DNA of 64,000 nucleotides from Nitrosomonas oligotropha (lineage in GTDB: Bacteria; Pseudomonadota; Gammaproteobacteria; Burkholderiales; Nitrosomonadaceae), in the NCBI RefSeq assembly GCF_900106555.1, contig NZ_FNOE01000002.1, positions 1-64,000 on the forward strand, written 5' to 3'. Made by a program: the position numbers and the translations under genes. Under the pieces are notes generated by a model, which saw nothing but the letters and a program-made list of their open reading frames with translations, ran no database searches and was not told the DNA's origin. Each line of letters begins with the position of its first letter. Position 1 is the first letter of the stretch. Shown in pieces: positions 1-64,000 of the stretch.

Positions 1-51
1 TATATCAACAGTATTGCTGGCGCGGTAATTCCAGTCTTTACCAAACTGTAA
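1..51 (+). CDS. amoB: C-terminal end of AmoB (ammonia monooxygenase subunit B), partial
   Basis: Only the last 16 codons and the TAA stop are in the window; the rest lies upstream. The visible tail ends in VIPVFTKL, which I recognise as the style of AmoB/PmoB C-termini. AmoB is the largely periplasmic copper-binding subunit of ammonia monooxygenase, which oxidises ammonia to hydroxylamine. The call rests mostly on context: a strong terminator follows at once, then amoE and amoD, the order known downstream of amoCAB in betaproteobacterial ammonia oxidisers. Sixteen residues alone would not be enough. Confidence 0.6.
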   Translation, partial: YINSIAGAVIPVFTKL

Positions 52-68
52 GAGAAGTTAGTATCAAC

Positions 69-113
69 ACCGGTACACCACTGTCGAAAGACAGCCGGTG
101 TACCGGTTTTTTT
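69..113 (+). terminator. Rho-independent terminator after amoB
   Basis: An 11-bp perfect stem (69-79 with 97-107) continues into a second 5-bp stem closed by a GAAA tetraloop (81-94), and a run of seven T follows (107-113). It separates amoB from amoE, so amoE and amoD would be expressed by read-through or from their own promoter in 114-200. Confidence 0.9.
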
Positions 114-209
114 ATCGGTAGAGAAAAGAGTAAAAATTTAGGGTATTAAAAGAATGCGGACAAAAGAACTGGCACAATTAGAGGCGCTTATCCAAAAGGA
201 GGATTTGTC

Positions 210-794
210 GTGGTCAGGCAAATAGCACAAACGGGGACAGCAGTCTTTACACTCGTTATGGCACTGTATGCCGGTACAGCTGGCGCACATGGCAAAGTAG
301 CGATGGAAGAAGACAACTGCATGCGCCGGATCGGCGAAAACATGATTCACCTCAGTACCTATCAGCCACAAGTAAACGAAGAAGGACATTACTGCACGGA
401 AATACCCAAAGCGGGCAATGCCATACTCGTTATAGATTTAGTAGACCCTGCACTGCGTGAGATGCCGATAGGCGTAAAAGTTATGAAAGGCAGCAAAGCT
501 GGCGAAGGGGATACGATCACAAGCCTGCATCCAGCGATGTATCAGGACGGTGTGATCAGCACACAAAGCCCTCTGGAACAAGGGAAATATCTGGTATTGA
601 TTACTGCTGAAGGCGTACCACCACTGAACTACGAATATCATTTACGGGTGGAAATGATCAACTACGCCGAAGTATTCAGAGCCACCATAGGACCGGCAGT
701 CGGCCTATTGCTGACCACAATACTTGGGTATAAACTCATCCGGTCAAGGCGTTTCAGAGACTGGCTGGCAACACGCCGGGCCAACAAGAACTGA
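210..794 (+). CDS. amoE: AmoE, membrane-anchored periplasmic protein of the amo cluster
   Basis: A 194-residue protein with a GTG start placed 7 bases after a very strong AAAGGAGG ribosome site. It has a signal peptide (about residues 1-26, AGA then His27), a periplasmic domain, and one C-terminal membrane helix (about 152-172) followed by an Arg-rich cytoplasmic tail. It is a clear paralogue of the next gene: both have His at the predicted mature N-terminus, then Cys, His and Cys at nearly fixed spacing (H27, C37, H47, C62 here), plus shared YQP and IP..G motifs. AmoE (orf4) is known from betaproteobacterial ammonia oxidisers. Its exact role is unknown; the conserved His/Cys/Met set suggests copper handling for ammonia monooxygenase, which is inference. 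Confidence 0.85.
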   Translation: MVRQIAQTGTAVFTLVMALYAGTAGAHGKVAMEEDNCMRRIGENMIHLSTYQPQVNEEGHYCTEIPKAGNAILVIDLVDPALREMPIGVKVMKGSKAGEGDTITSLHPAMYQDGVISTQSPLEQGKYLVLITAEGVPPLNYEYHLRVEMINYAEVFRATIGPAVGLLLTTILGYKLIRSRRFRDWLATRRANKN

Positions 795-856
795 GATCCT
801 ATAGCAGACAAAGCATATTAGAGACTAACCATTCATAGACACAGGAAATCCAAACG

Positions 857-1426
857 ATGTCAGCAAGACTAATAGAAATGAAGCAAACATTATTCGCGAT
901 TATACTCGCAACGGGCATGATATTTACCGCACAAGCACAAGCGCACGGTGGTTTGGCACTGGCTGAAGACATGTGCGTACTGACGGTAGGGCCGTACCGG
1001 ATGCACTTTACCGGCTATCAACCCTTATCGCAGGAAGAAGAATTCTGTGAAGACATACCGGAAACAGGCAAGACCGTGATAGCACTGGACTACATCCAAG
1101 AAGAATTACGGCCGCTGAAAACGGAAGTGCGGATTATTCGTGACACGGGATCGGAAGCGAACCTGGATGAGATCACAGTATTCCACTTACCACCGAAAGT
1201 ATATCCATCGGCATCAATTACGGTAGATCACACCTTTCCGGAGAAAGGCAAGTTTGTAGGGCTGGTGACGGTGACGGGTGGAGCGCAGGACTATGTATCA
1301 CGCTTTCCGTTCTCGGTAGGTGAAGGCCGTCCGACCCCGAAAGTAGCGATTATTGCACCGGTTGTATTGGTCCTCGCTGTTGCCGCTTTCTTCTTCTTGC
1401 GGAAGCGTAAACCGAAAGCTGATTGA
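857..1426 (+). CDS. amoD: AmoD, membrane-anchored periplasmic protein of the amo cluster
   Basis: A 189-residue homologue of AmoD/PmoD. It carries a signal peptide ending in AQA before His30, a periplasmic domain with H30, C40, H50 and C64 spaced as in AmoE, and a C-terminal helix (about 160-180) followed by a Lys/Arg tail. ATG 857 has an AGGAAA site upstream; ATG 878 would give a more compact signal peptide starting MKQTLF and is a real alternative. The PmoD/AmoD family is linked to copper delivery to the membrane monooxygenases. It lies 62 bp after amoE, probably co-transcribed, and ends at a strong terminator. Confidence 0.88.
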   Translation: MSARLIEMKQTLFAIILATGMIFTAQAQAHGGLALAEDMCVLTVGPYRMHFTGYQPLSQEEEFCEDIPETGKTVIALDYIQEELRPLKTEVRIIRDTGSEANLDEITVFHLPPKVYPSASITVDHTFPEKGKFVGLVTVTGGAQDYVSRFPFSVGEGRPTPKVAIIAPVVLVLAVAAFFFLRKRKPKAD

Positions 1427-1451
1427 AAAATATAGCAAGTCCAAAAATGTA

Positions 1452-1488
1452 AAAAGCACAACAGGGAATTTCCTGTTGTGCTTTTTTC
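1452..1488 (+). terminator. Bidirectional terminator between amoD and secF
   Basis: Inverted repeat AAAAGCACAACAGG / CCTGTTGTGCTTTT with a short AT-rich loop, an A-run on the left and a T-run on the right. It can terminate amoD on the plus strand and the convergent queA-secF operon on the minus strand. Confidence 0.88.
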
Positions 1489-1563
1489 TATTCAGAAATT
1501 AGAAATGCGCGATTTATGGTCAACGGGTACTAATAGTTGACTCATTCATGTAATTGTAAAACC

Positions 1564-2502
1564 TTATACAACCGCGCCATCATTTTCCAGGGGTTTTTTC
1601 TCAATCTTAACAAGATCTTCGCGTTTGACACCCAGCAGCATGATGATTGAGCTGCCGACCATAATTGACGAATAAATCCCGAACAAAATCCCAATGGTTA
1701 ATGCCAATGCAAAATAGTGAAGCACTTCACCGCCGAATAATAGCATTGCGATGACGACCATTTGTGTACTTCCATGGGTAATAATCGTGCGTGACATCGT
1801 TTCTGTAATGGCGCTATCGATGACTTCGGTAATGGATGCTTTGCGATATTTACGAAAATTCTCGCGGATCCGATCGAAAATAACGACTGACTCATTAACG
1901 GAGTAACCCAGTATGGCTAATATGGCGGCGAGCACGGTGAGCGAAAATTCCCACTGAAAGAAAGCAAAGCAGCCAACGATGATAACAACGTCATGCAAGT
2001 TGGCAATAATGCCCGATACGCCAAATTTCCACTCGAATCGCACTGCCAAGTAGGCAACGATACCAAGAGAAACAAATAGCAAAGCCAGTGCACCATTTTC
2101 CAGTAATTCCGCGCCGACTTGTGGTCCGACAAATTCAACTCGTTTCATTTCGACCGAAGAATCTGCTTGTCTTAATGCACTCATGACAGTTTCAGACAAC
2201 TGTGCACTGGAAACCTCTGTTTTAATTGGTAAGCGAATCAAAACCTCACGAGAGGTGCCGAAATTTTGCACGCTGGCGTCAGACATACCGAGATCGGTGA
2301 GTACACCTCTGACTCTCTCGAGATCAGCGGCTTGATTGTAACTGACTTCCAGTACGGTTCCGCCCGTGAAGTCCACACCGAGATTGAGTCCTTTTGTGGT
2401 AATGAAGAAAATAGATAGGGCAAATGTCACAATTGAAATGACAGCCCCGACCCGTCTCCATCGCATAAAGGGGATGTTATGATTAAATCTAAAAAATTCC
2501 AT
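1564..2502 (-). CDS. secF: Protein translocase subunit SecF
   Basis: SecF, 312 residues, the usual family length. It has an N-terminal membrane helix, a periplasmic domain with the family motif LGVDFTGGT near residue 43, then five C-terminal helices including the VNESVVIFDRIREN signature of the SecD/SecF group. With SecD and YajC it forms the accessory complex that uses the proton gradient to help SecYEG complete secretion. It is the last gene of the queA-tgt-yajC-secD-secF operon, 23 bp after secD. Confidence 0.97.
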   Translation of the reverse strand: MEFFRFNHNIPFMRWRRVGAVISIVTFALSIFFITTKGLNLGVDFTGGTVLEVSYNQAADLERVRGVLTDLGMSDASVQNFGTSREVLIRLPIKTEVSSAQLSETVMSALRQADSSVEMKRVEFVGPQVGAELLENGALALLFVSLGIVAYLAVRFEWKFGVSGIIANLHDVVIIVGCFAFFQWEFSLTVLAAILAILGYSVNESVVIFDRIRENFRKYRKASITEVIDSAITETMSRTIITHGSTQMVVIAMLLFGGEVLHYFALALTIGILFGIYSSIMVGSSIIMLLGVKREDLVKIEKKPLENDGAVV

Positions 2503-2525
2503 GATTTACTTCCTTATAGATCTGA

Positions 2526-4568
2526 TTAGTCAGCTTTGGGTTGCTTGGTATCAGATGATTTTCGCTTGTTTTTAGCTTTACCCGGTTTTCTTTCGCTCGA
2601 TTCGGCTTGAACATCAAGATCAGCTCGTTGAATGACTTCGGTTTTAGCTTCAAGCTGTTTTGTAACTCTGTTCTGAATATCGATCGATTCTTCGCTTGCT
2701 TTGCTACGAGCTAATGCAGTTCTCTGATTAGTCTTATTTTGTTCCGGTATCCAGATTTTTCCAATCGGAACGTGATCCAATCGGCGATTACCATATATTA
2801 GATTCACCATGCCTCTGGACACAAAAGTTGCTGTAAATACGGAAGTCATAATGCCTAAGCAAAGTACTACCGCAAATCCTTTCACCGGACCTGAACCGAA
2901 AGCAAACAGTGCAATACCGGCAATGAGGGTGGTGATGTTGGAATCCACAATCGTGCCGAAGGCTCGCTCGAATCCCGCATGAATAGCTAATTGCGGCGAA
3001 GCGCCAGCGCGTAACTCATCCCTAATCCGTTCATTGATCAACACGTTGGCATCAATCGCCATACCGACCGTCAAGGCCAGTGCAGCCATTCCCGGAAGTG
3101 TCAGCGTAGCCTGCATGATGGATAATAAACCGACCAGCAGTAATAGATTCATGGCCAGTGCAACGACCGAGATCATACCGAACGCCGTGTAGTAAATGGC
3201 AATGAAGATAGCGACGCCCAAGAAGCCATATAAGGTCGAGTTGTAGCCTCGGGCAATATTCTCTGCGCCCAAGCTTGGTCCTACTGTGCGCTCTTCAATG
3301 ATATCCATCGGTGCTGCCAAAGCGCCAGCGCGCAGCAATAACGCAACATCGCGCGCTTCCCTGCTGGTCATGCGCCCGCTGATCTGTACGCGTCCACCGC
3401 CGATTTCTTCACGAATGACCGGTGCGGTGATGACTTCCGCCTTATTTTTCTCAATTAGCAGAATGGCCATTCTTTTGCCGACATTATCCCGTGTTAATTG
3501 TTTGAAAATGCGCGATCCGCCATTGTCTAAATTGAGATGTACTGCGGGTTGATTGTCCTTATCAAACCCCGATTGAGCATCGGTGATATGCTCACCGGTC
3601 AACAATACTTGTTTTTTAACAAGCACTGGGCTTCCACCACGCTCTTCATACAGCTCGGTACCCGCGGGCACCTTGCCCTGCAACGCGGCATCGAGATCAT
3701 GCTCGTCATCGACCATGCGAACTTCCAGGGTGGCTGTCCGTCCCAGAATATCTTTTGCTTTGGCGGTATCTTGCACCCCCGGCAATTGCACGATGACGCG
3801 ATCCGATCCGGCTTTCTGGATGATCGGTTCAGCGACGCCCAGTTCATTAACGCGATTACGCAGGGTTGTGATGTTCTGCAACACCGCTGACTCTTGCATG
3901 CGCGCGAGTGCCTCGGATTTAATCGTAGCGACGAGATGGTAGCGGCTATCGACATTCTCTTCCTTGAAACCAAGGTCGGGATAATTCGACTTTAACTCAG
4001 CTTCCGCTTTGGTGCGTGATTCAGCGTCGCGAAATTTCAAAGTCAGTTTCTTGGCTTGTTTTTCCAGGCCGGTATAGGAAATTTTTTGTTCGCGTAATTT
4101 GCCGCGGATATCAGCGCTGTAACGATCCAGTGATTTTTCATGCGCGCCTTCCATATCGACGGCCAGCATGAAATGCACGCCACCGCGCAGATCCAACCCC
4201 AGATACATCGGCAATGCGCCGAGATCGGTCAGCCACTGGGGAGAATTGGGTAGTAAGTTTAGCGCAGTGATATAGTCATTACCCAAAGTTGATTCCAGCA
4301 AATCTTTTGCTTTGATTTGGGTCTCAGTATCGGCGAAACGTACTTTAATGCTTCCCTCTTCAAGGAGCATTCCATCCGTTCCAAGGTTGGCTTGTTTTAA
4401 TGCGTCTTCAACGCGTTGCAACAAGGCGGTATCAGTGCTTGCGGACGTCCGTAAAGGGGAGATCTGTACTGCGGGCGATTCGCCGTAAAAATTCGGCAAT
4501 GTATACAGCAAGCCGAGTAGCAGTGAAACCGCAATAATCAAGTATTGCCAAAGTGCGTAGCGGTTCAT
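2526..4568 (-). CDS. secD: Protein translocase subunit SecD with a charged C-terminal tail
   Basis: SecD, 680 residues. Membrane helix 1 lies at about 7-27, the DLRGGVHF motif near residue 127, then the large periplasmic P1 domain, followed by five membrane helices with the MAIDANVLINERIRDE signature. It partners SecF in the inner membrane. Family members usually stop near 615-630 residues, soon after the last helix. Here about 60 extra residues follow, rich in Lys, Glu and Ser, ending in a KPGKAKNKRKSS stretch. The tail would face the cytoplasm and is probably disordered; its role is unknown. Confidence 0.96.
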   Translation of the reverse strand: MNRYALWQYLIIAVSLLLGLLYTLPNFYGESPAVQISPLRTSASTDTALLQRVEDALKQANLGTDGMLLEEGSIKVRFADTETQIKAKDLLESTLGNDYITALNLLPNSPQWLTDLGALPMYLGLDLRGGVHFMLAVDMEGAHEKSLDRYSADIRGKLREQKISYTGLEKQAKKLTLKFRDAESRTKAEAELKSNYPDLGFKEENVDSRYHLVATIKSEALARMQESAVLQNITTLRNRVNELGVAEPIIQKAGSDRVIVQLPGVQDTAKAKDILGRTATLEVRMVDDEHDLDAALQGKVPAGTELYEERGGSPVLVKKQVLLTGEHITDAQSGFDKDNQPAVHLNLDNGGSRIFKQLTRDNVGKRMAILLIEKNKAEVITAPVIREEIGGGRVQISGRMTSREARDVALLLRAGALAAPMDIIEERTVGPSLGAENIARGYNSTLYGFLGVAIFIAIYYTAFGMISVVALAMNLLLLVGLLSIMQATLTLPGMAALALTVGMAIDANVLINERIRDELRAGASPQLAIHAGFERAFGTIVDSNITTLIAGIALFAFGSGPVKGFAVVLCLGIMTSVFTATFVSRGMVNLIYGNRRLDHVPIGKIWIPEQNKTNQRTALARSKASEESIDIQNRVTKQLEAKTEVIQRADLDVQAESSERKPGKAKNKRKSSDTKQPKAD

Positions 4569-4663
4569 GGGTGTCAGTTAAGTATTAATTAATGATAAAA
4601 GATAAGAAAGATATGTGACGGCAAGCGATTCAATAACTATTCCTTCCGCCACGGTATGCGTGG

Positions 4664-5107
4664 TTATTTTTTGTCAACATTGCCAGCGTCAGTATCATGG
4701 CTCTCCGTGGTTTCGGCGGCACTGTTTTCCGAGGCGGTTGTTGTTTTGGTTGTTTTGGATTTTTGAGTTTTTCCTTTCGGCTCGATACTTTTCAGTGTTC
4801 CTTTGGGCAATAGGGTTTGCACCGAGGATTTAAGCGCGGTGACTTCGATAGCCGGTGCTATTTCGATAATCACATAAGCTTCGCTGACATTCAGAACCTG
4901 ACCGAGAATGCCGCCGTTGGTAATGACTTCATCGCCTCTCTGCAATCCTTCCACCATCTGTTTTTGCTCTTTGGCGCGTTTGGCCTGCGGGCGGATCAGC
5001 AGGAAATAAAATAAGACAAGTATTCCGAACATCGATAATAGGCTCAGCCAGTCTGCGTCAGCTTGCGTTGACGCGGCAGCTTGGGCAAATGCATCATTAA
5101 TCAGCAT
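4664..5107 (-). CDS. yajC: Sec translocon accessory subunit YajC
   Basis: YajC, 147 residues from ATG 5107, chosen because AGGAGAA lies just upstream; a longer reading to 5137 adds ten residues without a comparable site. It has one membrane helix (about 20-42, ending FYFLLIRPQAKRAKE) and a cytoplasmic domain with the family motif GDEVITNGGILGQV. About 45 residues after the domain form a Lys/Thr/Ser-rich then acidic tail not present in E. coli YajC (110 residues). It is encoded between tgt and secD as in most proteobacteria and associates with SecDF. Confidence 0.95.
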   Translation of the reverse strand: MLINDAFAQAAASTQADADWLSLLSMFGILVLFYFLLIRPQAKRAKEQKQMVEGLQRGDEVITNGGILGQVLNVSEAYVIIEIAPAIEVTALKSSVQTLLPKGTLKSIEPKGKTQKSKTTKTTTASENSAAETTESHDTDAGNVDKK

Positions 5108-5154
5108 AAAATTCTCCTTTTCTGAAAAAAGGTACATATTAGCATGATGACCGC

Positions 5155-7271
<2,117 letters not shown>

Positions 7272-7380
7272 GCCGCCTATTATACCGGCGCAGCATGTTT
7301 TCCGCCCATGCGGCTTGCTGTACTTCGGCTTTTCAGTGATAATTGCGCCTTCTGTTTATTCAAAACAGGCAAATTGTTTG

Positions 7381-7467
7381 GCCGAGATGGCGGAATTGGT
7401 AGACGCACGGGACTCAAAATCCCGCGATGGTGACATCATGGGGGTTCGATTCCCCCTCTCGGCACCA
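7381..7467 (+). tRNA. tRNA-Leu (anticodon CAA)
   Basis: An 87-base tRNA with encoded CCA. The acceptor stem GCCGAGA pairs with TCTCGGC. The anticodon arm CGGGA-CTCAAAA-TCCCG reads UUG codons through CAA. A long variable arm (class II, GATGGTGACATC) and a T arm GGGGGTTCGATTCCCCC are clear. Its 3' end is the integration target of the island: the integrase gene begins about 165 bp downstream and a worn copy of the 3' end recurs at 20828. Confidence 0.97.
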
Positions 7468-7482
7468 GTAGCAACATTCAAG
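7451..7482 (+). repeat. Left attachment site of the island (tRNA-Leu 3' end)
   Basis: The last part of the tRNA T arm, acceptor stem, CCA and following bases reappear at 20828-20859 with few changes (CCCTCTCG[G]CACCAG then TAGCAACATTCAAG). Similarity runs on for over 200 bp on both sides of the integrase start. This is the expected arrangement for a P4-type integrase acting at a tRNA 3' end. The exact crossover point cannot be read from sequence alone. Confidence 0.75.
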
Positions 7483-7580
7483 TGGTTTCATATCGTATCA
7501 AATACCTTGTAATTACAAAGAATTTAAGAAATTGATCGTATCAAGAGATAGCATGTTATCTTTTGACATACCATCAAATT

Positions 7581-7606
7581 GTTGGTACTTTTGATGGTAC
7601 TTTTAG
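7581..7606 (+). repeat. Left-end copy of a GATGGTAC repeat, possible integrase arm site
   Basis: Two tandem TTGGTACTTT / GATGGTACTTTT units lie just before the integrase start, with inverted relatives (ATACCATCAAA) at about 7569 and 7621. A close match occurs at 20750-20773 near the other end of the island. Position at both ends suggests arm-type binding sites for the integrase or its directionality factor; this is inference. Confidence 0.45.
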
Positions 7607-7631
7607 ATACCAACATGCCAGATACCATCAA

Positions 7632-8855
7632 ATGCTTACTGATGTCGCAGTACGCCAAGCTAAAGCAAAAGAGAAGCCCTATAAAATAAGCGATAGTAGT
7701 GGGTTGTATTTATTGGTGAATTCCACCGGTAAATATTGGCGCATGAATTACCGTTTCGCAGGCAAGCAAAAGACTTTAGCAATAGGCGTATATCCCGCAG
7801 TATCGTTGGTTGATGCCAGAAAGAAACGAGATGAAGCAAAAGATCAACTTGCCAAAGATATTGATCCGGCAATAACTAAAGCCATCAATAAACACATTGT
7901 GCGCACCGCAGCAGAAAATACTTTCAAAGCTGTAGCGTTGGAATGGCACGCGAAAACCAGCAAAACATGGGCGGAATCGACGGCGAACAATATCAAGCGG
8001 TATCTGGAAAAAGATATTTTTCCGTGGCTAGGCAATCGTGTCATCAAGGATATTGCCGCACCGGATTTGCTGGTGGTATTGCGCAAGATAGAAAGCCGTG
8101 GGGCACATGAAAAAGCGCAGCGTTGCCGCGAATATGCCGGGCGGGTGTTTCGCTATGCCGTGGCGACCGGACGCGCGGAACGCGATCCTAGCGGGGATTT
8201 GAGGGGTGCATTGACACCGGTTAAAGTCAAACACCATGCCAGCATCACCGACCCTAAAGCCATTGGCGCATTACTGCGCGCGATTAATGGTTTTAGCGGT
8301 TCTTTCATCACCAGATGTGCCTTGCAGCTTGCACCACTGGTATTTGTGCGCCCTGGTGAATTGCGTCATGCCGAATGGTCGGAAATCGATTTTGATAAAA
8401 AAGAATGGCGCATACCCGGCCACAAAATGAAAATGGGTGAAGTGCATATCGTGCCATTATCCCGTCAAGCGATTGAAATTTTGCAATCGATTCATCCATT
8501 GACTGGCGACGGTCAATATATCTTCCCGAGCATACGCAGTGGTGCCCGCCCGATGTCCGAAAATACCGTCAACGGCGCATTGCGGCGCATGGGGTATGAA
8601 AAGGACGAAATGACCGGCCACGGTTTCCGCAGCATGGCCAGCACACTGCTACATGAGCATGGCTGGCCGCATGAAGCGATTGAGCGGCAACTTGCCCATG
8701 CGGAACGCAATAAAGTGGTGGCCGCATATAACTACGCCGAACACTTGCCAAAACGACGGGAAATGATGAACTGGTGGGCAGATTATTTGGATGAACTGGC
8801 AGCGGGTGCAAAAGTGGTCAATTTTCAGAAAGATCGAACAAGACTTTCTGAATAA
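7632..8855 (+). CDS. Tyrosine-type site-specific integrase (P4 family)
   Basis: 407 residues from ATG 7632, chosen because MLTDVAVRQAKAKEKPYK is the classic N-terminus of this family; the longer reading from 7563 runs through the probable arm repeats. It has an N-terminal arm-binding DUF4102-type domain (1-90), a core-binding domain (about 95-190) and a C-terminal catalytic domain. Catalytic residues visible are Arg in VRPGEL, His-x-x-Arg in HGFRS, His in LAHAERN, and Tyr in the AAYNYAEHL segment. It appears intact and should integrate or excise the island at tRNA-Leu. Confidence 0.95.
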   Translation: MLTDVAVRQAKAKEKPYKISDSSGLYLLVNSTGKYWRMNYRFAGKQKTLAIGVYPAVSLVDARKKRDEAKDQLAKDIDPAITKAINKHIVRTAAENTFKAVALEWHAKTSKTWAESTANNIKRYLEKDIFPWLGNRVIKDIAAPDLLVVLRKIESRGAHEKAQRCREYAGRVFRYAVATGRAERDPSGDLRGALTPVKVKHHASITDPKAIGALLRAINGFSGSFITRCALQLAPLVFVRPGELRHAEWSEIDFDKKEWRIPGHKMKMGEVHIVPLSRQAIEILQSIHPLTGDGQYIFPSIRSGARPMSENTVNGALRRMGYEKDEMTGHGFRSMASTLLHEHGWPHEAIERQLAHAERNKVVAAYNYAEHLPKRREMMNWWADYLDELAAGAKVVNFQKDRTRLSE

Positions 8856-8864
8856 AGGGATATT

Positions 8865-9764
8865 ATGGAAACTTGGAAAAAAATCCCATCGTGGTTTAAG
8901 TTAGATAACTATCGTGACTCGTTTAATTTTACAGCTAAAGAGTGGCTAGAAGAAATAAGTAAAAGGCAAAATAAAGCAGTGATCTTTATGAGCCCTGATT
9001 ATTATTCAGAGATTTTATTGATGAGTCCTGATGATTTCAGCGAGGAAATGGAAGCAGCAATACAGTTCTTTGATAATATAAAGAAACAACCCCTAATTAG
9101 CTGTAGGTATGATGTTCGTTACTCAGAACTTGAAGAAATTCTTGGAGATTTCAAAATAACTGAGAACGAATATAAACATAAATTCGCTACTGTTCAGGAA
9201 CTGAGCGAGTATAACGCGTACATGTTCTTTTTCAATTCAGATAAAAGAATAGAAATTGAAAATGATTTATCAAGTCTTTATTCCGTTCATGTAGATCGTG
9301 AAGATTGGGTTAATGGAATAAAGCGCAATTTTGATATTAAAAGAAAATACAGCCAGCCAATAGCAAATCACGACATGTTTGAAGGTAGTAAATTTCTTGA
9401 GATTTATCTTAATTCAAGTGATGAGCAAATCTTATATGAATTTAAAAAATGGTTAGTTGATACTAGAAATTCCTCTGATAAATTTATTAAGCGTCAGTTA
9501 TCAACTAAAGATTTCCAAGATTGGTCTGAATCGCAGCTTCTTCCTTATTGGGATTTAACTACGATTGCTGCGATTGAGAACGCAACTATTCCATATCATG
9601 TATTAGGCAATGCATTGTTTCCCGATGAGTATGGTGTTGATCTTACCGAGCGAATTAGAAAGATTACAAAAAAGAAGTGTCAGTACATGTTTTCTGGAGA
9701 GGTTTTTGGCGCACTATTAGCACAAGCAAGATCTGAGGAGCTAAGCCGGAATAATTTATTATGA
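8865..9764 (+). CDS. DUF6387-like protein of unknown function
   Basis: 299 residues starting 9 bp after the integrase stop and probably co-transcribed. The N-terminus (IPSWFKLDNYRDSFNFTAKEW) resembles DUF6387 proteins, which commonly sit beside integrases on genomic islands. No catalytic motif, signal peptide or membrane helix is visible. The protein is acidic and aromatic-rich, and its base composition is distinctly more AT-rich than the integrase, suggesting separate origin. Function unknown. Confidence 0.7.
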   Translation: METWKKIPSWFKLDNYRDSFNFTAKEWLEEISKRQNKAVIFMSPDYYSEILLMSPDDFSEEMEAAIQFFDNIKKQPLISCRYDVRYSELEEILGDFKITENEYKHKFATVQELSEYNAYMFFFNSDKRIEIENDLSSLYSVHVDREDWVNGIKRNFDIKRKYSQPIANHDMFEGSKFLEIYLNSSDEQILYEFKKWLVDTRNSSDKFIKRQLSTKDFQDWSESQLLPYWDLTTIAAIENATIPYHVLGNALFPDEYGVDLTERIRKITKKKCQYMFSGEVFGALLAQARSEELSRNNLL

Positions 9765-9778
9765 AATTTATTCCGGTT
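9744..9778 (+). terminator. Possible hairpin terminator overlapping the stop codon of the DUF6387-like gene
   Basis: CCGGAATAA and TTATTCCGG arms with an AT-rich centre form a long hairpin across the stop codon, followed only by a short TTTA. The weak T-run makes termination uncertain. Confidence 0.4.
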
Positions 9779-9889
9779 TAACAGTTATAAAAGGTTGTTC
9801 CGGAAATAAAAACAATAACTTTCTTCCCTCGTAACTCATAAATCATGTAATTAAACTTCATATCACCTTAAAACAACTCAAGAGGTGAC

Positions 9890-10135
9890 ATGATGTTTAG
9901 TAACAAATCAGAAACAATTCCCGAAGCACTCAAAAACTTTGATCAACTCCCTGATACAGCCAATGTAAGGCAGCCTGTCGTTCAGGCTTTATATGCCTGT
10001 TCACCAGCCAGTGTATGGCGCGGTGTCAATGCCGGACGTATACCGAAACCGCGAAAATTATCGCCGCGTACTACTTGCTGGAACGTGGGCGAGCTGCGTG
10101 CAGCGTTGATTGCAGCAGGTAATCAGGGGGCATAA
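9890..10135 (+). CDS. AlpA-like small DNA-binding regulator
   Basis: 81 residues with a GAGGTG ribosome site before tandem ATG codons (9890 and 9893). The C-terminal half reads as a MerR/AlpA-type helix-turn-helix: SPASVWRGVNAGRIPKPRKLSPRTTCWNVGELRAAL, shown here in part, where a recognition helix is followed by a W..GELRA wing. Such proteins on P4-type islands often control integrase or excision. The role is inferred from fold and location. Confidence 0.7.
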   Translation: MMFSNKSETIPEALKNFDQLPDTANVRQPVVQALYACSPASVWRGVNAGRIPKPRKLSPRTTCWNVGELRAALIAAGNQGA

Positions 10136-10136
10136 C

Positions 10137-10439
10137 ATGGACAAAAAAATACCGCCCCAAAAAGAAGCGGCTTTTCAAGAAATCAATCGGAATTTTAGCG
10201 GGGATGATGCCAAACAGCAATGCGCACGGCTTTTGCAGGCGTTGAAGATGTATTCTATCAATACCTATGAAGCCAGCCGTGGTCTTGGAGTGTATCACCC
10301 GCCAGCGCGAGTTATGCAGCTTCGCAAAAACGGATACCCAGTCGATACAGTGTGGCAAACCATCGTTGCTGAAAACGGTGATACGCACCGCGTCGGCTGC
10401 TATCTGCTGCGCAACGGGGATTATCGCCATGAGTCATAA
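10137..10439 (+). CDS. Small winged helix-turn-helix protein
   Basis: 100 residues from ATG 10137, one base after the previous stop. Residues about 30-75 (LLQALKMYSINTYEASRGLG, then HPPARVMQLRKNGY) match the short phage or island helix-turn-helix domain in which a variable helix is followed by H.(P/A)ARV.(E/Q)LR..G. It probably acts on the island's own promoters; target unknown. It overlaps the next small gene by 11 bases. Confidence 0.7.
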   Translation: MDKKIPPQKEAAFQEINRNFSGDDAKQQCARLLQALKMYSINTYEASRGLGVYHPPARVMQLRKNGYPVDTVWQTIVAENGDTHRVGCYLLRNGDYRHES

Positions 10440-10578
10440 TCGTGAATCTTGGCTGGAACGCCTGGAAATGTTGCTTGCTCGGTTTTCTCACTTAGGGATA
10501 GGCGCGGATGTGGCTTCATTCAGTTTAATTGAATTCTTGTCATTGTACGTTTACTTATCCCGGTTAATGGAAAGCTAG
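10429..10578 (+). CDS. Small hypothetical protein, 49 residues
   Basis: Starts MSHNRESWLERLEMLL inside the 3' end of the helix-turn-helix gene and ends 3 bp before the relaxase start, so it sits in a tightly packed operon. The sequence is mostly helical with a hydrophobic C-terminal half (IEFLSLYVYLSRL). No family recognised. The packed position is the main support that it is real. Confidence 0.5.
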   Translation: MSHNRESWLERLEMLLARFSHLGIGADVASFSLIEFLSLYVYLSRLMES

Positions 10579-10581
10579 GCG

Positions 10582-11361
10582 ATGGCTGGCAGTCACTTTT
10601 TCCGCATGGGAAAGGTGAACGGCAAAAACGGTATTCTGAACGCGGCAAAGCATAACAAGCGCGCCTTGCAAACTGAACTTGGTGCGGGTGCGCATATTGC
10701 AGCGCTCAGGACATCGTTAAACTATTCACTGACTGACCCGGCAACGGCTGAGCAAGTAGACCGAACTGCCAAAGTGTTGATGGTGCAGGCTGGCATTGAT
10801 AAACCGCGCAGTAATCAAGTCATGGCGCTGGAAATCCTTTTCAGCTTGCCTACTAACCGGCACCAGCATGATACCCGGCCATTCTTTCAATGTTGCATGG
10901 ATTGGACAACAAGAAATATTCCGGGGGTATTGCTGTCATTCGATGTTCATCTTGATGAAAGCGCACCCCATGCACATGCGCTGATTTTGCCTTTGGTGGA
11001 TAACAAAATGCGGGGAAACAAGATTATGGGAAACATTGGCAATTTGAACCGGTTGCGAAACTTGTTTTATACCGAAGTTGCCCGTCATTTTGGTTTAACA
11101 AGAAACGAAACCAAGCGATTGAGCTGCGATGATAAGGCGGCGCTAGAAAAGCAAGTTTTGCTGCGGCTTAGGATTGATGCTGTGATGAAATCTGCTATAT
11201 GGTCGTGTGTGCGTGATGCCATTCACAACGACCCGCTACCCTATGCGCAGTTATTGGGGATTGAACAGAAACCCGCCAGATATACCGGAAGATCATTCGT
11301 GCAGATCATGACTTCCAAGGGCAAAGGTAAAGAAATAGAAAGCGAGATAAACACTATATAG
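10582..11361 (+). CDS. MobV/Pre-type relaxase-like protein (plasmid recombination enzyme)
   Basis: 259 residues. The N-terminus (FFRMGKVNGKNGILNAAKHNKR) and the HLDESAPHAHALI motif near residue 135 match the HUH metal-binding motif (HxDE..PHxH) of MobV/Pre relaxases, which nick DNA at mobilisation origins. The protein is shorter than typical Pre/Mob enzymes (about 350-500 residues): the nuclease part is present while the long coiled-coil tail is absent. It may mobilise the island or only recognise its own nick site. No oriT could be identified with confidence. Confidence 0.75.
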   Translation: MAGSHFFRMGKVNGKNGILNAAKHNKRALQTELGAGAHIAALRTSLNYSLTDPATAEQVDRTAKVLMVQAGIDKPRSNQVMALEILFSLPTNRHQHDTRPFFQCCMDWTTRNIPGVLLSFDVHLDESAPHAHALILPLVDNKMRGNKIMGNIGNLNRLRNLFYTEVARHFGLTRNETKRLSCDDKAALEKQVLLRLRIDAVMKSAIWSCVRDAIHNDPLPYAQLLGIEQKPARYTGRSFVQIMTSKGKGKEIESEINTI

Positions 11362-11417
11362 CGATTCAGCACTCAAAATTATCAAACACTATCCTGTGTA
11401 TAGTGTTTCATTAAAAT

Positions 11418-11513
11418 GATGGTAGTGATGGTAGTGATGGTAGTGATGGTAGTGATGGTAGTGATGGTAGTGATGGTAGTGATGGTAGTGATGGTAGTGA
11501 TGGTAGTGATGGT
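11418..11513 (+). repeat. 9-bp minisatellite, about 10.7 copies of GATGGTAGT
   Basis: Uninterrupted, essentially identical copies of a 9-base unit between the relaxase gene and the next gene. All frames are open through it because the unit is a multiple of three, which produces spurious repetitive reading frames. Copy-number change by slippage is expected. It lies about 130 bp upstream of the next start. Confidence 0.97.
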
Positions 11514-11640
11514 TGTCTAGGTTCTTTTGATAGTCTGAAGATCGAGGGTAATTTGAACCCCGATTGCGCACTAGATATGCAAAATCTGCACATAACTGTG
11601 AGAAATGATGACGGCAAAAAACAAATCCAAGGAACATTCA

Positions 11641-12237
11641 ATGAATAACGCGCAAACGCTTACTGTCGCTGTCGAAAAAGGCGAAAACGAGCAACGCAAG
11701 CTGGCTGAAGCGCAATTCTCACCGGATGTTTTGAATACATTAACGACGCAAACCTTCACCAAGCCCCTATTCGGTGAGATTGATTTCACCCAGGCCATTG
11801 CAGTCATGAAGGAAAAAACAGAAAAGATTATCGCTGGTGATTTGAATGAACTGGAATCGACACTGACCTCGCAAGTTGTATCGCTAAACGCGATTTTCAA
11901 CACATTGGCGAGAAAAGCGGCGCACTCTGAATTTCTGAATCAAATGGAAGCTAACATGAGACTGGCATTGAAAGCGCAAGCACAATGCGCCCGCACTGCC
12001 GAAATACTGGCCGCAATCAAGAATCCACCGGTAATAATTGCCAAGCAAGCCAATATTGCCGCCGGGCATCAGCAAATAAATAACCATTCGTCACGCGCAC
12101 GTGCAGGGAAAACAAAAAATCCGGAAAACGAACTATTAAGCGAGGATAACCATGCGGCATTGGACACCAGAAGAGCGGTTGAAACAGGCCAAACTCATCA
12201 GGAAATGGCAACCGTGGAAACAATCGACGGGCGCTAA
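11641..12237 (+). CDS. Hypothetical island protein, 198 residues
   Basis: Start at ATG 11641 is favoured by AAGGAA nine bases upstream. The protein is soluble, Ala/Glu/Gln-rich and predicted helical, with no signal peptide. Residues about 60-130 (helices around LNELESTLTSQVVSLNAIFNTLARKA) look like a compact helical domain; the last 60 residues are low-complexity. It overlaps the next gene by 86 bases. I do not recognise a function; similar pairs occur beside phage-derived genes. Confidence 0.6.
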   Translation: MNNAQTLTVAVEKGENEQRKLAEAQFSPDVLNTLTTQTFTKPLFGEIDFTQAIAVMKEKTEKIIAGDLNELESTLTSQVVSLNAIFNTLARKAAHSEFLNQMEANMRLALKAQAQCARTAEILAAIKNPPVIIAKQANIAAGHQQINNHSSRARAGKTKNPENELLSEDNHAALDTRRAVETGQTHQEMATVETIDGR

Positions 12238-12358
12238 AACATTGAAGGGAAAAGCCAGATCAAGCCAGAATGCTTATAAGCATGGATTCAGTAGGCTGCA
12301 CAAGGAATTGCGGAGATTATTGAAACAGCAAAAGCAGCTACTTGAAAGCATGGACTAG
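12152..12358 (+). CDS. Small basic protein with WTPEER...STGAKT motif
   Basis: 68 residues starting inside the previous gene, with GCGAGGATAA as ribosome site. The sequence RHWTPEERLKQAKLI, then PWKQSTGAKT and KARSSQNAYKHG, belongs to a short conserved family seen in phage and island contexts of proteobacteria. It is strongly basic and may bind nucleic acid. Function unknown. Confidence 0.6.
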   Translation: MRHWTPEERLKQAKLIRKWQPWKQSTGAKTLKGKARSSQNAYKHGFSRLHKELRRLLKQQKQLLESMD

Positions 12359-12475
12359 TAACCATTTGCTAATAGATACGCAGCAGTTACATTCACCCTA
12401 TGGTTAACCGGGATGATTCGCAGATAGATTGCCGATAAAATCACGAAGCAGAATAACAAGGCAAAAGGGATACGA

Positions 12476-13930
12476 GTGTTTGAACAGACGTTTAAAAATA
12501 TAGACGACATACTGCACAAAGATGCAGGTTGCAGCAGTGAGCTCGATTATATTGAGCAAACTTCCTGGGTACTGTTCTTGAAATATCTGGATGATTTGGA
12601 GAAAGATCGCATCACAGCCGCTGAATTGACCGGCAAAACCTATACGAGCATCATCGCGCCAGAATTCCAGTGGAATATATGGGCTATGCCTAAAAACAAA
12701 GAGGACAAGCTCGATCATCACAAAGCATTAACAGGCGATGACCTCAAAGATTTTGTTGATCATAAACTTTTCCCCTATCTCAGAAAATTTAAAACTGATG
12801 CAATCAGCGCTGACACCGTTGAATACAAAATTGGTGAGATTTTCAGCGAACTGAGAAACCGCATACAGAGTGGCTACAACTTGCGCGAAGTCATTAACCG
12901 CATTGATGAGCTGCGATTCAGAACCCATGCTGAAAAGCACGAAATGAGCCACCTCTATGAGGACAAGATCAAGAATATGGGCAATGCCGGGCGTAACGGC
13001 GGCGAATACTATACGCCGCGCCCTTTGATTAAAGCTATTGTCAAAGTGGTTACACCCAAAATTGGCGATAAAATTTACGATGGCGCGGCAGGCAGCGCAG
13101 GTTTTTTGTGTGAAGCGTTCGATTATCTTAGAACCAGCAAAAGCCTGAACACCAGTGAAACCGAAATACTTCAGAAGAAAACCTTTTATGGCAAAGAGAA
13201 AAAATCACTGGCGTATATCATTGGTATCATGAACATGATTCTGCATGGTGTGGAAGCCCCGAACATCGTGCATACCAATACCCTTGCCGAAAATCTGGCC
13301 GATATACAAGAAAAGGACCGCTACGATGTGGTGCTGGCCAATCCACCTTTTGGCGGTAAAGAACGCGCTCAAGTACAGCAAAACTTTCCAATCAAAACCG
13401 GCGAAACCGCCTCATTGTTTTTGCAGCATTTCATCAAAATACTGAAGGCAGGCGGAAAAGCCGGTGTGGTCATTAAAAATACTTTTCTAAGCAATACCGA
13501 TAATGCCAGCACCAGTCTGCGCAAGCTCTTGCTGGAAAGCTGCAATCTGCATACGGTACTGGATTTGCCAGGCGGCACGTTTACCGGTGCGGGTGTGAAA
13601 ACAGTGGTGCTTTTTTTTGAAAAAGGCGCGCCTACTCAGAAAGTTTGGTTTTACCAGCTCAATCTTGAACGCAACCTGGGAAAAACCAACCCGCTTAATG
13701 AAAACGATTTGGCAGAGTTTGTAGCGCTTCAGAAAACCTTTGCCGATAGTGAAAACTCATGGAGCATCGATGTAAAAGACATTGATCAATCCACCTTTGA
13801 TCTGAGTGCCAAAAACCCCAATAAGAAAACTGAAACTGCCTTACGCCAACCACAGGAAATTTTGGAAGCTATGAGAGCGTTGGATAAAGAAAGTGCGGAA
13901 ATATTAGACTCAATTTTGGAATTGATATGA
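12476..13930 (+). CDS. hsdM: Type I restriction-modification system, methyltransferase subunit HsdM
   Basis: 484 residues with a GTG start preceded by AAAAGGGA. The N-terminal helical HsdM domain (FKNIDDILHKDAG, LKYLDDLE) is followed by the N6-adenine methyltransferase domain. Motif I lies in YDGAAGSAGFL and the catalytic NPPF motif in VVLANPPFGGK near residue 290; GEYYTPRPLI is also typical. It methylates adenine in the recognition sequence as part of an M2S complex. First gene of an hsdM-hsdS-hsdR operon with four-base overlaps. Confidence 0.96.
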   Translation: MFEQTFKNIDDILHKDAGCSSELDYIEQTSWVLFLKYLDDLEKDRITAAELTGKTYTSIIAPEFQWNIWAMPKNKEDKLDHHKALTGDDLKDFVDHKLFPYLRKFKTDAISADTVEYKIGEIFSELRNRIQSGYNLREVINRIDELRFRTHAEKHEMSHLYEDKIKNMGNAGRNGGEYYTPRPLIKAIVKVVTPKIGDKIYDGAAGSAGFLCEAFDYLRTSKSLNTSETEILQKKTFYGKEKKSLAYIIGIMNMILHGVEAPNIVHTNTLAENLADIQEKDRYDVVLANPPFGGKERAQVQQNFPIKTGETASLFLQHFIKILKAGGKAGVVIKNTFLSNTDNASTSLRKLLLESCNLHTVLDLPGGTFTGAGVKTVVLFFEKGAPTQKVWFYQLNLERNLGKTNPLNENDLAEFVALQKTFADSENSWSIDVKDIDQSTFDLSAKNPNKKTETALRQPQEILEAMRALDKESAEILDSILELI

Positions 13931-15147
13931 AGCAAGATTGGGGGAGAAAAAGGTTAGGTGATATATGTGGATTTGTAAGAGGCCCGTTTGGTGGTAGTTT
14001 GAAAAAAAACAACTTCAAGCCAGATGGCTATGCTGTTTACGAACAGCAGCATGCTATTTATGATCAATTCAACGACATTAGATATTTCATTGATGATGAT
14101 AAATTCAATGAAATGAAGCGGTTTGAGCTTAACTCGGGTGATTTAATAATGAGCTGTTCAGGGACAATGGGTAAAATCGCTATCGTTCCAGAAAACATAA
14201 AGAAAGGAATTATCAATCAAGCTCTGCTTAAACTAAGTCCATCAAAAATGGTGTCAAATAATTTCTTGAAATTATGGATGCAAAGTGAAAGTTTTCAAGA
14301 TAGTTTGAAAGAATATTCAGGTGGAGCAGCAATTCAAAACGTAGCTTCAGTTGCTATTTTAAAGAATATTGAAATCCCACTCCCCCCACTCCCAGAGCAA
14401 CAATGCATCGTAGCCATATTAGATAAAGCCTTTGCCACCATAGCCAAGGCAAAAGCCAATGCCGAACAGAGCTTGAAAAATGCCAGAGAGCTTTTTGACA
14501 GTTATTTGCAATCTGTTTTGACTGATAAAAAATGGGTAAGGAAACAGTTAGGAGACGTTTGTTATAAGGTCGAATATGGGGCATCTTCAAAGTCAAAAAA
14601 TGACGGTAAATTGCCAGTATTGAGAATGGGAAATATTCAAAATGGAAGATTTGTATGGGACAGTCTTGTTTATTCTGATAATAAAGAAGATAACCAACAA
14701 TATTTACTTAAATACAATGATGTATTGTTCAACCGAACAAACAGCCCAGAACTGGTTGGGAAAACAGCAATTTATAAAGGAGAAACACCAGCCATTTTTG
14801 CAGGGTATCTAATTCGTATTCATAGAAAGGAAGATTTATTGGATGCCGATTATTTGAATTATTATCTCAATAGTGCAATGGCAATGGAATATGGTAAGAC
14901 AGTTGTAATTTCAAGTGTAAATCAAGCAAATATCAATGGAACTAAATTAAAGACATATCCTATTCCATTACCATCATTAACCCAACAACAAGCCATCGTC
15001 CAAAAACTCGATGCCCTCGATGCCAAAACCAAGAAACTAGAAGCCATCTACCAGCAAAAAATAAATGATCTGGAAGAACTAAAAAAATCCATTCTTCAAA
15101 AAGCATTTAGTGGCGAATTAAACACTGATAAAGATATCGCTACATGA
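13927..15147 (+). CDS. hsdS: Type I restriction-modification system, specificity subunit HsdS
   Basis: 406 residues with two target recognition domains (about 1-150 and 195-355), each followed by a conserved helical spacer: IPLPPLPEQQCIVAILD and IPLPSLTQQQAIVQKLD. This duplicated layout sets a bipartite recognition sequence. The gene overlaps hsdM by four bases (ATGA) and hsdR likewise. The first recognition domain is more AT-rich than the spacers, a common sign of domain exchange. Recognition sequence cannot be predicted here. Confidence 0.95.
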   Translation: MKQDWGRKRLGDICGFVRGPFGGSLKKNNFKPDGYAVYEQQHAIYDQFNDIRYFIDDDKFNEMKRFELNSGDLIMSCSGTMGKIAIVPENIKKGIINQALLKLSPSKMVSNNFLKLWMQSESFQDSLKEYSGGAAIQNVASVAILKNIEIPLPPLPEQQCIVAILDKAFATIAKAKANAEQSLKNARELFDSYLQSVLTDKKWVRKQLGDVCYKVEYGASSKSKNDGKLPVLRMGNIQNGRFVWDSLVYSDNKEDNQQYLLKYNDVLFNRTNSPELVGKTAIYKGETPAIFAGYLIRIHRKEDLLDADYLNYYLNSAMAMEYGKTVVISSVNQANINGTKLKTYPIPLPSLTQQQAIVQKLDALDAKTKKLEAIYQQKINDLEELKKSILQKAFSGELNTDKDIAT

Positions 15148-17531
15148 ACGAAACAGACACCAGAGCGGAGCTAATAGAGCCCAAGTTAAAGGCTTGTGGT
15201 TGGGGTGTTGTCGAAGATTCAAAAATCCTTCGTGAATACCTTATTACTGCAGGCAGAATTCAAACCGGCGGCGTAAGAGCCAAGAAACTCATTGCCGATT
15301 ATGTGCTGGTTTACAAAGGCATCAAGCTGGCGGTCATAGAAGCCAAAAGCGATGAATTGGAAGTGGGCGAAGGCGTGGCGCAAGCCAAGCAATATGCGGA
15401 AAAACTGAATTTAGAAACAACCTACTCCACCAACGGCAAAGCCATTTACAGCATTTGCATGAAAACAGGCGCGGAAGGTTTGGTTTCCGATTATCTGACC
15501 CCCGAAGCGTTGTGGAACAAAACCTTTGCAGTTCAAAACGAATGGAGAGACGAGTTTGCATCCATTCCGTTTGAAGATAGAAGCGGCACTTGGCAACTTC
15601 GCTACTATCAGGAAATAGCCATAAAAAATGCCCTGGAAGCAATCGCCAACCACCGGGAACGCATTTTATTGACGCTTGCCACGGGCACCGGAAAAACGGC
15701 CATTGCTTTTCAAATTGCCTGGAAGCTATTCCAAACCCGGTGGAATTTGAAGCGTGACGGCAGCCGCAGACCCAGAATTTTATTCCTGGCTGACAGGAAT
15801 ATCTTGGCTGACCAAGCCTACAATGCTTTTTCATCGTTTCCTGACGATGCATTGGTCAGAATAAGGCCGAATGAAATTAGAAGAAATGGCAATGTGCCTA
15901 CCAATGGCAGCATTTTCTTTACCATCTTTCAAACCTTCATGAGCGGCACTGATAAGGACGGCAAACCCACCCCTTATTTTGGTTCATATCCCCCCGATTA
16001 TTTCGATTTCATCATCATAGACGAATGTCACCGGGGCGGAGCCAATGACGAAAGCAACTGGCGCGGCATTTTGGAATATTTTGCCCCCGCTGTTCAGTTA
16101 GGATTAACCGCGACCCCGAAGAAAGAACAGAACATTAATACTTACCAATATTTTGGTGAGCCGGTTTATGTCTATTCTCTTAAAGAGGGCATTAATGATG
16201 GATTTCTTACACCTTTCAAAGTAAAGCGCATTAAAACAACGCTGGATGAGTATATCTACACCAGCGATGATCAGATCATTGAAGGCGAAATCGAAGAAGG
16301 CAGGCTCTACACTGAACCAGACTTCAACATATCCATTGAAATAAAAGAACGAGAGGCGAAACGAGTTCAAATTTTTCTGAAGGAAGCGAGCCAGAATGAA
16401 AAGGCGATCATTTTTTGTGCTACGCAAGCACACGCTGCTTTAGTCCGTGATTTAATCAATCAATACAAGAGCAGCAGCAACCCGAATTATTGTGTTCGCG
16501 TGACTGCCAATGATGGTGAAATCGGCGATCAGTTTTTAAGGGAATTCCAGGACAACGAGAAAACGATTCCCACCATTCTTACCACTTCGCAAAAGCTATC
16601 CACGGGTGTAGATGCCAGAAACATACGCAATATTGTTCTGATGCGACCGATTAACTCAATGATTGAGTTTAAGCAGATTATAGGCAGGGGCACGCGGCTG
16701 TTTGACGGCAAAGAATTTTTCACCATTTACGATTTCGTTGATGCTTACCACCTTTTTTCCGATCCTGAGTGGGATGGTGCGCCAATAATCGAAGTTTGTT
16801 ACGAATGCGGACATGATCCTTGTATTTGTGAAAACGATCCCCCAAAACCTTGCAGAGTTTGCGGCAAACGGCCTTGTGAATGTGAAAAGGAACGGCCGCA
16901 ACCTTGTCCAAAGTGTGGCCAAAATCCTTGCATTTGCAATAAGAAGGTAAAAATAAAACTAAAAGACGGCAAAGAGCGCGAAATACAGCACATGATTTCC
17001 ACTTCGTTTTGGAGCAGCGACGGCAAGCCCATTTCAGCTGAAGAATTTTTGAATAATCTGTTCGGTGAACTACCCAATCTATTTAAAAGCGAGGAAGAAT
17101 TACGCACTATTTGGAGCAACCCAACCACGCGCAAAACATTACTGGAAAAATTGAATGATGCCGGGTTTGGTAAGGAAGAATTATCAACGCTGCAAAAGCT
17201 CATCGACGCAGAAAAAAGTGACCTGTTTGATGTATTGGAATACGTGTTCAATAGCGATACAAAACCAATGACAAGGGAAGAACGTGTTGCAGCAGCAGAA
17301 GCCACCATTTTTGCATTACTGGATAGCAAGCAGAAAGAATTTATAGAGTTTGTGTTAAGCAAATATATTGAAACAGGGGTGGAAGAACTTGATCGGGAAA
17401 GGTTACCTACTTTGCTGATAAACAAATATCAGTCGTTAGAGGATGCCAAAGAGATTTTAGGTGAAGCTGCAAATATCAGTTCGCTGTTTATAGAGTTTCA
17501 GAAGTATTTGTATTTGCAGAGGGCGGCGTGA
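15144..17531 (+). CDS. hsdR: Type I restriction-modification system, endonuclease subunit HsdR
   Basis: 795 residues. The N-terminal PD-(D/E)xK nuclease domain shows Asp in ADYVLVYKG and Glu/Lys in VIEAKSDE. A helicase core follows with Walker A LATGTGKTAIAF, motif II IIDECHRGG, LGLTATPKK, and motif VI IIGRGTRLF. A C-terminal helical domain binds the methylase. An unusual insert at about residues 550-600 contains three near-repeats of C-x2-C-x4-PCxC. All motifs look intact, so the system is probably active. Confidence 0.95.
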   Translation: MNETDTRAELIEPKLKACGWGVVEDSKILREYLITAGRIQTGGVRAKKLIADYVLVYKGIKLAVIEAKSDELEVGEGVAQAKQYAEKLNLETTYSTNGKAIYSICMKTGAEGLVSDYLTPEALWNKTFAVQNEWRDEFASIPFEDRSGTWQLRYYQEIAIKNALEAIANHRERILLTLATGTGKTAIAFQIAWKLFQTRWNLKRDGSRRPRILFLADRNILADQAYNAFSSFPDDALVRIRPNEIRRNGNVPTNGSIFFTIFQTFMSGTDKDGKPTPYFGSYPPDYFDFIIIDECHRGGANDESNWRGILEYFAPAVQLGLTATPKKEQNINTYQYFGEPVYVYSLKEGINDGFLTPFKVKRIKTTLDEYIYTSDDQIIEGEIEEGRLYTEPDFNISIEIKEREAKRVQIFLKEASQNEKAIIFCATQAHAALVRDLINQYKSSSNPNYCVRVTANDGEIGDQFLREFQDNEKTIPTILTTSQKLSTGVDARNIRNIVLMRPINSMIEFKQIIGRGTRLFDGKEFFTIYDFVDAYHLFSDPEWDGAPIIEVCYECGHDPCICENDPPKPCRVCGKRPCECEKERPQPCPKCGQNPCICNKKVKIKLKDGKEREIQHMISTSFWSSDGKPISAEEFLNNLFGELPNLFKSEEELRTIWSNPTTRKTLLEKLNDAGFGKEELSTLQKLIDAEKSDLFDVLEYVFNSDTKPMTREERVAAAEATIFALLDSKQKEFIEFVLSKYIETGVEELDRERLPTLLINKYQSLEDAKEILGEAANISSLFIEFQKYLYLQRAA

Positions 17532-17790
17532 TTTTGGGGATGGTTTCCCTATACTCCTTGCTTCCGTGGAAGAGATGGGAGGTAAATTCCATTCAAACTT
17601 TCGATATAGAGTGCCCGATTAGCTTTTTTAAATACTGGAGACCAACCAATATAAACATGAAGCCCGGCATGGCCAAATATACAAAAACATATTAGAGTTA
17701 AATATAAGTCAATTTTAAGTCTCATAAATATGTTTTGAAAAGCAATTTTAGGATTAGAATGGAACCCAAAGTATATAAAATAATAAATAT

Positions 17791-18060
17791 ATGAATGATA
17801 GATATAGGATACGTGATGGCTTAATGCCATTAATTGATTTTGTTATTCATCTCGTTGTTGGTGCGAGTATTTTTTTGGTTATAGCAGCAGCGGCACTGGG
17901 AATAGGTGAAATTATTAGTTGGTTAGATATACAAGATTATTTTATAAAAGAGGTTCTTTCTTTTATAAAATATTTAATTTTTGCGATTGATTGTCTGTTA
18001 TTCGGCATTTTTTTATTATCTTCAACAATCAAAATGGCTAAAAAACTATGGAATCATTAA
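17791..18060 (+). CDS. Small two-helix membrane protein, unknown
   Basis: 89 residues. Two hydrophobic segments (about 14-40 and 58-80) flank a short amphipathic loop, ending in a Lys-rich cytoplasmic tail. The gene is strongly AT-rich and lacks a good ribosome site. It overlaps the following gene by 13 bases, so the two are probably expressed together. Size and topology recall small membrane effectors or anchors of defence operons, and it sits directly behind a type I restriction system, but no homology is recognised. Confidence 0.65.
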   Translation: MNDRYRIRDGLMPLIDFVIHLVVGASIFLVIAAAALGIGEIISWLDIQDYFIKEVLSFIKYLIFAIDCLLFGIFLLSSTIKMAKKLWNH

Positions 18061-19238
18061 GAAATCTAATTCTTCATGCAAGATTAGTTGCATTTGAGGC
18101 ATTTGTTTTATTTTTTAATCCATTAAGAGAACAAAAATTTAACATTGAGCATATTCACTCTGAACAAAACTTTTCAACCGAAGAGCTCTTAGTGCCCCTT
18201 AAGTATATGAAGATATTGAGTGAAGCGGCTTGTTATAATCAAGGAGCATTTACTCAATATTGGTATCTTGCATCTCTAAGGCATAAAAAAATTCGCCTTG
18301 AGGTGGAAAATAAGGATAAGGATAAGGATAAGGGTAAGCTTCTGATTTTAGGTAATGATCTGATGAAATTTTTGAATCAAGAATTTCATAAGGCAGCATT
18401 AAATAACATTGAGTATATGCATAGATATTTTGAGGGGAGAAGTAAGAAGCCCCCAAAAATTTCTATAAAGGGATTTTCTAAGAAAAGAGCCGAGAACGTC
18501 GTTATAACTTTATTTGGCGACAAACAAGACGCTGATTTATTAGGCATATCAGTTGAAAGTGATTCTGGCTTTGAACATGTTTTCAAGAAAGGAAAATACT
18601 ATTTATCTAACAATCTAATCAAGGAAACAAAAGAGGGACGCTATAAAAATCCAAGCTTAGATATAAGCTGCATAAGAGAAAAAACACTAACTTATACCTT
18701 CAGACCTAAAGCATTGTGGAAGAAATGTTGGAAAGACCTATCAGAAAAGAATCGTGAGGATTATTATAGCTCGATACTAATTGTTCCAATGACATTCTGG
18801 AATAATGCGCTTTATCAAGAGTTTTTGGATAAACTGGAAATATTAACAGATAAAAAACGAACAATTTTTGGCATTGTGTGTGTGGAGCATCAGGATACAG
18901 ATTACTTTAAAGAAGAGTCTGATGTTTCAGCCATATACTTCTTTGCAGATGCATTATCACAATATATCTTTTCAAGATTGGTATATACAAAAATATCGGA
19001 AACAAAAAATAAATTAAAAGAGATCTTAGGTAGCAACATGGAAATAGATATGGATAATACGATTGAACTACTTAAATCAGGAGAATTTATCACATCAACA
19101 CCAACTTTAAAATCAATTACTGAGATAAAAGAGTCAAATGAAAACGAGAATGTTACATACGAGATTGATTCTTATTTATGTGATTACGTGAACAATTTAA
19201 AAAAAGTTAATTTAAATTACAGTCAGGATTCGAACTGA
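18048..19238 (+). CDS. Unknown protein with a possible GAF-like C-terminal region
   Basis: 396 residues, AT-rich, translationally overlapped by the preceding membrane protein. The N-terminal third is helical with a charged KDKDKDKGK run at about residue 92. A region around 245-310 (SILIVPMTFWNN, then FGIVCVEHQDTDYF and SAIYFFADALSQYI) resembles the strand-helix order of GAF sensor domains; this is pattern reading, not a confirmed match. No nuclease or ATPase motif seen. With its partner and the adjacent hsd operon it is a candidate defence or signalling pair. Confidence 0.6.
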   Translation: MESLRNLILHARLVAFEAFVLFFNPLREQKFNIEHIHSEQNFSTEELLVPLKYMKILSEAACYNQGAFTQYWYLASLRHKKIRLEVENKDKDKDKGKLLILGNDLMKFLNQEFHKAALNNIEYMHRYFEGRSKKPPKISIKGFSKKRAENVVITLFGDKQDADLLGISVESDSGFEHVFKKGKYYLSNNLIKETKEGRYKNPSLDISCIREKTLTYTFRPKALWKKCWKDLSEKNREDYYSSILIVPMTFWNNALYQEFLDKLEILTDKKRTIFGIVCVEHQDTDYFKEESDVSAIYFFADALSQYIFSRLVYTKISETKNKLKEILGSNMEIDMDNTIELLKSGEFITSTPTLKSITEIKESNENENVTYEIDSYLCDYVNNLKKVNLNYSQDSN

Positions 19239-19970
19239 TATTTTAAACAAATATCGATGAATGAGTGTTTATCAACTTTAGAACATTCAGGCGGTAAACT
19301 CTATAAAGCAAATTATCTGCACAAACCACTGTGTGATTGAAACTATGGACAATGCCGCCTATCTGCTCAAACATATCCCAAACGTATGATTAGAATAAGC
19401 CTTGAAACAATGAAAATCTTGAAGAGTTTTCCGAGACTGGATATCGCACAGCGGGTTAAGCCTTGTTTGATAACTACTCAGGGGCGGTTTTAATCTATAC
19501 AGCTTTAAAATCTAGTACCGTACTCTGCCGCATCTATCATAAACATGCACAAAAAAGCTTTTTACAAGCTAAGGTACTTGGAAGGAAAAAACAGCGTGCG
19601 GGTGATTCAAACCCCGTAAAAATTATAGTGTAGCGAAAAATTAAAGTCGTAAACTTTTTTCATTGCATATATTATCTCAACAGTAAGAAAACGTTGAATA
19701 AAAAGCTAAACTTAAGAAAGTTAACTGGTCGGTTAACACTTTGGCTGAATTAGTGGCTATTATTTAGATGGCATCGGGTACGCCCCTCAATTCTCTACAA
19801 CTTTAAAGATAAAGTACCGGCACATGCCTAAATATTCGCGCGTGCGATTCAGAAAAAACGTTTTTTGAAAACATGTGGCGAGGTGTCGAATCTCTCTACA
19901 ATCTTATGAAATCGGTGCTGCAGCTTTTAGTTTAGTTCATAGCCATAACCCAAAAATATCGGATAATCAT
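19239..19970. other. Gene-poor AT-rich stretch before the secreted nuclease
   Basis: About 730 bp with no convincing gene, only short open stretches. Fragments such as GTGCGGGTGATTCAAACCCCGT near 19597 look faintly like tRNA T arms (given here only in part) but no tRNA can be folded. Probably degraded island sequence. Confidence 0.5.
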
Positions 19971-20585
19971 TTGAAGAAAAAAGTTTTCTTGGCTTTGCTT
20001 ATTTCATTTCTGGCAACGCTTTCAGGTTGCGCAATAGAAAAGCGAGATATACCGTTACAACAGGATTCAGCCGCTAATTATACCGATCACCCTTTACCAG
20101 CTACTTCCTACAATAGAAAAGATTGGCCGCGCTGGATAGATGCCGATGGTGATTGCCAAAATACCAGACAAGAATTATTGATAGCCACCAGTACACAACC
20201 TGTTCAATTCAAAGACTCGAAACATTGCACTGTTATTTCTGGTGAATGGTATGGAGTTTATACCGGCAAGACGTTCACCAAAGCTTCAGACGTGGATATT
20301 GATCACATAGTGCCGCTGGCACATGCTCATAGACATGGTGCGGACAAATGGACAAAGGCGCAACGCAGAACATTTGCAAATGACTTTGAAAATCTTTTGG
20401 TAGTGAATGATTCAATCAATAAATCCAAATCAGATCAAGCTCCGCATGAATGGTTACCACCATTAAAGTCTTACTGGTGCGAATACGGCAAACGATGGGA
20501 ATACATCAAGAACAAATACCACTTATGGTATGACCGGCAAGAACGTATTACCTTGAATAAACTGGCTGAAACTTGCTTGGAGTAG
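19971..20585 (+). CDS. Secreted HNH endonuclease lipoprotein (DUF1524/GmrSD-like core)
   Basis: Start taken at TTG 19971, giving 204 residues with a textbook lipoprotein signal: Lys-rich start, hydrophobic core and lipobox LSGC. A GTG at 19875 would add 32 residues that spoil it. The nuclease core reads DVDIDHIVPLAHAHRHGA, then FANDFENLLVVNDSINKSKSD and HEWLPP, the HNH arrangement of DUF1524-type secreted nucleases. It probably degrades DNA outside the cytoplasm, for nutrients or competition. A decayed second copy lies at 21575. A strong terminator follows. Confidence 0.8.
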   Translation: MKKKVFLALLISFLATLSGCAIEKRDIPLQQDSAANYTDHPLPATSYNRKDWPRWIDADGDCQNTRQELLIATSTQPVQFKDSKHCTVISGEWYGVYTGKTFTKASDVDIDHIVPLAHAHRHGADKWTKAQRRTFANDFENLLVVNDSINKSKSDQAPHEWLPPLKSYWCEYGKRWEYIKNKYHLWYDRQERITLNKLAETCLE

Positions 20586-20625
20586 TCAGCCAAGGCAATC
20601 CGCTAACCTTGGCTGACTGTTTTTG
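20584..20625 (+). terminator. Terminator of the nuclease gene
   Basis: A 12-bp perfect stem (AGTCAGCCAAGG / CCTTGGCTGACT) with an 11-base loop and a following T-run. A degenerate version occurs at 21735-21777 after the pseudogene copy. Confidence 0.92.
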
Positions 20626-20749
20626 ATAAAGGATTATTTGCAGCTGTTACTTATATACGCACCAATGACACTGATGCGTACTTTGTTAATCGGTATTTTT
20701 AGAAATAACTTTAGAAAAAAATAAATATTTATTTCTAGTGAGAAAATTT

Positions 20750-20773
20750 GATGGTATTTATGATGGTACTTTA
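20750..20773 (+). repeat. Right-end copy of the GATGGTAC repeat
   Basis: GATGGTATTTAT then GATGGTACTTTA, matching 7581-7606 at the left island end in unit and spacing. Possible integrase arm site. Confidence 0.45.
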
Positions 20774-20827
20774 TGGATTCATAAATTCACAATGCTTATG
20801 AATATTGGCTTGCAGCATAATATGCGG

Positions 20828-20859
20828 TTACCCCTCTCGCACCAGTAGCAACATTCAAG
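20828..20859 (+). repeat. Right attachment site: degenerate copy of tRNA-Leu 3' end
   Basis: TTACCCCTCTCGCACCAG followed by TAGCAACATTCAAG repeats the tRNA-Leu 3' end and flank (7451-7482) with one G missing from the acceptor stem. Similarity continues through 21070 into an integrase remnant. It marks the right edge of the active-looking island and the left edge of an older eroded one. Confidence 0.75.
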
Positions 20860-20948
20860 CAGTTCATATCGTACATCCCTTGTAATACTGAATATTCTAA
20901 GCATTGATTGTATCAAGAGATAGCATGCATCTTTTGACATACTGTCAA

Positions 20949-21070
20949 GTGCTTACCGATGTCGCAGCGCGTTAAGCAAAACCGAAGGGCTCTATACATT
21001 AGCGATAGTGGCGGGCTGTATTTTCTGGTGAAACCCACTAGAAATATTTAATCGTAACGGCAAGCAGAAG
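20949..21070 (+). pseudogene. Remnant of a second integrase gene (5' end)
   Basis: About 120 bp align with 7632-7766 of the intact integrase: GTGCTTACCGATGTCGCAG against ATGCTTACTGATGTCGCAG, then GCGATAGT..GGG.TGTATTT and GGCAAGCA.AAG. The start is GTG, early stops appear within the first ten codons, and about 15 bases are missing near the end. No later part of the gene is recognisable. Confidence 0.8.
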
Positions 21071-21249
21071 GGGGATTCATTTATTTAGTTTAATGACAAA
21101 GTGCGGTTGTTTGCTAAAAATTTCACGCATAAAAAAGAAATAATCTCGCTGATAACAGAAGAAAAAACACCTGCTGCATTTAGAAAAGGATGGGTTTTCT
21201 TATTCCTTGGAAGTTAACTAGCGATTAATTCGTATTAATATCCCCTTAT

Positions 21250-21505
21250 TTAATCTGTGGTTTTTTCTATTATCCACAAAAACTGTGGATAACTTTGTGG
21301 ACAATCATCTTGCATGAGTTGCTAACTTGTAAATTTCTAAGGACTTTCCTTAGGTTGCTTAATTATTTAACATATTAATTATGTTTAAATTATCATTTAC
21401 TTACGGGATATTTTTCAGCTCAATGTCAAGATGCTCATGGGATATTTATAACTTTTTAAATCTGTGGATTATTTGGAATGTCAAGGAAAAAGATATGAAG
21501 TGAAT
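21250..21505 (+). repeat. Dispersed repeat with paired DnaA-box-like motifs, copy 1
   Basis: Opens with TTATCCACA (21270-21278) facing TGTGGATAA (21284-21292), then TGTGGACAA (21296-21304). An AT-rich block TTTAACATATTAATTATG and TGTGGATTATTTGGAATGTC follow. Closely similar to copy 2 at 22095; weaker relatives at 23590 and 30110. Confidence 0.8.
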
Positions 21506-21574
21506 AGCAGAAGATTATATAAACAAGATAGATACTTTTCGCACTTTGACTACTACGAGTGATAAGGTCTCCGT

Positions 21575-21740
21575 AAATAGATGCCGATGGTGATTGCCAA
21601 AGTGCCAGTCAAGAATTATTGATAACCACCGCTAAAATTTTATGGGTGCGAATACGGAAAGCGATGGGAATACATTAAAAATACCACTTATGGTATGAAC
21701 GGCAAGTACGTATTACCTTGAACAAATTGGCTTGAAGTAG
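21575..21740 (+). pseudogene. Decayed copy of the HNH nuclease gene, core deleted
   Basis: Aligns with two separated parts of the intact nuclease gene: the ATAGATGCCGATGGTGATTG region (intact gene about 20140-20190) and the GGTGCGAATACGG ... GGAATACAT region (about 20470-20585). Some 260 bp between them, encoding the DHIVPL catalytic core, are missing. Similarity continues downstream through a worn terminator to about 21860. Clearly non-functional. Confidence 0.85.
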
Positions 21741-22094
21741 TCAGCTGTAGCAATTCACGAACCTTGGTTGACTGTTTTTGATACAGGACTTGTAAAGCGT
21801 TTGTCAATACGCACACATGCGCATTTTGTAAATTGGTATTTCCTGAAATAATTTATTCGGACAAAATCTATTGAGGTGTATTTCATCAGATCCGGGGGGC
21901 AGTATGCTGAATTCAGTATTGACGTTTGCATCAATTTTTCTTATTTCATTCTTGTTATTGTCGTGATTTTTCCTGATAAAAGTCGTGTTGATGACCCTAA
22001 TTGTGAATGTTAGGTTAGCTTTGATGTTAGAACAATTGTCCTTCGAAAAAAACGATGAGCCCATCCTCGTTAATGATTATTCATTCTATGGTTT

Positions 22095-22350
22095 TATTTC
22101 ATAAAAGTTTTTTTCTGTTGTCCACAATTTCTGTAGATAACTTTGTGGACAATCCACTTGCATGGGTAACTAACTTATAAATTTCTAAGGGTTTTTCTTG
22201 GATTGCTTAATAATTTAACATATCGATTATGTTTAAATTATCATTTACTTGCGGGATATTTTTCAATCTGATGTCAAGATTGTCATGGGATATTTATAAC
22301 TTTCTTGATCTGTGGATTATTTGGAATGTCAAGAAAAAGATAGAAAGTAA
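22095..22350 (+). repeat. Dispersed repeat with DnaA-box-like motifs, copy 2
   Basis: Runs parallel to copy 1 for about 230 bp. The boxes are slightly changed (TTGTCCACA, TGTAGATAA, TGTGGACAA), while TTTAACATATCGATTATG and TGTGGATTATTTGGAATGTC are well kept. It lies beyond the nuclease pseudogene. The flanks at 21861-22094 and 22351-22596 hold nothing I can support. Confidence 0.8.
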
Positions 22351-22603
22351 ATTGTAGAGATTGTGCGAAAAGAAAAATACTTGATGCGTCATGACCAATG
22401 TGGGTGATGAGATTTTAATCATGATTCTTGTGTATAGAGATTTTTATTAGGCAAACTTTGCTGAATGTTAACTATATGGTTAACAGATACTTGAACCAGC
22501 GGTTATTTTGATGATAACGGAACACGGCACCTCAATGTTAGAAGTACTGAAATTGAATCAATGCGGTGTTAAGTCGCTTTTGAGGTGGGGCACTAAGAAA
22601 GAA

Positions 22604-22625
22604 AACGGGAGCTTGCGCTCCCGTT
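22604..22625 (-). terminator. Terminator of the PEP-CTERM gene
   Basis: AACGGGAGC / GCTCCCGTT hairpin with a four-base loop, followed on the minus strand by TTTTCTTTC. It lies 22 bp after the PEP-CTERM stop codon. Confidence 0.85.
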
Positions 22626-22646
22626 CCGGATGAGATCCGGATTTGC

Positions 22647-23312
22647 TTAAACGGCTGATTCTTTTCTGCGGCTTACCATAAATCCCATTAAACCCAAACC
22701 GGCCAGAAGCATAGCGTAGGTTTCCGGTTCAGGAACGGGACTCAGAGAGTCGTTTGTGCTGAATGTTGTGAAATCACCAGCTCCTCCAATCCTGAATTGG
22801 GCTTGCTGACCGCCGTCACAGCAACCTTCAAGGCCGTAGAGGTTGAGCGTGTGAAAACCGGCGGCAAGATTCAATGTATTGATACTCAAATACTGTGATG
22901 AATCGCTGTAGCTGCCATTCCACCACATATCATTTGTTTTGAAATCATATGCTGATCCATCGACAAAAATGGCGCCGCCGTGACCAAAATCAACACCGGC
23001 ACGAATTTGCCATGCCCCTGCATTTGCTGGGGATACATAAAAATCAACAGTTGATTTAAAGGCTATGTCAGTTGTCGAGCCACCAGCAAATAATCCATGA
23101 TTGGAAATGTTGTCATAAATTGCAGGGGTCGCAATTCCGTAACCAATTGATGGGATTGCAACGGCTGAATCAACTACGGATTGATATGCTGCTGCGTCAA
23201 TTTGAGGGCCTGCGGTTGAGAAACCCGTTTCAATTGTTATTGAGCTGGCGTTAGCACCGCCAAATAATGCAAGCGATATTGCGGTAACTGATAATGTGAA
23301 AGTTATTTTCAT
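22647..23312 (-). CDS. CCXG-family PEP-CTERM protein
   Basis: 221 residues from ATG 23312, preceded by AGGAG. It has a signal peptide (MKITFTLSVTAISLAL...ANA), a beta-rich secreted domain, the paired-cysteine motif GLEGCCDGGQ near residue 170, and a C-terminal sorting signal: PVPEPETYAMLLAGLGLMG helix then RRK. PEP-CTERM proteins are processed by exosortase and linked to exopolysaccharide or surface matrix. No exosortase is in the window. It stands alone, about 740 bp from the polysaccharide operon and divergent from it. Confidence 0.88.
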   Translation of the reverse strand: MKITFTLSVTAISLALFGGANASSITIETGFSTAGPQIDAAAYQSVVDSAVAIPSIGYGIATPAIYDNISNHGLFAGGSTTDIAFKSTVDFYVSPANAGAWQIRAGVDFGHGGAIFVDGSAYDFKTNDMWWNGSYSDSSQYLSINTLNLAAGFHTLNLYGLEGCCDGGQQAQFRIGGAGDFTTFSTNDSLSPVPEPETYAMLLAGLGLMGFMVSRRKESAV

Positions 23313-23589
23313 AAGACTCCTGTTATACAGCATTAGATTGTTAAACTACTTAGGATATATGGTCCGTTATTTCTAACCAGCGCAGAGCAAATCAAAGTTA
23401 AATTGCTCAATGAGTGTGTGCAATTGAGCAGCATCATAATTTCTGTCCATCCACATGAATGTTAATAGAACTTGAGCCGATCAACTATGCGAAAAATCAC
23501 AGCTCATCGTTTAATAAACCCTGCGCGATTGGTTTATCGGTATATCCGGAAACGGCTTTAAGAAAGAAGAATATATTTTTGTAGACTCT

Positions 23590-23815
23590 TGGATTGCAAA
23601 TGCTGTGGATAACTTTGTGAGTAATTCATGTGTTTGGAAATTTAACTCATCGATTTCTAAAGATTTCCATTGACTTGCTCATTTATTTTACACATTGATT
23701 ATGAGCTAATTATCATCAAGTTATTACTGCTTTTCATGCTGCGCGCCCATTTGATCAAATGAAGTCCATCATTGACTGGGTTTGTGGATTGTTTAAATGA
23801 TCAAATAAAAATTAC
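23590..23815 (+). repeat. Dispersed repeat with DnaA-box-like motif, copy 3 (diverged)
   Basis: TGCTGTGGATAACTTTGTG (box TGTGGATAA at 23604-23612) is followed by TTTCTAAAGATTTCC, TTTTACACATTGATTATG, AATTATCATC and TTGTGGATTGTTTAAATG in the same order as copies 1 and 2. The rest of the 23313-24053 gap is AT-rich and must hold the promoter of the operon at 24054; no clear promoter was identified. Confidence 0.65.
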
Positions 23816-24053
23816 GGTGAATTGAATCGATAGAGAATTTTCTGAATTGTTTGGGATGGAATTTTTCTTTCAATACGTCGATATAAAACCGATTTCTTGC
23901 TTTATTCGAGCTATCTGTGTAAGAAAATATGAGTATAATGGTAAGAAGACACACTAGGTGATGTTTTTAAGATAATGATTATATTGCAATTAGTTTGCAA
24001 TATCCGATGCGTTATAAAAGACATAATTGATTTAAGATTATTTTAAGTTAGCG

Positions 24054-25436
24054 ATGCTTATATTTTTCTCCCTAGAGAAGACTGATTTATTGGATCCGTA
24101 TCAGGATCTTTTTGAAATTTACCATTTCGGTGATTTTTCGGATTGGGAGAAAAAGAAAATCATTCCTTCCGCGTTTGTTATTGCGGGAAATGATAAACAA
24201 TATACTGCGTCGATTCTTGCCAAGATACGCAGAGATGACGAAGTTTTTGCATCACTGTGTTTTGCGGCAGATCCGGTTGCAGCGTCTGATAACTTGTTGC
24301 TCGATGGACAATTGCCGCAGCCTCCGGTTTTGCTGGAAGCGGTTAATCAAGTTGAAAGCTTGCTGAAGTCGCTGAAGGGCAATGAGACCTATATCACACA
24401 CCAAGGACGGTTAATAAAATACTTGTGGTTACGCCCTGATTTCATTCTTCAGCCGCACCATGAGTGGCAAAATCCGCGTTTTTATCGCTATCCTTTGCTG
24501 GAGGCGTTGAGTCAGGACAGATCCGATTCCTTCGAGTGGTTGCGCAATCTCGCCAATAACAAAATAATTGAACCTTTGACGATGCTCGACCGGCAGCGCG
24601 AATGTGCTTATTGCCGCTCGGCGCACTTGAGTTTTATTGATGTATGCCCGAATTGCCAGTCGATCGATATCAAGCTGCAAGCTTCCTTGCATTGTTTTAC
24701 CTGCGGTTGTGTCGATGTGCAAGATAAATTCATGCATAGCGGTACGCTGGTTTGTCCCAAATGCCATACGCATTTGCGGCATATTGGCAGCGACTATGAC
24801 CGGCCTATCGAGAATTATCGCTGTCAGTCTTGCAGCCACTCGTTTATAGAAGGCGATGTGCAAGTCCGCTGCGCGATGTGTGAAAAAGAGATGCAGCCGG
24901 GAGAGCTCATCTTGAATGAAGTACACAGCTGGCGCTTAAGCGATAAAGGAAGAACGGTTGCTTTCCGGGGAGAGGTATTCGACTTGTCCTCGGGGTTTGA
25001 TCAGCTGGATTTTATTTCCCGCGAGTTATTCCTGCATGATCTTGATTGGCAAATGGTTACATCCCGCCGTTATCCCAATGTGCATTTCAGTTTGTTCGGG
25101 ATCTACTTCGCCAATCTGCCGGATCTGGTCGAACTTTTCAACCATGCGCGCCTGCTGCAAATGCTTGAAGCCTTTGCTCAACGATTAAGAAGCTTGCTCC
25201 GGACCCCGGATCTTTCCACGCGGACTTCGGAGAATATGCTGTGGTTGCTTTTGCCGAATACCGATGAACAAGGATTACAGGGTTTTCAAAAACGCATCGA
25301 AAGCAGTATGAATGTACTGTTGGAAGAAAGTGAGCATAAGCTGGATTTCCGTTTTATCGGTATTTCCTCGCAGAATATACCCGCTAAGGAAAGTGCTCCG
25401 CTCCTGCTGGCGCGTCTCGCGGGCGAGTTGCTATAG
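24054..25436 (+). CDS. TackOD1-type zinc-ribbon protein with degenerate GGDEF domain, putative c-di-GMP receptor
   Basis: 460 residues, cytoplasmic. The central region has three pairs of zinc-ribbon CxxC motifs (C184/C187 with CPNC; CFTC with CPKC; CQSC with CAMC), consistent with the TackOD1 metal-binding output domain. The C-terminal 125 residues follow the order of a GGDEF domain, but the signature is SENML at 392-396, so cyclase activity is unlikely. The inhibitory-site motif RxxD is intact (R383-T-P-D386) at the correct distance, with R390 also as in canonical enzymes. This suggests c-di-GMP binding without synthesis, as in PelD. It ends 3 bp before the GT2 gene and probably controls it. 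Confidence 0.75.
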   Translation: MLIFFSLEKTDLLDPYQDLFEIYHFGDFSDWEKKKIIPSAFVIAGNDKQYTASILAKIRRDDEVFASLCFAADPVAASDNLLLDGQLPQPPVLLEAVNQVESLLKSLKGNETYITHQGRLIKYLWLRPDFILQPHHEWQNPRFYRYPLLEALSQDRSDSFEWLRNLANNKIIEPLTMLDRQRECAYCRSAHLSFIDVCPNCQSIDIKLQASLHCFTCGCVDVQDKFMHSGTLVCPKCHTHLRHIGSDYDRPIENYRCQSCSHSFIEGDVQVRCAMCEKEMQPGELILNEVHSWRLSDKGRTVAFRGEVFDLSSGFDQLDFISRELFLHDLDWQMVTSRRYPNVHFSLFGIYFANLPDLVELFNHARLLQMLEAFAQRLRSLLRTPDLSTRTSENMLWLLLPNTDEQGLQGFQKRIESSMNVLLEESEHKLDFRFIGISSQNIPAKESAPLLLARLAGELL

Positions 25437-25439
25437 TTC

Positions 25440-26765
25440 ATGGAAAGTCTGAATCAAGCCTGGAGCTTTTTTCTTATCGCAACGTCGCGCTTCCAGGATA
25501 TTGAGTACGTCTTCATGCTGATTCCGTTCGTACTGTTTTTTGAATTACCGCTGTATTTTGTCAATTGGATGAGCGTTTTTCGCTATCTGTTTAAAAAGTC
25601 GGTGGATGCACCGGTGTCGTTTCCTTACTATCCGCGCGTAACTTGTGCGATTACCTGCTACGCCGAAGGAAAAGCGGTACAGAGTACGGTGATTTCTTTA
25701 CTGGAACAGATTTATCCGGGGCATATTGAAATCATTGCGATGGTCGATGGCGTGCAGAAAAATTTAGCCACGTATCAGGCATTGAAAGAACTCGTGCCGG
25801 TGGTTGCCAATTATCCCAAGCGCTCATTGGTGATCATTCCGAAAATTCAACGCGGTGGTAGGGTCTCATCATTGAACGCCGGACTGAGCCGGGCGCAAGG
25901 TGAGATTTTTCTCGCTTTGGATGGCGATACATCGTTTGATAATCAAATGATCAGTTCCGCTGCCGCTCATTTTCGCAACCCTGATATTGTCGCGGTAACG
26001 GGGCCGATGCGTGTGCGTAATGCCAGAAAAGCGATCATTACCCGGCTGCAGAGTCTGGAATATATGTTGATCATGCAGATAGGGAAACTAGGGTTTGCGA
26101 AACTGAATGTCATTAATAACGTCCCTGGCGCGTTTGGAATTTTTAGAAAGTCCTTTATCCAGAAAATTGGCGGATGGAATACCGGGACCGCCGAAGATCT
26201 TGATTTGACATTGCGCATCAAGCAATACCATCAGCGTTATCCGCATCTGAGGATTGAATTTGAACCCGGCGCGGTTTCGCATACCGATGCACCGGAAAGT
26301 TTCAAGGATTTTTTAAAGCAGCGCCTTCGCTGGGATGGCGATCTTTGGTATATCTACTCGAATAAACACAAGTACGGTATTTCCGCATCGAGGATGGGGT
26401 GGAGCAATTTTATATTTCTGCTCTGGTACGGCATTCTGTTTCAGATCGTCATGCCTTTTTCTATCGTGATTTATACGATCTACATGGCGGTAAAGCTGCC
26501 TATGCTGACTTTTTTTCTAAGCATGGTACTGGTCTATTTGTTCTATTTAGGCTTGATTACCCTGCAGTACATTCTTTATCTTGTGCTCGTCTCAGACAGA
26601 AAATGGGAGGACTGCCAAGCTGCTTTGATCCTGCCTGTTTATCCGTTGTTCCAGTTTGTTTCGCGCGTCTGGAGCGCTTTTGCAATTTTAAACCAGATAC
26701 TGAACAAAGGTCACTTGGATTCCGCAATGGCGCCTTTGTGGGTGCTTAAAAAGGGAAAACAGTAA
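25440..26765 (+). CDS. Processive family 2 glycosyltransferase (polysaccharide synthase)
   Basis: 441 residues. N-terminal membrane segment(s) (about 20-48), a cytoplasmic GT-A domain and C-terminal membrane helices (about 322-405). The processive GT2 motifs are all present: first Asp in AMVDG, DxD as D161-G-D163, TAED at 250-253, and QRLRW at 294-298. This is the cellulose synthase/PgaC/hyaluronan synthase arrangement, so it should polymerise a beta-linked glycan and thread it through the membrane. It has no PilZ domain, so c-di-GMP control, if present, would come from the upstream gene. Sugar unknown. Confidence 0.88.
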   Translation: MESLNQAWSFFLIATSRFQDIEYVFMLIPFVLFFELPLYFVNWMSVFRYLFKKSVDAPVSFPYYPRVTCAITCYAEGKAVQSTVISLLEQIYPGHIEIIAMVDGVQKNLATYQALKELVPVVANYPKRSLVIIPKIQRGGRVSSLNAGLSRAQGEIFLALDGDTSFDNQMISSAAAHFRNPDIVAVTGPMRVRNARKAIITRLQSLEYMLIMQIGKLGFAKLNVINNVPGAFGIFRKSFIQKIGGWNTGTAEDLDLTLRIKQYHQRYPHLRIEFEPGAVSHTDAPESFKDFLKQRLRWDGDLWYIYSNKHKYGISASRMGWSNFIFLLWYGILFQIVMPFSIVIYTIYMAVKLPMLTFFLSMVLVYLFYLGLITLQYILYLVLVSDRKWEDCQAALILPVYPLFQFVSRVWSAFAILNQILNKGHLDSAMAPLWVLKKGKQ

Positions 26766-26767
26766 AA

Positions 26768-28939
26768 GTGCGCATTTTCCCGCTACTGATGTTGTTTCTG
26801 CTACTGATGCTGACAGCCAATGCAGGTGCTGAAGTTAAAACGCTGACCGAGTTTTATACGCATCTGGAGCAAGCTGCGACGGTCCTGAAAGCGAAGGCGG
26901 ATTTGGAAGCGCAACGCTCGAACTTGAATGTGCAGGAAGCGCAGAAAGGCTGGGAGATATTTGGCGGAATATCGGCTGGTTATCAAAAAAGCCCTTTTGC
27001 CAGAGAGCCTTTCGGACATTTCTTCGATCCGATGGGCCGCATCGGGGTGCGCTATCCCTTGTTAGGCAGCGCGGAGAGACAGCAACGGGCGATCAATGAT
27101 GCCGCCACGCAAGTAAAAATTGATGATGTCCGCCTGGATTGGAGCAAACGGCTGGCGCGGCTCTTTCTGGAAGAAAACTACGCGGCATATTGGAGCGCAA
27201 AGAAAATGCTGGCTTTGACCGAAGCCTACTTGCGTTTGCGCGATGATGGCGTGATTTCCATACTGCATAAACGGCGCGAAGCGGGTTTGTTATTTATGTC
27301 GGATTATCTCGAGTTTCTTTCTGCATTTGATCGCGCCGAACGATCGCAAATCGAATTCAGCAATAACCGCGATCAAGCATTGATCAGACTGGGTTATTTA
27401 ACGAATTCGGAAATACGGCCGTTCGAACCCGTAAAACCGGTGTTGTATGCGATCGACAGCAATACGCCGATCGATATCGAGCAGCTGGATCTAAAAATAC
27501 TGCAAGCACGGATAGAAAATATTCAAAAGACTAAAGAGACCGAGAACTGGCGTGGCATTGATTCGGATGTCAACGCCACCGCTTTTGGCGGTCCGGCCAT
27601 TCCGCATCCTTCGCCTGAATCCATGCAGATGGGCTATGGCGGCGCAGTCGGTTTTAATTTCCGTATGCCGATCGAAATTATGAGTGTGCGGAAGAATGAG
27701 GAATCGCGCTTGAACAGTCTGTTGATTAGTCTGCGAGCGGACTACACGCACCGCGATCAGGAACTGCAACATGAATTCCGCGCTTTGCTCAGCAGTTATC
27801 AACAGCTCGCGCAGCAAATCAAATTTCAGCATACACGCTTGGAGGCGGCGCGTGAGTTGATCCGTGAAAGACATTTGCGTCTGAAGATTTTGGATGGCGA
27901 TGTGATCGAGAAATATTTTCAAGCGGTTAATACGTATTACCGGGTGGCTATCGAGAATGTCGAAACAGAATCGGAACAATGGAAGCTGCATATCCGGTTG
28001 CGGCAATTCCTTACGCTGCTGGAGGGAAAAGGCAGGGATATTCACCCGGAAATCAACTTAAGCCAATTGACTGATCCGCTGCAACAAGCGGCATCGTTTC
28101 TTGTCAGTGGAGAAAAAAACAAGGCTGCGCCAAAGCGCACCAGTTTCTCTGCTGCCGGTAATGCAGAAGCTTCGTCCGGGCGCGTTGCCGTGTATGTCTG
28201 GAACTTTGACAAATTAAGCACGCAACCCGGTTTATGGGAGAAGAATCAAACCATCGAGATCGATCGCTTCCTGATTTCTTTGGATCAGCAGCAGATTTCA
28301 AAATTTGCCGCAAATCCCGCGCCGCTTAAAAAATTTCTAACCGAAGCGCACCGGCGAGGAAAAAAAGTTGAATTGCTGTTAGGCGATCCTGATTGGATTC
28401 TGCCGGAGCAGCGCGAGAAGCTGCTCATGATCGTCAAGAAATTGAGCAATATTAATTTCGATGGCCTGCATTTGGATATCGAACCGGATCAACTGGAGTC
28501 GGACTTGCCTGGCAAGGCGCGTCTGGAAGAATTGATCGAGACGGTGCGTCAAGTGTCGGCTGTTTCTCCGTGGCCGGTAGGCATCAGCATTCACCCGCGC
28601 TATCTGACGAAAGCCACATCATTTGATATTTGCGTGCTCTGCGAACTCAAGGCAAAAGGGATCAAAGAGATTACCGTCATGTATTACGCGATGAATCTGA
28701 CGAATATCGTGACTGCGCTAAAGTCGGCCATGAATCAATATCCGGATCTGTTATTCAGTTTGGCGCAAAGCCTGGAATCAGAATTGGGTCCGGAGAATAG
28801 TTATGTGCATAAGCCGCAATCCATTTTTATTCATGCAATGCAACAATTGCAGAGCCAACTCCGGGCCCCTAATTTTACCGGGCTAGTTATTCAATCATGG
28901 CAAGATTTGGTAAGCTATCTTCATGAAAATACATTTTAA
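26768..28939 (+). CDS. Fusion of TolC-like outer-membrane channel and glycosidase-like TIM barrel
   Basis: 723 residues, GTG start 2 bp after the synthase stop. A signal peptide (1-21) is followed by a long helical region (about 25-430) of the outer-membrane efflux (TolC) type, then a Ser/Ala-rich linker (about 435-470). The C-terminal domain (about 473-723) begins VAVYVWNFDKL and reads as a TIM barrel. At 564-572 FDGLHLDIE nearly matches the GH18 active-site signature, with E572 where the catalytic acid would be and His where Asp is usual. The combination suggests export plus trimming or binding of the glycan in one polypeptide. Enzymatic activity is inferred. Confidence 0.78.
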   Translation: MRIFPLLMLFLLLMLTANAGAEVKTLTEFYTHLEQAATVLKAKADLEAQRSNLNVQEAQKGWEIFGGISAGYQKSPFAREPFGHFFDPMGRIGVRYPLLGSAERQQRAINDAATQVKIDDVRLDWSKRLARLFLEENYAAYWSAKKMLALTEAYLRLRDDGVISILHKRREAGLLFMSDYLEFLSAFDRAERSQIEFSNNRDQALIRLGYLTNSEIRPFEPVKPVLYAIDSNTPIDIEQLDLKILQARIENIQKTKETENWRGIDSDVNATAFGGPAIPHPSPESMQMGYGGAVGFNFRMPIEIMSVRKNEESRLNSLLISLRADYTHRDQELQHEFRALLSSYQQLAQQIKFQHTRLEAARELIRERHLRLKILDGDVIEKYFQAVNTYYRVAIENVETESEQWKLHIRLRQFLTLLEGKGRDIHPEINLSQLTDPLQQAASFLVSGEKNKAAPKRTSFSAAGNAEASSGRVAVYVWNFDKLSTQPGLWEKNQTIEIDRFLISLDQQQISKFAANPAPLKKFLTEAHRRGKKVELLLGDPDWILPEQREKLLMIVKKLSNINFDGLHLDIEPDQLESDLPGKARLEELIETVRQVSAVSPWPVGISIHPRYLTKATSFDICVLCELKAKGIKEITVMYYAMNLTNIVTALKSAMNQYPDLLFSLAQSLESELGPENSYVHKPQSIFIHAMQQLQSQLRAPNFTGLVIQSWQDLVSYLHENTF

Positions 28940-29996
28940 TCAACCAGAAAATAAGGCTCCGGATATCGACCGGGGATTACGGGTTCAATATAGCGCCGCC
29001 AAACGAGCCGGTAGGCCGTGGCGCTGGTATTTGATTATTGCCATTTCTAGCCTCCCGGTGGTGTATTTGCTCGGGACGATTATTTGGGACACGATCAGCA
29101 TTGAGGCCAATGGCCGCATCCGGGTGCCTAGCTTTACCGTGCGTACCGCTGTGGATGGCTATGTTGAGCAGCTTTTTGTCGAGCCGTTGCAGACAGTTTC
29201 CGAAGGTGCGCCGTTAGCTGAACTGGTGAATGCCGCATTGCTGGATAGCCGTGACCGGCTGCAGGTGGAGCTGGATGGGCTGAAACAGGAAAGGCACAAG
29301 ATGTTGCTGCAAGCCGATGATTCCAGAACAAGCTCGGTTCAGTTGTTGAAATTCGCGCACGAACAGAAGCATTTCGCATCCCAACGCTTGAGTCAGTATG
29401 AGACCTTGTACAAACAGGGCGCCGCAACACAAGCTGAAATTGCGCTGGCACGAAGTCAGTTAAACTCGGCGCTGGAAAATCTGGTGGCGCTGGAGAAAGC
29501 GCAACGCCAGGAACGTGACCGGATGTATAGCCAGGAACAAGGCCAGTCTCCGGAAATGCGCATGCTTTCAAACCGGATCAATCAGCTGCAACTCGAATTT
29601 GATAAAACTCAGGATCAAGTCCTGCAGTTAAGCCTGTTTGCGCCATCGGGCAGCGGCATGGTGACAGAGGTGTTCACGCAACCCGGAGAGTTTCTGGGGC
29701 GTGGCCAAGCCTTGCTTGAGATCATATTTCCCGAGAAAGTGCATATCGATGCATTCATTCCGCCAAAATACCAGGACTATGCCGTAGTGGGGCAAATGGT
29801 CACGGTCAAATTCCCTAACGGAGAAAAAGCCGAAGCAAAAATAATTTCCGTCCCCGGTGTGATGCAGAAGTCTACGACGGCTGAAATTAACCCGCTGGAA
29901 ACGGTCCGTTTTGCAATTTTGGCGCAATTGGAATTTGTCGGAAACGTGAAAAACCGGTTAATCAATGGCATGCCGGTTACGATCTATTTACACTGA
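28923..29996 (+). CDS. HlyD-type membrane-fusion adaptor of the polysaccharide system
   Basis: 357 residues, overlapping the previous gene by 17 bases. A short cytoplasmic N-terminus, one membrane helix (about 36-58), a lipoyl half-motif (VRTAVDGYVEQLFVEPLQTV), a coiled-coil hairpin (about 110-225), the second lipoyl half (LFAPSGSGMVTEVFTQPGEFL) and a beta-barrel domain complete the HlyD/EmrA plan. It should bridge the inner-membrane synthase and the TolC-like channel across the periplasm. Last gene of the operon; no ABC transporter is encoded nearby, so the synthase itself probably drives export. Confidence 0.88.
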   Translation: MKIHFNQPENKAPDIDRGLRVQYSAAKRAGRPWRWYLIIAISSLPVVYLLGTIIWDTISIEANGRIRVPSFTVRTAVDGYVEQLFVEPLQTVSEGAPLAELVNAALLDSRDRLQVELDGLKQERHKMLLQADDSRTSSVQLLKFAHEQKHFASQRLSQYETLYKQGAATQAEIALARSQLNSALENLVALEKAQRQERDRMYSQEQGQSPEMRMLSNRINQLQLEFDKTQDQVLQLSLFAPSGSGMVTEVFTQPGEFLGRGQALLEIIFPEKVHIDAFIPPKYQDYAVVGQMVTVKFPNGEKAEAKIISVPGVMQKSTTAEINPLETVRFAILAQLEFVGNVKNRLINGMPVTIYLH

Positions 29997-30109
29997 CAAA
30001 CCAGTTGGCCAAAATGCGCTACATTCCGGAAATAGGCCATCAGCCGGTTTCATGATCCGCCAAGAATTTACTCCGCCTCTTGAGGTATCATCTTCTTTAC
30101 CCTGAGCAA

Positions 30110-30240
30110 TTTTGATTTATCCACATTTTTTGTGGATAACATTGTGTATAAGATTTATTTTCGATCATTAACTTAATGGACGCTAAAGAGAATTTTCCCT
30201 CTGCCTAATAACTTAACACTTTAATTATGTATTATGTATC
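30110..30240 (+). repeat. Dispersed repeat with inverted DnaA-box pair, copy 4 (short)
   Basis: TTATCCACA (30117-30125) and TGTGGATAA (30131-30139) form a perfect inverted pair around a T-rich centre. Then CTAAAGAGAATTTTCC and CTTAACACTTTAATTATG follow in the same order as in copies 1-3. It occupies the middle of the 29997-30414 gap; the hairpin may also end the upstream operon. Confidence 0.65.
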
Positions 30241-30414
30241 ATCCGGTTACAAACACTTTCTTTTTCTATATATCAGCCGCTATGTTTTGTATGGCGTGTT
30301 AACATTGGCTGCTGTGTGCTTTGGATAAGCGGATCATTGATACAACTGGCATTCGCAAGTTTGCTTTCCTCTCTTAAGCTGTTCAATCGGGTGTTCTGAA
30401 ATTTTTACAATGTT

Positions 30415-32268
30415 ATGCTGAATATTCAGTCTGTGACTTATCTGCAAGGCGGCGTTCTGCTGCTGGAAAATTGCCATTTGCAGATTTTTGCCAATCAGCG
30501 TGTTGGTTTGGTCGGTAAAAACGGGTGCGGGAAATCCACTTTGTTCCGTTTGATCCGAGCAGTGATCAAGCCGGATAACGGCGAAGTCAGTTTGCAATCG
30601 GGCAAAACCGTTGCGTTCGTTGAACAGGAGATCGTTAACTCGGCGCAGTCTGCCATTGAATTTGTACTGGATGGTGACGTGGAATTGCACCGGTTGGACA
30701 AAATTCTGGCTCAGGCTGAGCACGATGCCGCCTGGTTTGAAGCGCAGCAGCGCTATGAAGCCATTGACGGCTATACCGCGCGCGCGCGGGCGGCGCAGCT
30801 ATTGAGCGGATTGGGTTTTGCCAACGCCGCGCTGGAGCAACCGGTTGATCATTTCTCGGGCGGCTGGCGGATGCGCTTGAATCTGGCGCGCGCCTTGATG
30901 CACCGTGCAGATTTGTTGTTGCTCGATGAACCGACCAATCACCTGGATCTGGAAGCGATTCTTTGGCTGGAGCAATATCTGGCGCGCTATCCGGGCAGTT
31001 TGATCGTGGTATCGCATGATCGTGAATTTTTGAATGCGTGCGTCAATCGCATTGCGCATATCAATGACCGGAAAATCGACAGTTATAGCGGCAATTATGA
31101 TGATTTCGAGCGCGCACGCGCCGAGCGTCTATTGCAACATAACCAGGCTTTGCAGCAACAACAAAGACAAATTGCGCACATGGAGGACTTTGTGCGGCGC
31201 TTCCGCGCCAAGGCTACCAAAGCCAAACAAGCGCAAAGCCGCATTAAGGCGCTGGAACGCTTGACGCGTCTGGCGCCGTTGTCTGTGGAAGATGGTCACT
31301 ACGAGCTGCAAATTGAAGCGCCGGAACGCAGTCCTGATGTGTTGCTGCGCGCACAAGACATGAGCTTTGGTTACGGCGATCATTTACTGTTTCAGCATGT
31401 TCATCTGATCTTGCAGGCAGGTGCACGGATTGCATTGCTGGGACCGAACGGGGCGGGAAAGTCGACCTTGATCAAACTGCTGACTGGAGAAATTCAACCG
31501 GTAACCGGTTCATTGGAGTGGGCGCAAAATATCCGTATCGGTTACTTTGCGCAGCATCAGCTGGAAAATCTCGATGGTAAGGCAACGCCTTTGCAGCATA
31601 TGCAGAAACTGGCGCCGGCGCAAACCGAACTGGATTTGCGGAAATTTCTGGGGCGGTTTGGGCTTGGCGGAGATGGTGAGGATCGCCCGGTCGCCAGTTT
31701 TTCCGGAGGCGAAAAGAGCCGTCTGGCGCTGGCTTTATTGGCCTGGCAAAAACCGCATTTGCTGTTATTGGATGAACCGACCAATCATCTGGATCTGGAT
31801 ATGCGCGATGCGCTTACGTTAGCGCTGGAAGCCTATAGCGGCGCCGTGGTGCTGGTTTCGCACGATCGCAGCCTGGTGCGTGCGGTGGCGGATGAATTGT
31901 GGCTGGTGGCTGATGGTAAAGCACAGCTGCTCGATGGCGATCTGGAGGATTACAAAAGCTGGATAGAAGCGCGCCGTTCCAGTGAAGCCGCGGAATCAAA
32001 GCCAGTTTCGCAAAAAATGCAGCCCAAAACAGTAGCGAAACCGAACAAGAAGGCATTGCTGTCGAAACAAGCAAAACTCGAAGCAACTTTGGCGTCCGCG
32101 CAGAGAGAATTGACCGAATCGAACCGCCGTTTAGCGGATCCGGCGACGTATACGAGCTGTCCGCGCGAGGAAATTGACCGACTCAGCGCCCTTCATGCGG
32201 CACTCGAGGAAAAAGTAGCTGAACTCGAAGAAAACTGGCTGGAACTAGAAATGGCGATGGAAGAGTGA
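30415..32268 (+). CDS. yheS: ABC-F ATPase, YheS type
   Basis: 617 residues with two ABC ATPase domains: Walker A GKNGCGKST and GPNGAGKST, signatures FSGGWRMRL and FSGGEKSRL, and Walker B LLLDEPTNHLDL twice. The linker between domains contains the P-site tRNA interaction motif region with RRFRAKATKAKQAQSRIKALE, typical of YheS. The C-terminal 75 residues form a charged coiled coil. There are no membrane segments. ABC-F proteins act on ribosomes rather than in transport; YheS is linked to relief of translation stalls. Confidence 0.92.
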   Translation: MLNIQSVTYLQGGVLLLENCHLQIFANQRVGLVGKNGCGKSTLFRLIRAVIKPDNGEVSLQSGKTVAFVEQEIVNSAQSAIEFVLDGDVELHRLDKILAQAEHDAAWFEAQQRYEAIDGYTARARAAQLLSGLGFANAALEQPVDHFSGGWRMRLNLARALMHRADLLLLDEPTNHLDLEAILWLEQYLARYPGSLIVVSHDREFLNACVNRIAHINDRKIDSYSGNYDDFERARAERLLQHNQALQQQQRQIAHMEDFVRRFRAKATKAKQAQSRIKALERLTRLAPLSVEDGHYELQIEAPERSPDVLLRAQDMSFGYGDHLLFQHVHLILQAGARIALLGPNGAGKSTLIKLLTGEIQPVTGSLEWAQNIRIGYFAQHQLENLDGKATPLQHMQKLAPAQTELDLRKFLGRFGLGGDGEDRPVASFSGGEKSRLALALLAWQKPHLLLLDEPTNHLDLDMRDALTLALEAYSGAVVLVSHDRSLVRAVADELWLVADGKAQLLDGDLEDYKSWIEARRSSEAAESKPVSQKMQPKTVAKPNKKALLSKQAKLEATLASAQRELTESNRRLADPATYTSCPREEIDRLSALHAALEEKVAELEENWLELEMAMEE

Positions 32269-32310
32269 AATATGGAGTTGGGGTTGTTCCGGTTTTACTT
32301 TTCCAGGAAT

Positions 32311-32460
32311 GCCTCTGCCGATCAGCTCACCGCTTTGCAGCTGAATACATCAATGATCGCGGCTGGTGCAGGAACTCTGCCCAAGTGGGAATGTAGGTCA
32401 TATCCGCAACCCGTATCCAGTTTTTACGAGCGCCCTTACGTTTCCTGTATTCCTCATTTA
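32311..32460 (-). pseudogene. Fragment of an IS3-family transposase (orfB), frameshifted
   Basis: Read on the minus strand, about 50 codons give RKNWIRVADMTYIPTWAEFL, matching the DDE-domain start (TDITYIPT..G.LYLA) of IS3-family transposases. The match then continues in another frame as IIDVFSCKAVS, matching the VIDVFSRKVVGW segment. One frameshift and missing flanks make it a dead remnant. No terminal inverted repeats found. Confidence 0.75.
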
Positions 32461-32876
32461 AGTTCTTTTTCCTTCAATTTATTGGGCTGCCTAAACCGAT
32501 TCTTACCAGCAACACGGAGGAGGCGAAGAAATTTTGGACATTCAAAATGGTTGGGTGCTTTGCAGACCGCTGCATGACGGAGTCCGTCGCGCATAGCGAT
32601 TAGTTCTTCGATTGTCCTATCCAACTCATCCGCCTTGGCTGAAAGCAACGCTCTATTGATGTCTGGCCCATCCGGAGTAAACATTTCAGCAATTTCATCT
32701 AGCGAGAATCCGGCGCTGCGTCCCAAAGATATCAAAGCCAGCCGCTCGATAACACTGGCGCTGAATAAACGGCGCAATCCATTCCGGCCATTTGACTGGA
32801 TCAATCCTTTTTCCTCATAAAATCGTAACGTTGAGGCGGGTAATCCGGATGCCTTTGCGACCTCGGTTATGTCCAT
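32454..32876 (-). CDS. MerR-family transcriptional regulator
   Basis: 140 residues with the MerR N-terminal winged helix-turn-helix (MDITEVAKASGLPASTLRFYEEKGLI, shown in part by its key ASTLRFYEEKGL), an RLFSASVIERL wing and a dimerisation helix. Two cysteines in the C-terminal region (CKAPNHFEC, about residues 107-115) could bind a metal or sense oxidation but do not match the SoxR iron-sulfur spacing. It diverges from the tpm operon, and a MerR-type promoter lies between them. The inducer is unknown; its 3' end touches the IS3 remnant. Confidence 0.88.
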   Translation of the reverse strand: MDITEVAKASGLPASTLRFYEEKGLIQSNGRNGLRRLFSASVIERLALISLGRSAGFSLDEIAEMFTPDGPDINRALLSAKADELDRTIEELIAMRDGLRHAAVCKAPNHFECPKFLRLLRVAGKNRFRQPNKLKEKELK

Positions 32877-32900
32877 TATTTCACCTGTTGCAATTAATGC

Positions 32901-32931
32901 TTGACTTCAAGTCGACTTGAGCCTTTATCCT
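32901..32931 (+). promoter_or_regulatory. MerR-type promoter/operator of the tpm operon
   Basis: TTGACT (32901-32906) and TATCCT (32926-32931) are separated by 19 bp, the overlong spacer typical of MerR-activated promoters. A perfect 14-bp palindrome TCAAGTCGACTTGA (32907-32920) fills the spacer. It lies 24 bp upstream of the merR start and 84 bp before tpm, as expected for a regulator that twists its own divergent promoter region. Confidence 0.8.
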
Positions 32932-33014
32932 AGCTCAGTACACTATTTAGTACAACACGTAAGTCATAAAGTTGATGGTTTTTTACTAATCTTTTAAGAA
33001 TTTAAGGGGATACT

Positions 33015-33662
33015 ATGGAAGCAAATTTTTGGCATCGGAAGTGGGAACAAGGTGAGATCGGTTTTCATGAAAGCGAGGCAAATCCATTTTTAGTAGCGCA
33101 CTTTGAAACATTAAATCTGCCAAAGGGCAGCCGTGTATTCCTGCCGTTGTGCGGCAAAACACGTGATGCGGCATGGTTACTTGCCCGCGGTTATCGAGTT
33201 ACTGGCGCGGAACTGAGCGAACTTGCCATTAACCAGTTGTTTGAAGAACTTGGCTTGGAGCCGGAGACCTCCAAAGCTGGGCAATTGGTTCGCTATCGTG
33301 CTGAAGATATCGATATATTTGCAGGTGATATTTTTGCTGTGTCTGCTGAATATATTGGACCCATAGGTGCGATATACGATCGCGCCGCTTTGGTTGCCTT
33401 GCCCGCGTGCGTAAGAGAACACTATACGTCACATCTGATGAACATAACCGGTACTGCACCGCAGTTGCTGATCACGTATGAATACGATCAGCTGCTCATG
33501 GAAGGTCCGCCGTTTTCAGTGAGCGAGTGCGAAGTAGAACAACACTATGGTGCTTCTTACCAACTGAAGTCTGTTGGAAGCAAGGATGTCGCGGGCGGAT
33601 TGAGAGGCACGGTTAAATCAACGGAAACCGCCTGGTTGCTCCAAAGAAATAAGGTGGATTGA
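33015..33662 (+). CDS. tpm: Thiopurine S-methyltransferase family protein
   Basis: 215 residues, the normal bacterial TPMT length. It shows the family N-terminus FWHRKWEQGEIGFHESEANP, the SAM-binding segment VFLPLCGKTRDAAWLL, GAELSELAI, and IYDRAALVALP. The enzyme methylates thiols; bacterial versions also methylate selenium and tellurium compounds, giving oxyanion tolerance. A GGGGAT ribosome site precedes ATG 33015. The next gene starts one base after its stop, so the permease is co-expressed, and both appear controlled by the divergent MerR protein. Confidence 0.92.
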   Translation: MEANFWHRKWEQGEIGFHESEANPFLVAHFETLNLPKGSRVFLPLCGKTRDAAWLLARGYRVTGAELSELAINQLFEELGLEPETSKAGQLVRYRAEDIDIFAGDIFAVSAEYIGPIGAIYDRAALVALPACVREHYTSHLMNITGTAPQLLITYEYDQLLMEGPPFSVSECEVEQHYGASYQLKSVGSKDVAGGLRGTVKSTETAWLLQRNKVD

Positions 33663-33663
33663 T

Positions 33664-34467
33664 ATGCCGGATATCGAATGGATATTGTTGTACCTTGTAT
33701 TGGGTGCCTTAGTTGGCTTTATGGCGGGTTTACTGGGGCTTGGTGGCGGTGGAATATTGGTTCCCTTGCTGACATCCATTTTTACTTACCAGGGTATCAG
33801 CGTAGATAATGCAATTCACTTGGCATTAGGGACGTCACTGGCCTGCATGATCATTTCTTCAACAGCAAGTATCTATGCACATGCTTCTCGAGGCGCCGTT
33901 GTGTGGCAGATGGCTGGCGGAATGGCGCCCGGGATAATTCTCGGCGCCTTTCTGTCTACACAAATAGCCGTCAACGTTAACTCAGCCTACATTGCTATAT
34001 TTTTTACATTGTTCATGGCATTTGTAGCGGGGCAAATGTTTTTTAATTGGCAACCGAAGCCCAGCTCAAAACCGGCAACCTTGAGCGGATTGATTGCGGC
34101 CGGAACCGGGATCGGATCGGTATCGGTTCTTGCCGCAGTGGGTGGCGGTTTTCTCGCCGTTGCCTACCTCGGCTATAAGAATGTGAACATAAAAAGCGCC
34201 ATTGGCACTTCAGCGGCAATCGGACTTTTCATTGCCATCACGGGTACCGTTGGCTACATGATCAGCGGATTGCTTGTCACATCAAGCAATCCCTATACCA
34301 TTGGATTCATTAATGTACCAGCATTCTTGATAATAGCGCTCGCTAGTACTATTGCGGCATCCTATGGCGTTCGCTGCTCTCATGGTTTGCCAAAAGCTTG
34401 TTTGAGAAAAATATTCGCTGTTATAGCGCTGATCTTGAGTATCAAGATGCTGATCTTTTGGTTTTGA
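33664..34467 (+). CDS. TauE/SafE-family permease
   Basis: 267 residues with about eight membrane helices and the duplicated glycine-rich motif of the family (GFMAGLLGLGGGGILVPLL near residue 20; GTGIGSVSVLAAVGGGFLAV near 160). TauE/SafE proteins export sulfite, sulfoacetate or other small sulfur anions. Coupled to a thiol/chalcogen methyltransferase it may export a sulfur or selenium compound; substrate is inference. Confidence 0.9.
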   Translation: MPDIEWILLYLVLGALVGFMAGLLGLGGGGILVPLLTSIFTYQGISVDNAIHLALGTSLACMIISSTASIYAHASRGAVVWQMAGGMAPGIILGAFLSTQIAVNVNSAYIAIFFTLFMAFVAGQMFFNWQPKPSSKPATLSGLIAAGTGIGSVSVLAAVGGGFLAVAYLGYKNVNIKSAIGTSAAIGLFIAITGTVGYMISGLLVTSSNPYTIGFINVPAFLIIALASTIAASYGVRCSHGLPKACLRKIFAVIALILSIKMLIFWF

Positions 34468-34494
34468 TTCTCACCTCAATCGGGATCAGTCCGT

Positions 34495-34818
34495 TTAAAC
34501 CTGCATGTTCATGATTTCTTGATAGGCAGTCACCAGCTTGTTGCGGACTTGAACCATGGATTGGAAGGATACGTTGGCTTTCTGTAACGAGATCATCACT
34601 TCATGCAAATCGACATTCGATTGGTCGCTGACAAATTGTTCGCTCAGCTTGTCCGCGCTCATTTGCGCCTGATTGACCTGATTGACGGCCGTTTTTAGTT
34701 TCTCGCTGAAATCAACGCCTGTAACTTCATACGCACCCGATAGTTTTTTTACACCGGAAGCCAGTGCCGACGTTGCCTGCAGCTGCTGCAAGATGTTATC
34801 AATTCCGGCTTTGTCCAT
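34495..34818 (-). CDS. fliE: Flagellar hook-basal body complex protein FliE
   Basis: FliE, 107 residues. The C-terminal half ([23 protein letters not shown], key part LQKANVSFQ and [13 protein letters not shown]) is diagnostic. FliE joins the MS ring to the proximal rod and is exported by the flagellar type III apparatus. Here it lies on the minus strand 97 bp downstream of the flrC-like gene, separated from fliF by the regulators, rather than directly ahead of fliF as in many genomes. Confidence 0.95.
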
Positions 34819-34915
34819 GATTCACTCCAACATAAAGTTTTTTAAGTATCGCGTAAAAAATCATAAAATTCAAATGATCTTAGTCAGCTACTATCGGTAG
34901 AAGCTGGGGTTTTAA

Positions 34916-36229
34916 TTAGCTGGACATTCGGTATTGCTGCAATTTATACCGTAGTGTCCGTTCGGAAATCCCTAGCTTCTTTACGGCCAGTTTGCGGGAA
35001 CCATTAACGGCTGCCAAAGTTTCCAGAATATGTTTACGCTCAAGCGTTTTCATATCTTCAGAAGATGATTCCTGATCAATAGATTCTTCGGCTTGGACTG
35101 GATTCGCTTGCGGCAAATGGAGATGCTCGGTGTCAATGATGTTATCCGCTGCCAGAATCATGGCGCGTTGCATGACATTTTCCAATTCTCTGACATTGCC
35201 CGGCCAGGTATAGTGCGTTAGTGTGTTGATTGCAGTTTGCGTCATTGTGCAGGGCGGTTGCGCCGAACTTGCTGCTGCTTCCGCAAGTACGCGCTGTGCC
35301 AGAGGCTCGATATCCAATGGCCGTTGACGCAGCGACGGGATTTCGATGGGAAATACATTGAGGCGGTAATACAAATCCTCACGGAACCGGCCGCTTTTGA
35401 CCATCGCCATCATGTCGCGATTGGAAGTCGCCAGAACACGGATGTCCAATTTGATTGTTTTATGCCCGCCGACGCGCTCCACTTCTCTTTCCTGCAGGAC
35501 GCGCAGCAATTTGGCTTGCAGTTCCAGCGGCATTTCGGAAATTTCATCCAGCAGCAATGTGCCGCCTTGCGCTTGTTCAAACTTTCCGGGCTGAGCCTGT
35601 GCCGCGCCGGTAAAAGCACCTTTTTCATAACCGAATAGAGTCGCTTCCAGCAGATTTTCCGGAATTGCCGCGCAATTGATCGCGACAAAGGGTTTTGCCG
35701 CGCGCAGTGAATGTTGATGAATAAAACGCGCGATGACTTCCTTGCCACAACCGCTTTCACCCGTCAGCATGACAGTTGCGGGTGATTGCGCCACCCGCTT
35801 GGCCAAGGATAGCAATGCCCGTGTCCGTGGATCCTTGGCGACGACGTTGTCATCCTGTTCTGGTTCGGATAAAGCGTGGCGCTTGATATGCGCCAGTAAA
35901 TTGTCCGGGTCGAACGGTTTCAGCAAATAATCGCATGCGCCTGTCTGCATCGCGGCGACCGCTTTTTCCACATCGCCATAAGCTGTCATCAGCAATACCG
36001 GTAGTTCCGGGTTAAATGCCTTGATTTTTTTTAATAATGCGAACCCGTCAACAGGTTTCATTTGCACATCGCTGACGACCATCCCTACCTGGGATTCTTG
36101 CAGAGTAGCCATGGCAGTATTGCCGTTCGAAGCGGGCAATGCCGAATAACCGGCCAATTTCATCGTGGTGCAGATCGCTTCCAGCAAATCCTGATCGTCT
36201 TCCACCACCAAAATGGGTAGTGCTTTCAT
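34916..36229 (-). CDS. flrC: Sigma-54-dependent flagellar response regulator (FlrC/FleR type)
   Basis: 437 residues: receiver domain (1-115, phosphorylatable Asp in VVSDVQM), AAA+ domain with Walker A GESGCGKEV, the sigma-54 contact loop GAFTGA and Walker B GGTLLLDEI, and a Fis-type helix-turn-helix (AVKKLGISERTLRYKL). It activates RNA polymerase with sigma-54 at class III flagellar genes. It overlaps the histidine kinase gene by four bases. The symbol is by analogy with Vibrio FlrC / Pseudomonas FleR; orthology was not tested. Confidence 0.9.
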   Translation of the reverse strand: MKALPILVVEDDQDLLEAICTTMKLAGYSALPASNGNTAMATLQESQVGMVVSDVQMKPVDGFALLKKIKAFNPELPVLLMTAYGDVEKAVAAMQTGACDYLLKPFDPDNLLAHIKRHALSEPEQDDNVVAKDPRTRALLSLAKRVAQSPATVMLTGESGCGKEVIARFIHQHSLRAAKPFVAINCAAIPENLLEATLFGYEKGAFTGAAQAQPGKFEQAQGGTLLLDEISEMPLELQAKLLRVLQEREVERVGGHKTIKLDIRVLATSNRDMMAMVKSGRFREDLYYRLNVFPIEIPSLRQRPLDIEPLAQRVLAEAAASSAQPPCTMTQTAINTLTHYTWPGNVRELENVMQRAMILAADNIIDTEHLHLPQANPVQAEESIDQESSSEDMKTLERKHILETLAAVNGSRKLAVKKLGISERTLRYKLQQYRMSS

Positions 36230-37422
36230 GATTGATCTCCTCTATTTCTTGGCAGCCGTATCATAAATTCGGTTCCCTCACCCGGCGCTGAATGGATTGT
36301 CACGTTACCGCCCATGGACTCAATGACACCGCGGACGATGGCTAAACCCAGCCCCGTGCCTTCCGCACGCGTGGTGAAGAAGGGTTCGAATAATCTTTCT
36401 TGCAGCGCCGCGTCGATGCCCGGTCCATCGTCCTGAACACTCAGGATGATATGCTTTTCTTCCAGCCGGCTAGTCAGCATGATTCGTCCGCCTGGGGACG
36501 AGACTTGCATGGCGTTTTCCAGCAGATTGATCATGGCGCCGCATAATGCTTGACGATCTGTAATCATTGCTTCCCCCGCGCTCTGATCATTGACGGTGAA
36601 TTGCAAATTTCTCTGTACGATGTGCGGCTCGACCACTTGACGCAGCTCAGCCAGCAAATCGTTGATGACGACTTTTTCGCGCCGCCTTGCTTCACCTTTT
36701 ACAAAACGGAGCATGTCCTTTGTTAAACGTTCTAGATGATGCAGCCGCTCAATGGTTTTGGTTGCGAATTTGTGCCGCTCGACGGGCGTCAAGGCATCGC
36801 TTCCCAGGTGATTGGCATAAAGCAATGCGGTCGAAAGCGGGGTGCGCAGCTGGTGCGCAAGATTGGCCGCCATCTCGCCCATGGAAGTCAGGCGCTGATT
36901 ACGCCGGATCTGCTCCTGCATGGCATAGGCTTCGGTGATGTCGTTGACCAGCAAAATCTGTCTGCCTGCTAAATCGGTGGCGCTGCTCTCGATGCGGATG
37001 CGCCGTTGCTCCACCGTTTGCTGCCGTTCCAGCAGCCATTCGTTAGTGATCGCAGTGGGCACTAAGCGTTCTTGAGCGACGCGTTGCCAATTTGATCCGA
37101 CCAGCGATTCGCCGAGAATGGCGATAGCAGCCGGATTTACCTGCTCAATACGCTCTTGCGCATCGAGCGCAATTACCCCGCCCGGTAGAGCATTTAATAA
37201 CAGACTTAACTGCTGCGACAGGTTTTCTTTCGCGATTAGCTGCTTGTGCAATTCGCCATTAGCAAGTGCCAATTCACGCGTCAGTTGTGCCACCTGATGT
37301 TGTAAATCCTGATAGACGCCGGACAGCTGTTCCGATGCTTCATTAAAGGCTGCAAACGCCAGCTTGAGCTGTTCCTGGTCCGCCTGTATCGGTTTAATTT
37401 TACTGACGTTTTTGGTCTGCAC
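36226..37422 (-). CDS. flrB: Flagellar sensor histidine kinase (FlrB/FleS type)
   Basis: 398 residues without membrane helices. An N-terminal coiled coil (about 15-75), a PAS domain (about 75-180, LNALPGGVIALDAQERIEQVN in part), a HisKA domain with His in MAANLAHQLRTPLS, and an ATPase domain with N-box NLLENAMQV, DDGPGID and GLGLAI. Soluble PAS kinases of this type are partners of FlrC/FleR. First gene of the flrB-flrC(-fliE) minus-strand unit, divergent from fliF. Confidence 0.9.
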   Translation of the reverse strand: MQTKNVSKIKPIQADQEQLKLAFAAFNEASEQLSGVYQDLQHQVAQLTRELALANGELHKQLIAKENLSQQLSLLLNALPGGVIALDAQERIEQVNPAAIAILGESLVGSNWQRVAQERLVPTAITNEWLLERQQTVEQRRIRIESSATDLAGRQILLVNDITEAYAMQEQIRRNQRLTSMGEMAANLAHQLRTPLSTALLYANHLGSDALTPVERHKFATKTIERLHHLERLTKDMLRFVKGEARRREKVVINDLLAELRQVVEPHIVQRNLQFTVNDQSAGEAMITDRQALCGAMINLLENAMQVSSPGGRIMLTSRLEEKHIILSVQDDGPGIDAALQERLFEPFFTTRAEGTGLGLAIVRGVIESMGGNVTIHSAPGEGTEFMIRLPRNRGDQS

Positions 37423-37764
37423 GGGTTTGAATGACGATTGTTGGGAATGGTCAGTAGCTTACCACCGCACCCTGTTCCGATCATGTTGCGAATAGGGCAA
37501 GCAAACCTATTCTATTTAAGCATTCAGATTTTATAAGTTTATAGATAATCATCGCATCAATAGAAATCCATTCGCAGTGAATGAGGTTGATGTGCTTACG
37601 GCATGGCGATGGATAGATTAAACAGCGGCTTTGTAAATCGTATGTCTGGTGATTCTGATTGCGTAACAGTCAGTTTATTAATTGTAAAAAGAAATTTTAG
37701 GTTTGTCATTGACAATAAAGCGAAGATTGATCAATGGCTTGAAACTTGAGCAGGAGAATAGCGC
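37423..37764. promoter_or_regulatory. Divergent control region between flrB and fliF
   Basis: About 340 bp, AT-rich towards fliF. It must hold promoters in both directions. TTGACA at 37710 lies near fliF, but no matching -10 is clear. A GG-N11-GC sequence near 37648 resembles a sigma-54 site yet has one base too many. No gene is visible. Confidence 0.5.
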
Positions 37765-39447
37765 GTGGCCACAGTACCGAGTGAATCCAATACGACATCA
37801 CCCGCCTCAGCGATGAGTCTGGGGCAGTTTAGCCAGTTATCCAATCAAAAGAAGCTTGGATTGATTCTCTCGGCGGCGGCTGTTGTCGCGCTGCTGGCGG
37901 GTGCCTTGATGTGGAGTCAGACACCGGAGTATCGCGTGCTCTACAACAATGTGCCGGATCAGGATGGCGCTGCCATCATCGGCGCTTTGCAACAAATGAA
38001 CGTGCCGTACAAGTTTTCCGAAAGCGGCGGTGCCATCCTGGTGCCCGAGAAGCAAGTGCATGAAGTGCGGTTGCGCTTGGCGGGACAGGGACTGCCGAAA
38101 GGCGGTCTGGCAGGATTCGAGTTAATGGAAAATCAAAAATTCGGCGCCAGTCAATTCCTTGAGCAGGTGAACTACCAGCGCGCGCTGGAGGGTGAATTGG
38201 CGCGTTCGATTCAGTCCATCGCCGCGGTGCAAAGTGCGCGCGTACATTTGGCAATCGCCAAGCCTTCGGTATTTTCACGGGAAAAGCAGCAACCGAGTGT
38301 TTCGGTACTGCTCAACTTACATGCGGGCAGGGTGCTGAGTGTTGAACAAGTCAGCGCGATTGTGCATTTGATGTCCAGCAGTGTGCCCAATTTACCGGTA
38401 AAAAATGTGACGGTCGTGGATCAGCACGGCAATCTACTCAGTACACAGAATGACAAGCAGGATTCCAGGTTTGACGCGAAGCAACTGGAGTATATCCAGG
38501 AGCTGGAGGAAAACTATATTCGCCGCATCGAAACCATTTTGACGCCGATTACCGGTGCCGCTAATGTGCGTGCCCAAGTGACAGCGGATGTGGATTTCTC
38601 CCGCGTTGAACGCGCCGAAGAAACTTACCGGCCGAATAATACTGAGTCCGAAGCAGCTGCGATTCGCAGCCAGCAAACGCTTGAGGCGACTTCGACGGGT
38701 TCGAAATTGGATGGCGGTATTCCAGGTGCATTATCCAATCGTCCGCCTGAGCCTGCATCTGCCCCCATTGAGGCGGGCGGGGAGAATAAGGAGGGCGCCG
38801 ATAAGCCGGCAGTACCGACTGACAAGAAGAAAGAATCAACAACGAATTACGAAGTCGATAAAACCGTACAGCATGTGCAGCAATCGACTGGCAATATCAA
38901 ACGCTTATCGGCGGCAGTCGTGGTGAATTACCGCAAGAAAGTGGATGAAAACGGTGAAGTTACGAACGAACCGTTAACTGCCGATGAGATCAAGGAAATC
39001 AACAATCTCGTGCGTGAAGCCATGGGTTATAACGAGAAACGCGGGGATTCACTCACGGTAACCAACAATTTATTTACGCACACTGGCGAAATGGTGCTGG
39101 ATGTTCCACTCTGGAAAGATCCCGATGTGATCATGCTGGCCAAGGATATCGGCAAGCAATTATTGATCGCGGCTGTGGTTTTATTTTTCTTGTTAAAGAT
39201 ACTCAAGCCGTTTCTGAAAAGCTTGACGCCCCCAGCTTCACTCCCGCCGCCAGCGGAGCAAGGGCAATTAACCGATGGCAGCGCAGCAGCAGGTCAATTG
39301 CCGGGGAAAGTCGAAAATGAAGCGGCCATTCAAGCGCTTCAGAAATCGATTTTTGATGAGAATCTCAAGCGCGCCAAGCAATTGGCTTTGGATGAGCCTG
39401 CTATTGTCGCCAACGTGGTGAAAGATTGGATGGGTAAAAATGGATGA
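37765..39447 (+). CDS. fliF: Flagellar MS-ring protein FliF
   Basis: FliF, 560 residues, GTG start after CAGGAGA. The first membrane helix lies at about 30-50, the ring-building motif region (YRVLYNNVPDQDGAAIIGAL) follows, then a long periplasmic part with a low-complexity stretch near 300-360. The second membrane helix (about 460-482) precedes the cytoplasmic FliG-binding tail (IQALQKSIFDENLKRAKQLA, C-terminal). It forms the membrane base of the motor and starts the fliF-fliR operon; its end overlaps fliG by eight bases. Confidence 0.96.
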   Translation: MATVPSESNTTSPASAMSLGQFSQLSNQKKLGLILSAAAVVALLAGALMWSQTPEYRVLYNNVPDQDGAAIIGALQQMNVPYKFSESGGAILVPEKQVHEVRLRLAGQGLPKGGLAGFELMENQKFGASQFLEQVNYQRALEGELARSIQSIAAVQSARVHLAIAKPSVFSREKQQPSVSVLLNLHAGRVLSVEQVSAIVHLMSSSVPNLPVKNVTVVDQHGNLLSTQNDKQDSRFDAKQLEYIQELEENYIRRIETILTPITGAANVRAQVTADVDFSRVERAEETYRPNNTESEAAAIRSQQTLEATSTGSKLDGGIPGALSNRPPEPASAPIEAGGENKEGADKPAVPTDKKKESTTNYEVDKTVQHVQQSTGNIKRLSAAVVVNYRKKVDENGEVTNEPLTADEIKEINNLVREAMGYNEKRGDSLTVTNNLFTHTGEMVLDVPLWKDPDVIMLAKDIGKQLLIAAVVLFFLLKILKPFLKSLTPPASLPPPAEQGQLTDGSAAAGQLPGKVENEAAIQALQKSIFDENLKRAKQLALDEPAIVANVVKDWMGKNG

Positions 39448-40435
39448 TGACGGAATCAAAAAAAGTGCAATTTTGCTGATGACCTTGGGCGAACAAGAGG
39501 CGGCATCCGTGATTAAGCTGCTGGGGCCCAAAGAAGTGCAAAAGCTGGGCGAAACGATGTCCACACTGCAAAACATAACACGTTCGGAGATCGAGGGTAT
39601 CGTAACGGAATTTTGCAATGAAGCCGAAGGAAGAACGACGCTGGGTCAAGGCTCGGCGGATTATATCCGGAAAGTTCTGACCAGTGCTTTGGGTGATGAA
39701 AAGGCAGCCAATCTCATCGATCGCATTTTACAAGGCGGCGATACCAGCGGGATTGAAGGATTGAAGTGGATGGATGCGCCCTCGGTGGCGGAGCTGATTA
39801 AGAATGAGCATCCACAGATCATCGCCACCATCCTGGTTCATCTGGAACGGGATCAGGCGAGCGAGATTTTAAGTTTGTTCAGCGAACGGCTGCGCAACGA
39901 TACGTTGTTACGCATTGCTACACTCGACAGTATCCAGCCCGACGCGCTGCGCGAGCTCAATGACGTGCTGACAAAATTGTTATCGGGCAGCAATAACATC
40001 CGCAAAGCCGCGATGGGCGGAGTCCGGGCTGCCGCAGAAATTCTCAACTTTGTGCCGACCGCGCAGGAAGCCAGTGTCATTGAGAATGTCAAACAATATG
40101 ACGAAGAGTTGGCGCAAAAAATCATGGATGAAATGTTTGTATTCGATAATCTGATCGAAATCGATGATCACGGTATTCAACTGCTGCTGCGCGAAGTCCA
40201 ATCGGAATCTTTGATCATTGCCTTGAAAGGTGCGCAGGAAGAATTGCGTAAGAAAGTTTTCAAGAATATGTCGCAGCGTGCCGCTGAAGCCCTGCGCGAA
40301 GATCTTGAGAGCAAAGGTCCGGTACGTGTGTCCGAAGTCGAAGCCGAACAAAAAGAAATTCTCAAAATTGTGCGTCAATTGGCTGACGATGGACAGATTG
40401 TATTGGGCGGAAAAGGTGACGATGGTTTCATTTAA
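39440..40435 (+). CDS. fliG: Flagellar motor switch protein FliG
   Basis: FliG, 331 residues, usual length. The N-terminal domain binds FliF (KSAILLMTLGEQEAASVIKLL, in part), the middle domain carries the EHPQ motif (KNEHPQIIATIL), and the C-terminal torque domain has the charged residues in VFKNMSQRAAEALREDLE that face MotA. It overlaps fliF. Confidence 0.97.
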   Translation: MDDDGIKKSAILLMTLGEQEAASVIKLLGPKEVQKLGETMSTLQNITRSEIEGIVTEFCNEAEGRTTLGQGSADYIRKVLTSALGDEKAANLIDRILQGGDTSGIEGLKWMDAPSVAELIKNEHPQIIATILVHLERDQASEILSLFSERLRNDTLLRIATLDSIQPDALRELNDVLTKLLSGSNNIRKAAMGGVRAAAEILNFVPTAQEASVIENVKQYDEELAQKIMDEMFVFDNLIEIDDHGIQLLLREVQSESLIIALKGAQEELRKKVFKNMSQRAAEALREDLESKGPVRVSEVEAEQKEILKIVRQLADDGQIVLGGKGDDGFI

Positions 40436-40514
40436 CGGAGCGCTTTTTCGTCCGATCCATTGGATTAATGCGCAATAGCCCGGTTTGTTTATTACTGAAC
40501 TTGCAGGTATATCG

Positions 40515-41219
40515 ATGATTGCTAGTAATTTTGTTCCCAAAGAAAAGCTCAGTGCTTATCAACGCTGGGAAATGGATGCCTTTGAAACGGCGGATATGCA
40601 GCAAGAAGCCCAGGAGATTGACTCTGAGCCGCACTTACAGCCGGATGATGAGCTACAGGTTCAATTGCCTGCCGAAGAAGTTGCGGCGGCTTTTCAGAAC
40701 GCTAAAGATGAAGGGTATGCGGCCGGTTTGCAAGAAGGCCATGCGGCCGGGTATGCGGAAGGCAGAAGCATAGCGGAATCCGAGGTTAAAGTGGAAGTGG
40801 CGCATATTCAAGCGCTACTGCACAAGCTGGATCAGGATCTTCATGACATGGATCAGCATGTGGCGGATGATCTGCTGGAACTGGCGCTTGCGCTTGCCAA
40901 GAAAATAGTAACCGAGGCACTGAAATTACAGCCCGAGCTGATCATACCGATCGTGCAGGAAGCCATCCGCAACTTGCCTAACACCGTGCAGAATCCCCGC
41001 CTTTTCTTACACCCGGAGGATGCCAAATTAGTGCTTGCGCATTTGAGCGGCCAACTGGAGCAGGATCATTGGAGCATCCGTGAAGACGAACAATTATCCC
41101 GGGGCGGTTGCCGCATTGAAGCCAGCGGGAGTGAAGTCAACGGAAGTCTGGAAGTACGCTGGCAACGGGTATTGTCAGCCATCGGGCAGCAAGACGGCTG
41201 GCTCGAGAGGAAAAATTAA
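40515..41219 (+). CDS. fliH: Flagellar assembly protein FliH
   Basis: FliH, 234 residues from ATG 40515; an upstream start at 40485 adds ten residues. A typical N-terminus ([19 protein letters not shown]) contains the Trp-bearing segment that contacts the export gate, followed by GxxxG-type helical repeats ([18 protein letters not shown]) and a C-terminal FliI-binding domain. It regulates the FliI ATPase and shuttles it to the export gate. It ends one base before fliI. Confidence 0.93.
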
Positions 41220-41220
41220 T

Positions 41221-42627
41221 ATGTCGCGCCATGAGCAATGGGGTGGTTTTTTAAAGAATTGCACGCAGCTGATTCATCCCTCCAGCCCATTCTTATTAAG
41301 CGGAACCATTACGCGCGTTTCCGGATTGGTCATGGAAGCGGTCGGGTTGAAATTGGCCGTCGGTAGCAGTTGCACTATTTTTCTGTCGAATAGCCATAGC
41401 GTTTCAGCCGAGGTTGTGGGATTTTCCGGAGAACGTTTGTTTCTCATGCCGTCCAGTGATGTGTATGGTTTGTCACCTGGTGCGAAAGTGGTTCCTGCTG
41501 AGCTGATGGGTGAATTGCCTCGCTTGGGTAGCCTTCAGCATCCGCGTAGACGCGCGGCCGATCGCGCTAAACATGTTTCCGTCGGCCCTGAGCTGTTGGG
41601 GCGTGTGCTGAACGGTGTCGGTGAACCGCTGGATCGCCTCGGACCTACCCATGCGGAACACAGCGTGCCGCTCTATAGCCGGCCCTATAATCCATTGGAG
41701 CGAGTGCCGGTGAGTGAGCCGCTGGATGTCGGCGTGCGGGCGATCAACACATTGTTGACGGTTGGGCGCGGGCAGCGCATGGGATTGTTTGCCGGTAGTG
41801 GTGTGGGTAAAAGCGTACTGCTGGGCATGATGGCGCGTTATACCACCGCAGATGTCATTGTGGTCGGTCTCATTGGCGAACGGGGGCGCGAGGTTAAGGA
41901 ATTTATCGAAAATATTCTCGGAGAAGAGGGACTTGCACGTTCCGTGGTGGTTGCTGCGCCGGCCGATACCTCGCCGTTGCTTCGCCTGCAAGGCGCAGCC
42001 TATGCAACGGCCATTGCCGAGTATTTTCGCGATAGCGGTAAACATGTGCTGCTCATTATGGATTCATTGACGCGTTACGCTATGGCGCAACGGGAAATTG
42101 CGCTGGCGATCGGCGAACCGCCGGCGACTAAAGGTTATCCGCCATCGGTATTTGCCAAATTACCGCAGTTGGTGGAGAGAGCCGGTAATGGCAATCAGAA
42201 TAGCGGTTCGATCACGGCCTTTTATACCGTGTTGGCTGAAGGTGATGATCAAAATGATCCGATCGCCGATAGTGCGCGCGCCATTTTGGACGGTCATATT
42301 GTCTTGTCGCGCAGATTGGCTGAGTCGGGACACTATCCCGCTATCGATATCGAAGCTTCGATCAGCCGTGTCATGACCAGCGTAGTGCCTCAGCAGCAGA
42401 CCAATCTGGCACGGTTGTTCAAGAGTCTCTATTCACGCTATCAGCGCAGTCATGACCTGATCAGCGTTGGCGCTTATGTTGCGGGTACGGATCCAGAACT
42501 GGATCGGGCTATCCGGCTTTACCCGTCGCTGGAGAAATTCTTACTGCAAAATATGTTTCAACACGAAAACTTTGCCGATAGCCTTGAAAAACTATCCAAA
42601 TTGTTCGAGAGCGAAGGAATCCGCTAA
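41221..42627 (+). CDS. fliI: Flagellum-specific ATPase FliI
   Basis: FliI, 468 residues from ATG 41221, chosen by the GAGAGGAAAAAT site and the family N-terminus; the frame is open further upstream inside fliH. Walker [14 protein letters not shown], Walker [18 protein letters not shown] and the F1-beta-like sequence [20 protein letters not shown] are clear. It powers export of rod, hook and filament subunits together with FliH and FliJ. Confidence 0.97.
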
Positions 42628-42644
42628 CCAAGGATCAATGAATT

Positions 42645-43103
42645 ATGCCAACAACATCATCACTGAAACTACTGCTGGAATTGGCGCAACAACAAACGGA
42701 TGCTTCCGCAAAGCATCTGGGAAAGTTAAATTTTCAACAGCAGGAAGCGGAAAAGAAATTAAATTTACTTTTGCAATACCGCCACAGTTATCAATCGCAT
42801 TTTCAGAATTTCACCACAACGGGGATTGATCATATCGAATGGCTTAATTTTATTGCATTCATGGATAAACTGGATGCGGCCATCACGGAACAACGTCAAG
42901 CGGTTTTACATGCGCAAAATAAAAGAAGCGCGGGCAACGAGGAGTTTTTGTCCTGCCAGCGTAAATTAAAATCCTTCGATACTTTATCCCAGCGTCAACA
43001 AAGTGCTGAGAATCAAAAACAAATAAAACAAGAGCAAAAAATACTGGATGAATTCGCTCTGAATTCCTTTTATCGTAATGCCTCTTCTGTTAAGGAAAGT
43101 TGA
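42645..43103 (+). CDS. fliJ: Flagellar export protein FliJ
   Basis: FliJ, 152 residues, almost entirely coiled coil (heptads from about 5 to 145), starting 17 bp after fliI. The sequence is poorly conserved as usual for FliJ, but size, fold and place between fliI and fliK support it. It acts as the central stalk of the export ATPase and a chaperone escort factor. Confidence 0.9.
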   Translation: MPTTSSLKLLLELAQQQTDASAKHLGKLNFQQQEAEKKLNLLLQYRHSYQSHFQNFTTTGIDHIEWLNFIAFMDKLDAAITEQRQAVLHAQNKRSAGNEEFLSCQRKLKSFDTLSQRQQSAENQKQIKQEQKILDEFALNSFYRNASSVKES

Positions 43104-43126
43104 TTACAACCATAGTAATAGCTGGA

Positions 43127-43144
43127 TTGGTATAGATATTGCTA
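43127..43144 (+). promoter_or_regulatory. Candidate sigma-54 promoter upstream of fliK
   Basis: TTGG-N8-TTGC with exactly ten bases between GG (-24) and GC (-12): TTGGTATAGATATTGCTA. It lies about 45 bp before the fliK start. A sigma-54 activator (flrC) is encoded in the same region, which makes use of the site plausible. Confidence 0.6.
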
Positions 43145-43186
43145 ATTCATTTGTAGCATTAATTAATCGTACGAGACCATAAGCCT

Positions 43187-44362
43187 ATGTTAAACATATC
43201 GGTTGCACCTCAAATCAAATCGTCGGGCGAAAGCACAGCAGCACTGATAAGTACCGGTTCGTCAGGGACTAACACTAACGATGCGGTGACGGAAGACTTC
43301 GGTAAAGTCCTCGATCGTCAAGTGTCAGAAGCAACAGACAAACAGGATAAGCATAAGCAGAAAGATGCAACGAATGCTGCTGATCAAGAGCGTTCGGATA
43401 ACACTATTCCTGAAAAAGATAAGGATACGGATTCCGCTGCGGATGTTCCCGCGGATGGTACTAACAGTTTTGTTCAAAGCTTGTTGACTGATGCGACAGC
43501 GGCGTACAAAACGACACCATCATTACAAGCCATGGGAACCGTAGTCAATCCGGATGCGATGATGGCGGCATCCACGCTGCCGCAAGGCACGACTTCGTTA
43601 CCGGCCGATACAGCATTGCCTCAAGAAGGTGAACAAATTGCCCATGCCGTAACTCCGGCTGTTAATCAATTACTGCAGCAAGGCCAAAGCCAGGCAAACT
43701 CAGTCGCGGGCAACTCGGCTTCGTTACCCAATAATTATTGGCAATATTTGGGAACGGCAGATTCTGCCGCTTACGGCAAATTTTTACCCCCTTCAGAAAT
43801 GAAGGAAGATATTCAACTCGACAATGCAGCACCGATATTTAAAACCCAGGAAGAACCGATTACAACACAATCATTCGGCTTAAATAGCACCACAGCTGCA
43901 ACTTCGCTGACTGCGGTTTCATCGGATGTCAAAGTCGATGCACCTGTAGGTCAGCACAGATGGGGTGGTGAATTTGCGCAAAAAGTTGTCTGGTTAACAT
44001 CGCAGCAACACCAGGTTGCTGAGATTCGCCTGAACCCGGCTCATCTCGGACCAGTTGAAGTGATGTTGAGTATTACGCAAGATCAAGCGACGGCGCAATT
44101 CATATCGCCTCACTCAGCGGTACGCGACGCTATTCAGGAAGCTTTGCCGAGATTGCGGGAGATGATGGCGGAGAGTGGCATTCAACTGGGTAATGTAATG
44201 GTTGGCGCTGATTCATTTCAACAGGAAAATAAACAGCAACAAGCGCAATATGCTGGAAAAGACACGGGCAGTATGAGTGGTATGAGGCAGGAGGTTACCG
44301 GCCAAGTTCAAACGGCTGCCGTGCCAATCAGACATCAAGGCCTGGTTAATACTTATGCTTAA
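43187..44362 (+). CDS. fliK: Flagellar hook-length control protein FliK
   Basis: FliK, 391 residues. A long disordered Thr/Asp/Lys-rich N-terminal ruler part is followed by the conserved C-terminal switch domain (about 265-350) with WLTSQQHQVAEIRLNP and HLGPVEVMLSI, then a Gln-rich tail. It sets hook length and switches export specificity to filament subunits through FlhB. An apparent sigma-54 promoter precedes it. Confidence 0.93.
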   Translation: MLNISVAPQIKSSGESTAALISTGSSGTNTNDAVTEDFGKVLDRQVSEATDKQDKHKQKDATNAADQERSDNTIPEKDKDTDSAADVPADGTNSFVQSLLTDATAAYKTTPSLQAMGTVVNPDAMMAASTLPQGTTSLPADTALPQEGEQIAHAVTPAVNQLLQQGQSQANSVAGNSASLPNNYWQYLGTADSAAYGKFLPPSEMKEDIQLDNAAPIFKTQEEPITTQSFGLNSTTAATSLTAVSSDVKVDAPVGQHRWGGEFAQKVVWLTSQQHQVAEIRLNPAHLGPVEVMLSITQDQATAQFISPHSAVRDAIQEALPRLREMMAESGIQLGNVMVGADSFQQENKQQQAQYAGKDTGSMSGMRQEVTGQVQTAAVPIRHQGLVNTYA

Positions 44363-44677
44363 TGACCGGTCCGGTCGGTTGGCTCTTACGTAGCAGTAAT
44401 CTCGTTTGCATCATCGGTCACGCTTTCAGTCTTGTATCAGTGTGACCGATGCCCGATTTACCCGGATTCCGGTTTCTCCGCGATTCAAACAGCAATTAAT
44501 CGCCGTCTTCAAACTCATCAATATTTCTTTGTTTTCAAGCCACAATCAGCGCATATGCGCTGAATTCCCCGCCAGCTTCCCTAGCTGAAAATAGCGACAT
44601 TATTTCAGTGTTATTTGTGACATCGGTTTACGGTCATCTCGCCCATAATGGATTTCATTCAATGAGGAGTTGCGAAA
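44363..44677. other. Spacer between fliK and fliL
   Basis: About 315 bp without a convincing gene; one 60-codon open frame (44406-44588) has no ribosome site and looks accidental. It probably contains the promoter of the fliL-fliR unit, but I found neither a sigma-54 nor a sigma-28 match that I trust. Confidence 0.5.
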
Positions 44678-45163
44678 ATGGCAAAAACGATGGAAGCACC
44701 AGCTGCAGAAGGTAAAAAGAGCAAGAAGGGACTGATCATTATCATCTTGATAGCAATTATTGCGATTGGTGCAGGCGCCGGTGGCGCATGGTATTTCATG
44801 AAGATGTCAGTTGGTGAAGAAGCCGAACCGGAAAAACCAAAAACTAAACCGACAAAATTTATGGAACTGGATATTTTTACGGTTAATTTGCAACCGGAAG
44901 ACAACAGTCAATATCTACAAGTCGGATTAACGGTCAAAGTCCGGGAAACCGAGGTCGTGCAAGAAATTACCAAACAAATGCCGGATATCCGTAACCGGAT
45001 TTTGATGCTGCTTTCCAGCAAAAAAGCCACTGATATTGCAGGCATTCAAGGGAAACAATTATTGAGCCAGCAGATCGTTGAAGAAATCAAGCAATCGTTG
45101 GATTCGGAAGATCTGCAAGAAGATGTACGAGAAGTGTTATTCACATCATTTGTAATCCAGTAA
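44678..45163 (+). CDS. fliL: Flagellar basal body-associated protein FliL
   Basis: FliL, 161 residues with GAGGAG before the ATG. One membrane helix (about 15-37) follows a Lys-rich start; the periplasmic domain begins FMELDIFTVNLQPEDN and ends with the family segment SEDLQEDVREVLFTSFVIQ (in part REVLFTSFVIQ). FliL forms rings around the MotAB stators. Confidence 0.95.
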   Translation: MAKTMEAPAAEGKKSKKGLIIIILIAIIAIGAGAGGAWYFMKMSVGEEAEPEKPKTKPTKFMELDIFTVNLQPEDNSQYLQVGLTVKVRETEVVQEITKQMPDIRNRILMLLSSKKATDIAGIQGKQLLSQQIVEEIKQSLDSEDLQEDVREVLFTSFVIQ

Positions 45164-45169
45164 TCATTC

Positions 45170-46147
45170 ATGGCTGAAGATTTTCTTTCACAAGACGAGG
45201 TTGATGCACTTCTCAAAGGCGCCACGGGCGAGAGCGATGATGCGCAAGAGGAAGAGGATCGTGGTGGGGTCCGGCCTTATAACCTCGCAACGCAGGAACG
45301 CATTGTTCGTGGCCGGATGCCGACCTACGAGATTATCAATGAACGTTTTGCGCGCTTCTTCCGCATCGGCTTGTTTAATTTCATGCGCCGTACAGTGGAC
45401 ATTGCAGTGGGGCCGGTCAAGGTGATCAAGTTTAGCGAATTCGTGCGTAACTTGGTGGTGCCGACCAATCTCAACATGGTGCATATGAAACCATTGCGCG
45501 GTACGGCGTTGTTTGTTTTTGATCCCAATTTGATTTTCCTGATTGTGGATAACTTGTTTGGCGGCGACGGCAGATATCATACGCGCGTGGAAGGAAGGGA
45601 TTTTACCCAGACGGAGCAACGCATTATTCATCGTTTGCTCGAAGTAGTATTTGAAGATTATGAAAAATCGTGGAAATCGGTGTATCCGGTAAAGTTTGAA
45701 TACATCCGTTCGGAAGTGAATCCTCAGTTTGCCACGATCGCAACACCGAACGAGGTCGTCGTGACAGTCACTTTTGATATCGATATGGGTAACCAAGGCG
45801 GTGAATTCCATGTCTGTATTCCTTATTCGATGATTGAACCGATCCGCGATACTTTGTATAGCGCGTTGCAAGGCGATCACCTGGAAGTTGACAAACGTTG
45901 GATCAAGTTACTGTCACAACAAGTACAAGGGGCTGAAGTGGAATTGGTTGCTAATCTCGGACAGACGAAAGTGACTTTTGAGCAGATTCTCAGCATGCAA
46001 ACCGGGGATATCATCCCGCTGGAGATTCCTAAGTCCATTACCGCACACATCGACGGAGTGCCGGTTATGGATTGCCGCTATGGCACCATGAATGGGCGAT
46101 ATGCGCTGAGAGTCAACAATATGATTGCGCCGTCCGAGTCTGAATAA
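45170..46147 (+). CDS. fliM: Flagellar motor switch protein FliM
   Basis: FliM, 325 residues. The N-terminal CheY-P binding peptide FLSQDEVDALLKG is intact, followed by the CheC-like middle domain (RFFRIGLFNFMRRTVDI, FGGDGRYHTRVEGRDFTQTE in part) and a C-terminal FliN-like domain. It couples chemotaxis signals to motor direction. Starts 6 bp after fliL. Confidence 0.97.
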   Translation: MAEDFLSQDEVDALLKGATGESDDAQEEEDRGGVRPYNLATQERIVRGRMPTYEIINERFARFFRIGLFNFMRRTVDIAVGPVKVIKFSEFVRNLVVPTNLNMVHMKPLRGTALFVFDPNLIFLIVDNLFGGDGRYHTRVEGRDFTQTEQRIIHRLLEVVFEDYEKSWKSVYPVKFEYIRSEVNPQFATIATPNEVVVTVTFDIDMGNQGGEFHVCIPYSMIEPIRDTLYSALQGDHLEVDKRWIKLLSQQVQGAEVELVANLGQTKVTFEQILSMQTGDIIPLEIPKSITAHIDGVPVMDCRYGTMNGRYALRVNNMIAPSESE

Positions 46148-46166
46148 TTTATTGGAGAGTAGTGAA

Positions 46167-46694
46167 ATGTCTGAGACTACAGCAAATGATCAAAACGAAA
46201 CCGACGACTGGGCTGCTGCTATGGCGGAACAGGCGGCGTCTACGCACAATGATGCTGCGAGACAAGAAACGGAAGTAGACGATTGGGCTGCCGCGATGGC
46301 GGAACAGTCGGCATCCGATCAAGGTTCACCCGCTGCCGCGGAGAAACATGGTAGCCCTGTCATGGGTGCGCAGACGGCATCCGCATCGGTTTTTCAGGAA
46401 TTCTCAAAAGACGGCGTAGCGAATAATACCCGTCATGATATCGACTTGATTCTCGATATTCCCGTGCAGATGACGGTTGAGCTGGGCCGTACCAAGATTG
46501 CAATCAAGAATTTGCTGCAACTCGCTCAGGGTTCGGTGGTGGAATTGGACGGCATGGCCGGTGAACCAATGGATGTATTGGTCAACGGGTGCCTGATCGC
46601 GCAAGGTGAGGTCGTAGTCGTGAATGATAAGTTCGGTATCCGCCTGACCGACATCATCACGCCCAGTGAACGTATTCGCAAACTTAATCGCTAG
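46167..46694 (+). CDS. fliN: Flagellar motor switch protein FliN with duplicated N-terminal segment
   Basis: FliN, 175 residues from ATG 46167 (TTGGAGAG site); an earlier in-frame start lies inside fliM. The C-terminal SpoA domain (about 90-172) has DLILDIPVQMTVELGRT and GQ-like segments normal for FliN. The extra N-terminus holds two copies of DDWAAAMAEQ.AS (about 14-26 and 38-50) in an acidic, Ala-rich context. FliN forms the lower C-ring and contacts FliH. Confidence 0.95.
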   Translation: MSETTANDQNETDDWAAAMAEQAASTHNDAARQETEVDDWAAAMAEQSASDQGSPAAAEKHGSPVMGAQTASASVFQEFSKDGVANNTRHDIDLILDIPVQMTVELGRTKIAIKNLLQLAQGSVVELDGMAGEPMDVLVNGCLIAQGEVVVVNDKFGIRLTDIITPSERIRKLNR

Positions 46695-46703
46695 AGTACA
46701 GCC

Positions 46704-47141
46704 ATGCTAACTCGCTATGGGATGTTCTTGTTATTGACACTGTCATTTTCCGCAGTTGCGGAAACCGGGAAACCAAGTTATGTGCCGCCTTCTCCAGTGA
46801 TATCGACTGAAAGCACGGTACAAATGATCGGCGCGTTACTGCTGGTATTGGCCGTGATCGTGGGAGGCACATGGTTACTCAAGCGCTTCTCATTGATACC
46901 GGCGGCGGCATCGGGCGTTGTCAAAGTTGTCGCGGCTGCCGGAGTAGGGCAGAGAGAACGGGTTGTTGTGGTCGAAATCGATCAGACTTGGCTGGTGCTC
47001 GGTGTGGCGCCCGGCCGTGTCAATAAGCTCCACACGATGACCAAGCCGGGATCCGATGCACCCGGCACGAAGCCGGATCATCACCCAGTGGAAACATTCG
47101 CCACGCAGCTTAATCAGAGTATGGAAAAAGAAAATGCATAA
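46704..47141 (+). CDS. fliO: Flagellar biosynthetic protein FliO
   Basis: FliO, 145 residues. It has a signal-like N-terminus, a membrane helix (about 33-55, [20 protein letters not shown]) and a small cytoplasmic domain with [18 protein letters not shown], the usual FliO core. It helps assemble the FliP export-gate ring. Its last codons overlap an alternative start of fliP. Confidence 0.9.
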
Positions 47142-47223
47142 CCGATGTGTGTCCGTCACTCGTTCCTTGTTTCCATGGAACGGATTCAGAACGGTTCTTG
47201 AGCGCGGCTGGCGTAGCTTGAAC

Positions 47224-47970
47224 ATGCGTAACGCATTGCGGGCCATGCTGTTATTGGCTGGTTTGATCGCCGTTCCTGCTTTCGCGCAGAAATCCGGTTT
47301 TCCGGCATTCACCAGCTCACCGAACGCGGACGGAAGCGCAACGTATTCGCTGAGCCTGCAAACGCTAATCCTGCTGACCTCGCTGACGTTTTTACCCGCG
47401 GTGGTATTAATGATGTCGAGTTTCACGCGTATTATCATCGTATTATCGCTGCTCAGGTTGGCTCTGGGCACGCAATCTTCTCCTCCTAACCAGGTGCTGC
47501 TGGGTTTGGCGTTGTTTCTGACTTTTTTTATCATGTCGCCGGTTATAGATCGGGTATACAACGAGGCGTATTTGCCGTTCTCGCAAGATAAGATGAATAT
47601 CATGGAAGCGGCCGATAAAGCCAGCGTGCCGCTGAAAGAATTTATGCTGCATCAAACCCGGGAAACGGATTTGGCTCTGTTTGTGCAGATCTCCGGTAGT
47701 GAAGAAATTGAAAGCCGCGACAAGGTGCCGCTGAAAATACTGGTGCCTGCGTATATCACCAGCGAGTTGAAAACCGCATTTCAGATAGGTTTCGTTATCT
47801 TTATTCCCTTCCTGATCATCGATCTGGTGGTGTCAAGCGTGTTGATGGCGATGGGTATGATGATGCTGTCGCCGATGATTATTTCACTGCCGTTCAAATT
47901 AATGCTGTTTGTTCTGGTCGACGGCTGGCATTTAATTATCGGTTCGCTAACACAAAGCTTCTATACCTGA
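47224..47970 (+). CDS. fliP: Flagellar biosynthetic protein FliP
   Basis: FliP, 248 residues from ATG 47224, which gives the cleavable signal peptide seen in the family (MRNALRAML...AFAQ) and the normal length. ATG 47134, overlapping the fliO stop, would add 30 residues and may be used through coupling. Four membrane segments and the signatures [21 protein letters not shown] (in part) and [19 protein letters not shown] are clear. FliP5 FliQ4 FliR1 form the core export gate. Confidence 0.95.
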
Positions 47971-47983
47971 AAGGAAATTCATT

Positions 47984-48256
47984 ATGACTCCAGAAAGTGC
48001 AATGACGATCGGCCGGCAAGCACTTGAGATCACTTTTATGATTTCTGCGCCGATGTTGCTTGCAGCGTTGGCAACCGGTTTGCTGGTCAGCATCTTCCAA
48101 GCGGCGACGCAGATCAATGAAATGACTTTGTCATTTATTCCTAAATTGCTGGTTATGTTTTTGGTCATCGTATTGGCCGGGCCTTGGATGATTACCCTCA
48201 TGACGGATTATATGCAGCGCCTTTTTACCAGCATACCTTGGTTGGCGGTTGGTTGA
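47984..48256 (+). CDS. fliQ: Flagellar biosynthetic protein FliQ
   Basis: FliQ, 90 residues, two membrane helices (about 15-38 and 52-72) with the conserved LLVSIFQAATQINEMTLSFIPK stretch (key part FQAATQINE.TLSFIPK). GAAAGGAA precedes the ATG. Export-gate component. Confidence 0.96.
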   Translation: MTPESAMTIGRQALEITFMISAPMLLAALATGLLVSIFQAATQINEMTLSFIPKLLVMFLVIVLAGPWMITLMTDYMQRLFTSIPWLAVG

Positions 48257-48330
48257 TCTTGAATAAATATCCGCTACGGTGTTTGCCAGAAACCGGTTGT
48301 GCCGATCCAGTCAATGAGTGACCGATTGCC

Positions 48331-49128
48331 ATGATTAGTATTACTACTGCGGAATTAAACACGTTGCTGGCAGCATTTCTTTGGCCGCTCAGCAGAATCC
48401 TGGCATTGGTGGCAACCGCTCCCCTTTTGGGCAATCCCAGTGTTCCGGTGCGGATCAAATTGGGACTGGCAGTAATGATTACTGTGCTGGTTATGCCGCT
48501 GGTGGAAAAGTCATTACCGCAAATTGATCCCGCTTCAGGTGTTGGTTTTGCCATTTTATTGCAGCAAATATTGATCGGCATTGCCATGGGTTTGGTCATG
48601 CGGGTTGTTTTTGTTGCGGTGGAAATGGCGGGCGAGTTAATCGGCTTGCAGATGGGGCTTGGTTTCGCAGTTTTCTTTGATCCACAGAATTCCGGCCAGA
48701 TCGATATTGTAGGCCGCTTTCTGGGTGTGATTGCCAGTTTGGCGTTTCTTGCCATTGATGGGCATCTGATAATGATTGCTTTGATTTCGCAGAGCTTCAG
48801 CACCTTGCCCATTGGATTGGAAGGAATGACGAACGCGACATTTACCACGCTAGCTAATTGGGGCAGTGAAATTTTTAAATCCGGCCTGCAATTGTCGCTT
48901 CCCGTTCTTACTGCATTGCTGATCACTAACCTGGCTTTGGGTGTTCTGACGCGCGTGGCGCCGCAGTTGAATATTTTTGCGGTGGGTTTTCCTCTGACAT
49001 TGTCCATCGGTCTGCTTGTGATGGCGCTGAGTATGCCTTTTTATGCGCCGATTCTGAAGCATTTGGTACAGGACGGTTTGAATCTGATGATGGGGATTTT
49101 AAATGTCAATAAAATCAATATGCCATAG
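48331..49128 (+). CDS. fliR: Flagellar biosynthetic protein FliR
   Basis: FliR, 265 residues, about six membrane helices. Family motifs are visible: WPLSRILALVATAPLLG near the N-terminus, GLQMGLGFAVFFDPQ, and LGVLTRVAPQLNIFAVGFPLT near residue 210. Last gene of the fliF-fliR cluster; flhB and flhA are not in the window. It follows fliQ by 74 bp. Confidence 0.96.
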   Translation: MISITTAELNTLLAAFLWPLSRILALVATAPLLGNPSVPVRIKLGLAVMITVLVMPLVEKSLPQIDPASGVGFAILLQQILIGIAMGLVMRVVFVAVEMAGELIGLQMGLGFAVFFDPQNSGQIDIVGRFLGVIASLAFLAIDGHLIMIALISQSFSTLPIGLEGMTNATFTTLANWGSEIFKSGLQLSLPVLTALLITNLALGVLTRVAPQLNIFAVGFPLTLSIGLLVMALSMPFYAPILKHLVQDGLNLMMGILNVNKINMP

Positions 49129-49336
49129 CTGTTTATCCAGTTTTTACAACAGCAATAAGTTGTAGATTCTTAAGTAAGTTGACTTTCTGCATCTCGGCGT
49201 ATAAACAGGCAATTTTCCCCTTCTTTTTCAATGCAAGCTATTTATTCAAAGCTGCTAAAGTGAGCATCGATAGTTCAAGAAAAACTGCTGATTAATATCA
49301 GCGTGTTCTAATAATTGCTGGTTTGGTTAATCATTT

Positions 49337-51250
49337 ATGACATTTAAGTCGCGTTTATTCAATTCGTTGCGCAAGCTGTCGACAACACCGGAATCTCAGT
49401 CCGGTGACGAGATTATCGCGTCTGATGGTGAATCGCAGTCCGATTCCGTGGATGATTCCAATCAGCAATTTGCATCGGCCGATGAGATCAAGCAGCTCCT
49501 TGATTCAGCCTACCGTAACCGGTTGAGCGCGGAGGATCAGGCCATCAAAGAAGCCCATAAGCGGATTGAAGCAGAAAATATTGCAAAAGTGGCTGCTGAG
49601 GCGCGGGCGAGAGCCGAAGCCAATGCCAAGATTGCGGCTGAAACTCGGATTCAAGCTGAAGCGATTGCTACCGATCAAGCTCGGGCCAGGGCCAAGCTGG
49701 AAACCCTGGCTATCAGAGAAGCCAATGTGCGACGGGAACTGGAGCTGAAAGGCAAACTGCTGGCGGAAGAAAAAATCAAAGCTGAGAAAGCTTTGAGTGC
49801 TTTACTAGAAGCCAAAATCAGAGCGGAAGCTTCGATTGTGGAAAAAATGCAGAGGCGTGTTGAGCAAGAAGCCGACGCTTTGGATCAAGCGCATGCCACG
49901 GCATTAAAAGAAAGCGAAGCTGCGGAAGCTGCGCTGAATCGAAGCAAAGTGGCGGAAGAAGCGCAGTTTGCTGCGCAGGCCGCGATTGAAGCAGAAACCG
50001 GTGCAGCAGCGCTGGCACAAGCAAGGATTCAGGAAGCGCAAAAAGTGACGGCACTGGCTAAAGCGCGCGAGGAGATTGAGCGGCAGGCCATTGAAGATAT
50101 GCAGACCCGCTTGCAACTGGAAACGCAAGCGCTGGCGCAAGCCGACCGTCGTTTACATGAAGAGAGAAAAGCAAAAGAGAGAGAAGAGGACAGACTGAAA
50201 GCGGAGACTGCCGCGGTACAAGCAGCGCTTGAAAAAGCCGAAGCCGAGGCGATTGCAGCCGAGCAAGCCGGGAAAAGAGCCGAATTGGATGCGCAAGCTG
50301 CTATGGCAGCGCGTGATAGGGCCGATGCAGATAAAGTGGCTGCTGAAGTGGCTGAATCGATCCTGGCAAAAGAGCAGGCTGCCGCCGATGCTGTAAAAGC
50401 TCGCTTGGCTGCGGAATCCGAGTTGCTGGAAGAAGCCAATCAGCGGATGCAAATTGAAGCCGAGGCGCTCGCTGCAGCGGAAACGGCTTTGCGTGCTGAG
50501 AAAGAGGCTAAAGCAATGGCCAGCGAGAGAAAGAAAGTGGAGGCCGCTGCGGCCAAAGAATATCAGAAACGGATCAAGGCGGATGAAGAAGCACTGAAAG
50601 AAGCAGAAGCTCGCGCTGAGGCGGAGAAAGCCGCAAGGAATGCAGCAAAAAACAGATTGTCGGCCGAATTGCGATTGAGAGCCGCTGCGGAGGCAAAGGC
50701 GCAAATGGATATGCTCGCAGCTGAGGAAGCAAACAGTAAAGCGGATTTGGAGCAACGTTTGCAGGAAGATGCGGAGATACGCACGAAGACGATAACCGAT
50801 GCAAAACGAGCAGTGGCTGAGCGCCTTGAGATTGAGCAAAAAATTACAGGGTTGGCAATTACCAGAGCGCAAGCGAAGATCATCGCAACGAATAAGGCCA
50901 GAGCGCAGCTCGAAGCCGAAAAGAACGCAACAAGAATCGCTTTGGAAAAAGCCAGAAAAGAATCCGCTGCGTTAGTTGCTATGCAAGAACGTGTTGCATT
51001 GGAATCAAAAGCCCTGGAAGCGGCGACGGCAAGGGAAGCCGTTGAAGTTATGGCGAAAGAAGCGCTATTTGTGCGTTCCCAGGCGGATAAGGAAGCGACT
51101 GCGGCTGCAACTGCACGGATTCGAGCCGAGATTGCCGCTGCGGAACATTCCCGTAACCAGATTGCTTCAGTTCTCAAAAAACAGCAATCAGATGATTTGT
51201 TAGCAAAAACAGCAGTAAACGGTTCATCTTCATATCGGTCAAAGCGCTAA
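49337..51250 (+). CDS. Long Ala/Glu-rich coiled-coil protein, unknown
   Basis: 637 residues. After an acidic Ser/Asp-rich N-terminus (about 1-55) it is almost unbroken helix from about 60 to 615, very rich in Ala, Glu, Lys and Arg. Imperfect repeats such as AEARARAEANAKIAAETRIQAEA recur every 30-40 residues (shown by AEARARAEA). No membrane segment, signal peptide or globular domain is visible. Such rods serve as cytoskeletal or scaffold proteins, or Tol/IgA-binding-like linkers elsewhere. It lies 208 bp after fliR on the same strand. Function unknown; a link with the flagellum is only positional. Confidence 0.75.
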   Translation: MTFKSRLFNSLRKLSTTPESQSGDEIIASDGESQSDSVDDSNQQFASADEIKQLLDSAYRNRLSAEDQAIKEAHKRIEAENIAKVAAEARARAEANAKIAAETRIQAEAIATDQARARAKLETLAIREANVRRELELKGKLLAEEKIKAEKALSALLEAKIRAEASIVEKMQRRVEQEADALDQAHATALKESEAAEAALNRSKVAEEAQFAAQAAIEAETGAAALAQARIQEAQKVTALAKAREEIERQAIEDMQTRLQLETQALAQADRRLHEERKAKEREEDRLKAETAAVQAALEKAEAEAIAAEQAGKRAELDAQAAMAARDRADADKVAAEVAESILAKEQAAADAVKARLAAESELLEEANQRMQIEAEALAAAETALRAEKEAKAMASERKKVEAAAAKEYQKRIKADEEALKEAEARAEAEKAARNAAKNRLSAELRLRAAAEAKAQMDMLAAEEANSKADLEQRLQEDAEIRTKTITDAKRAVAERLEIEQKITGLAITRAQAKIIATNKARAQLEAEKNATRIALEKARKESAALVAMQERVALESKALEAATAREAVEVMAKEALFVRSQADKEATAAATARIRAEIAAAEHSRNQIASVLKKQQSDDLLAKTAVNGSSSYRSKR

Positions 51251-51666
51251 AAAGATTTTGTTTTAGCGCATCAGTGAATTGAGGTATTTTGCTCAATCAA
51301 GGGTTCATTGAAGTTTTGTACGGCAACCCTTCTCTTCTGTAAAAACATCTGCAAAAGGTGTTATCCGCTATAATTCGGAAACTATTTTGTGTGCTGAAAA
51401 TTGATGATTAAACCGGTTGTTGTTTTGGTGCAACACCAGCTTAATATTGCCTTGACAGGGAAAAGCACCTTATATAAGCTGCGGATTGGTCAAATATGAC
51501 ACACTTATATTCATTAAGCAATGTCAGCGGTAAGCGTTTGAATGAAAATTTTCCAGCCAACAAAATGTGCATTATTTAAGATTAATAATCAGAGTTGGCA
51601 CGCTCAACCAGAATTTCTTGCTAGTCAAAGCGAGATGACAAGTACTATTACTTCGAGGGGAAGATC
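51251..51666. promoter_or_regulatory. Leader region of the sphingolipid operon
   Basis: About 415 bp without a gene. TTGACA with TATAAG 15 bases later (about 51452-51478) is a possible but short-spaced promoter. The region ends in a strong GAGGGGAAG ribosome site that fixes the TTG start of the next gene. Confidence 0.45.
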
Positions 51667-53490
51667 TTGAGTTCGACAATAACCAAGTTGAACGCTCCGT
51701 TAACGCAAGCGTTTGATTTTCAACCTTCAAGCGAATTACAGTTAATGCCGACGCCGACGCTCAATACGCTAACACAGCAATTAGCCGGTTTTAATACTTT
51801 AACGAGTGCATTAGAGTACGCAGCGGAAGGGGTAACGGGGTATAACTTTTATGACGCAAGAGGCAACTTGCGTTCAATTTTGCCTTACAGCGCACTTCGG
51901 CATAACGCTCACACATTGGCTCGGCGTTTGTCGGGCTTTAATTTGCCTCGTGGCAGTCGAGTGGCAATCGTTGCGGATACTTCGCCTGAGTTTGTCGAAT
52001 TATTTTTTGCATGCCGTTATGCCGGCTTGGTTCCTTTCGCGATGCCGATTCCAGTCAATCTTGGCAGCCATGCAATTTACGTTCAGCAGTTGAGAGGCAT
52101 GCTTGAAAGTAGTCAGGCAAGTATCGCATTAGCAAATATTGATTATTTTGGTTTTCTGGAAGAAGCCGTTGCAGAAGTGTCTCACATACAGTGGGCGGGT
52201 ACTCCCGGAAAACTAAGTGAATTGCCAGCATTGGATGTCGAGTTACAGCCCAATCATCCTGATGAAACTGCCTACTTACAATTTACCTCAGGTAGTACGC
52301 GTACACCCAGAGGTGTAATTATTACCGAGCGAGCATTGATGTGTAACTTGCAAGGTATAGTGCGCAACGGTTTGGAAATAAAACCTGATGATCGATCTGC
52401 ATCGTGGTTGCCTTTTTATCATGATATGGGATTGGTTGGTTTGGTTCTCGCGCCTATGGTTACACAGATTTCTGTCGATTATTTGGCGACACGGGATTTT
52501 GCCATTAGACCATTGCAATGGTTGCGCTTAATCAGTCGTAACCGTTGTACCGTAGCTTTTAGTCAACCTTTTGGACTTAAGCTCTGTACTCTTCGAGTAA
52601 GGGAATCCGATCTCAAAGAGTTGGATTTGAGTTCTTGGCGAGCTGCTGGTATTGGAGCAGAAATGATCCGACCTGAAACTTTGAGAAACTTTGCGGAAAA
52701 ATTTGCATCAGCAGGTTTTGATGGAAATGCTTTTTTACCTTGCTATGGTCTTGCAGAATCAACTCTCGCGGTTACTTTTTCAAAAATTGGTGAAGGGTGC
52801 AAAAGCATACAAGTTGATAGTAAGACACTGATTGATAAAAGAATGGCTGTTAGATTGCAGGCTGATGGGCGTAAGCAAAATGAGTTTGTGAATTGCGGAC
52901 AGCCGTTGCCTGGCCATATCGTGAAGATAGTCGATGAAGATGGCCAGCAATTATCAGAAATGATGGTTGGTAGTGTTCTGATGCATGGTGACAGCGTAAT
53001 GACCGGTTATTACAATAATCCGGAAGAAACGAATAAAGCACTTAAGTCTGGTAATTGGCTCGATACAGGTGATATTGGATTTTTGTTTGAGGGCGATTTA
53101 TATATAACAGGGCGTCGTACTGATGTCATTATCGTGAATGGCCGAAATATTCGCGCGCAAGATATAGAAGAGTTAGCAGAGCAGCAACCGGAAGTTAGAT
53201 CACGTGAAGCCTCTGCATTTGGGGTAAATGATGAGGATGGTACGACAACTATTGTGCTCGTTATTGAATGCAGACTCACTTCTGTGGCAGAACGTCAATC
53301 ATTAACCACCAGACTGCAACAGCTTGTTTATATGGCATTTGGAGTTAATTGTGTTGTGGAATTGGTTCCGCCGCATACTTTGCCGCGCACTTCTTCTGGA
53401 AAGCTGTCACGTTTCGCAGCAAGACAAGGCTACATACAGAGGACAAACTTGACGGGTCAATTGTCTTTTGTAGAATCGGGTGATAGATAA
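51667..53490 (+). CDS. Fatty acyl-AMP ligase / acyl-ACP synthetase (AasR-like)
   Basis: 607 residues, TTG start set by GAGGGGAAG just upstream. It is an adenylate-forming enzyme of the fatty acyl-AMP ligase group: P-loop LQFTSGSTRTPRGV, SWLPFYHDMGLVG, CYGLAESTLAVTF, and GDIGF...GRRTDVIIVNGRNI. The C-terminal SSGKLSR lysine is present. It should activate a fatty acid with ATP and load it on the acyl carrier protein two genes downstream. Beside a serine palmitoyltransferase, ACP and reductase it corresponds to the AasR role in the Caulobacter sphingolipid locus. Confidence 0.85.
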   Translation: MSSTITKLNAPLTQAFDFQPSSELQLMPTPTLNTLTQQLAGFNTLTSALEYAAEGVTGYNFYDARGNLRSILPYSALRHNAHTLARRLSGFNLPRGSRVAIVADTSPEFVELFFACRYAGLVPFAMPIPVNLGSHAIYVQQLRGMLESSQASIALANIDYFGFLEEAVAEVSHIQWAGTPGKLSELPALDVELQPNHPDETAYLQFTSGSTRTPRGVIITERALMCNLQGIVRNGLEIKPDDRSASWLPFYHDMGLVGLVLAPMVTQISVDYLATRDFAIRPLQWLRLISRNRCTVAFSQPFGLKLCTLRVRESDLKELDLSSWRAAGIGAEMIRPETLRNFAEKFASAGFDGNAFLPCYGLAESTLAVTFSKIGEGCKSIQVDSKTLIDKRMAVRLQADGRKQNEFVNCGQPLPGHIVKIVDEDGQQLSEMMVGSVLMHGDSVMTGYYNNPEETNKALKSGNWLDTGDIGFLFEGDLYITGRRTDVIIVNGRNIRAQDIEELAEQQPEVRSREASAFGVNDEDGTTTIVLVIECRLTSVAERQSLTTRLQQLVYMAFGVNCVVELVPPHTLPRTSSGKLSRFAARQGYIQRTNLTGQLSFVESGDR

Positions 53491-54409
53491 CGCGCGTATC
53501 GGAATAGTAGCCGTAACCGGCGCTACTGGCTTTATCGGTAGTGTGTTGGTACAAAAACTGATTCAGAGTGGATGGAACGTTCGTGCGCTTACCCGGACAA
53601 ATCGATCTTCAAGTAATGAATCCATTCAATGGATTCAAGGTGACTTAGATAATATGACAGCGCTGCATCATTTAGTCGATGATGCAGCGTTTGTTATTCA
53701 CTGCGCTGCAACAGTAAGAGGCAGCTCTTTTCGTGAATTTTCACATATCAATATCACGGGCACCCAGAATCTTTTACGTGCTATTCCTCAAAAAAAACAA
53801 TCTCCTCGATTTTTATTAATATCATCGCTGGCTGCACGTCAACCAGAACTATCCTGGTATGCACAAAGTAAGCATTTGTCGGAGCAAGCACTCGTTAAAG
53901 ATTCAGAGTCATTGCGGTGGACGATATTCCGGCCAACGGCTGTTTATGGCCCCGGCGATAAAGAGTTAAAGCCACTGTTTCAAGCAATGCATCGTGGAAT
54001 ATTTCCGGTTGTAGGAAAACTCAGCAATCGGGTCGGGTTAATTCATGTATATGATTTGGTTTCCGCTGTGGTAGCCTGGCTAGCCTCTGAAAATAATCAT
54101 AATGGAATTTTTGAGCTGGACGATGGTACGCCGGGAGGATACAGCTACCAGGGTTTAGCTGAAATAGCGCAACAAGTATGGAAGCGTCCGGTGCACTGTA
54201 TTACGGTACCCAATATGCTTATTCGAAGTATCGCTTCGGCAAACCTTTGGCTTGCTCGATTGCTTCGGTATTCCCCAATGCTGACCCCAGGAAAAGTGAA
54301 TGAGCTACAACATCCTGATTGGGTATGTGATAATGCGCCGTTAATCCATGCACTTCCCGCATGGCGGCCGAGTATTCATTTACAAGATGTATTATCTGAA
54401 GTAATCTAA
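53480..54409 (+). CDS. NAD(P)-dependent epimerase/reductase (CerR-like)
   Basis: 309 residues, GTG start overlapping the ligase by 11 bases. Extended short-chain dehydrogenase: nucleotide-binding TGATGFIG near the N-terminus, the catalytic Ser in ISSLAA and Tyr-x3-Lys in WYAQSKHL, and FRPTAVYGPGD. In the bacterial ceramide pathway a protein of this family (CerR) reduces the 3-keto group. Assignment depends on the operon; closely related enzymes modify nucleotide sugars. Confidence 0.78.
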   Translation: MIDNARIGIVAVTGATGFIGSVLVQKLIQSGWNVRALTRTNRSSSNESIQWIQGDLDNMTALHHLVDDAAFVIHCAATVRGSSFREFSHINITGTQNLLRAIPQKKQSPRFLLISSLAARQPELSWYAQSKHLSEQALVKDSESLRWTIFRPTAVYGPGDKELKPLFQAMHRGIFPVVGKLSNRVGLIHVYDLVSAVVAWLASENNHNGIFELDDGTPGGYSYQGLAEIAQQVWKRPVHCITVPNMLIRSIASANLWLARLLRYSPMLTPGKVNELQHPDWVCDNAPLIHALPAWRPSIHLQDVLSEVI

Positions 54410-54440
54410 CTTCAAAATTTAACCACGCTGAATTTAATCT

Positions 54441-54695
54441 ATGACTGAAAGTAATTACGATGAGATCATGCAAGTGCTCTGTGATCGCCTAAGTAGTTTA
54501 ACCAATTCCAATGTGCAAATTACTCCTGAGACAAATCTAATAAGCCAATTATCCATTGACTCAATTAAACTGCTTAATCTGATCATGGAAATTGAAGATA
54601 CTTTTGATGTTTCAATTCCGATCAACGCGTTAACAGATGTGCAAACTGTCCGTGAGTTGGTCGACTTGGTCTACAAAATTAAATCAGCGTCATAA
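54441..54695 (+). CDS. Acyl carrier protein
   Basis: 84 residues with the phosphopantetheine site Ser in LSIDSIKLLNLI and the usual four-helix pattern (MEIEDTFDVSIP after it). Not the housekeeping AcpP, which has DSLDTVE. Its stop overlaps the ATG of the next gene by one base, so it most likely delivers the acyl chain to that enzyme (AcpR role). Confidence 0.88.
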   Translation: MTESNYDEIMQVLCDRLSSLTNSNVQITPETNLISQLSIDSIKLLNLIMEIEDTFDVSIPINALTDVQTVRELVDLVYKIKSAS

Positions 54696-55879
54696 TGAAT
54701 CTACTCGAGAAAATTGATGCAGCAGCAACTGCAAGAATAGCGCTTCTGCCTAATGGCGTGGGCGCTTTTGGCATTCCGATTGAAGAAGTATATTCTGCCA
54801 CAGAAGCCAGAATCGGAGATCGTCGCGTACTTCTGTTAGGTACAAATAACTATCTGGGTTTGACTTTTGCTCCGGAGTGTATCCAGGCTGCGCACGAAGC
54901 TATTGATAAGGAAGGGACGGGCACCACGGGTTCGCGAATGGCGAACGGCAGCTATTTCGGCCATCGTGCTCTAGAAAGGGAATTTGCCGATTTTTATCAA
55001 TGCAGCTCCAGCATCGTTTTTACAACAGGCTATCAAGCAAATCTGGGTACGATTTCGGGTTTGGTCGGGCCGGGAGATACGGTATTAATCGATGGCGATT
55101 CCCATGCGAGTATCTATGATGGCTGTATTCTCAGTGGGGCGGATATCATTCGCTTCAAACACAATGATGCGGCTGACATGGAGAAACGCCTGCGCCGACT
55201 AGGTAATCGCGTTGAAACTACGCTGATTATTGCTGAAGGAATTTATAGCATGCTGGGCGATCAGGCACCTTTGGCAGAAATTGTCAGATTAAAGAATCAG
55301 TATGGTTGTATATTGCTCCTTGATGAAGCGCATTCGCTGGGTGTGCTGGGTGAAACAGGGCAAGGTCTGGTGGAAAAAACAGGGTTGCTGAAAGAAGTCG
55401 ATTTTATTACCGGAACCTTCAGTAAAAGTTTGTGTAGTATCGGCGGATTTTGTGTGAGTAACCATCCGCAGCTTGAGCAATTGCGCTATATCAGCCATCC
55501 CTATATCTTTACCGCATCACCATCCCCAGCAACAATTGCTTCAACCCGCGCGGCATTAGAATTGTTGCGTAATGGAAGTCATCTACGGAAACAATTGTGG
55601 AATAACTGCACGCAACTTTATTCGACCCTCAAGGAAGTCGGCTATGAGCTTGGCCCGGATCCTGGCCCGGTTATCGCAGCGGTTGTGGATACACCGCAAC
55701 AAGCTTTGTTGCTGTGGCAAAGACTGCTTGAGCATAATATTTATGTGAATTTGATTTTGCCGCCTGCCGCACCGGAGGGTAAATCGCTGGTTCGATGCAG
55801 CGTGAACGCGGCACATACCCGCGATCAGATCCAGTATGTGGGCGATACTTTTACAAAATTATTTAAAGAATTAAACTGA
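54695..55879 (+). CDS. Serine palmitoyltransferase-like alpha-oxoamine synthase
   Basis: 394 residues, PLP-dependent. Family features: LLLGTNNYLGLTFAPECI, TGTTGSRMANGSY, HASIYDGC, DEAHSLGVLGETGQG and the PLP lysine in GTFSKSLCSIGGF. The GTNNYLGLT and GTTGSR.ANG patterns fit bacterial serine palmitoyltransferases better than 8-amino-7-oxononanoate or 2-amino-3-ketobutyrate enzymes. It condenses serine with an acyl thioester to 3-ketosphinganine. With the three genes before it, it forms a sphingolipid operon; KAPA synthase activity remains the main alternative. Confidence 0.82.
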   Translation: MNLLEKIDAAATARIALLPNGVGAFGIPIEEVYSATEARIGDRRVLLLGTNNYLGLTFAPECIQAAHEAIDKEGTGTTGSRMANGSYFGHRALEREFADFYQCSSSIVFTTGYQANLGTISGLVGPGDTVLIDGDSHASIYDGCILSGADIIRFKHNDAADMEKRLRRLGNRVETTLIIAEGIYSMLGDQAPLAEIVRLKNQYGCILLLDEAHSLGVLGETGQGLVEKTGLLKEVDFITGTFSKSLCSIGGFCVSNHPQLEQLRYISHPYIFTASPSPATIASTRAALELLRNGSHLRKQLWNNCTQLYSTLKEVGYELGPDPGPVIAAVVDTPQQALLLWQRLLEHNIYVNLILPPAAPEGKSLVRCSVNAAHTRDQIQYVGDTFTKLFKELN

Positions 55880-56006
55880 CATTTCTAAGTTCCGCGATGC
55901 TATGTTGCGGCATCTGATTAACTTAACAAAGAAAAATTTCCTGCTGAATACTGAGTTTGCCGATACGTAACGAGATCTGACACAGTCTTTTTCTGGAGGT
56001 GCCGCC

Positions 56007-56663
56007 ATGAGAATGTTGAGAGGACTGGTACTCGCATTTTTTTCTTGCCTTGCCCACAGCAATGCATATGCAATCAGCATTGTGTACCAAGGATTTGAAT
56101 GTCTGAATGCCGTCAATACGGAAGATCCGACACCGAATAACGGCACGCCAGTGCAAAGCAGATTTGAAGTCATTGAGGATTCCGGAGACGGAATATACCG
56201 TTTAAACTTAACTGGAGGCATCCCTCGCTTCGTCAGTAACGACCGTACGGTGTGTATCGATAGAGCGACGGCTATCGGGTATTCCGGGATTCCTGAAGTC
56301 GATGGCTTACCTCAGCCGTTAGACGCAGTCGATGCGACTGGTTATTTTGATGGAGACGAGCTGATAATTGTCATCAGTTCACTCTATACTGACTTAAGCG
56401 CTAGAAGAAATCCATTTTCGTCATTCACAACCAGTTTTATTTTTCCTTTTACAAATACGTTGATCTTTAAATTCAATTCTACGACGTCCTCATTTAGATT
56501 GAAGAAAGTCGTGCGTAATCGAGGATTTGTGCACACCAGTGGTTCCACAAACTCGATAACGCCATTTTTTGAAACAGTGCTGCCATCTTTTAACAAGAAA
56601 GCGCAGGATAAACCAGTCATATTGACTCCGCTCTCTACGATAGAATATAAACTGGAGAAATGA
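56007..56663 (+). CDS. Secreted hypothetical protein, 218 residues
   Basis: CTGGAGGTG precedes the ATG. A signal peptide (about 1-23, ending AYA) is followed by a beta-rich domain with two Cys (FECLN, TVCIDR) that may pair. No transmembrane segment or sorting signal is present. I do not recognise the family. It stands between the sphingolipid operon and a lipoprotein gene, 127 bp after the former. Confidence 0.6.
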   Translation: MRMLRGLVLAFFSCLAHSNAYAISIVYQGFECLNAVNTEDPTPNNGTPVQSRFEVIEDSGDGIYRLNLTGGIPRFVSNDRTVCIDRATAIGYSGIPEVDGLPQPLDAVDATGYFDGDELIIVISSLYTDLSARRNPFSSFTTSFIFPFTNTLIFKFNSTTSSFRLKKVVRNRGFVHTSGSTNSITPFFETVLPSFNKKAQDKPVILTPLSTIEYKLEK

Positions 56664-57083
56664 TTCGGTTAGGGCAAAGTAATATCAATTGCGCTGTTAA
56701 CATCTGCCAGTGTATTTTTTCCGTTGCTAAAACTGTGGCTCCCTTCCTGCTTTGATGATCTGGCGGTAAATGGCTTTTGGGCAGGCTTCCAGCAGGCGCC
56801 AGTTATGTGAAATATTGGAGTGATAACGGTCTCCAATCCACCATCAAAAGTTAAGTTCATCATTAAATAGTTTATTCGGATTGCGTTATGCGTCGAAAAG
56901 TGTGATAGTTCACATCGCAACATGATAAGTTAGTCCGAGTAACAATAAATAAAAAAACATGTTGTGGTAACTTTAAGGACTAATTAAATAAGGCGCTGAA
57001 GTTAAACAAGTTTGTCATTGAAGTATGTCTTAATGCAAATTTAATGACGTTTCACATATACATTTTCACTATGGAGGGTAGCA
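56664..57083. other. Gene-free stretch upstream of the lipoprotein
   Basis: About 420 bp. One minus-strand open frame (56669-56923) lacks a ribosome site and recognisable domain. The last 150 bases are AT-rich and end in GGAGGG, the ribosome site of the next gene. Nothing else seen. Confidence 0.45.
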
Positions 57084-57611
57084 ATGAAATCTAGTAAGAT
57101 CAGTAAGTTAGTGGCTTATACTATTCTTTTGTTATCATTGGGATTATTGTTTGGCTGTAAACCGATTTTTGAAAAGAAACCAATTCCTAAAGAAAACAAA
57201 GACGCAGCGGCAGCACCTGCTGCAGCGGCTGCTCCGGCAGCAGCGCCGGCCCCTGCTCCAGCAGCAGCACCGGCTCCGGCTCCGGCCCCGGCCCCAGCTG
57301 AACCCGCAGCTAAAATTGAAGAAGTGCAAAGTATACAGAGCATAGAATCAGCAGCTTCGACTCAGGAAGCTCAGCCAAGCGCCGCAGCCGCACAATCAGT
57401 GGATGATGGTGATGATGTGGTGAAAGTGACCCCGGCAATTATGCGGAAAATACAGCAAGCACTGGCAAATGCAGGGTTTAATCCTGGTCCGGCAGATGGG
57501 GTCAGTGGCGCTAAAACAGTGGCAGCTATCGAAAGTTTCCAAAAACAAAATAACATTCCAACCGGTAAAATCACCAAAAGAACGCTACGCGCGTTGGGTG
57601 TTGATTTCTAA
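57084..57611 (+). CDS. Lipoprotein with Ala-Pro linker and peptidoglycan-binding domain
   Basis: 175 residues. The lipoprotein signal ends in the lipobox LFGC (Cys25). A 40-residue Ala/Pro-rich rod (about 40-78) and an acidic Ser/Gln spacer lead to a C-terminal PG_binding_1 domain (about 115-173, IQQALANAGFNPGPADGVSG and TVAAIESFQKQNNI). It probably tethers the outer membrane to peptidoglycan or positions another protein there. A terminator follows. Confidence 0.85.
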   Translation: MKSSKISKLVAYTILLLSLGLLFGCKPIFEKKPIPKENKDAAAAPAAAAAPAAAPAPAPAAAPAPAPAPAPAEPAAKIEEVQSIQSIESAASTQEAQPSAAAAQSVDDGDDVVKVTPAIMRKIQQALANAGFNPGPADGVSGAKTVAAIESFQKQNNIPTGKITKRTLRALGVDF

Positions 57612-57635
57612 GCGGCAATTTACAGCTTGAGATTT

Positions 57636-57670
57636 ATACACCAAGGACCCATGGTTCTTGGTGTATTTTT
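57636..57670 (+). terminator. Terminator after the lipoprotein gene
   Basis: ATACACCAAG / CTTGGTGTAT stem with an 11-base loop and a TTTTT run. Confidence 0.9.
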
Positions 57671-58060
57671 ATGGGTCAGGTAATTTCCAATAATCAGGAA
57701 ATTTATTTTGCGTTGCAATACTATTGATGCTGGTTTTCAATTTCCCGGCTGATTTAAAAATATTTGCTATACGAACAACCATGTTCTATAGTTAAATTTC
57801 AAATCCGGTTTCAGAGTTTATTCAGGTAATTATAGATCTAAAGATGCTGAACAATATCCATAGTGATTGGTTGTAGTATCTACTTTAGTTTTTAAATTCC
57901 TTAGCATAAGTCGAGTCTCGCTGTATGGCGCAGACTGACTACATTTGTGGCAGTATTTTCCGGATAAGATTTGCGTTAATTACGCGGTTTGTTTTGTTAA
58001 ATTTCGTTCAGTAGCATTAGTCATTAATTTGCTTTTGAAGTACTTTTGGAGGTTTTGCTC
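57671..58060. other. Gene-free stretch upstream of hpnH
   Basis: About 390 bp, AT-rich, no credible gene. It presumably holds the hpnH promoter; none identified with confidence. It ends in TTTTGGAGGTTTTG, the hpnH ribosome site. Confidence 0.45.
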
Positions 58061-59179
58061 ATGGGAGTTCCTTTACGTCAACAGATTGCGGTTGGCACTT
58101 ATCTAATCAAACAGAAGTTAAAAGGGGTTAAAAAATATCCTTTGGTGCTGATGCTGGAGCCTTTATTCCGCTGTAATCTGGCTTGCGCCGGGTGCGGAAA
58201 GATTGCGCATCCGGAAGATGTTCTCGATCAACGTCTTTCGTATGAAGAGTGCATGGAGGCAGTCGATGAATGTGGCGCGCCTATGGTGTCAATTCCGGGC
58301 GGTGAACCGTTACTTCATAAAGAAATGCCGCAGATTGTTGCGGGCATTATTAAACGGAAGAAGTATGTTTATCTATGCACGAACGCGCTGTTGTTAAAGA
58401 AACGGATCGATGACTATACACCGTCGCCTTATCTGACTTTCTCCATCCATTTAGATGGTATGAAGGAACGGCATGACGCTTCAGTTTGCCAGGATGGCGT
58501 TTTTGATCGCGCGGTTGAGGCGATCAAGCTGGCACTGGAGAGAGGTTTCAGAGTGACAGTTAACTGCACGCTGTTCCAAGGCGAAACACCAAAGGATGTG
58601 GCTGAGTTTCTCGATTATGCCATGGAGCTGGGTGTTGAAGCCGCCACAATTGCACCGGGCTTTAGCTATGAGAAAGCCCCGCAGCAAGATGTTTTCATTA
58701 AAAGCCAGGATACCAAAGTATTATTCCGCGGCATTTTTGAATTGGGTAAAAAATTAAAGCGCAAATGGAGATTGAATCATTCCGCGTTATATCTGGATTA
58801 CCTGGCCGGAAATCAGGACTATGAGTGCACGCCGTGGGGAAATCCGACACGCAATGTATTCGGTTGGCAGAAACCGTGCTATTTGTTGTCTGACGAAGGT
58901 TATGCAAAAACTTTCAAAGAGCTTCTCGATGATACGCCGTGGGAAAAATACGGCACGGCAAATAATCCAAAATGCGCACAATGCATGGCCCACTGCGGAT
59001 ATGAAGCGACTGCGGTGGAAGATACCCTGCAACGGCCATGGAAAGCGATGGTGGCAGCGATGAGAGGACCCAGAACGACCGGTCCTATGGTTGCTGAGCC
59101 TACACCTAAGTGGGCAACTTTGGAAAGCAAAGCATCCAAGAAGCTTTCAGACATAGCGGTCACACTGATAGACAAATAA
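58061..59179 (+). CDS. hpnH: Adenosyl-hopene transferase HpnH (radical SAM)
   Basis: 372 residues from ATG 58061, set by TTTGGAGG. The radical SAM cluster motif is CNLACAGCGK (C-x3-C-x2-C) near residue 50, with the SAM-binding SIPGGEPLLH. A C-terminal CAQCMAHCGYE segment is typical of HpnH. It adds the adenosyl group to diploptene, the first step of C35 hopanoid side-chain synthesis. It leads a run hpnH-hpnB-hpnM on the same strand; squalene cyclase is not in the window. Confidence 0.95.
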   Translation: MGVPLRQQIAVGTYLIKQKLKGVKKYPLVLMLEPLFRCNLACAGCGKIAHPEDVLDQRLSYEECMEAVDECGAPMVSIPGGEPLLHKEMPQIVAGIIKRKKYVYLCTNALLLKKRIDDYTPSPYLTFSIHLDGMKERHDASVCQDGVFDRAVEAIKLALERGFRVTVNCTLFQGETPKDVAEFLDYAMELGVEAATIAPGFSYEKAPQQDVFIKSQDTKVLFRGIFELGKKLKRKWRLNHSALYLDYLAGNQDYECTPWGNPTRNVFGWQKPCYLLSDEGYAKTFKELLDDTPWEKYGTANNPKCAQCMAHCGYEATAVEDTLQRPWKAMVAAMRGPRTTGPMVAEPTPKWATLESKASKKLSDIAVTLIDK

Positions 59180-59229
59180 CAGATGCAGGTACTGAGATTA
59201 GTTTTTATTTTTAGAATCTATCTAGAATA

Positions 59230-60357
59230 ATGGTGGACTTAGTACTATACGCATCTGTTTTCGGTGCTATATGCTGGGTGGCGCTGGCATTGCTTCCGTG
59301 GCGCCCCTGGAGCACGCGCGAGAAGATAGAGGCGCCTGCATTATTCCAATCCGGTGAAGATCTAGGTGATATCACCGTGCTGATTCCGGCGCGCAACGAA
59401 GGTCCTTATATCGGGCATACACTCAATGGTGTCAGAGCGCAAGGCGTCAATGTGCGTATCATTGTGATCGATGACCAGTCCAGCGACGATACCGCTGAAC
59501 AAGCAAGGCGCAGCGGTGCGCAGGTATTGTCCGGTACGGCGCCGCCTGCGGGGTGGAGCGGCAAATTATGGGCGCTGGAGCAAGGATTGCGGGAAGTTAA
59601 AACCCCCTACACCCTGTTACTGGATGCGGATATCGAACTGGCCCAAGGAATTGCCGGTGAATTACAGCGCAAAGCACGCGCTGAGAATCTGGCTTTGGTG
59701 TCATTGATGGCTGAACCGCCGATGATGAACTTCATTGAGCGCCTACTGATGCCAGCCTTTATATTTTTCTTTAAGCTGCTGTATCCTTTCGGTCTGGCGA
59801 ATAAACCGCAATCCCGCATTGCAGCAGCAGCGGGCGGATGTATTCTGGTGGAAACACAAGCACTGCGTTCTACCGGAGCATTTGCCAATTTGCATAATGC
59901 GCTGATCGATGATTGCACTTTAGCTGCTCATATCAAACGGGCGGGTTTGCGCACCTATATCGGACTCAGTCATGCGGCGCGGAGTCATCGGGGTTATCAT
60001 GCATTGCAGCCGATCTGGGAAATGGTCGCTCGTACCGCTTTCACGCAATTAAAATACTCGCTGAATTTGCTCATCGTCTGCACATTACTAATGACTTCGA
60101 TGTTTTGGGCCGCGCCGCTTGCATTTTTGCTGTCATCAGTGGAAGCCTATACCGTGAGCGCATTGGCATGGATGGCTATGTTTTTTACCTATGCGCCAAC
60201 TTTAACTTATTATCATCGTTCTCCGCTCTGGGGGCTGGCGTTGCCCGCAATCGGCACTTTGTATCTTGCCATGACCTGGACATCGGCGCTGCGCTACTGG
60301 CGCGGGGAGCGTGCTCGTTGGAAAGATCGTCATTATGAAAGTAAAACAAACTATTAA
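59230..60357 (+). CDS. hpnB: Hopene-associated glycosyltransferase HpnB
   Basis: 375 residues. An N-terminal membrane helix, a GT2 domain (VLIPARNEGPYIG, IDDQSSDDT, LLLDADIEL with DxD) and about three C-terminal membrane helices (about 280-350). This matches the HpnB family found in hopanoid clusters. The exact acceptor is not established. It begins 50 bp after hpnH and overlaps hpnM by 23 bases. Confidence 0.9.
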   Translation: MVDLVLYASVFGAICWVALALLPWRPWSTREKIEAPALFQSGEDLGDITVLIPARNEGPYIGHTLNGVRAQGVNVRIIVIDDQSSDDTAEQARRSGAQVLSGTAPPAGWSGKLWALEQGLREVKTPYTLLLDADIELAQGIAGELQRKARAENLALVSLMAEPPMMNFIERLLMPAFIFFFKLLYPFGLANKPQSRIAAAAGGCILVETQALRSTGAFANLHNALIDDCTLAAHIKRAGLRTYIGLSHAARSHRGYHALQPIWEMVARTAFTQLKYSLNLLIVCTLLMTSMFWAAPLAFLLSSVEAYTVSALAWMAMFFTYAPTLTYYHRSPLWGLALPAIGTLYLAMTWTSALRYWRGERARWKDRHYESKTNY

Positions 60358-60973
60358 ATTGTTGCTGGCAGGATGCCTGATGCTAGTGCTGTTGTTATCT
60401 ACTGCTCCGGTATTGAGTGAATCCAGTGCTGCTTCGGACAATCCGGAACAAGTTATCGAGCAATTGCAATCTTCTCTGCTCCAAGTCATGCGTGAAGGTG
60501 AGAAACTGGGGTATGAAGGGCGCTATAAATTTCTCGAACCGGTCATTGATCAGTCGCATGACATAGATCTGATCATCAAAACCATACTCGGTGCGACTTA
60601 CTGGTCGCAGTTGGACAAAACGCAGCAAGACTTGATTGTTAGCACTTTTCGCCAATTGAGTATTGCCACTTACGCCAGCCGGTTTACCCAATACGAGGGA
60701 GAGCAGTTCAAGATCATCGAGCAACGCACCTTACCGCGTGATCAAACCCTGGTTCGGAGCCAGCTGACAAAATCCGATGGCGGCAAGGTGAATTTCGATT
60801 ACGTATTACATCAGGCGGAAGGACACTGGCAGATTGCCAACATTCTGTTTGACGGCGTGAGCGACCTTGCCATAAAACGCGGAGAATATCGTGCCATTTT
60901 GCAACGGGATGGTTTTGCTGCGTTGATAGAACTGCTGAAGGAAAAAATAACTTTAGCTCAGCAGCAGAACTAA
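60335..60973 (+). CDS. hpnM: HpnM, MlaC/Ttg2D-type lipid-binding protein
   Basis: 212 residues from ATG 60335, inside the end of hpnB. It has a signal peptide (about 1-29) followed by the MlaC (Ttg2D) fold: EQVIEQLQSSLLQVMREGE, DLIIKTILGATYWSQL, QFKIIEQRTLP, and FDYVLHQAEGHWQIANILFDG (each shown in part). MlaC-type proteins carry lipids across the periplasm; in hopanoid clusters this member is called HpnM. It converges on the methyltransferase gene with a 3-bp gap and no visible terminator. Confidence 0.88.
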   Translation: MKVKQTIKLLLAGCLMLVLLLSTAPVLSESSAASDNPEQVIEQLQSSLLQVMREGEKLGYEGRYKFLEPVIDQSHDIDLIIKTILGATYWSQLDKTQQDLIVSTFRQLSIATYASRFTQYEGEQFKIIEQRTLPRDQTLVRSQLTKSDGGKVNFDYVLHQAEGHWQIANILFDGVSDLAIKRGEYRAILQRDGFAALIELLKEKITLAQQQN

Positions 60974-60976
60974 CCA

Positions 60977-62293
60977 TCAGACCGTCTCAGTCTCACTGAC
61001 GGGTTCCGATTTATGATCCGTTTTCGCTGTTTCCGCTGTTTCTGCACGAGTTAAAGCGGCTGCAAAAAAGCCATCGGTTTGATGCAGCCGTGGGGATAAT
61101 TGTAAGAATTCCCCGGTATCGAGTGGTATTTTCTGTTGCGATAGCAATTCTGCACAGTTCAATACAGTAAATTGCGGGTGTGTGGTAAGAAAATCGCCGA
61201 TAACGGCTTGATTTTCTTCCGGCAGGAAACTGCATGTCGCATAGACTAACCGGCCGCCGGGTTTAAGCAGACTGGCAGCGGCGGAAAGAATGGCCGCTTG
61301 TTTTGCCTTCAATTCTTCGATGCTCTGCGCGGATTGACGCCACTTTAAATCCGGGTTGCGCCGCAAGGTACCGAGACCACTGCATGGCGCGTCGACCAAT
61401 ACGCGATCTATTTTTCCCGACAATCTTTTGATCTTGCTGTCATTCTCATCCGCAATGCGTTGCGTATGCAAGTTCGACAAGCCGGAACGCTTGAAGCGGG
61501 GTTTTAGATTACTCAATCTTTTTTCCGAAACGTCAAACGCATAAAGACGTCCTTTTGAATTCATCAAGGCGCCCAATAGCAGCGATTTGCCACCAGCACC
61601 TGCGCAGAAATCGACAACCATTTCGCCTCGCTTCGGCGCCAGTAAGTAACCGAGTAACTGGCTGCCTTCGTCCTGTACTTCTATTTTTCCCGATAAGAAG
61701 AGCGCGTGGCGATTGATCGCAGGCTTCCCGATGAGGCGGATGCCGCAGGGGGAATAAGGTGTTGCTTGTGCTTCGATTCCTTCCTGAGCCAATGTTTCAA
61801 GCACTTCAGCGCGCTTGGCGAGAATAGTGTTCACCCGCAAATCCAGTGGTGCTGGTTGTTGCAAGGAAAGTCCCAAATCAAGAATATCGCTATCCGGCAT
61901 GCCGTGCTGCAATTTTTCCACCACCCACGCAGGAAATTCCGCCTGGATGACTAACGGTAATACATCCGGTTTGCTACCTTTGATTTCCGCCAGCCATTTG
62001 CTTTCCGTTTCGCTGACCAGCGGTGCCAATTCACGCAAGTTCATGCCTTGAAATTTAGCCAGATAAGCGAGCACTAAGGCCCGTGGTGTTATACCGTTTG
62101 TCAGGCTTTCGAGAAAAAAGCGGTGTCGTAAAATGCCAAAAACGGTTTCCGCGATGAATGCCCGGTCTTGTCCGCCGAGCATGGGGTTTTCCCGGAAGAA
62201 GCGGCGCATGATGGCATCGGCAGGGTATTGCAGCGGCAGTACGGTACGCATGGCGACGATGGCCGCGTCCAATTGAGGAGGTGTTAAATGCAT
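60977..62293 (-). CDS. RsmB/NOP-family RNA (cytosine-5) methyltransferase
   Basis: 438 residues. The C-terminal Rossmann domain has the SAM motif VVDFCAGAGGKSLLLGAL, catalytic-cysteine motifs VDAPCSGLGTLRRNPD and VYATCSFLPEEN. The N-terminal part is short of a full NusB domain, so it may be the second RsmB-type paralogue usual in betaproteobacteria rather than the 16S C967 enzyme itself. The last 20 residues are Thr/Glu/Lys-rich. Downstream member of the purN unit. Confidence 0.9.
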   Translation of the reverse strand: MHLTPPQLDAAIVAMRTVLPLQYPADAIMRRFFRENPMLGGQDRAFIAETVFGILRHRFFLESLTNGITPRALVLAYLAKFQGMNLRELAPLVSETESKWLAEIKGSKPDVLPLVIQAEFPAWVVEKLQHGMPDSDILDLGLSLQQPAPLDLRVNTILAKRAEVLETLAQEGIEAQATPYSPCGIRLIGKPAINRHALFLSGKIEVQDEGSQLLGYLLAPKRGEMVVDFCAGAGGKSLLLGALMNSKGRLYAFDVSEKRLSNLKPRFKRSGLSNLHTQRIADENDSKIKRLSGKIDRVLVDAPCSGLGTLRRNPDLKWRQSAQSIEELKAKQAAILSAAASLLKPGGRLVYATCSFLPEENQAVIGDFLTTHPQFTVLNCAELLSQQKIPLDTGEFLQLSPRLHQTDGFFAAALTRAETAETAKTDHKSEPVSETETV

Positions 62294-62330
62294 TGATTTC
62301 CAGTGGTGAATTGTCAGCTAAACAAATGAA

Positions 62331-63047
62331 TTAATGATCGGGTTTATAGCTGATATTAACTTCGGTCACTATTTTGTCGATTTCCCGGCCATTATCCTCG
62401 ACCGAAACAATACGTACGGGTAGCATGTGATTGTTCAGCGCTAGCCATATTTTCCTTTTAAGCTTGGAGTGCTTTTCTTCCTGCCGGGTTAATACCATTG
62501 TTTCCATTTTCCCGATCGGTGTGTTGAGGGTTTCTTTCGATATGGTATAGCGTGTTAACCGCAGGTTATGGCCATTGGTAACGTATCGGTCAACATGGTG
62601 TTTCGGCAGCTCAGTAAACATATAGTTGTACGACAGGCTGAGACGATCGAGCGTACCATCCGGCAATTTTTCCTTGGCATGATGACCTTGGTGATTGAGT
62701 GTGATGATATGGTTATTCCAGTCAAATTCTGCGACGCTGGGTTGTTTTTTACCGCGTTTTTCATAAGCGCGCATGGGCCGTAAACCATGTTTGGTGATGA
62801 AGCCTTCGCTATGGCGCATGATGCTATTCGGTTCGATGAGTTTATACATGCCGGTGGCTTGTGCTTCGCTATTGATCGAATAATGCGCCTTGCCATCGAC
62901 GTGCTTGATCTCCATCACTTCATCAATCTCCCCTTCGCCGATATCAGTCGTCACCGCATATTTAATTTCGATGCGCGACGGCAAATCCGTCGCCACGACC
63001 GGGAAACTGAGCAATCCCAGCAGAAAAAGCAATGCCGCACATTTCAT
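62331..63047 (-). CDS. DUF3108 periplasmic protein
   Basis: 238 residues with a signal peptide (1-19, ending VVA) and a beta-rich domain typical of DUF3108 (IEIKYAVTTDIGEGEIDEVM in part, and W.A...LPVRIV near the end). Its ATG overlaps the purN stop by four bases. The purN-DUF3108 pairing is common in betaproteobacteria. Function unknown, probably envelope-related. Confidence 0.88.
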   Translation of the reverse strand: MKCAALLFLLGLLSFPVVATDLPSRIEIKYAVTTDIGEGEIDEVMEIKHVDGKAHYSINSEAQATGMYKLIEPNSIMRHSEGFITKHGLRPMRAYEKRGKKQPSVAEFDWNNHIITLNHQGHHAKEKLPDGTLDRLSLSYNYMFTELPKHHVDRYVTNGHNLRLTRYTISKETLNTPIGKMETMVLTRQEEKHSKLKRKIWLALNNHMLPVRIVSVEDNGREIDKIVTEVNISYKPDH

Positions 63048-63682
63048 TCCGGCAATCCTGGTGAAAAAAGTGCAACTTCACTGACGCTGGCGCCAGTCAC
63101 TTCAACCTGATTTCCGTTCAAACGGATCCGGTCTTCCATAAACCAGCGGACAGCCTGTGGATAAATGCGGTGCTCTTGCTGTAAAACACGCGCGGCCAGC
63201 GTTTCTTCACTATCACCCGGTAATACCGGGACAGCCGCTTGAATCACAATCGGGCCGTGATCCAGCTGCAACGTGACAAAATGCACCGTACAGCCATGAA
63301 TCCGGATGCCTTCTTGCAGCGCCCGCGCATGTGTTCCTAATCCAGGAAAGGCAGGGAGTAAGGAAGGGTGAATGTTCATTAACCGGCCTTGGTAACGTTG
63401 TACAAAGCGATCGCTAAGTATACGCATGAAGCCGGCTAGTGCAATCAGTTTTGGCTGACAGGTGTCAACTTTCTCCGCCAATGCCGCATCGAATGTCTGG
63501 CGGTCCGGGAAATCGCGGTGATCCAAAATCAAAGTTTCAACACCCAGTTGCCGTGCAATTTCCAGTCCGCTTGCATGGGGATTGTTACTGATCACGGTAA
63601 TGCGATCTACTTGCAATTTCGCTTCCAGCAACGCCTGCATATTACTGCCGCGGCCGGTGATCAGAATGACCAGTGATTTCAT
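63044..63682 (-). CDS. purN: Phosphoribosylglycinamide formyltransferase
   Basis: PurN, 212 residues. It formylates GAR with 10-formyltetrahydrofolate in purine synthesis. The phosphate-binding ILITGRGSNMQALL at the start, the LAGFMRIL segment, the catalytic NIHPSLLPAFPGLG (Asn, His) and the C-terminal Asp in LDHGPIVIQ are all present. It lies 23 bp after purM. Confidence 0.97.
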   Translation of the reverse strand: MKSLVILITGRGSNMQALLEAKLQVDRITVISNNPHASGLEIARQLGVETLILDHRDFPDRQTFDAALAEKVDTCQPKLIALAGFMRILSDRFVQRYQGRLMNIHPSLLPAFPGLGTHARALQEGIRIHGCTVHFVTLQLDHGPIVIQAAVPVLPGDSEETLAARVLQQEHRIYPQAVRWFMEDRIRLNGNQVEVTGASVSEVALFSPGLPE

Positions 63683-63705
63683 GATGCAGTTGCCGGAATA
63701 AAGGT

Positions 63706-64000
63706 TTACACGAGTACGGTGGCTGGTTGATTAGCCGTACGCAACTTGATTTCCCCAATCCGCCATGCGGTTTCTCCCGCCGTATGCAAACTGCTTAGCG
63801 CGGTATCGGCATGCTCGGGCGCGACAACGATCACCATGCCGATACCGCAATTAAACACGCGCGCCATTTCATGCTCGGCGACATTGCCTTGCTGCTGCAA
63901 CCAACGGAACAACGGCGGCATTTCCCAGGCATCCCGGTGTAAAACCGCCGCAAGCTGATCGGGTAAAATACGCGGCACATTTTCCACCAAGCCACCGCCG
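63706..64000 (-). CDS. purM: Phosphoribosylformylglycinamidine cyclo-ligase, C-terminal part
   Basis: The last 97 codons of PurM; the gene continues beyond the window edge. [22 protein letters not shown] and [11 protein letters not shown] are the diagnostic C-terminal motifs. PurM closes the imidazole ring (FGAM to AIR), the step two after PurN. Operon order purM-purN. Confidence 0.96.

Follow-up and report, generated by a model that had tools for sequence, protein, structure and literature searches.

Gene organization and predicted products

At positions 24054–29996 of the window, which is the whole 64,000-nucleotide stretch of Nitrosomonas oligotropha DNA analysed, the ORF list contains four plus-strand open reading frames, designated A, B, C and D (Table 1). 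Genes A and B are separated by 3 bp and genes B and C by 2 bp, while C and D overlap by 17 bp. The nearest upstream ORF of at least 100 aa lies 720 bp away on the opposite strand, and the next plus-strand gene, encoding an ABC-F type ATPase, begins 418 bp past the end of D, so that the four genes stand alone. The host genome comprises 3.32 Mb in 80 contigs; relatives of A include a 96% identical protein named Nitrosomonadaceae and a 95% identical A in Nitrosomonas oligotropha Nm45.

Table 1. Coordinates of the operon, its genes and a plasmid-borne counterpart
Feature	Position	Strand	Size or residues	Predicted product or content
A	24054–25436	+	460 aa	MxdA-type c-di-GMP receptor candidate: N-terminal domain, TackOD1 (residues 114–295), degenerate GGDEF
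B	25440–26765	+	441 aa	MxdB-type family 2 glycosyltransferase, putative processive synthase
C	26768–28939	+	723 aa, GTG start	TolC-type outer-membrane channel fused to GH18-like TIM barrel
Barrel domain of C	28178–28936	+	residues 471–723	GH18-like
D	28923–29996	+	357 aa	MxdC-type HlyD periplasmic adaptor
L126, pKAM329_3 of Aeromonas caviae	8001–13823			Whole A-B-C-D operon

In a Pfam scan of the four proteins (E up to 1), protein A matched TackOD1 (PF18551, E 3.8e-68), followed towards the C-terminus by a GGDEF domain with a score of 26.6 bits, barely above the cut-off of 23.8. The GGDEF motif position is occupied by SENML (392–396), and the RxxD motif is represented by RTPD (R383–D386), with the spacing typical of the inhibitory site at which GGDEF domains bind c-di-GMP. 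Intact GG[DE]EF was found in none of the 106 aligned A proteins and in none of the 223 rows of a second alignment; RxxD is present in 101 and 198 of them, respectively, the second alignment being a mixture of 102 locus proteins and the 120 listed of 421 database matches, in which repeats are possible. Twelve cysteines, together with H213 and H243, are kept in 90–100% of the 106 proteins, and no hydrophobic membrane segment was detected in A. These data support the prediction that A is catalytically dead as a GGDEF enzyme, with RxxD retained. The assignment of A as an active diguanylate cyclase was rejected because GG[DE]EF is lost in A and in all aligned relatives. PMC5847659 describes TackOD1 as a cysteine-rich domain of archaeal response regulators, with a function called obscure, found also in some bacteria.

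Protein B matches GT2 families in Pfam and has hydrophobic segments close to both ends. Residues D103, D161xD163, TAED (250–253, including D253) and Q294RLRW298 were identified; D103, D161, D163, D253 and Q294RxRW298 are kept in all 97 B relatives, while T250, A251, E252 and L296 vary. The nearest NCBIfam model is PgaC (TIGR03937), with 140.1 bits against a cut-off of 422.3, and the CelA model (TIGR03030) gave 19.3 bits against a cut-off of 699. Cellulose synthase and true PgaC were both rejected as identities of B, since the scores are far below the NCBIfam cut-offs and no PilZ domain was found by Pfam.

Protein C combines an OEP/TolC match, the only one in Pfam, and a TolC fold with a C-terminal part unmatched at E up to 1. 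In the predicted structure, a TolC channel (residues about 23–418) is followed by a low-confidence linker (448–471) and a barrel starting from about residues 471–473, which reached pLDDT 94.9 when folded alone. When PDB sequences were searched with a profile of the barrel, no match rose above chance level (best E 0.17), so fold comparison was needed. GH18 was closest, with other glycosidase barrels about 2 Z lower; the matches include the PgaB C-terminal barrel (4f9j) and the xylanase-inhibitor (XIP) and concanavalin B types. FDGLHLDIE lies at the end of strand 4 of the barrel, where D570 and E572 are invariant in all 83 relatives; strand 6 carries M638xY640 (M638 kept in 83/83, Y640 in 80/83), and strand 8 carries Q709xW711 (W711 in 76/83). 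The GH18 motif at strand 4 is DxxDxDxE. Its last D and E are kept in the DGLHLDIE of the barrel, and its middle D is replaced by H, as it is in 77 of the 83 relatives, for which reason the barrel is regarded as a putative hydrolase only. No Pfam GH18 match was obtained for C of the window; a relative from locus L116 reached this family with E 4.5e-4 and 20.4 bits, below the cut-off of 29.6.

Judged from sequence and predicted structure, C is a TolC channel with an attached GH18-like domain, a putative hydrolase in which acidic residues are conserved. That the domain, within the same operon, serves instead as a module binding or guiding the polymer is conceivable but unlikely. Such a role would agree with the H at the middle D and with the XIP and concanavalin B members among the best fold matches, both being GH18-fold proteins not known to have chitinase activity; however, the invariance of D570 and E572, the conservation of M638, Y640 and W711, and the approach of the L116 relative to the GH18 family argue for an enzyme.

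Protein D matches HlyD families in Pfam and contains a hairpin and one hydrophobic segment (35–56). Residues K2, P13, G18, Y23, R28, R34, W35 and Y36 of its N-terminal tail are kept in 86–90% of 105 rows, which suggests contact with a cytoplasmic or inner-membrane partner.

A sequence-only reading of the window had described four genes with gaps of 2–3 bp and a 17-bp overlap, encoding a catalytically dead zinc-ribbon/degenerate-GGDEF protein, a GT2 with DxD, TAED and QRLRW, a TolC-like channel fused to a glycosidase-like barrel, and an HlyD adaptor. The spacing, family matches, motif positions and fold comparison given above bear out this description for all four genes.

Conservation, distribution and history of the operon

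Related loci were searched for with a conserved A peptide in one genome per species, and the best 80 of 124 relatives were taken. The order A-B-(TolC with barrel, or barrel alone)-D was found in 75 of these best 80 of 124 loci, a few with split ORFs; in the remaining five, the contig ends at most 1.9 kb downstream of A. The synteny that the sequence-only reading had proposed to look for is thus conserved across genomes, and the retention of the same order in related loci indicates that the grouping is not due to chance. Among the hosts of the relatives are Nitrosomonas, Nevskia, Pseudomonas, Stutzerimonas, Marinobacter, Vreelandella, Gulbenkiania and Burkholderia, as well as Desulfobacterota, two Synechococcus MAGs and a Sedimentisphaerales MAG; because all cyanobacterial and Planctomycetota members come from MAGs, they may reflect mistakes in binning.

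The distribution of the family is patchy. In the window's phylum, 15 of 398 genomes, counting that of the window, have PF18551 above the cut-off. The corresponding figures are 8 of 247 for the phylum sampled around a Desulfatitalea locus, centre included, and 1 of 244 for the cyanobacterial sample, namely the centre itself; the phylum samples around G516 and G518 include those centres by construction. Within the window's family, gene C is present in 33 of 120 genomes, that of the window among them.

Loci sampled with the HMM are a fairer test of synteny than the 80 found with the peptide. Among 22 new loci of this kind, B adjoins A in 20, D is present in 18 and the barrel in 9; two of the four loci without D reach the contig end, and A stands alone in two. 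The latter (L119, 8835–10256; L122, 1975–3411) encode TackOD1-dead-GGDEF proteins without a GT2 neighbour, possibly belonging to another partner system. In the converse test with B on the 398 genomes, all nine matches of at least 390 bits were found in TackOD1 genomes, the next match having 134 bits. Nine weaker matches (108–134 bits) passed E 1e-30, five of them in TackOD1 genomes and four outside (G050, G147, G223 and G351); in one TackOD1 genome, G218, B falls below this limit. An assembly of chance neighbours was rejected on the basis of the common order and of this converse test. Genome G262 contains two A-B-D loci (L113 and L114).

Plasmid matches comprised six records, of which four were examined. 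The mobilizable 29 kb plasmid pKAM329_3 of Aeromonas caviae contains genes for a diguanylate cyclase, a glycosyltransferase, TolC and HlyD in a row; its B and that of Stutzerimonas degradans are separated by branch lengths of 0.0027 and 0.0026, and this near-identity suggests recent transfer. The plasmids of Plesiomonas, Photobacterium and Rhodobacteraceae contain A-B-D only.

The tree of B, rooted at the midpoint, contains 105 proteins, nine of 114 loci having been dropped as truncated, lacking B or having several B ORFs; L002/L003 serve as proxies for the window, and long branches may be misplaced. Sixteen loci without C, from Shewanella, Plesiomonas, Photobacterium, Rhodobacteraceae and others, form one clade (SH-aLRT 94), and 78 loci with the fusion or the barrel alone form another beside it (SH-aLRT 84), both values being below 95. 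Outside both clades lie L118, on a long branch, and ten deep loci whose make-up is mixed. Three make-up labels require 7 changes on the tree versus 35.9 when shuffled, a contrast inflated by near-copies; a correlation of distances is also expected from common species history. The Myxococcota labels rest on 'Deltaproteobacteria' MAGs and were not relied upon. The TolC-barrel fusion is probably an old form inherited with the operon, and one group of Pseudomonas, in which the barrel begins with a signal-like N-terminus of its own, appears to have lost TolC. In a Synechococcus locus (L040, 12557–13387), a barrel-only protein carries an N-terminal lipobox-like LLSGC, which makes a lipoprotein form of the free barrel possible in this case.

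Directly after D, a GalE-type epimerase is encoded in two loci, which hints at, but does not prove, a galacto-configured sugar. The one in a Pseudomonas locus (L044, 14624–15565) scores 194.6 bits, below the GalE cut-off of 262.3, and the one on the Rhodobacteraceae plasmid (L128, 11580–12587) scores 421.6 bits, above it.

Relation to the Mxd system and other polysaccharide systems

The GT2-HlyD pair found beside a dead GGDEF protein on plasmids led to a comparison with mxdABCD of Shewanella oneidensis. In locus L130, which we take to be that of S. oneidensis MR-1 (where mxdA is SO4180), homologues of all three proteins were recovered: A and the MxdA candidate share 36.7% identity over 300 aa (E 4e-64), B and the MxdB candidate 45.7% over 416 aa (E 1.6e-136), and D and the MxdC candidate 28.9% over 315 aa (E 8e-24). 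The A protein of this locus matches TackOD1 (PF18551) at 4.7e-71 and has RVTD as RxxD, and the B proteins fall in one tree. In both systems, genes for a TackOD1/dead-GGDEF protein, a GT2 and an HlyD adaptor are adjacent and in the same relative order. By homology, three of the four genes place the operon of the window with the Mxd system, whose mode of working it probably shares.

In contrast to the window, the GT2 gene of S. oneidensis is not separated from the HlyD gene by one for a TolC-GH18 protein: A-B-D without C was found in all ten Shewanella loci examined, TackOD1 being above the cut-off in 16 of 129 Shewanella genomes. A further difference is a 122-aa ORF without a Pfam match after the HlyD gene of L130, taken as mxdD, whereas in the window no plus-strand ORF of at least 100 aa is present from the end of D to the ABC-F gene. 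Since three other Shewanella loci (L133, L134 and L136) also have no ORF longer than 110 aa directly after D on its strand, mxdD is doubtful as a defining member of the family.

PMC3691769 describes mxdABCD as a putative exopolysaccharide cluster, reports an aggregation defect in minimal medium for mutants of mxdA and of mxdB and the lack of three-dimensional biofilm in mxdB mutants, and cites MxdA as an indirect controller of c-di-GMP levels. According to PMC7666153 and PMC11395469, MxdA is an effector that binds c-di-GMP and is the probable trigger of the Mxd machinery; the former also reports its interaction with CheY3 and, in two-hybrid assays, with two other CheY proteins. As a homologue of this reported effector, A is a candidate receptor, and gating by c-di-GMP would follow by analogy; the cited indirect control of c-di-GMP levels is not simply explained by a pure receptor. 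It is rather improbable that A is not a c-di-GMP sensor here and acts as a zinc-ribbon scaffold signalled by a protein partner such as CheY. The CheY contacts of MxdA and the conserved Cys/His cluster of A are consistent with such a scaffold, but R383 and D386 have been kept together in all but 5 of the 106 A proteins while the catalytic positions decayed, and binding of c-di-GMP by MxdA is itself reported.

For XcsAB-TolC of Thermosynechococcus, a tripartite cellulose exit of GT2, HlyD and TolC, with a glucanase, is described in PMC12430437 as a proposed model lacking experimental validation. A GT2-HlyD-TolC route is common to both systems; however, XcsA is a cellulose synthase with PilZ, while B is not of the CelA type and has no PilZ in the Pfam scan. 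In the Pel system, PelD is a dead GGDEF receptor with RxxD and PelA a periplasmic hydrolase. The operon resembles it in both respects, its own hydrolase being only putative; Pel is not known to have an HlyD/TolC pair. A Pel variant was rejected because A scored 23.2 bits against PelD_GGDEF (PF16963), under the cut-off of 27. Similarity to the Pga/Hms system for PNAG is seen in PgaC as the model nearest to B and in the PgaB barrel among the fold matches of C, but B is far from the PgaC cut-off and no PgaA- or PgaB-type family was found by Pfam in the four proteins.

The sequence-only reading knew of no described system with this combination of parts. This statement does not hold, since the A-B-D core consists of mxdABC homologues and a GT2-HlyD-TolC route had been put forward for XcsAB-TolC. 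No paper on an exopolysaccharide operon with GGDEF, TolC, HlyD and glycosyltransferase genes was found in open-access full texts, nor was a TolC-glycosidase fusion in the open-access literature, a scope in which work on Mxd and TolC behind a subscription could be missed. Within this literature, three points are new: the TolC-GH18-like fusion in an Mxd-type unit, the assignment of MxdA to the TackOD1 proteins, and how widely the family is spread.

Proposed mechanism and genomic setting

Homology, synteny, the dead GGDEF with RxxD, the GT2 motifs and the predicted folds suggest that the operon probably encodes an Mxd-type, synthase-dependent exopolysaccharide system gated by c-di-GMP, with its own outer-membrane exit and an attached putative periplasmic hydrolase. 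Binding of c-di-GMP to the RxxD site of soluble A would switch on the inner-membrane synthase B, which would polymerise a sugar and push the polymer across the inner membrane. An N-acetylhexosamine is the most likely monomer, given the PgaC-like B and the GH18-like barrel. Anchored beside B, D would connect the synthase with the trimeric TolC part of C, giving the polymer a single conduit through the periplasm and the outer membrane. The GH18-like domain, placed at the periplasmic end of C, may trim or clear stray polymer. A clearing role is played in other systems by PelA, PgaB, AlgL and BcsZ. Since C is absent from the Shewanella loci and from those of the Plesiomonas, Photobacterium and Rhodobacteraceae plasmids, it is not needed by all members. 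The A proteins of L119 and L122 and those without RxxD count against this reading.

It is very improbable that C and D merely share an operon with a glycosyltransferase and serve efflux or type-I-like secretion, exporting a small molecule or protein in glycosylated form: TolC and HlyD are efflux families and EmrA was the only match of D to PDB sequences (E up to 0.1), but in 22 loci showing both genes D starts at most 13 bp from the end of C or overlaps it, leaving no room for a pump gene between them, and the mxdB mutants reported in PMC3691769 are affected in aggregation and biofilm structure.

Chances appear even that the TackOD1-dGGDEF/GT2/HlyD unit constitutes a separate, unrecognised class of synthase-dependent exopolysaccharide systems, spread over several phyla and plasmids. 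In its fullest form, a clearing hydrolase would be welded onto the channel, placing up to three glycosidase domains round the periplasmic end of each conduit, and TackOD1 would be the hub joining c-di-GMP, and perhaps CheY, to the polymer machine. Through the loci described here, a half-understood Shewanella biofilm operon becomes part of a widespread family, with the dedicated TolC as a candidate outer-membrane route for Mxd-type systems, and the TackOD1 domain gains a recurrent place beside a glycosyltransferase. The specificity of the putative hydrolase domain could reveal the polymer.

For ammonia oxidisers, the operon points to a regulated matrix polysaccharide. The host genome contains 30 GGDEF matches, A included, which makes c-di-GMP signalling plausible there. 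No Rfam family reached the gathering threshold within 23000–30500, and promoter-like sites numbered 13 against a shuffled mean of 12.2, so that no promoter is claimed. Upstream of the operon, a gene for a PEP-CTERM protein is located on the other strand (22647–23330, minus); exopolysaccharide is often linked with PEP-CTERM sorting. The interval between the operon and the ABC-F gene contains, at 30117–30139, the inverted pair TTATCCACA-ttttt-TGTGGATAA, two DnaA-box-like 9-mers head to head that are also listed as a terminator-like stem.
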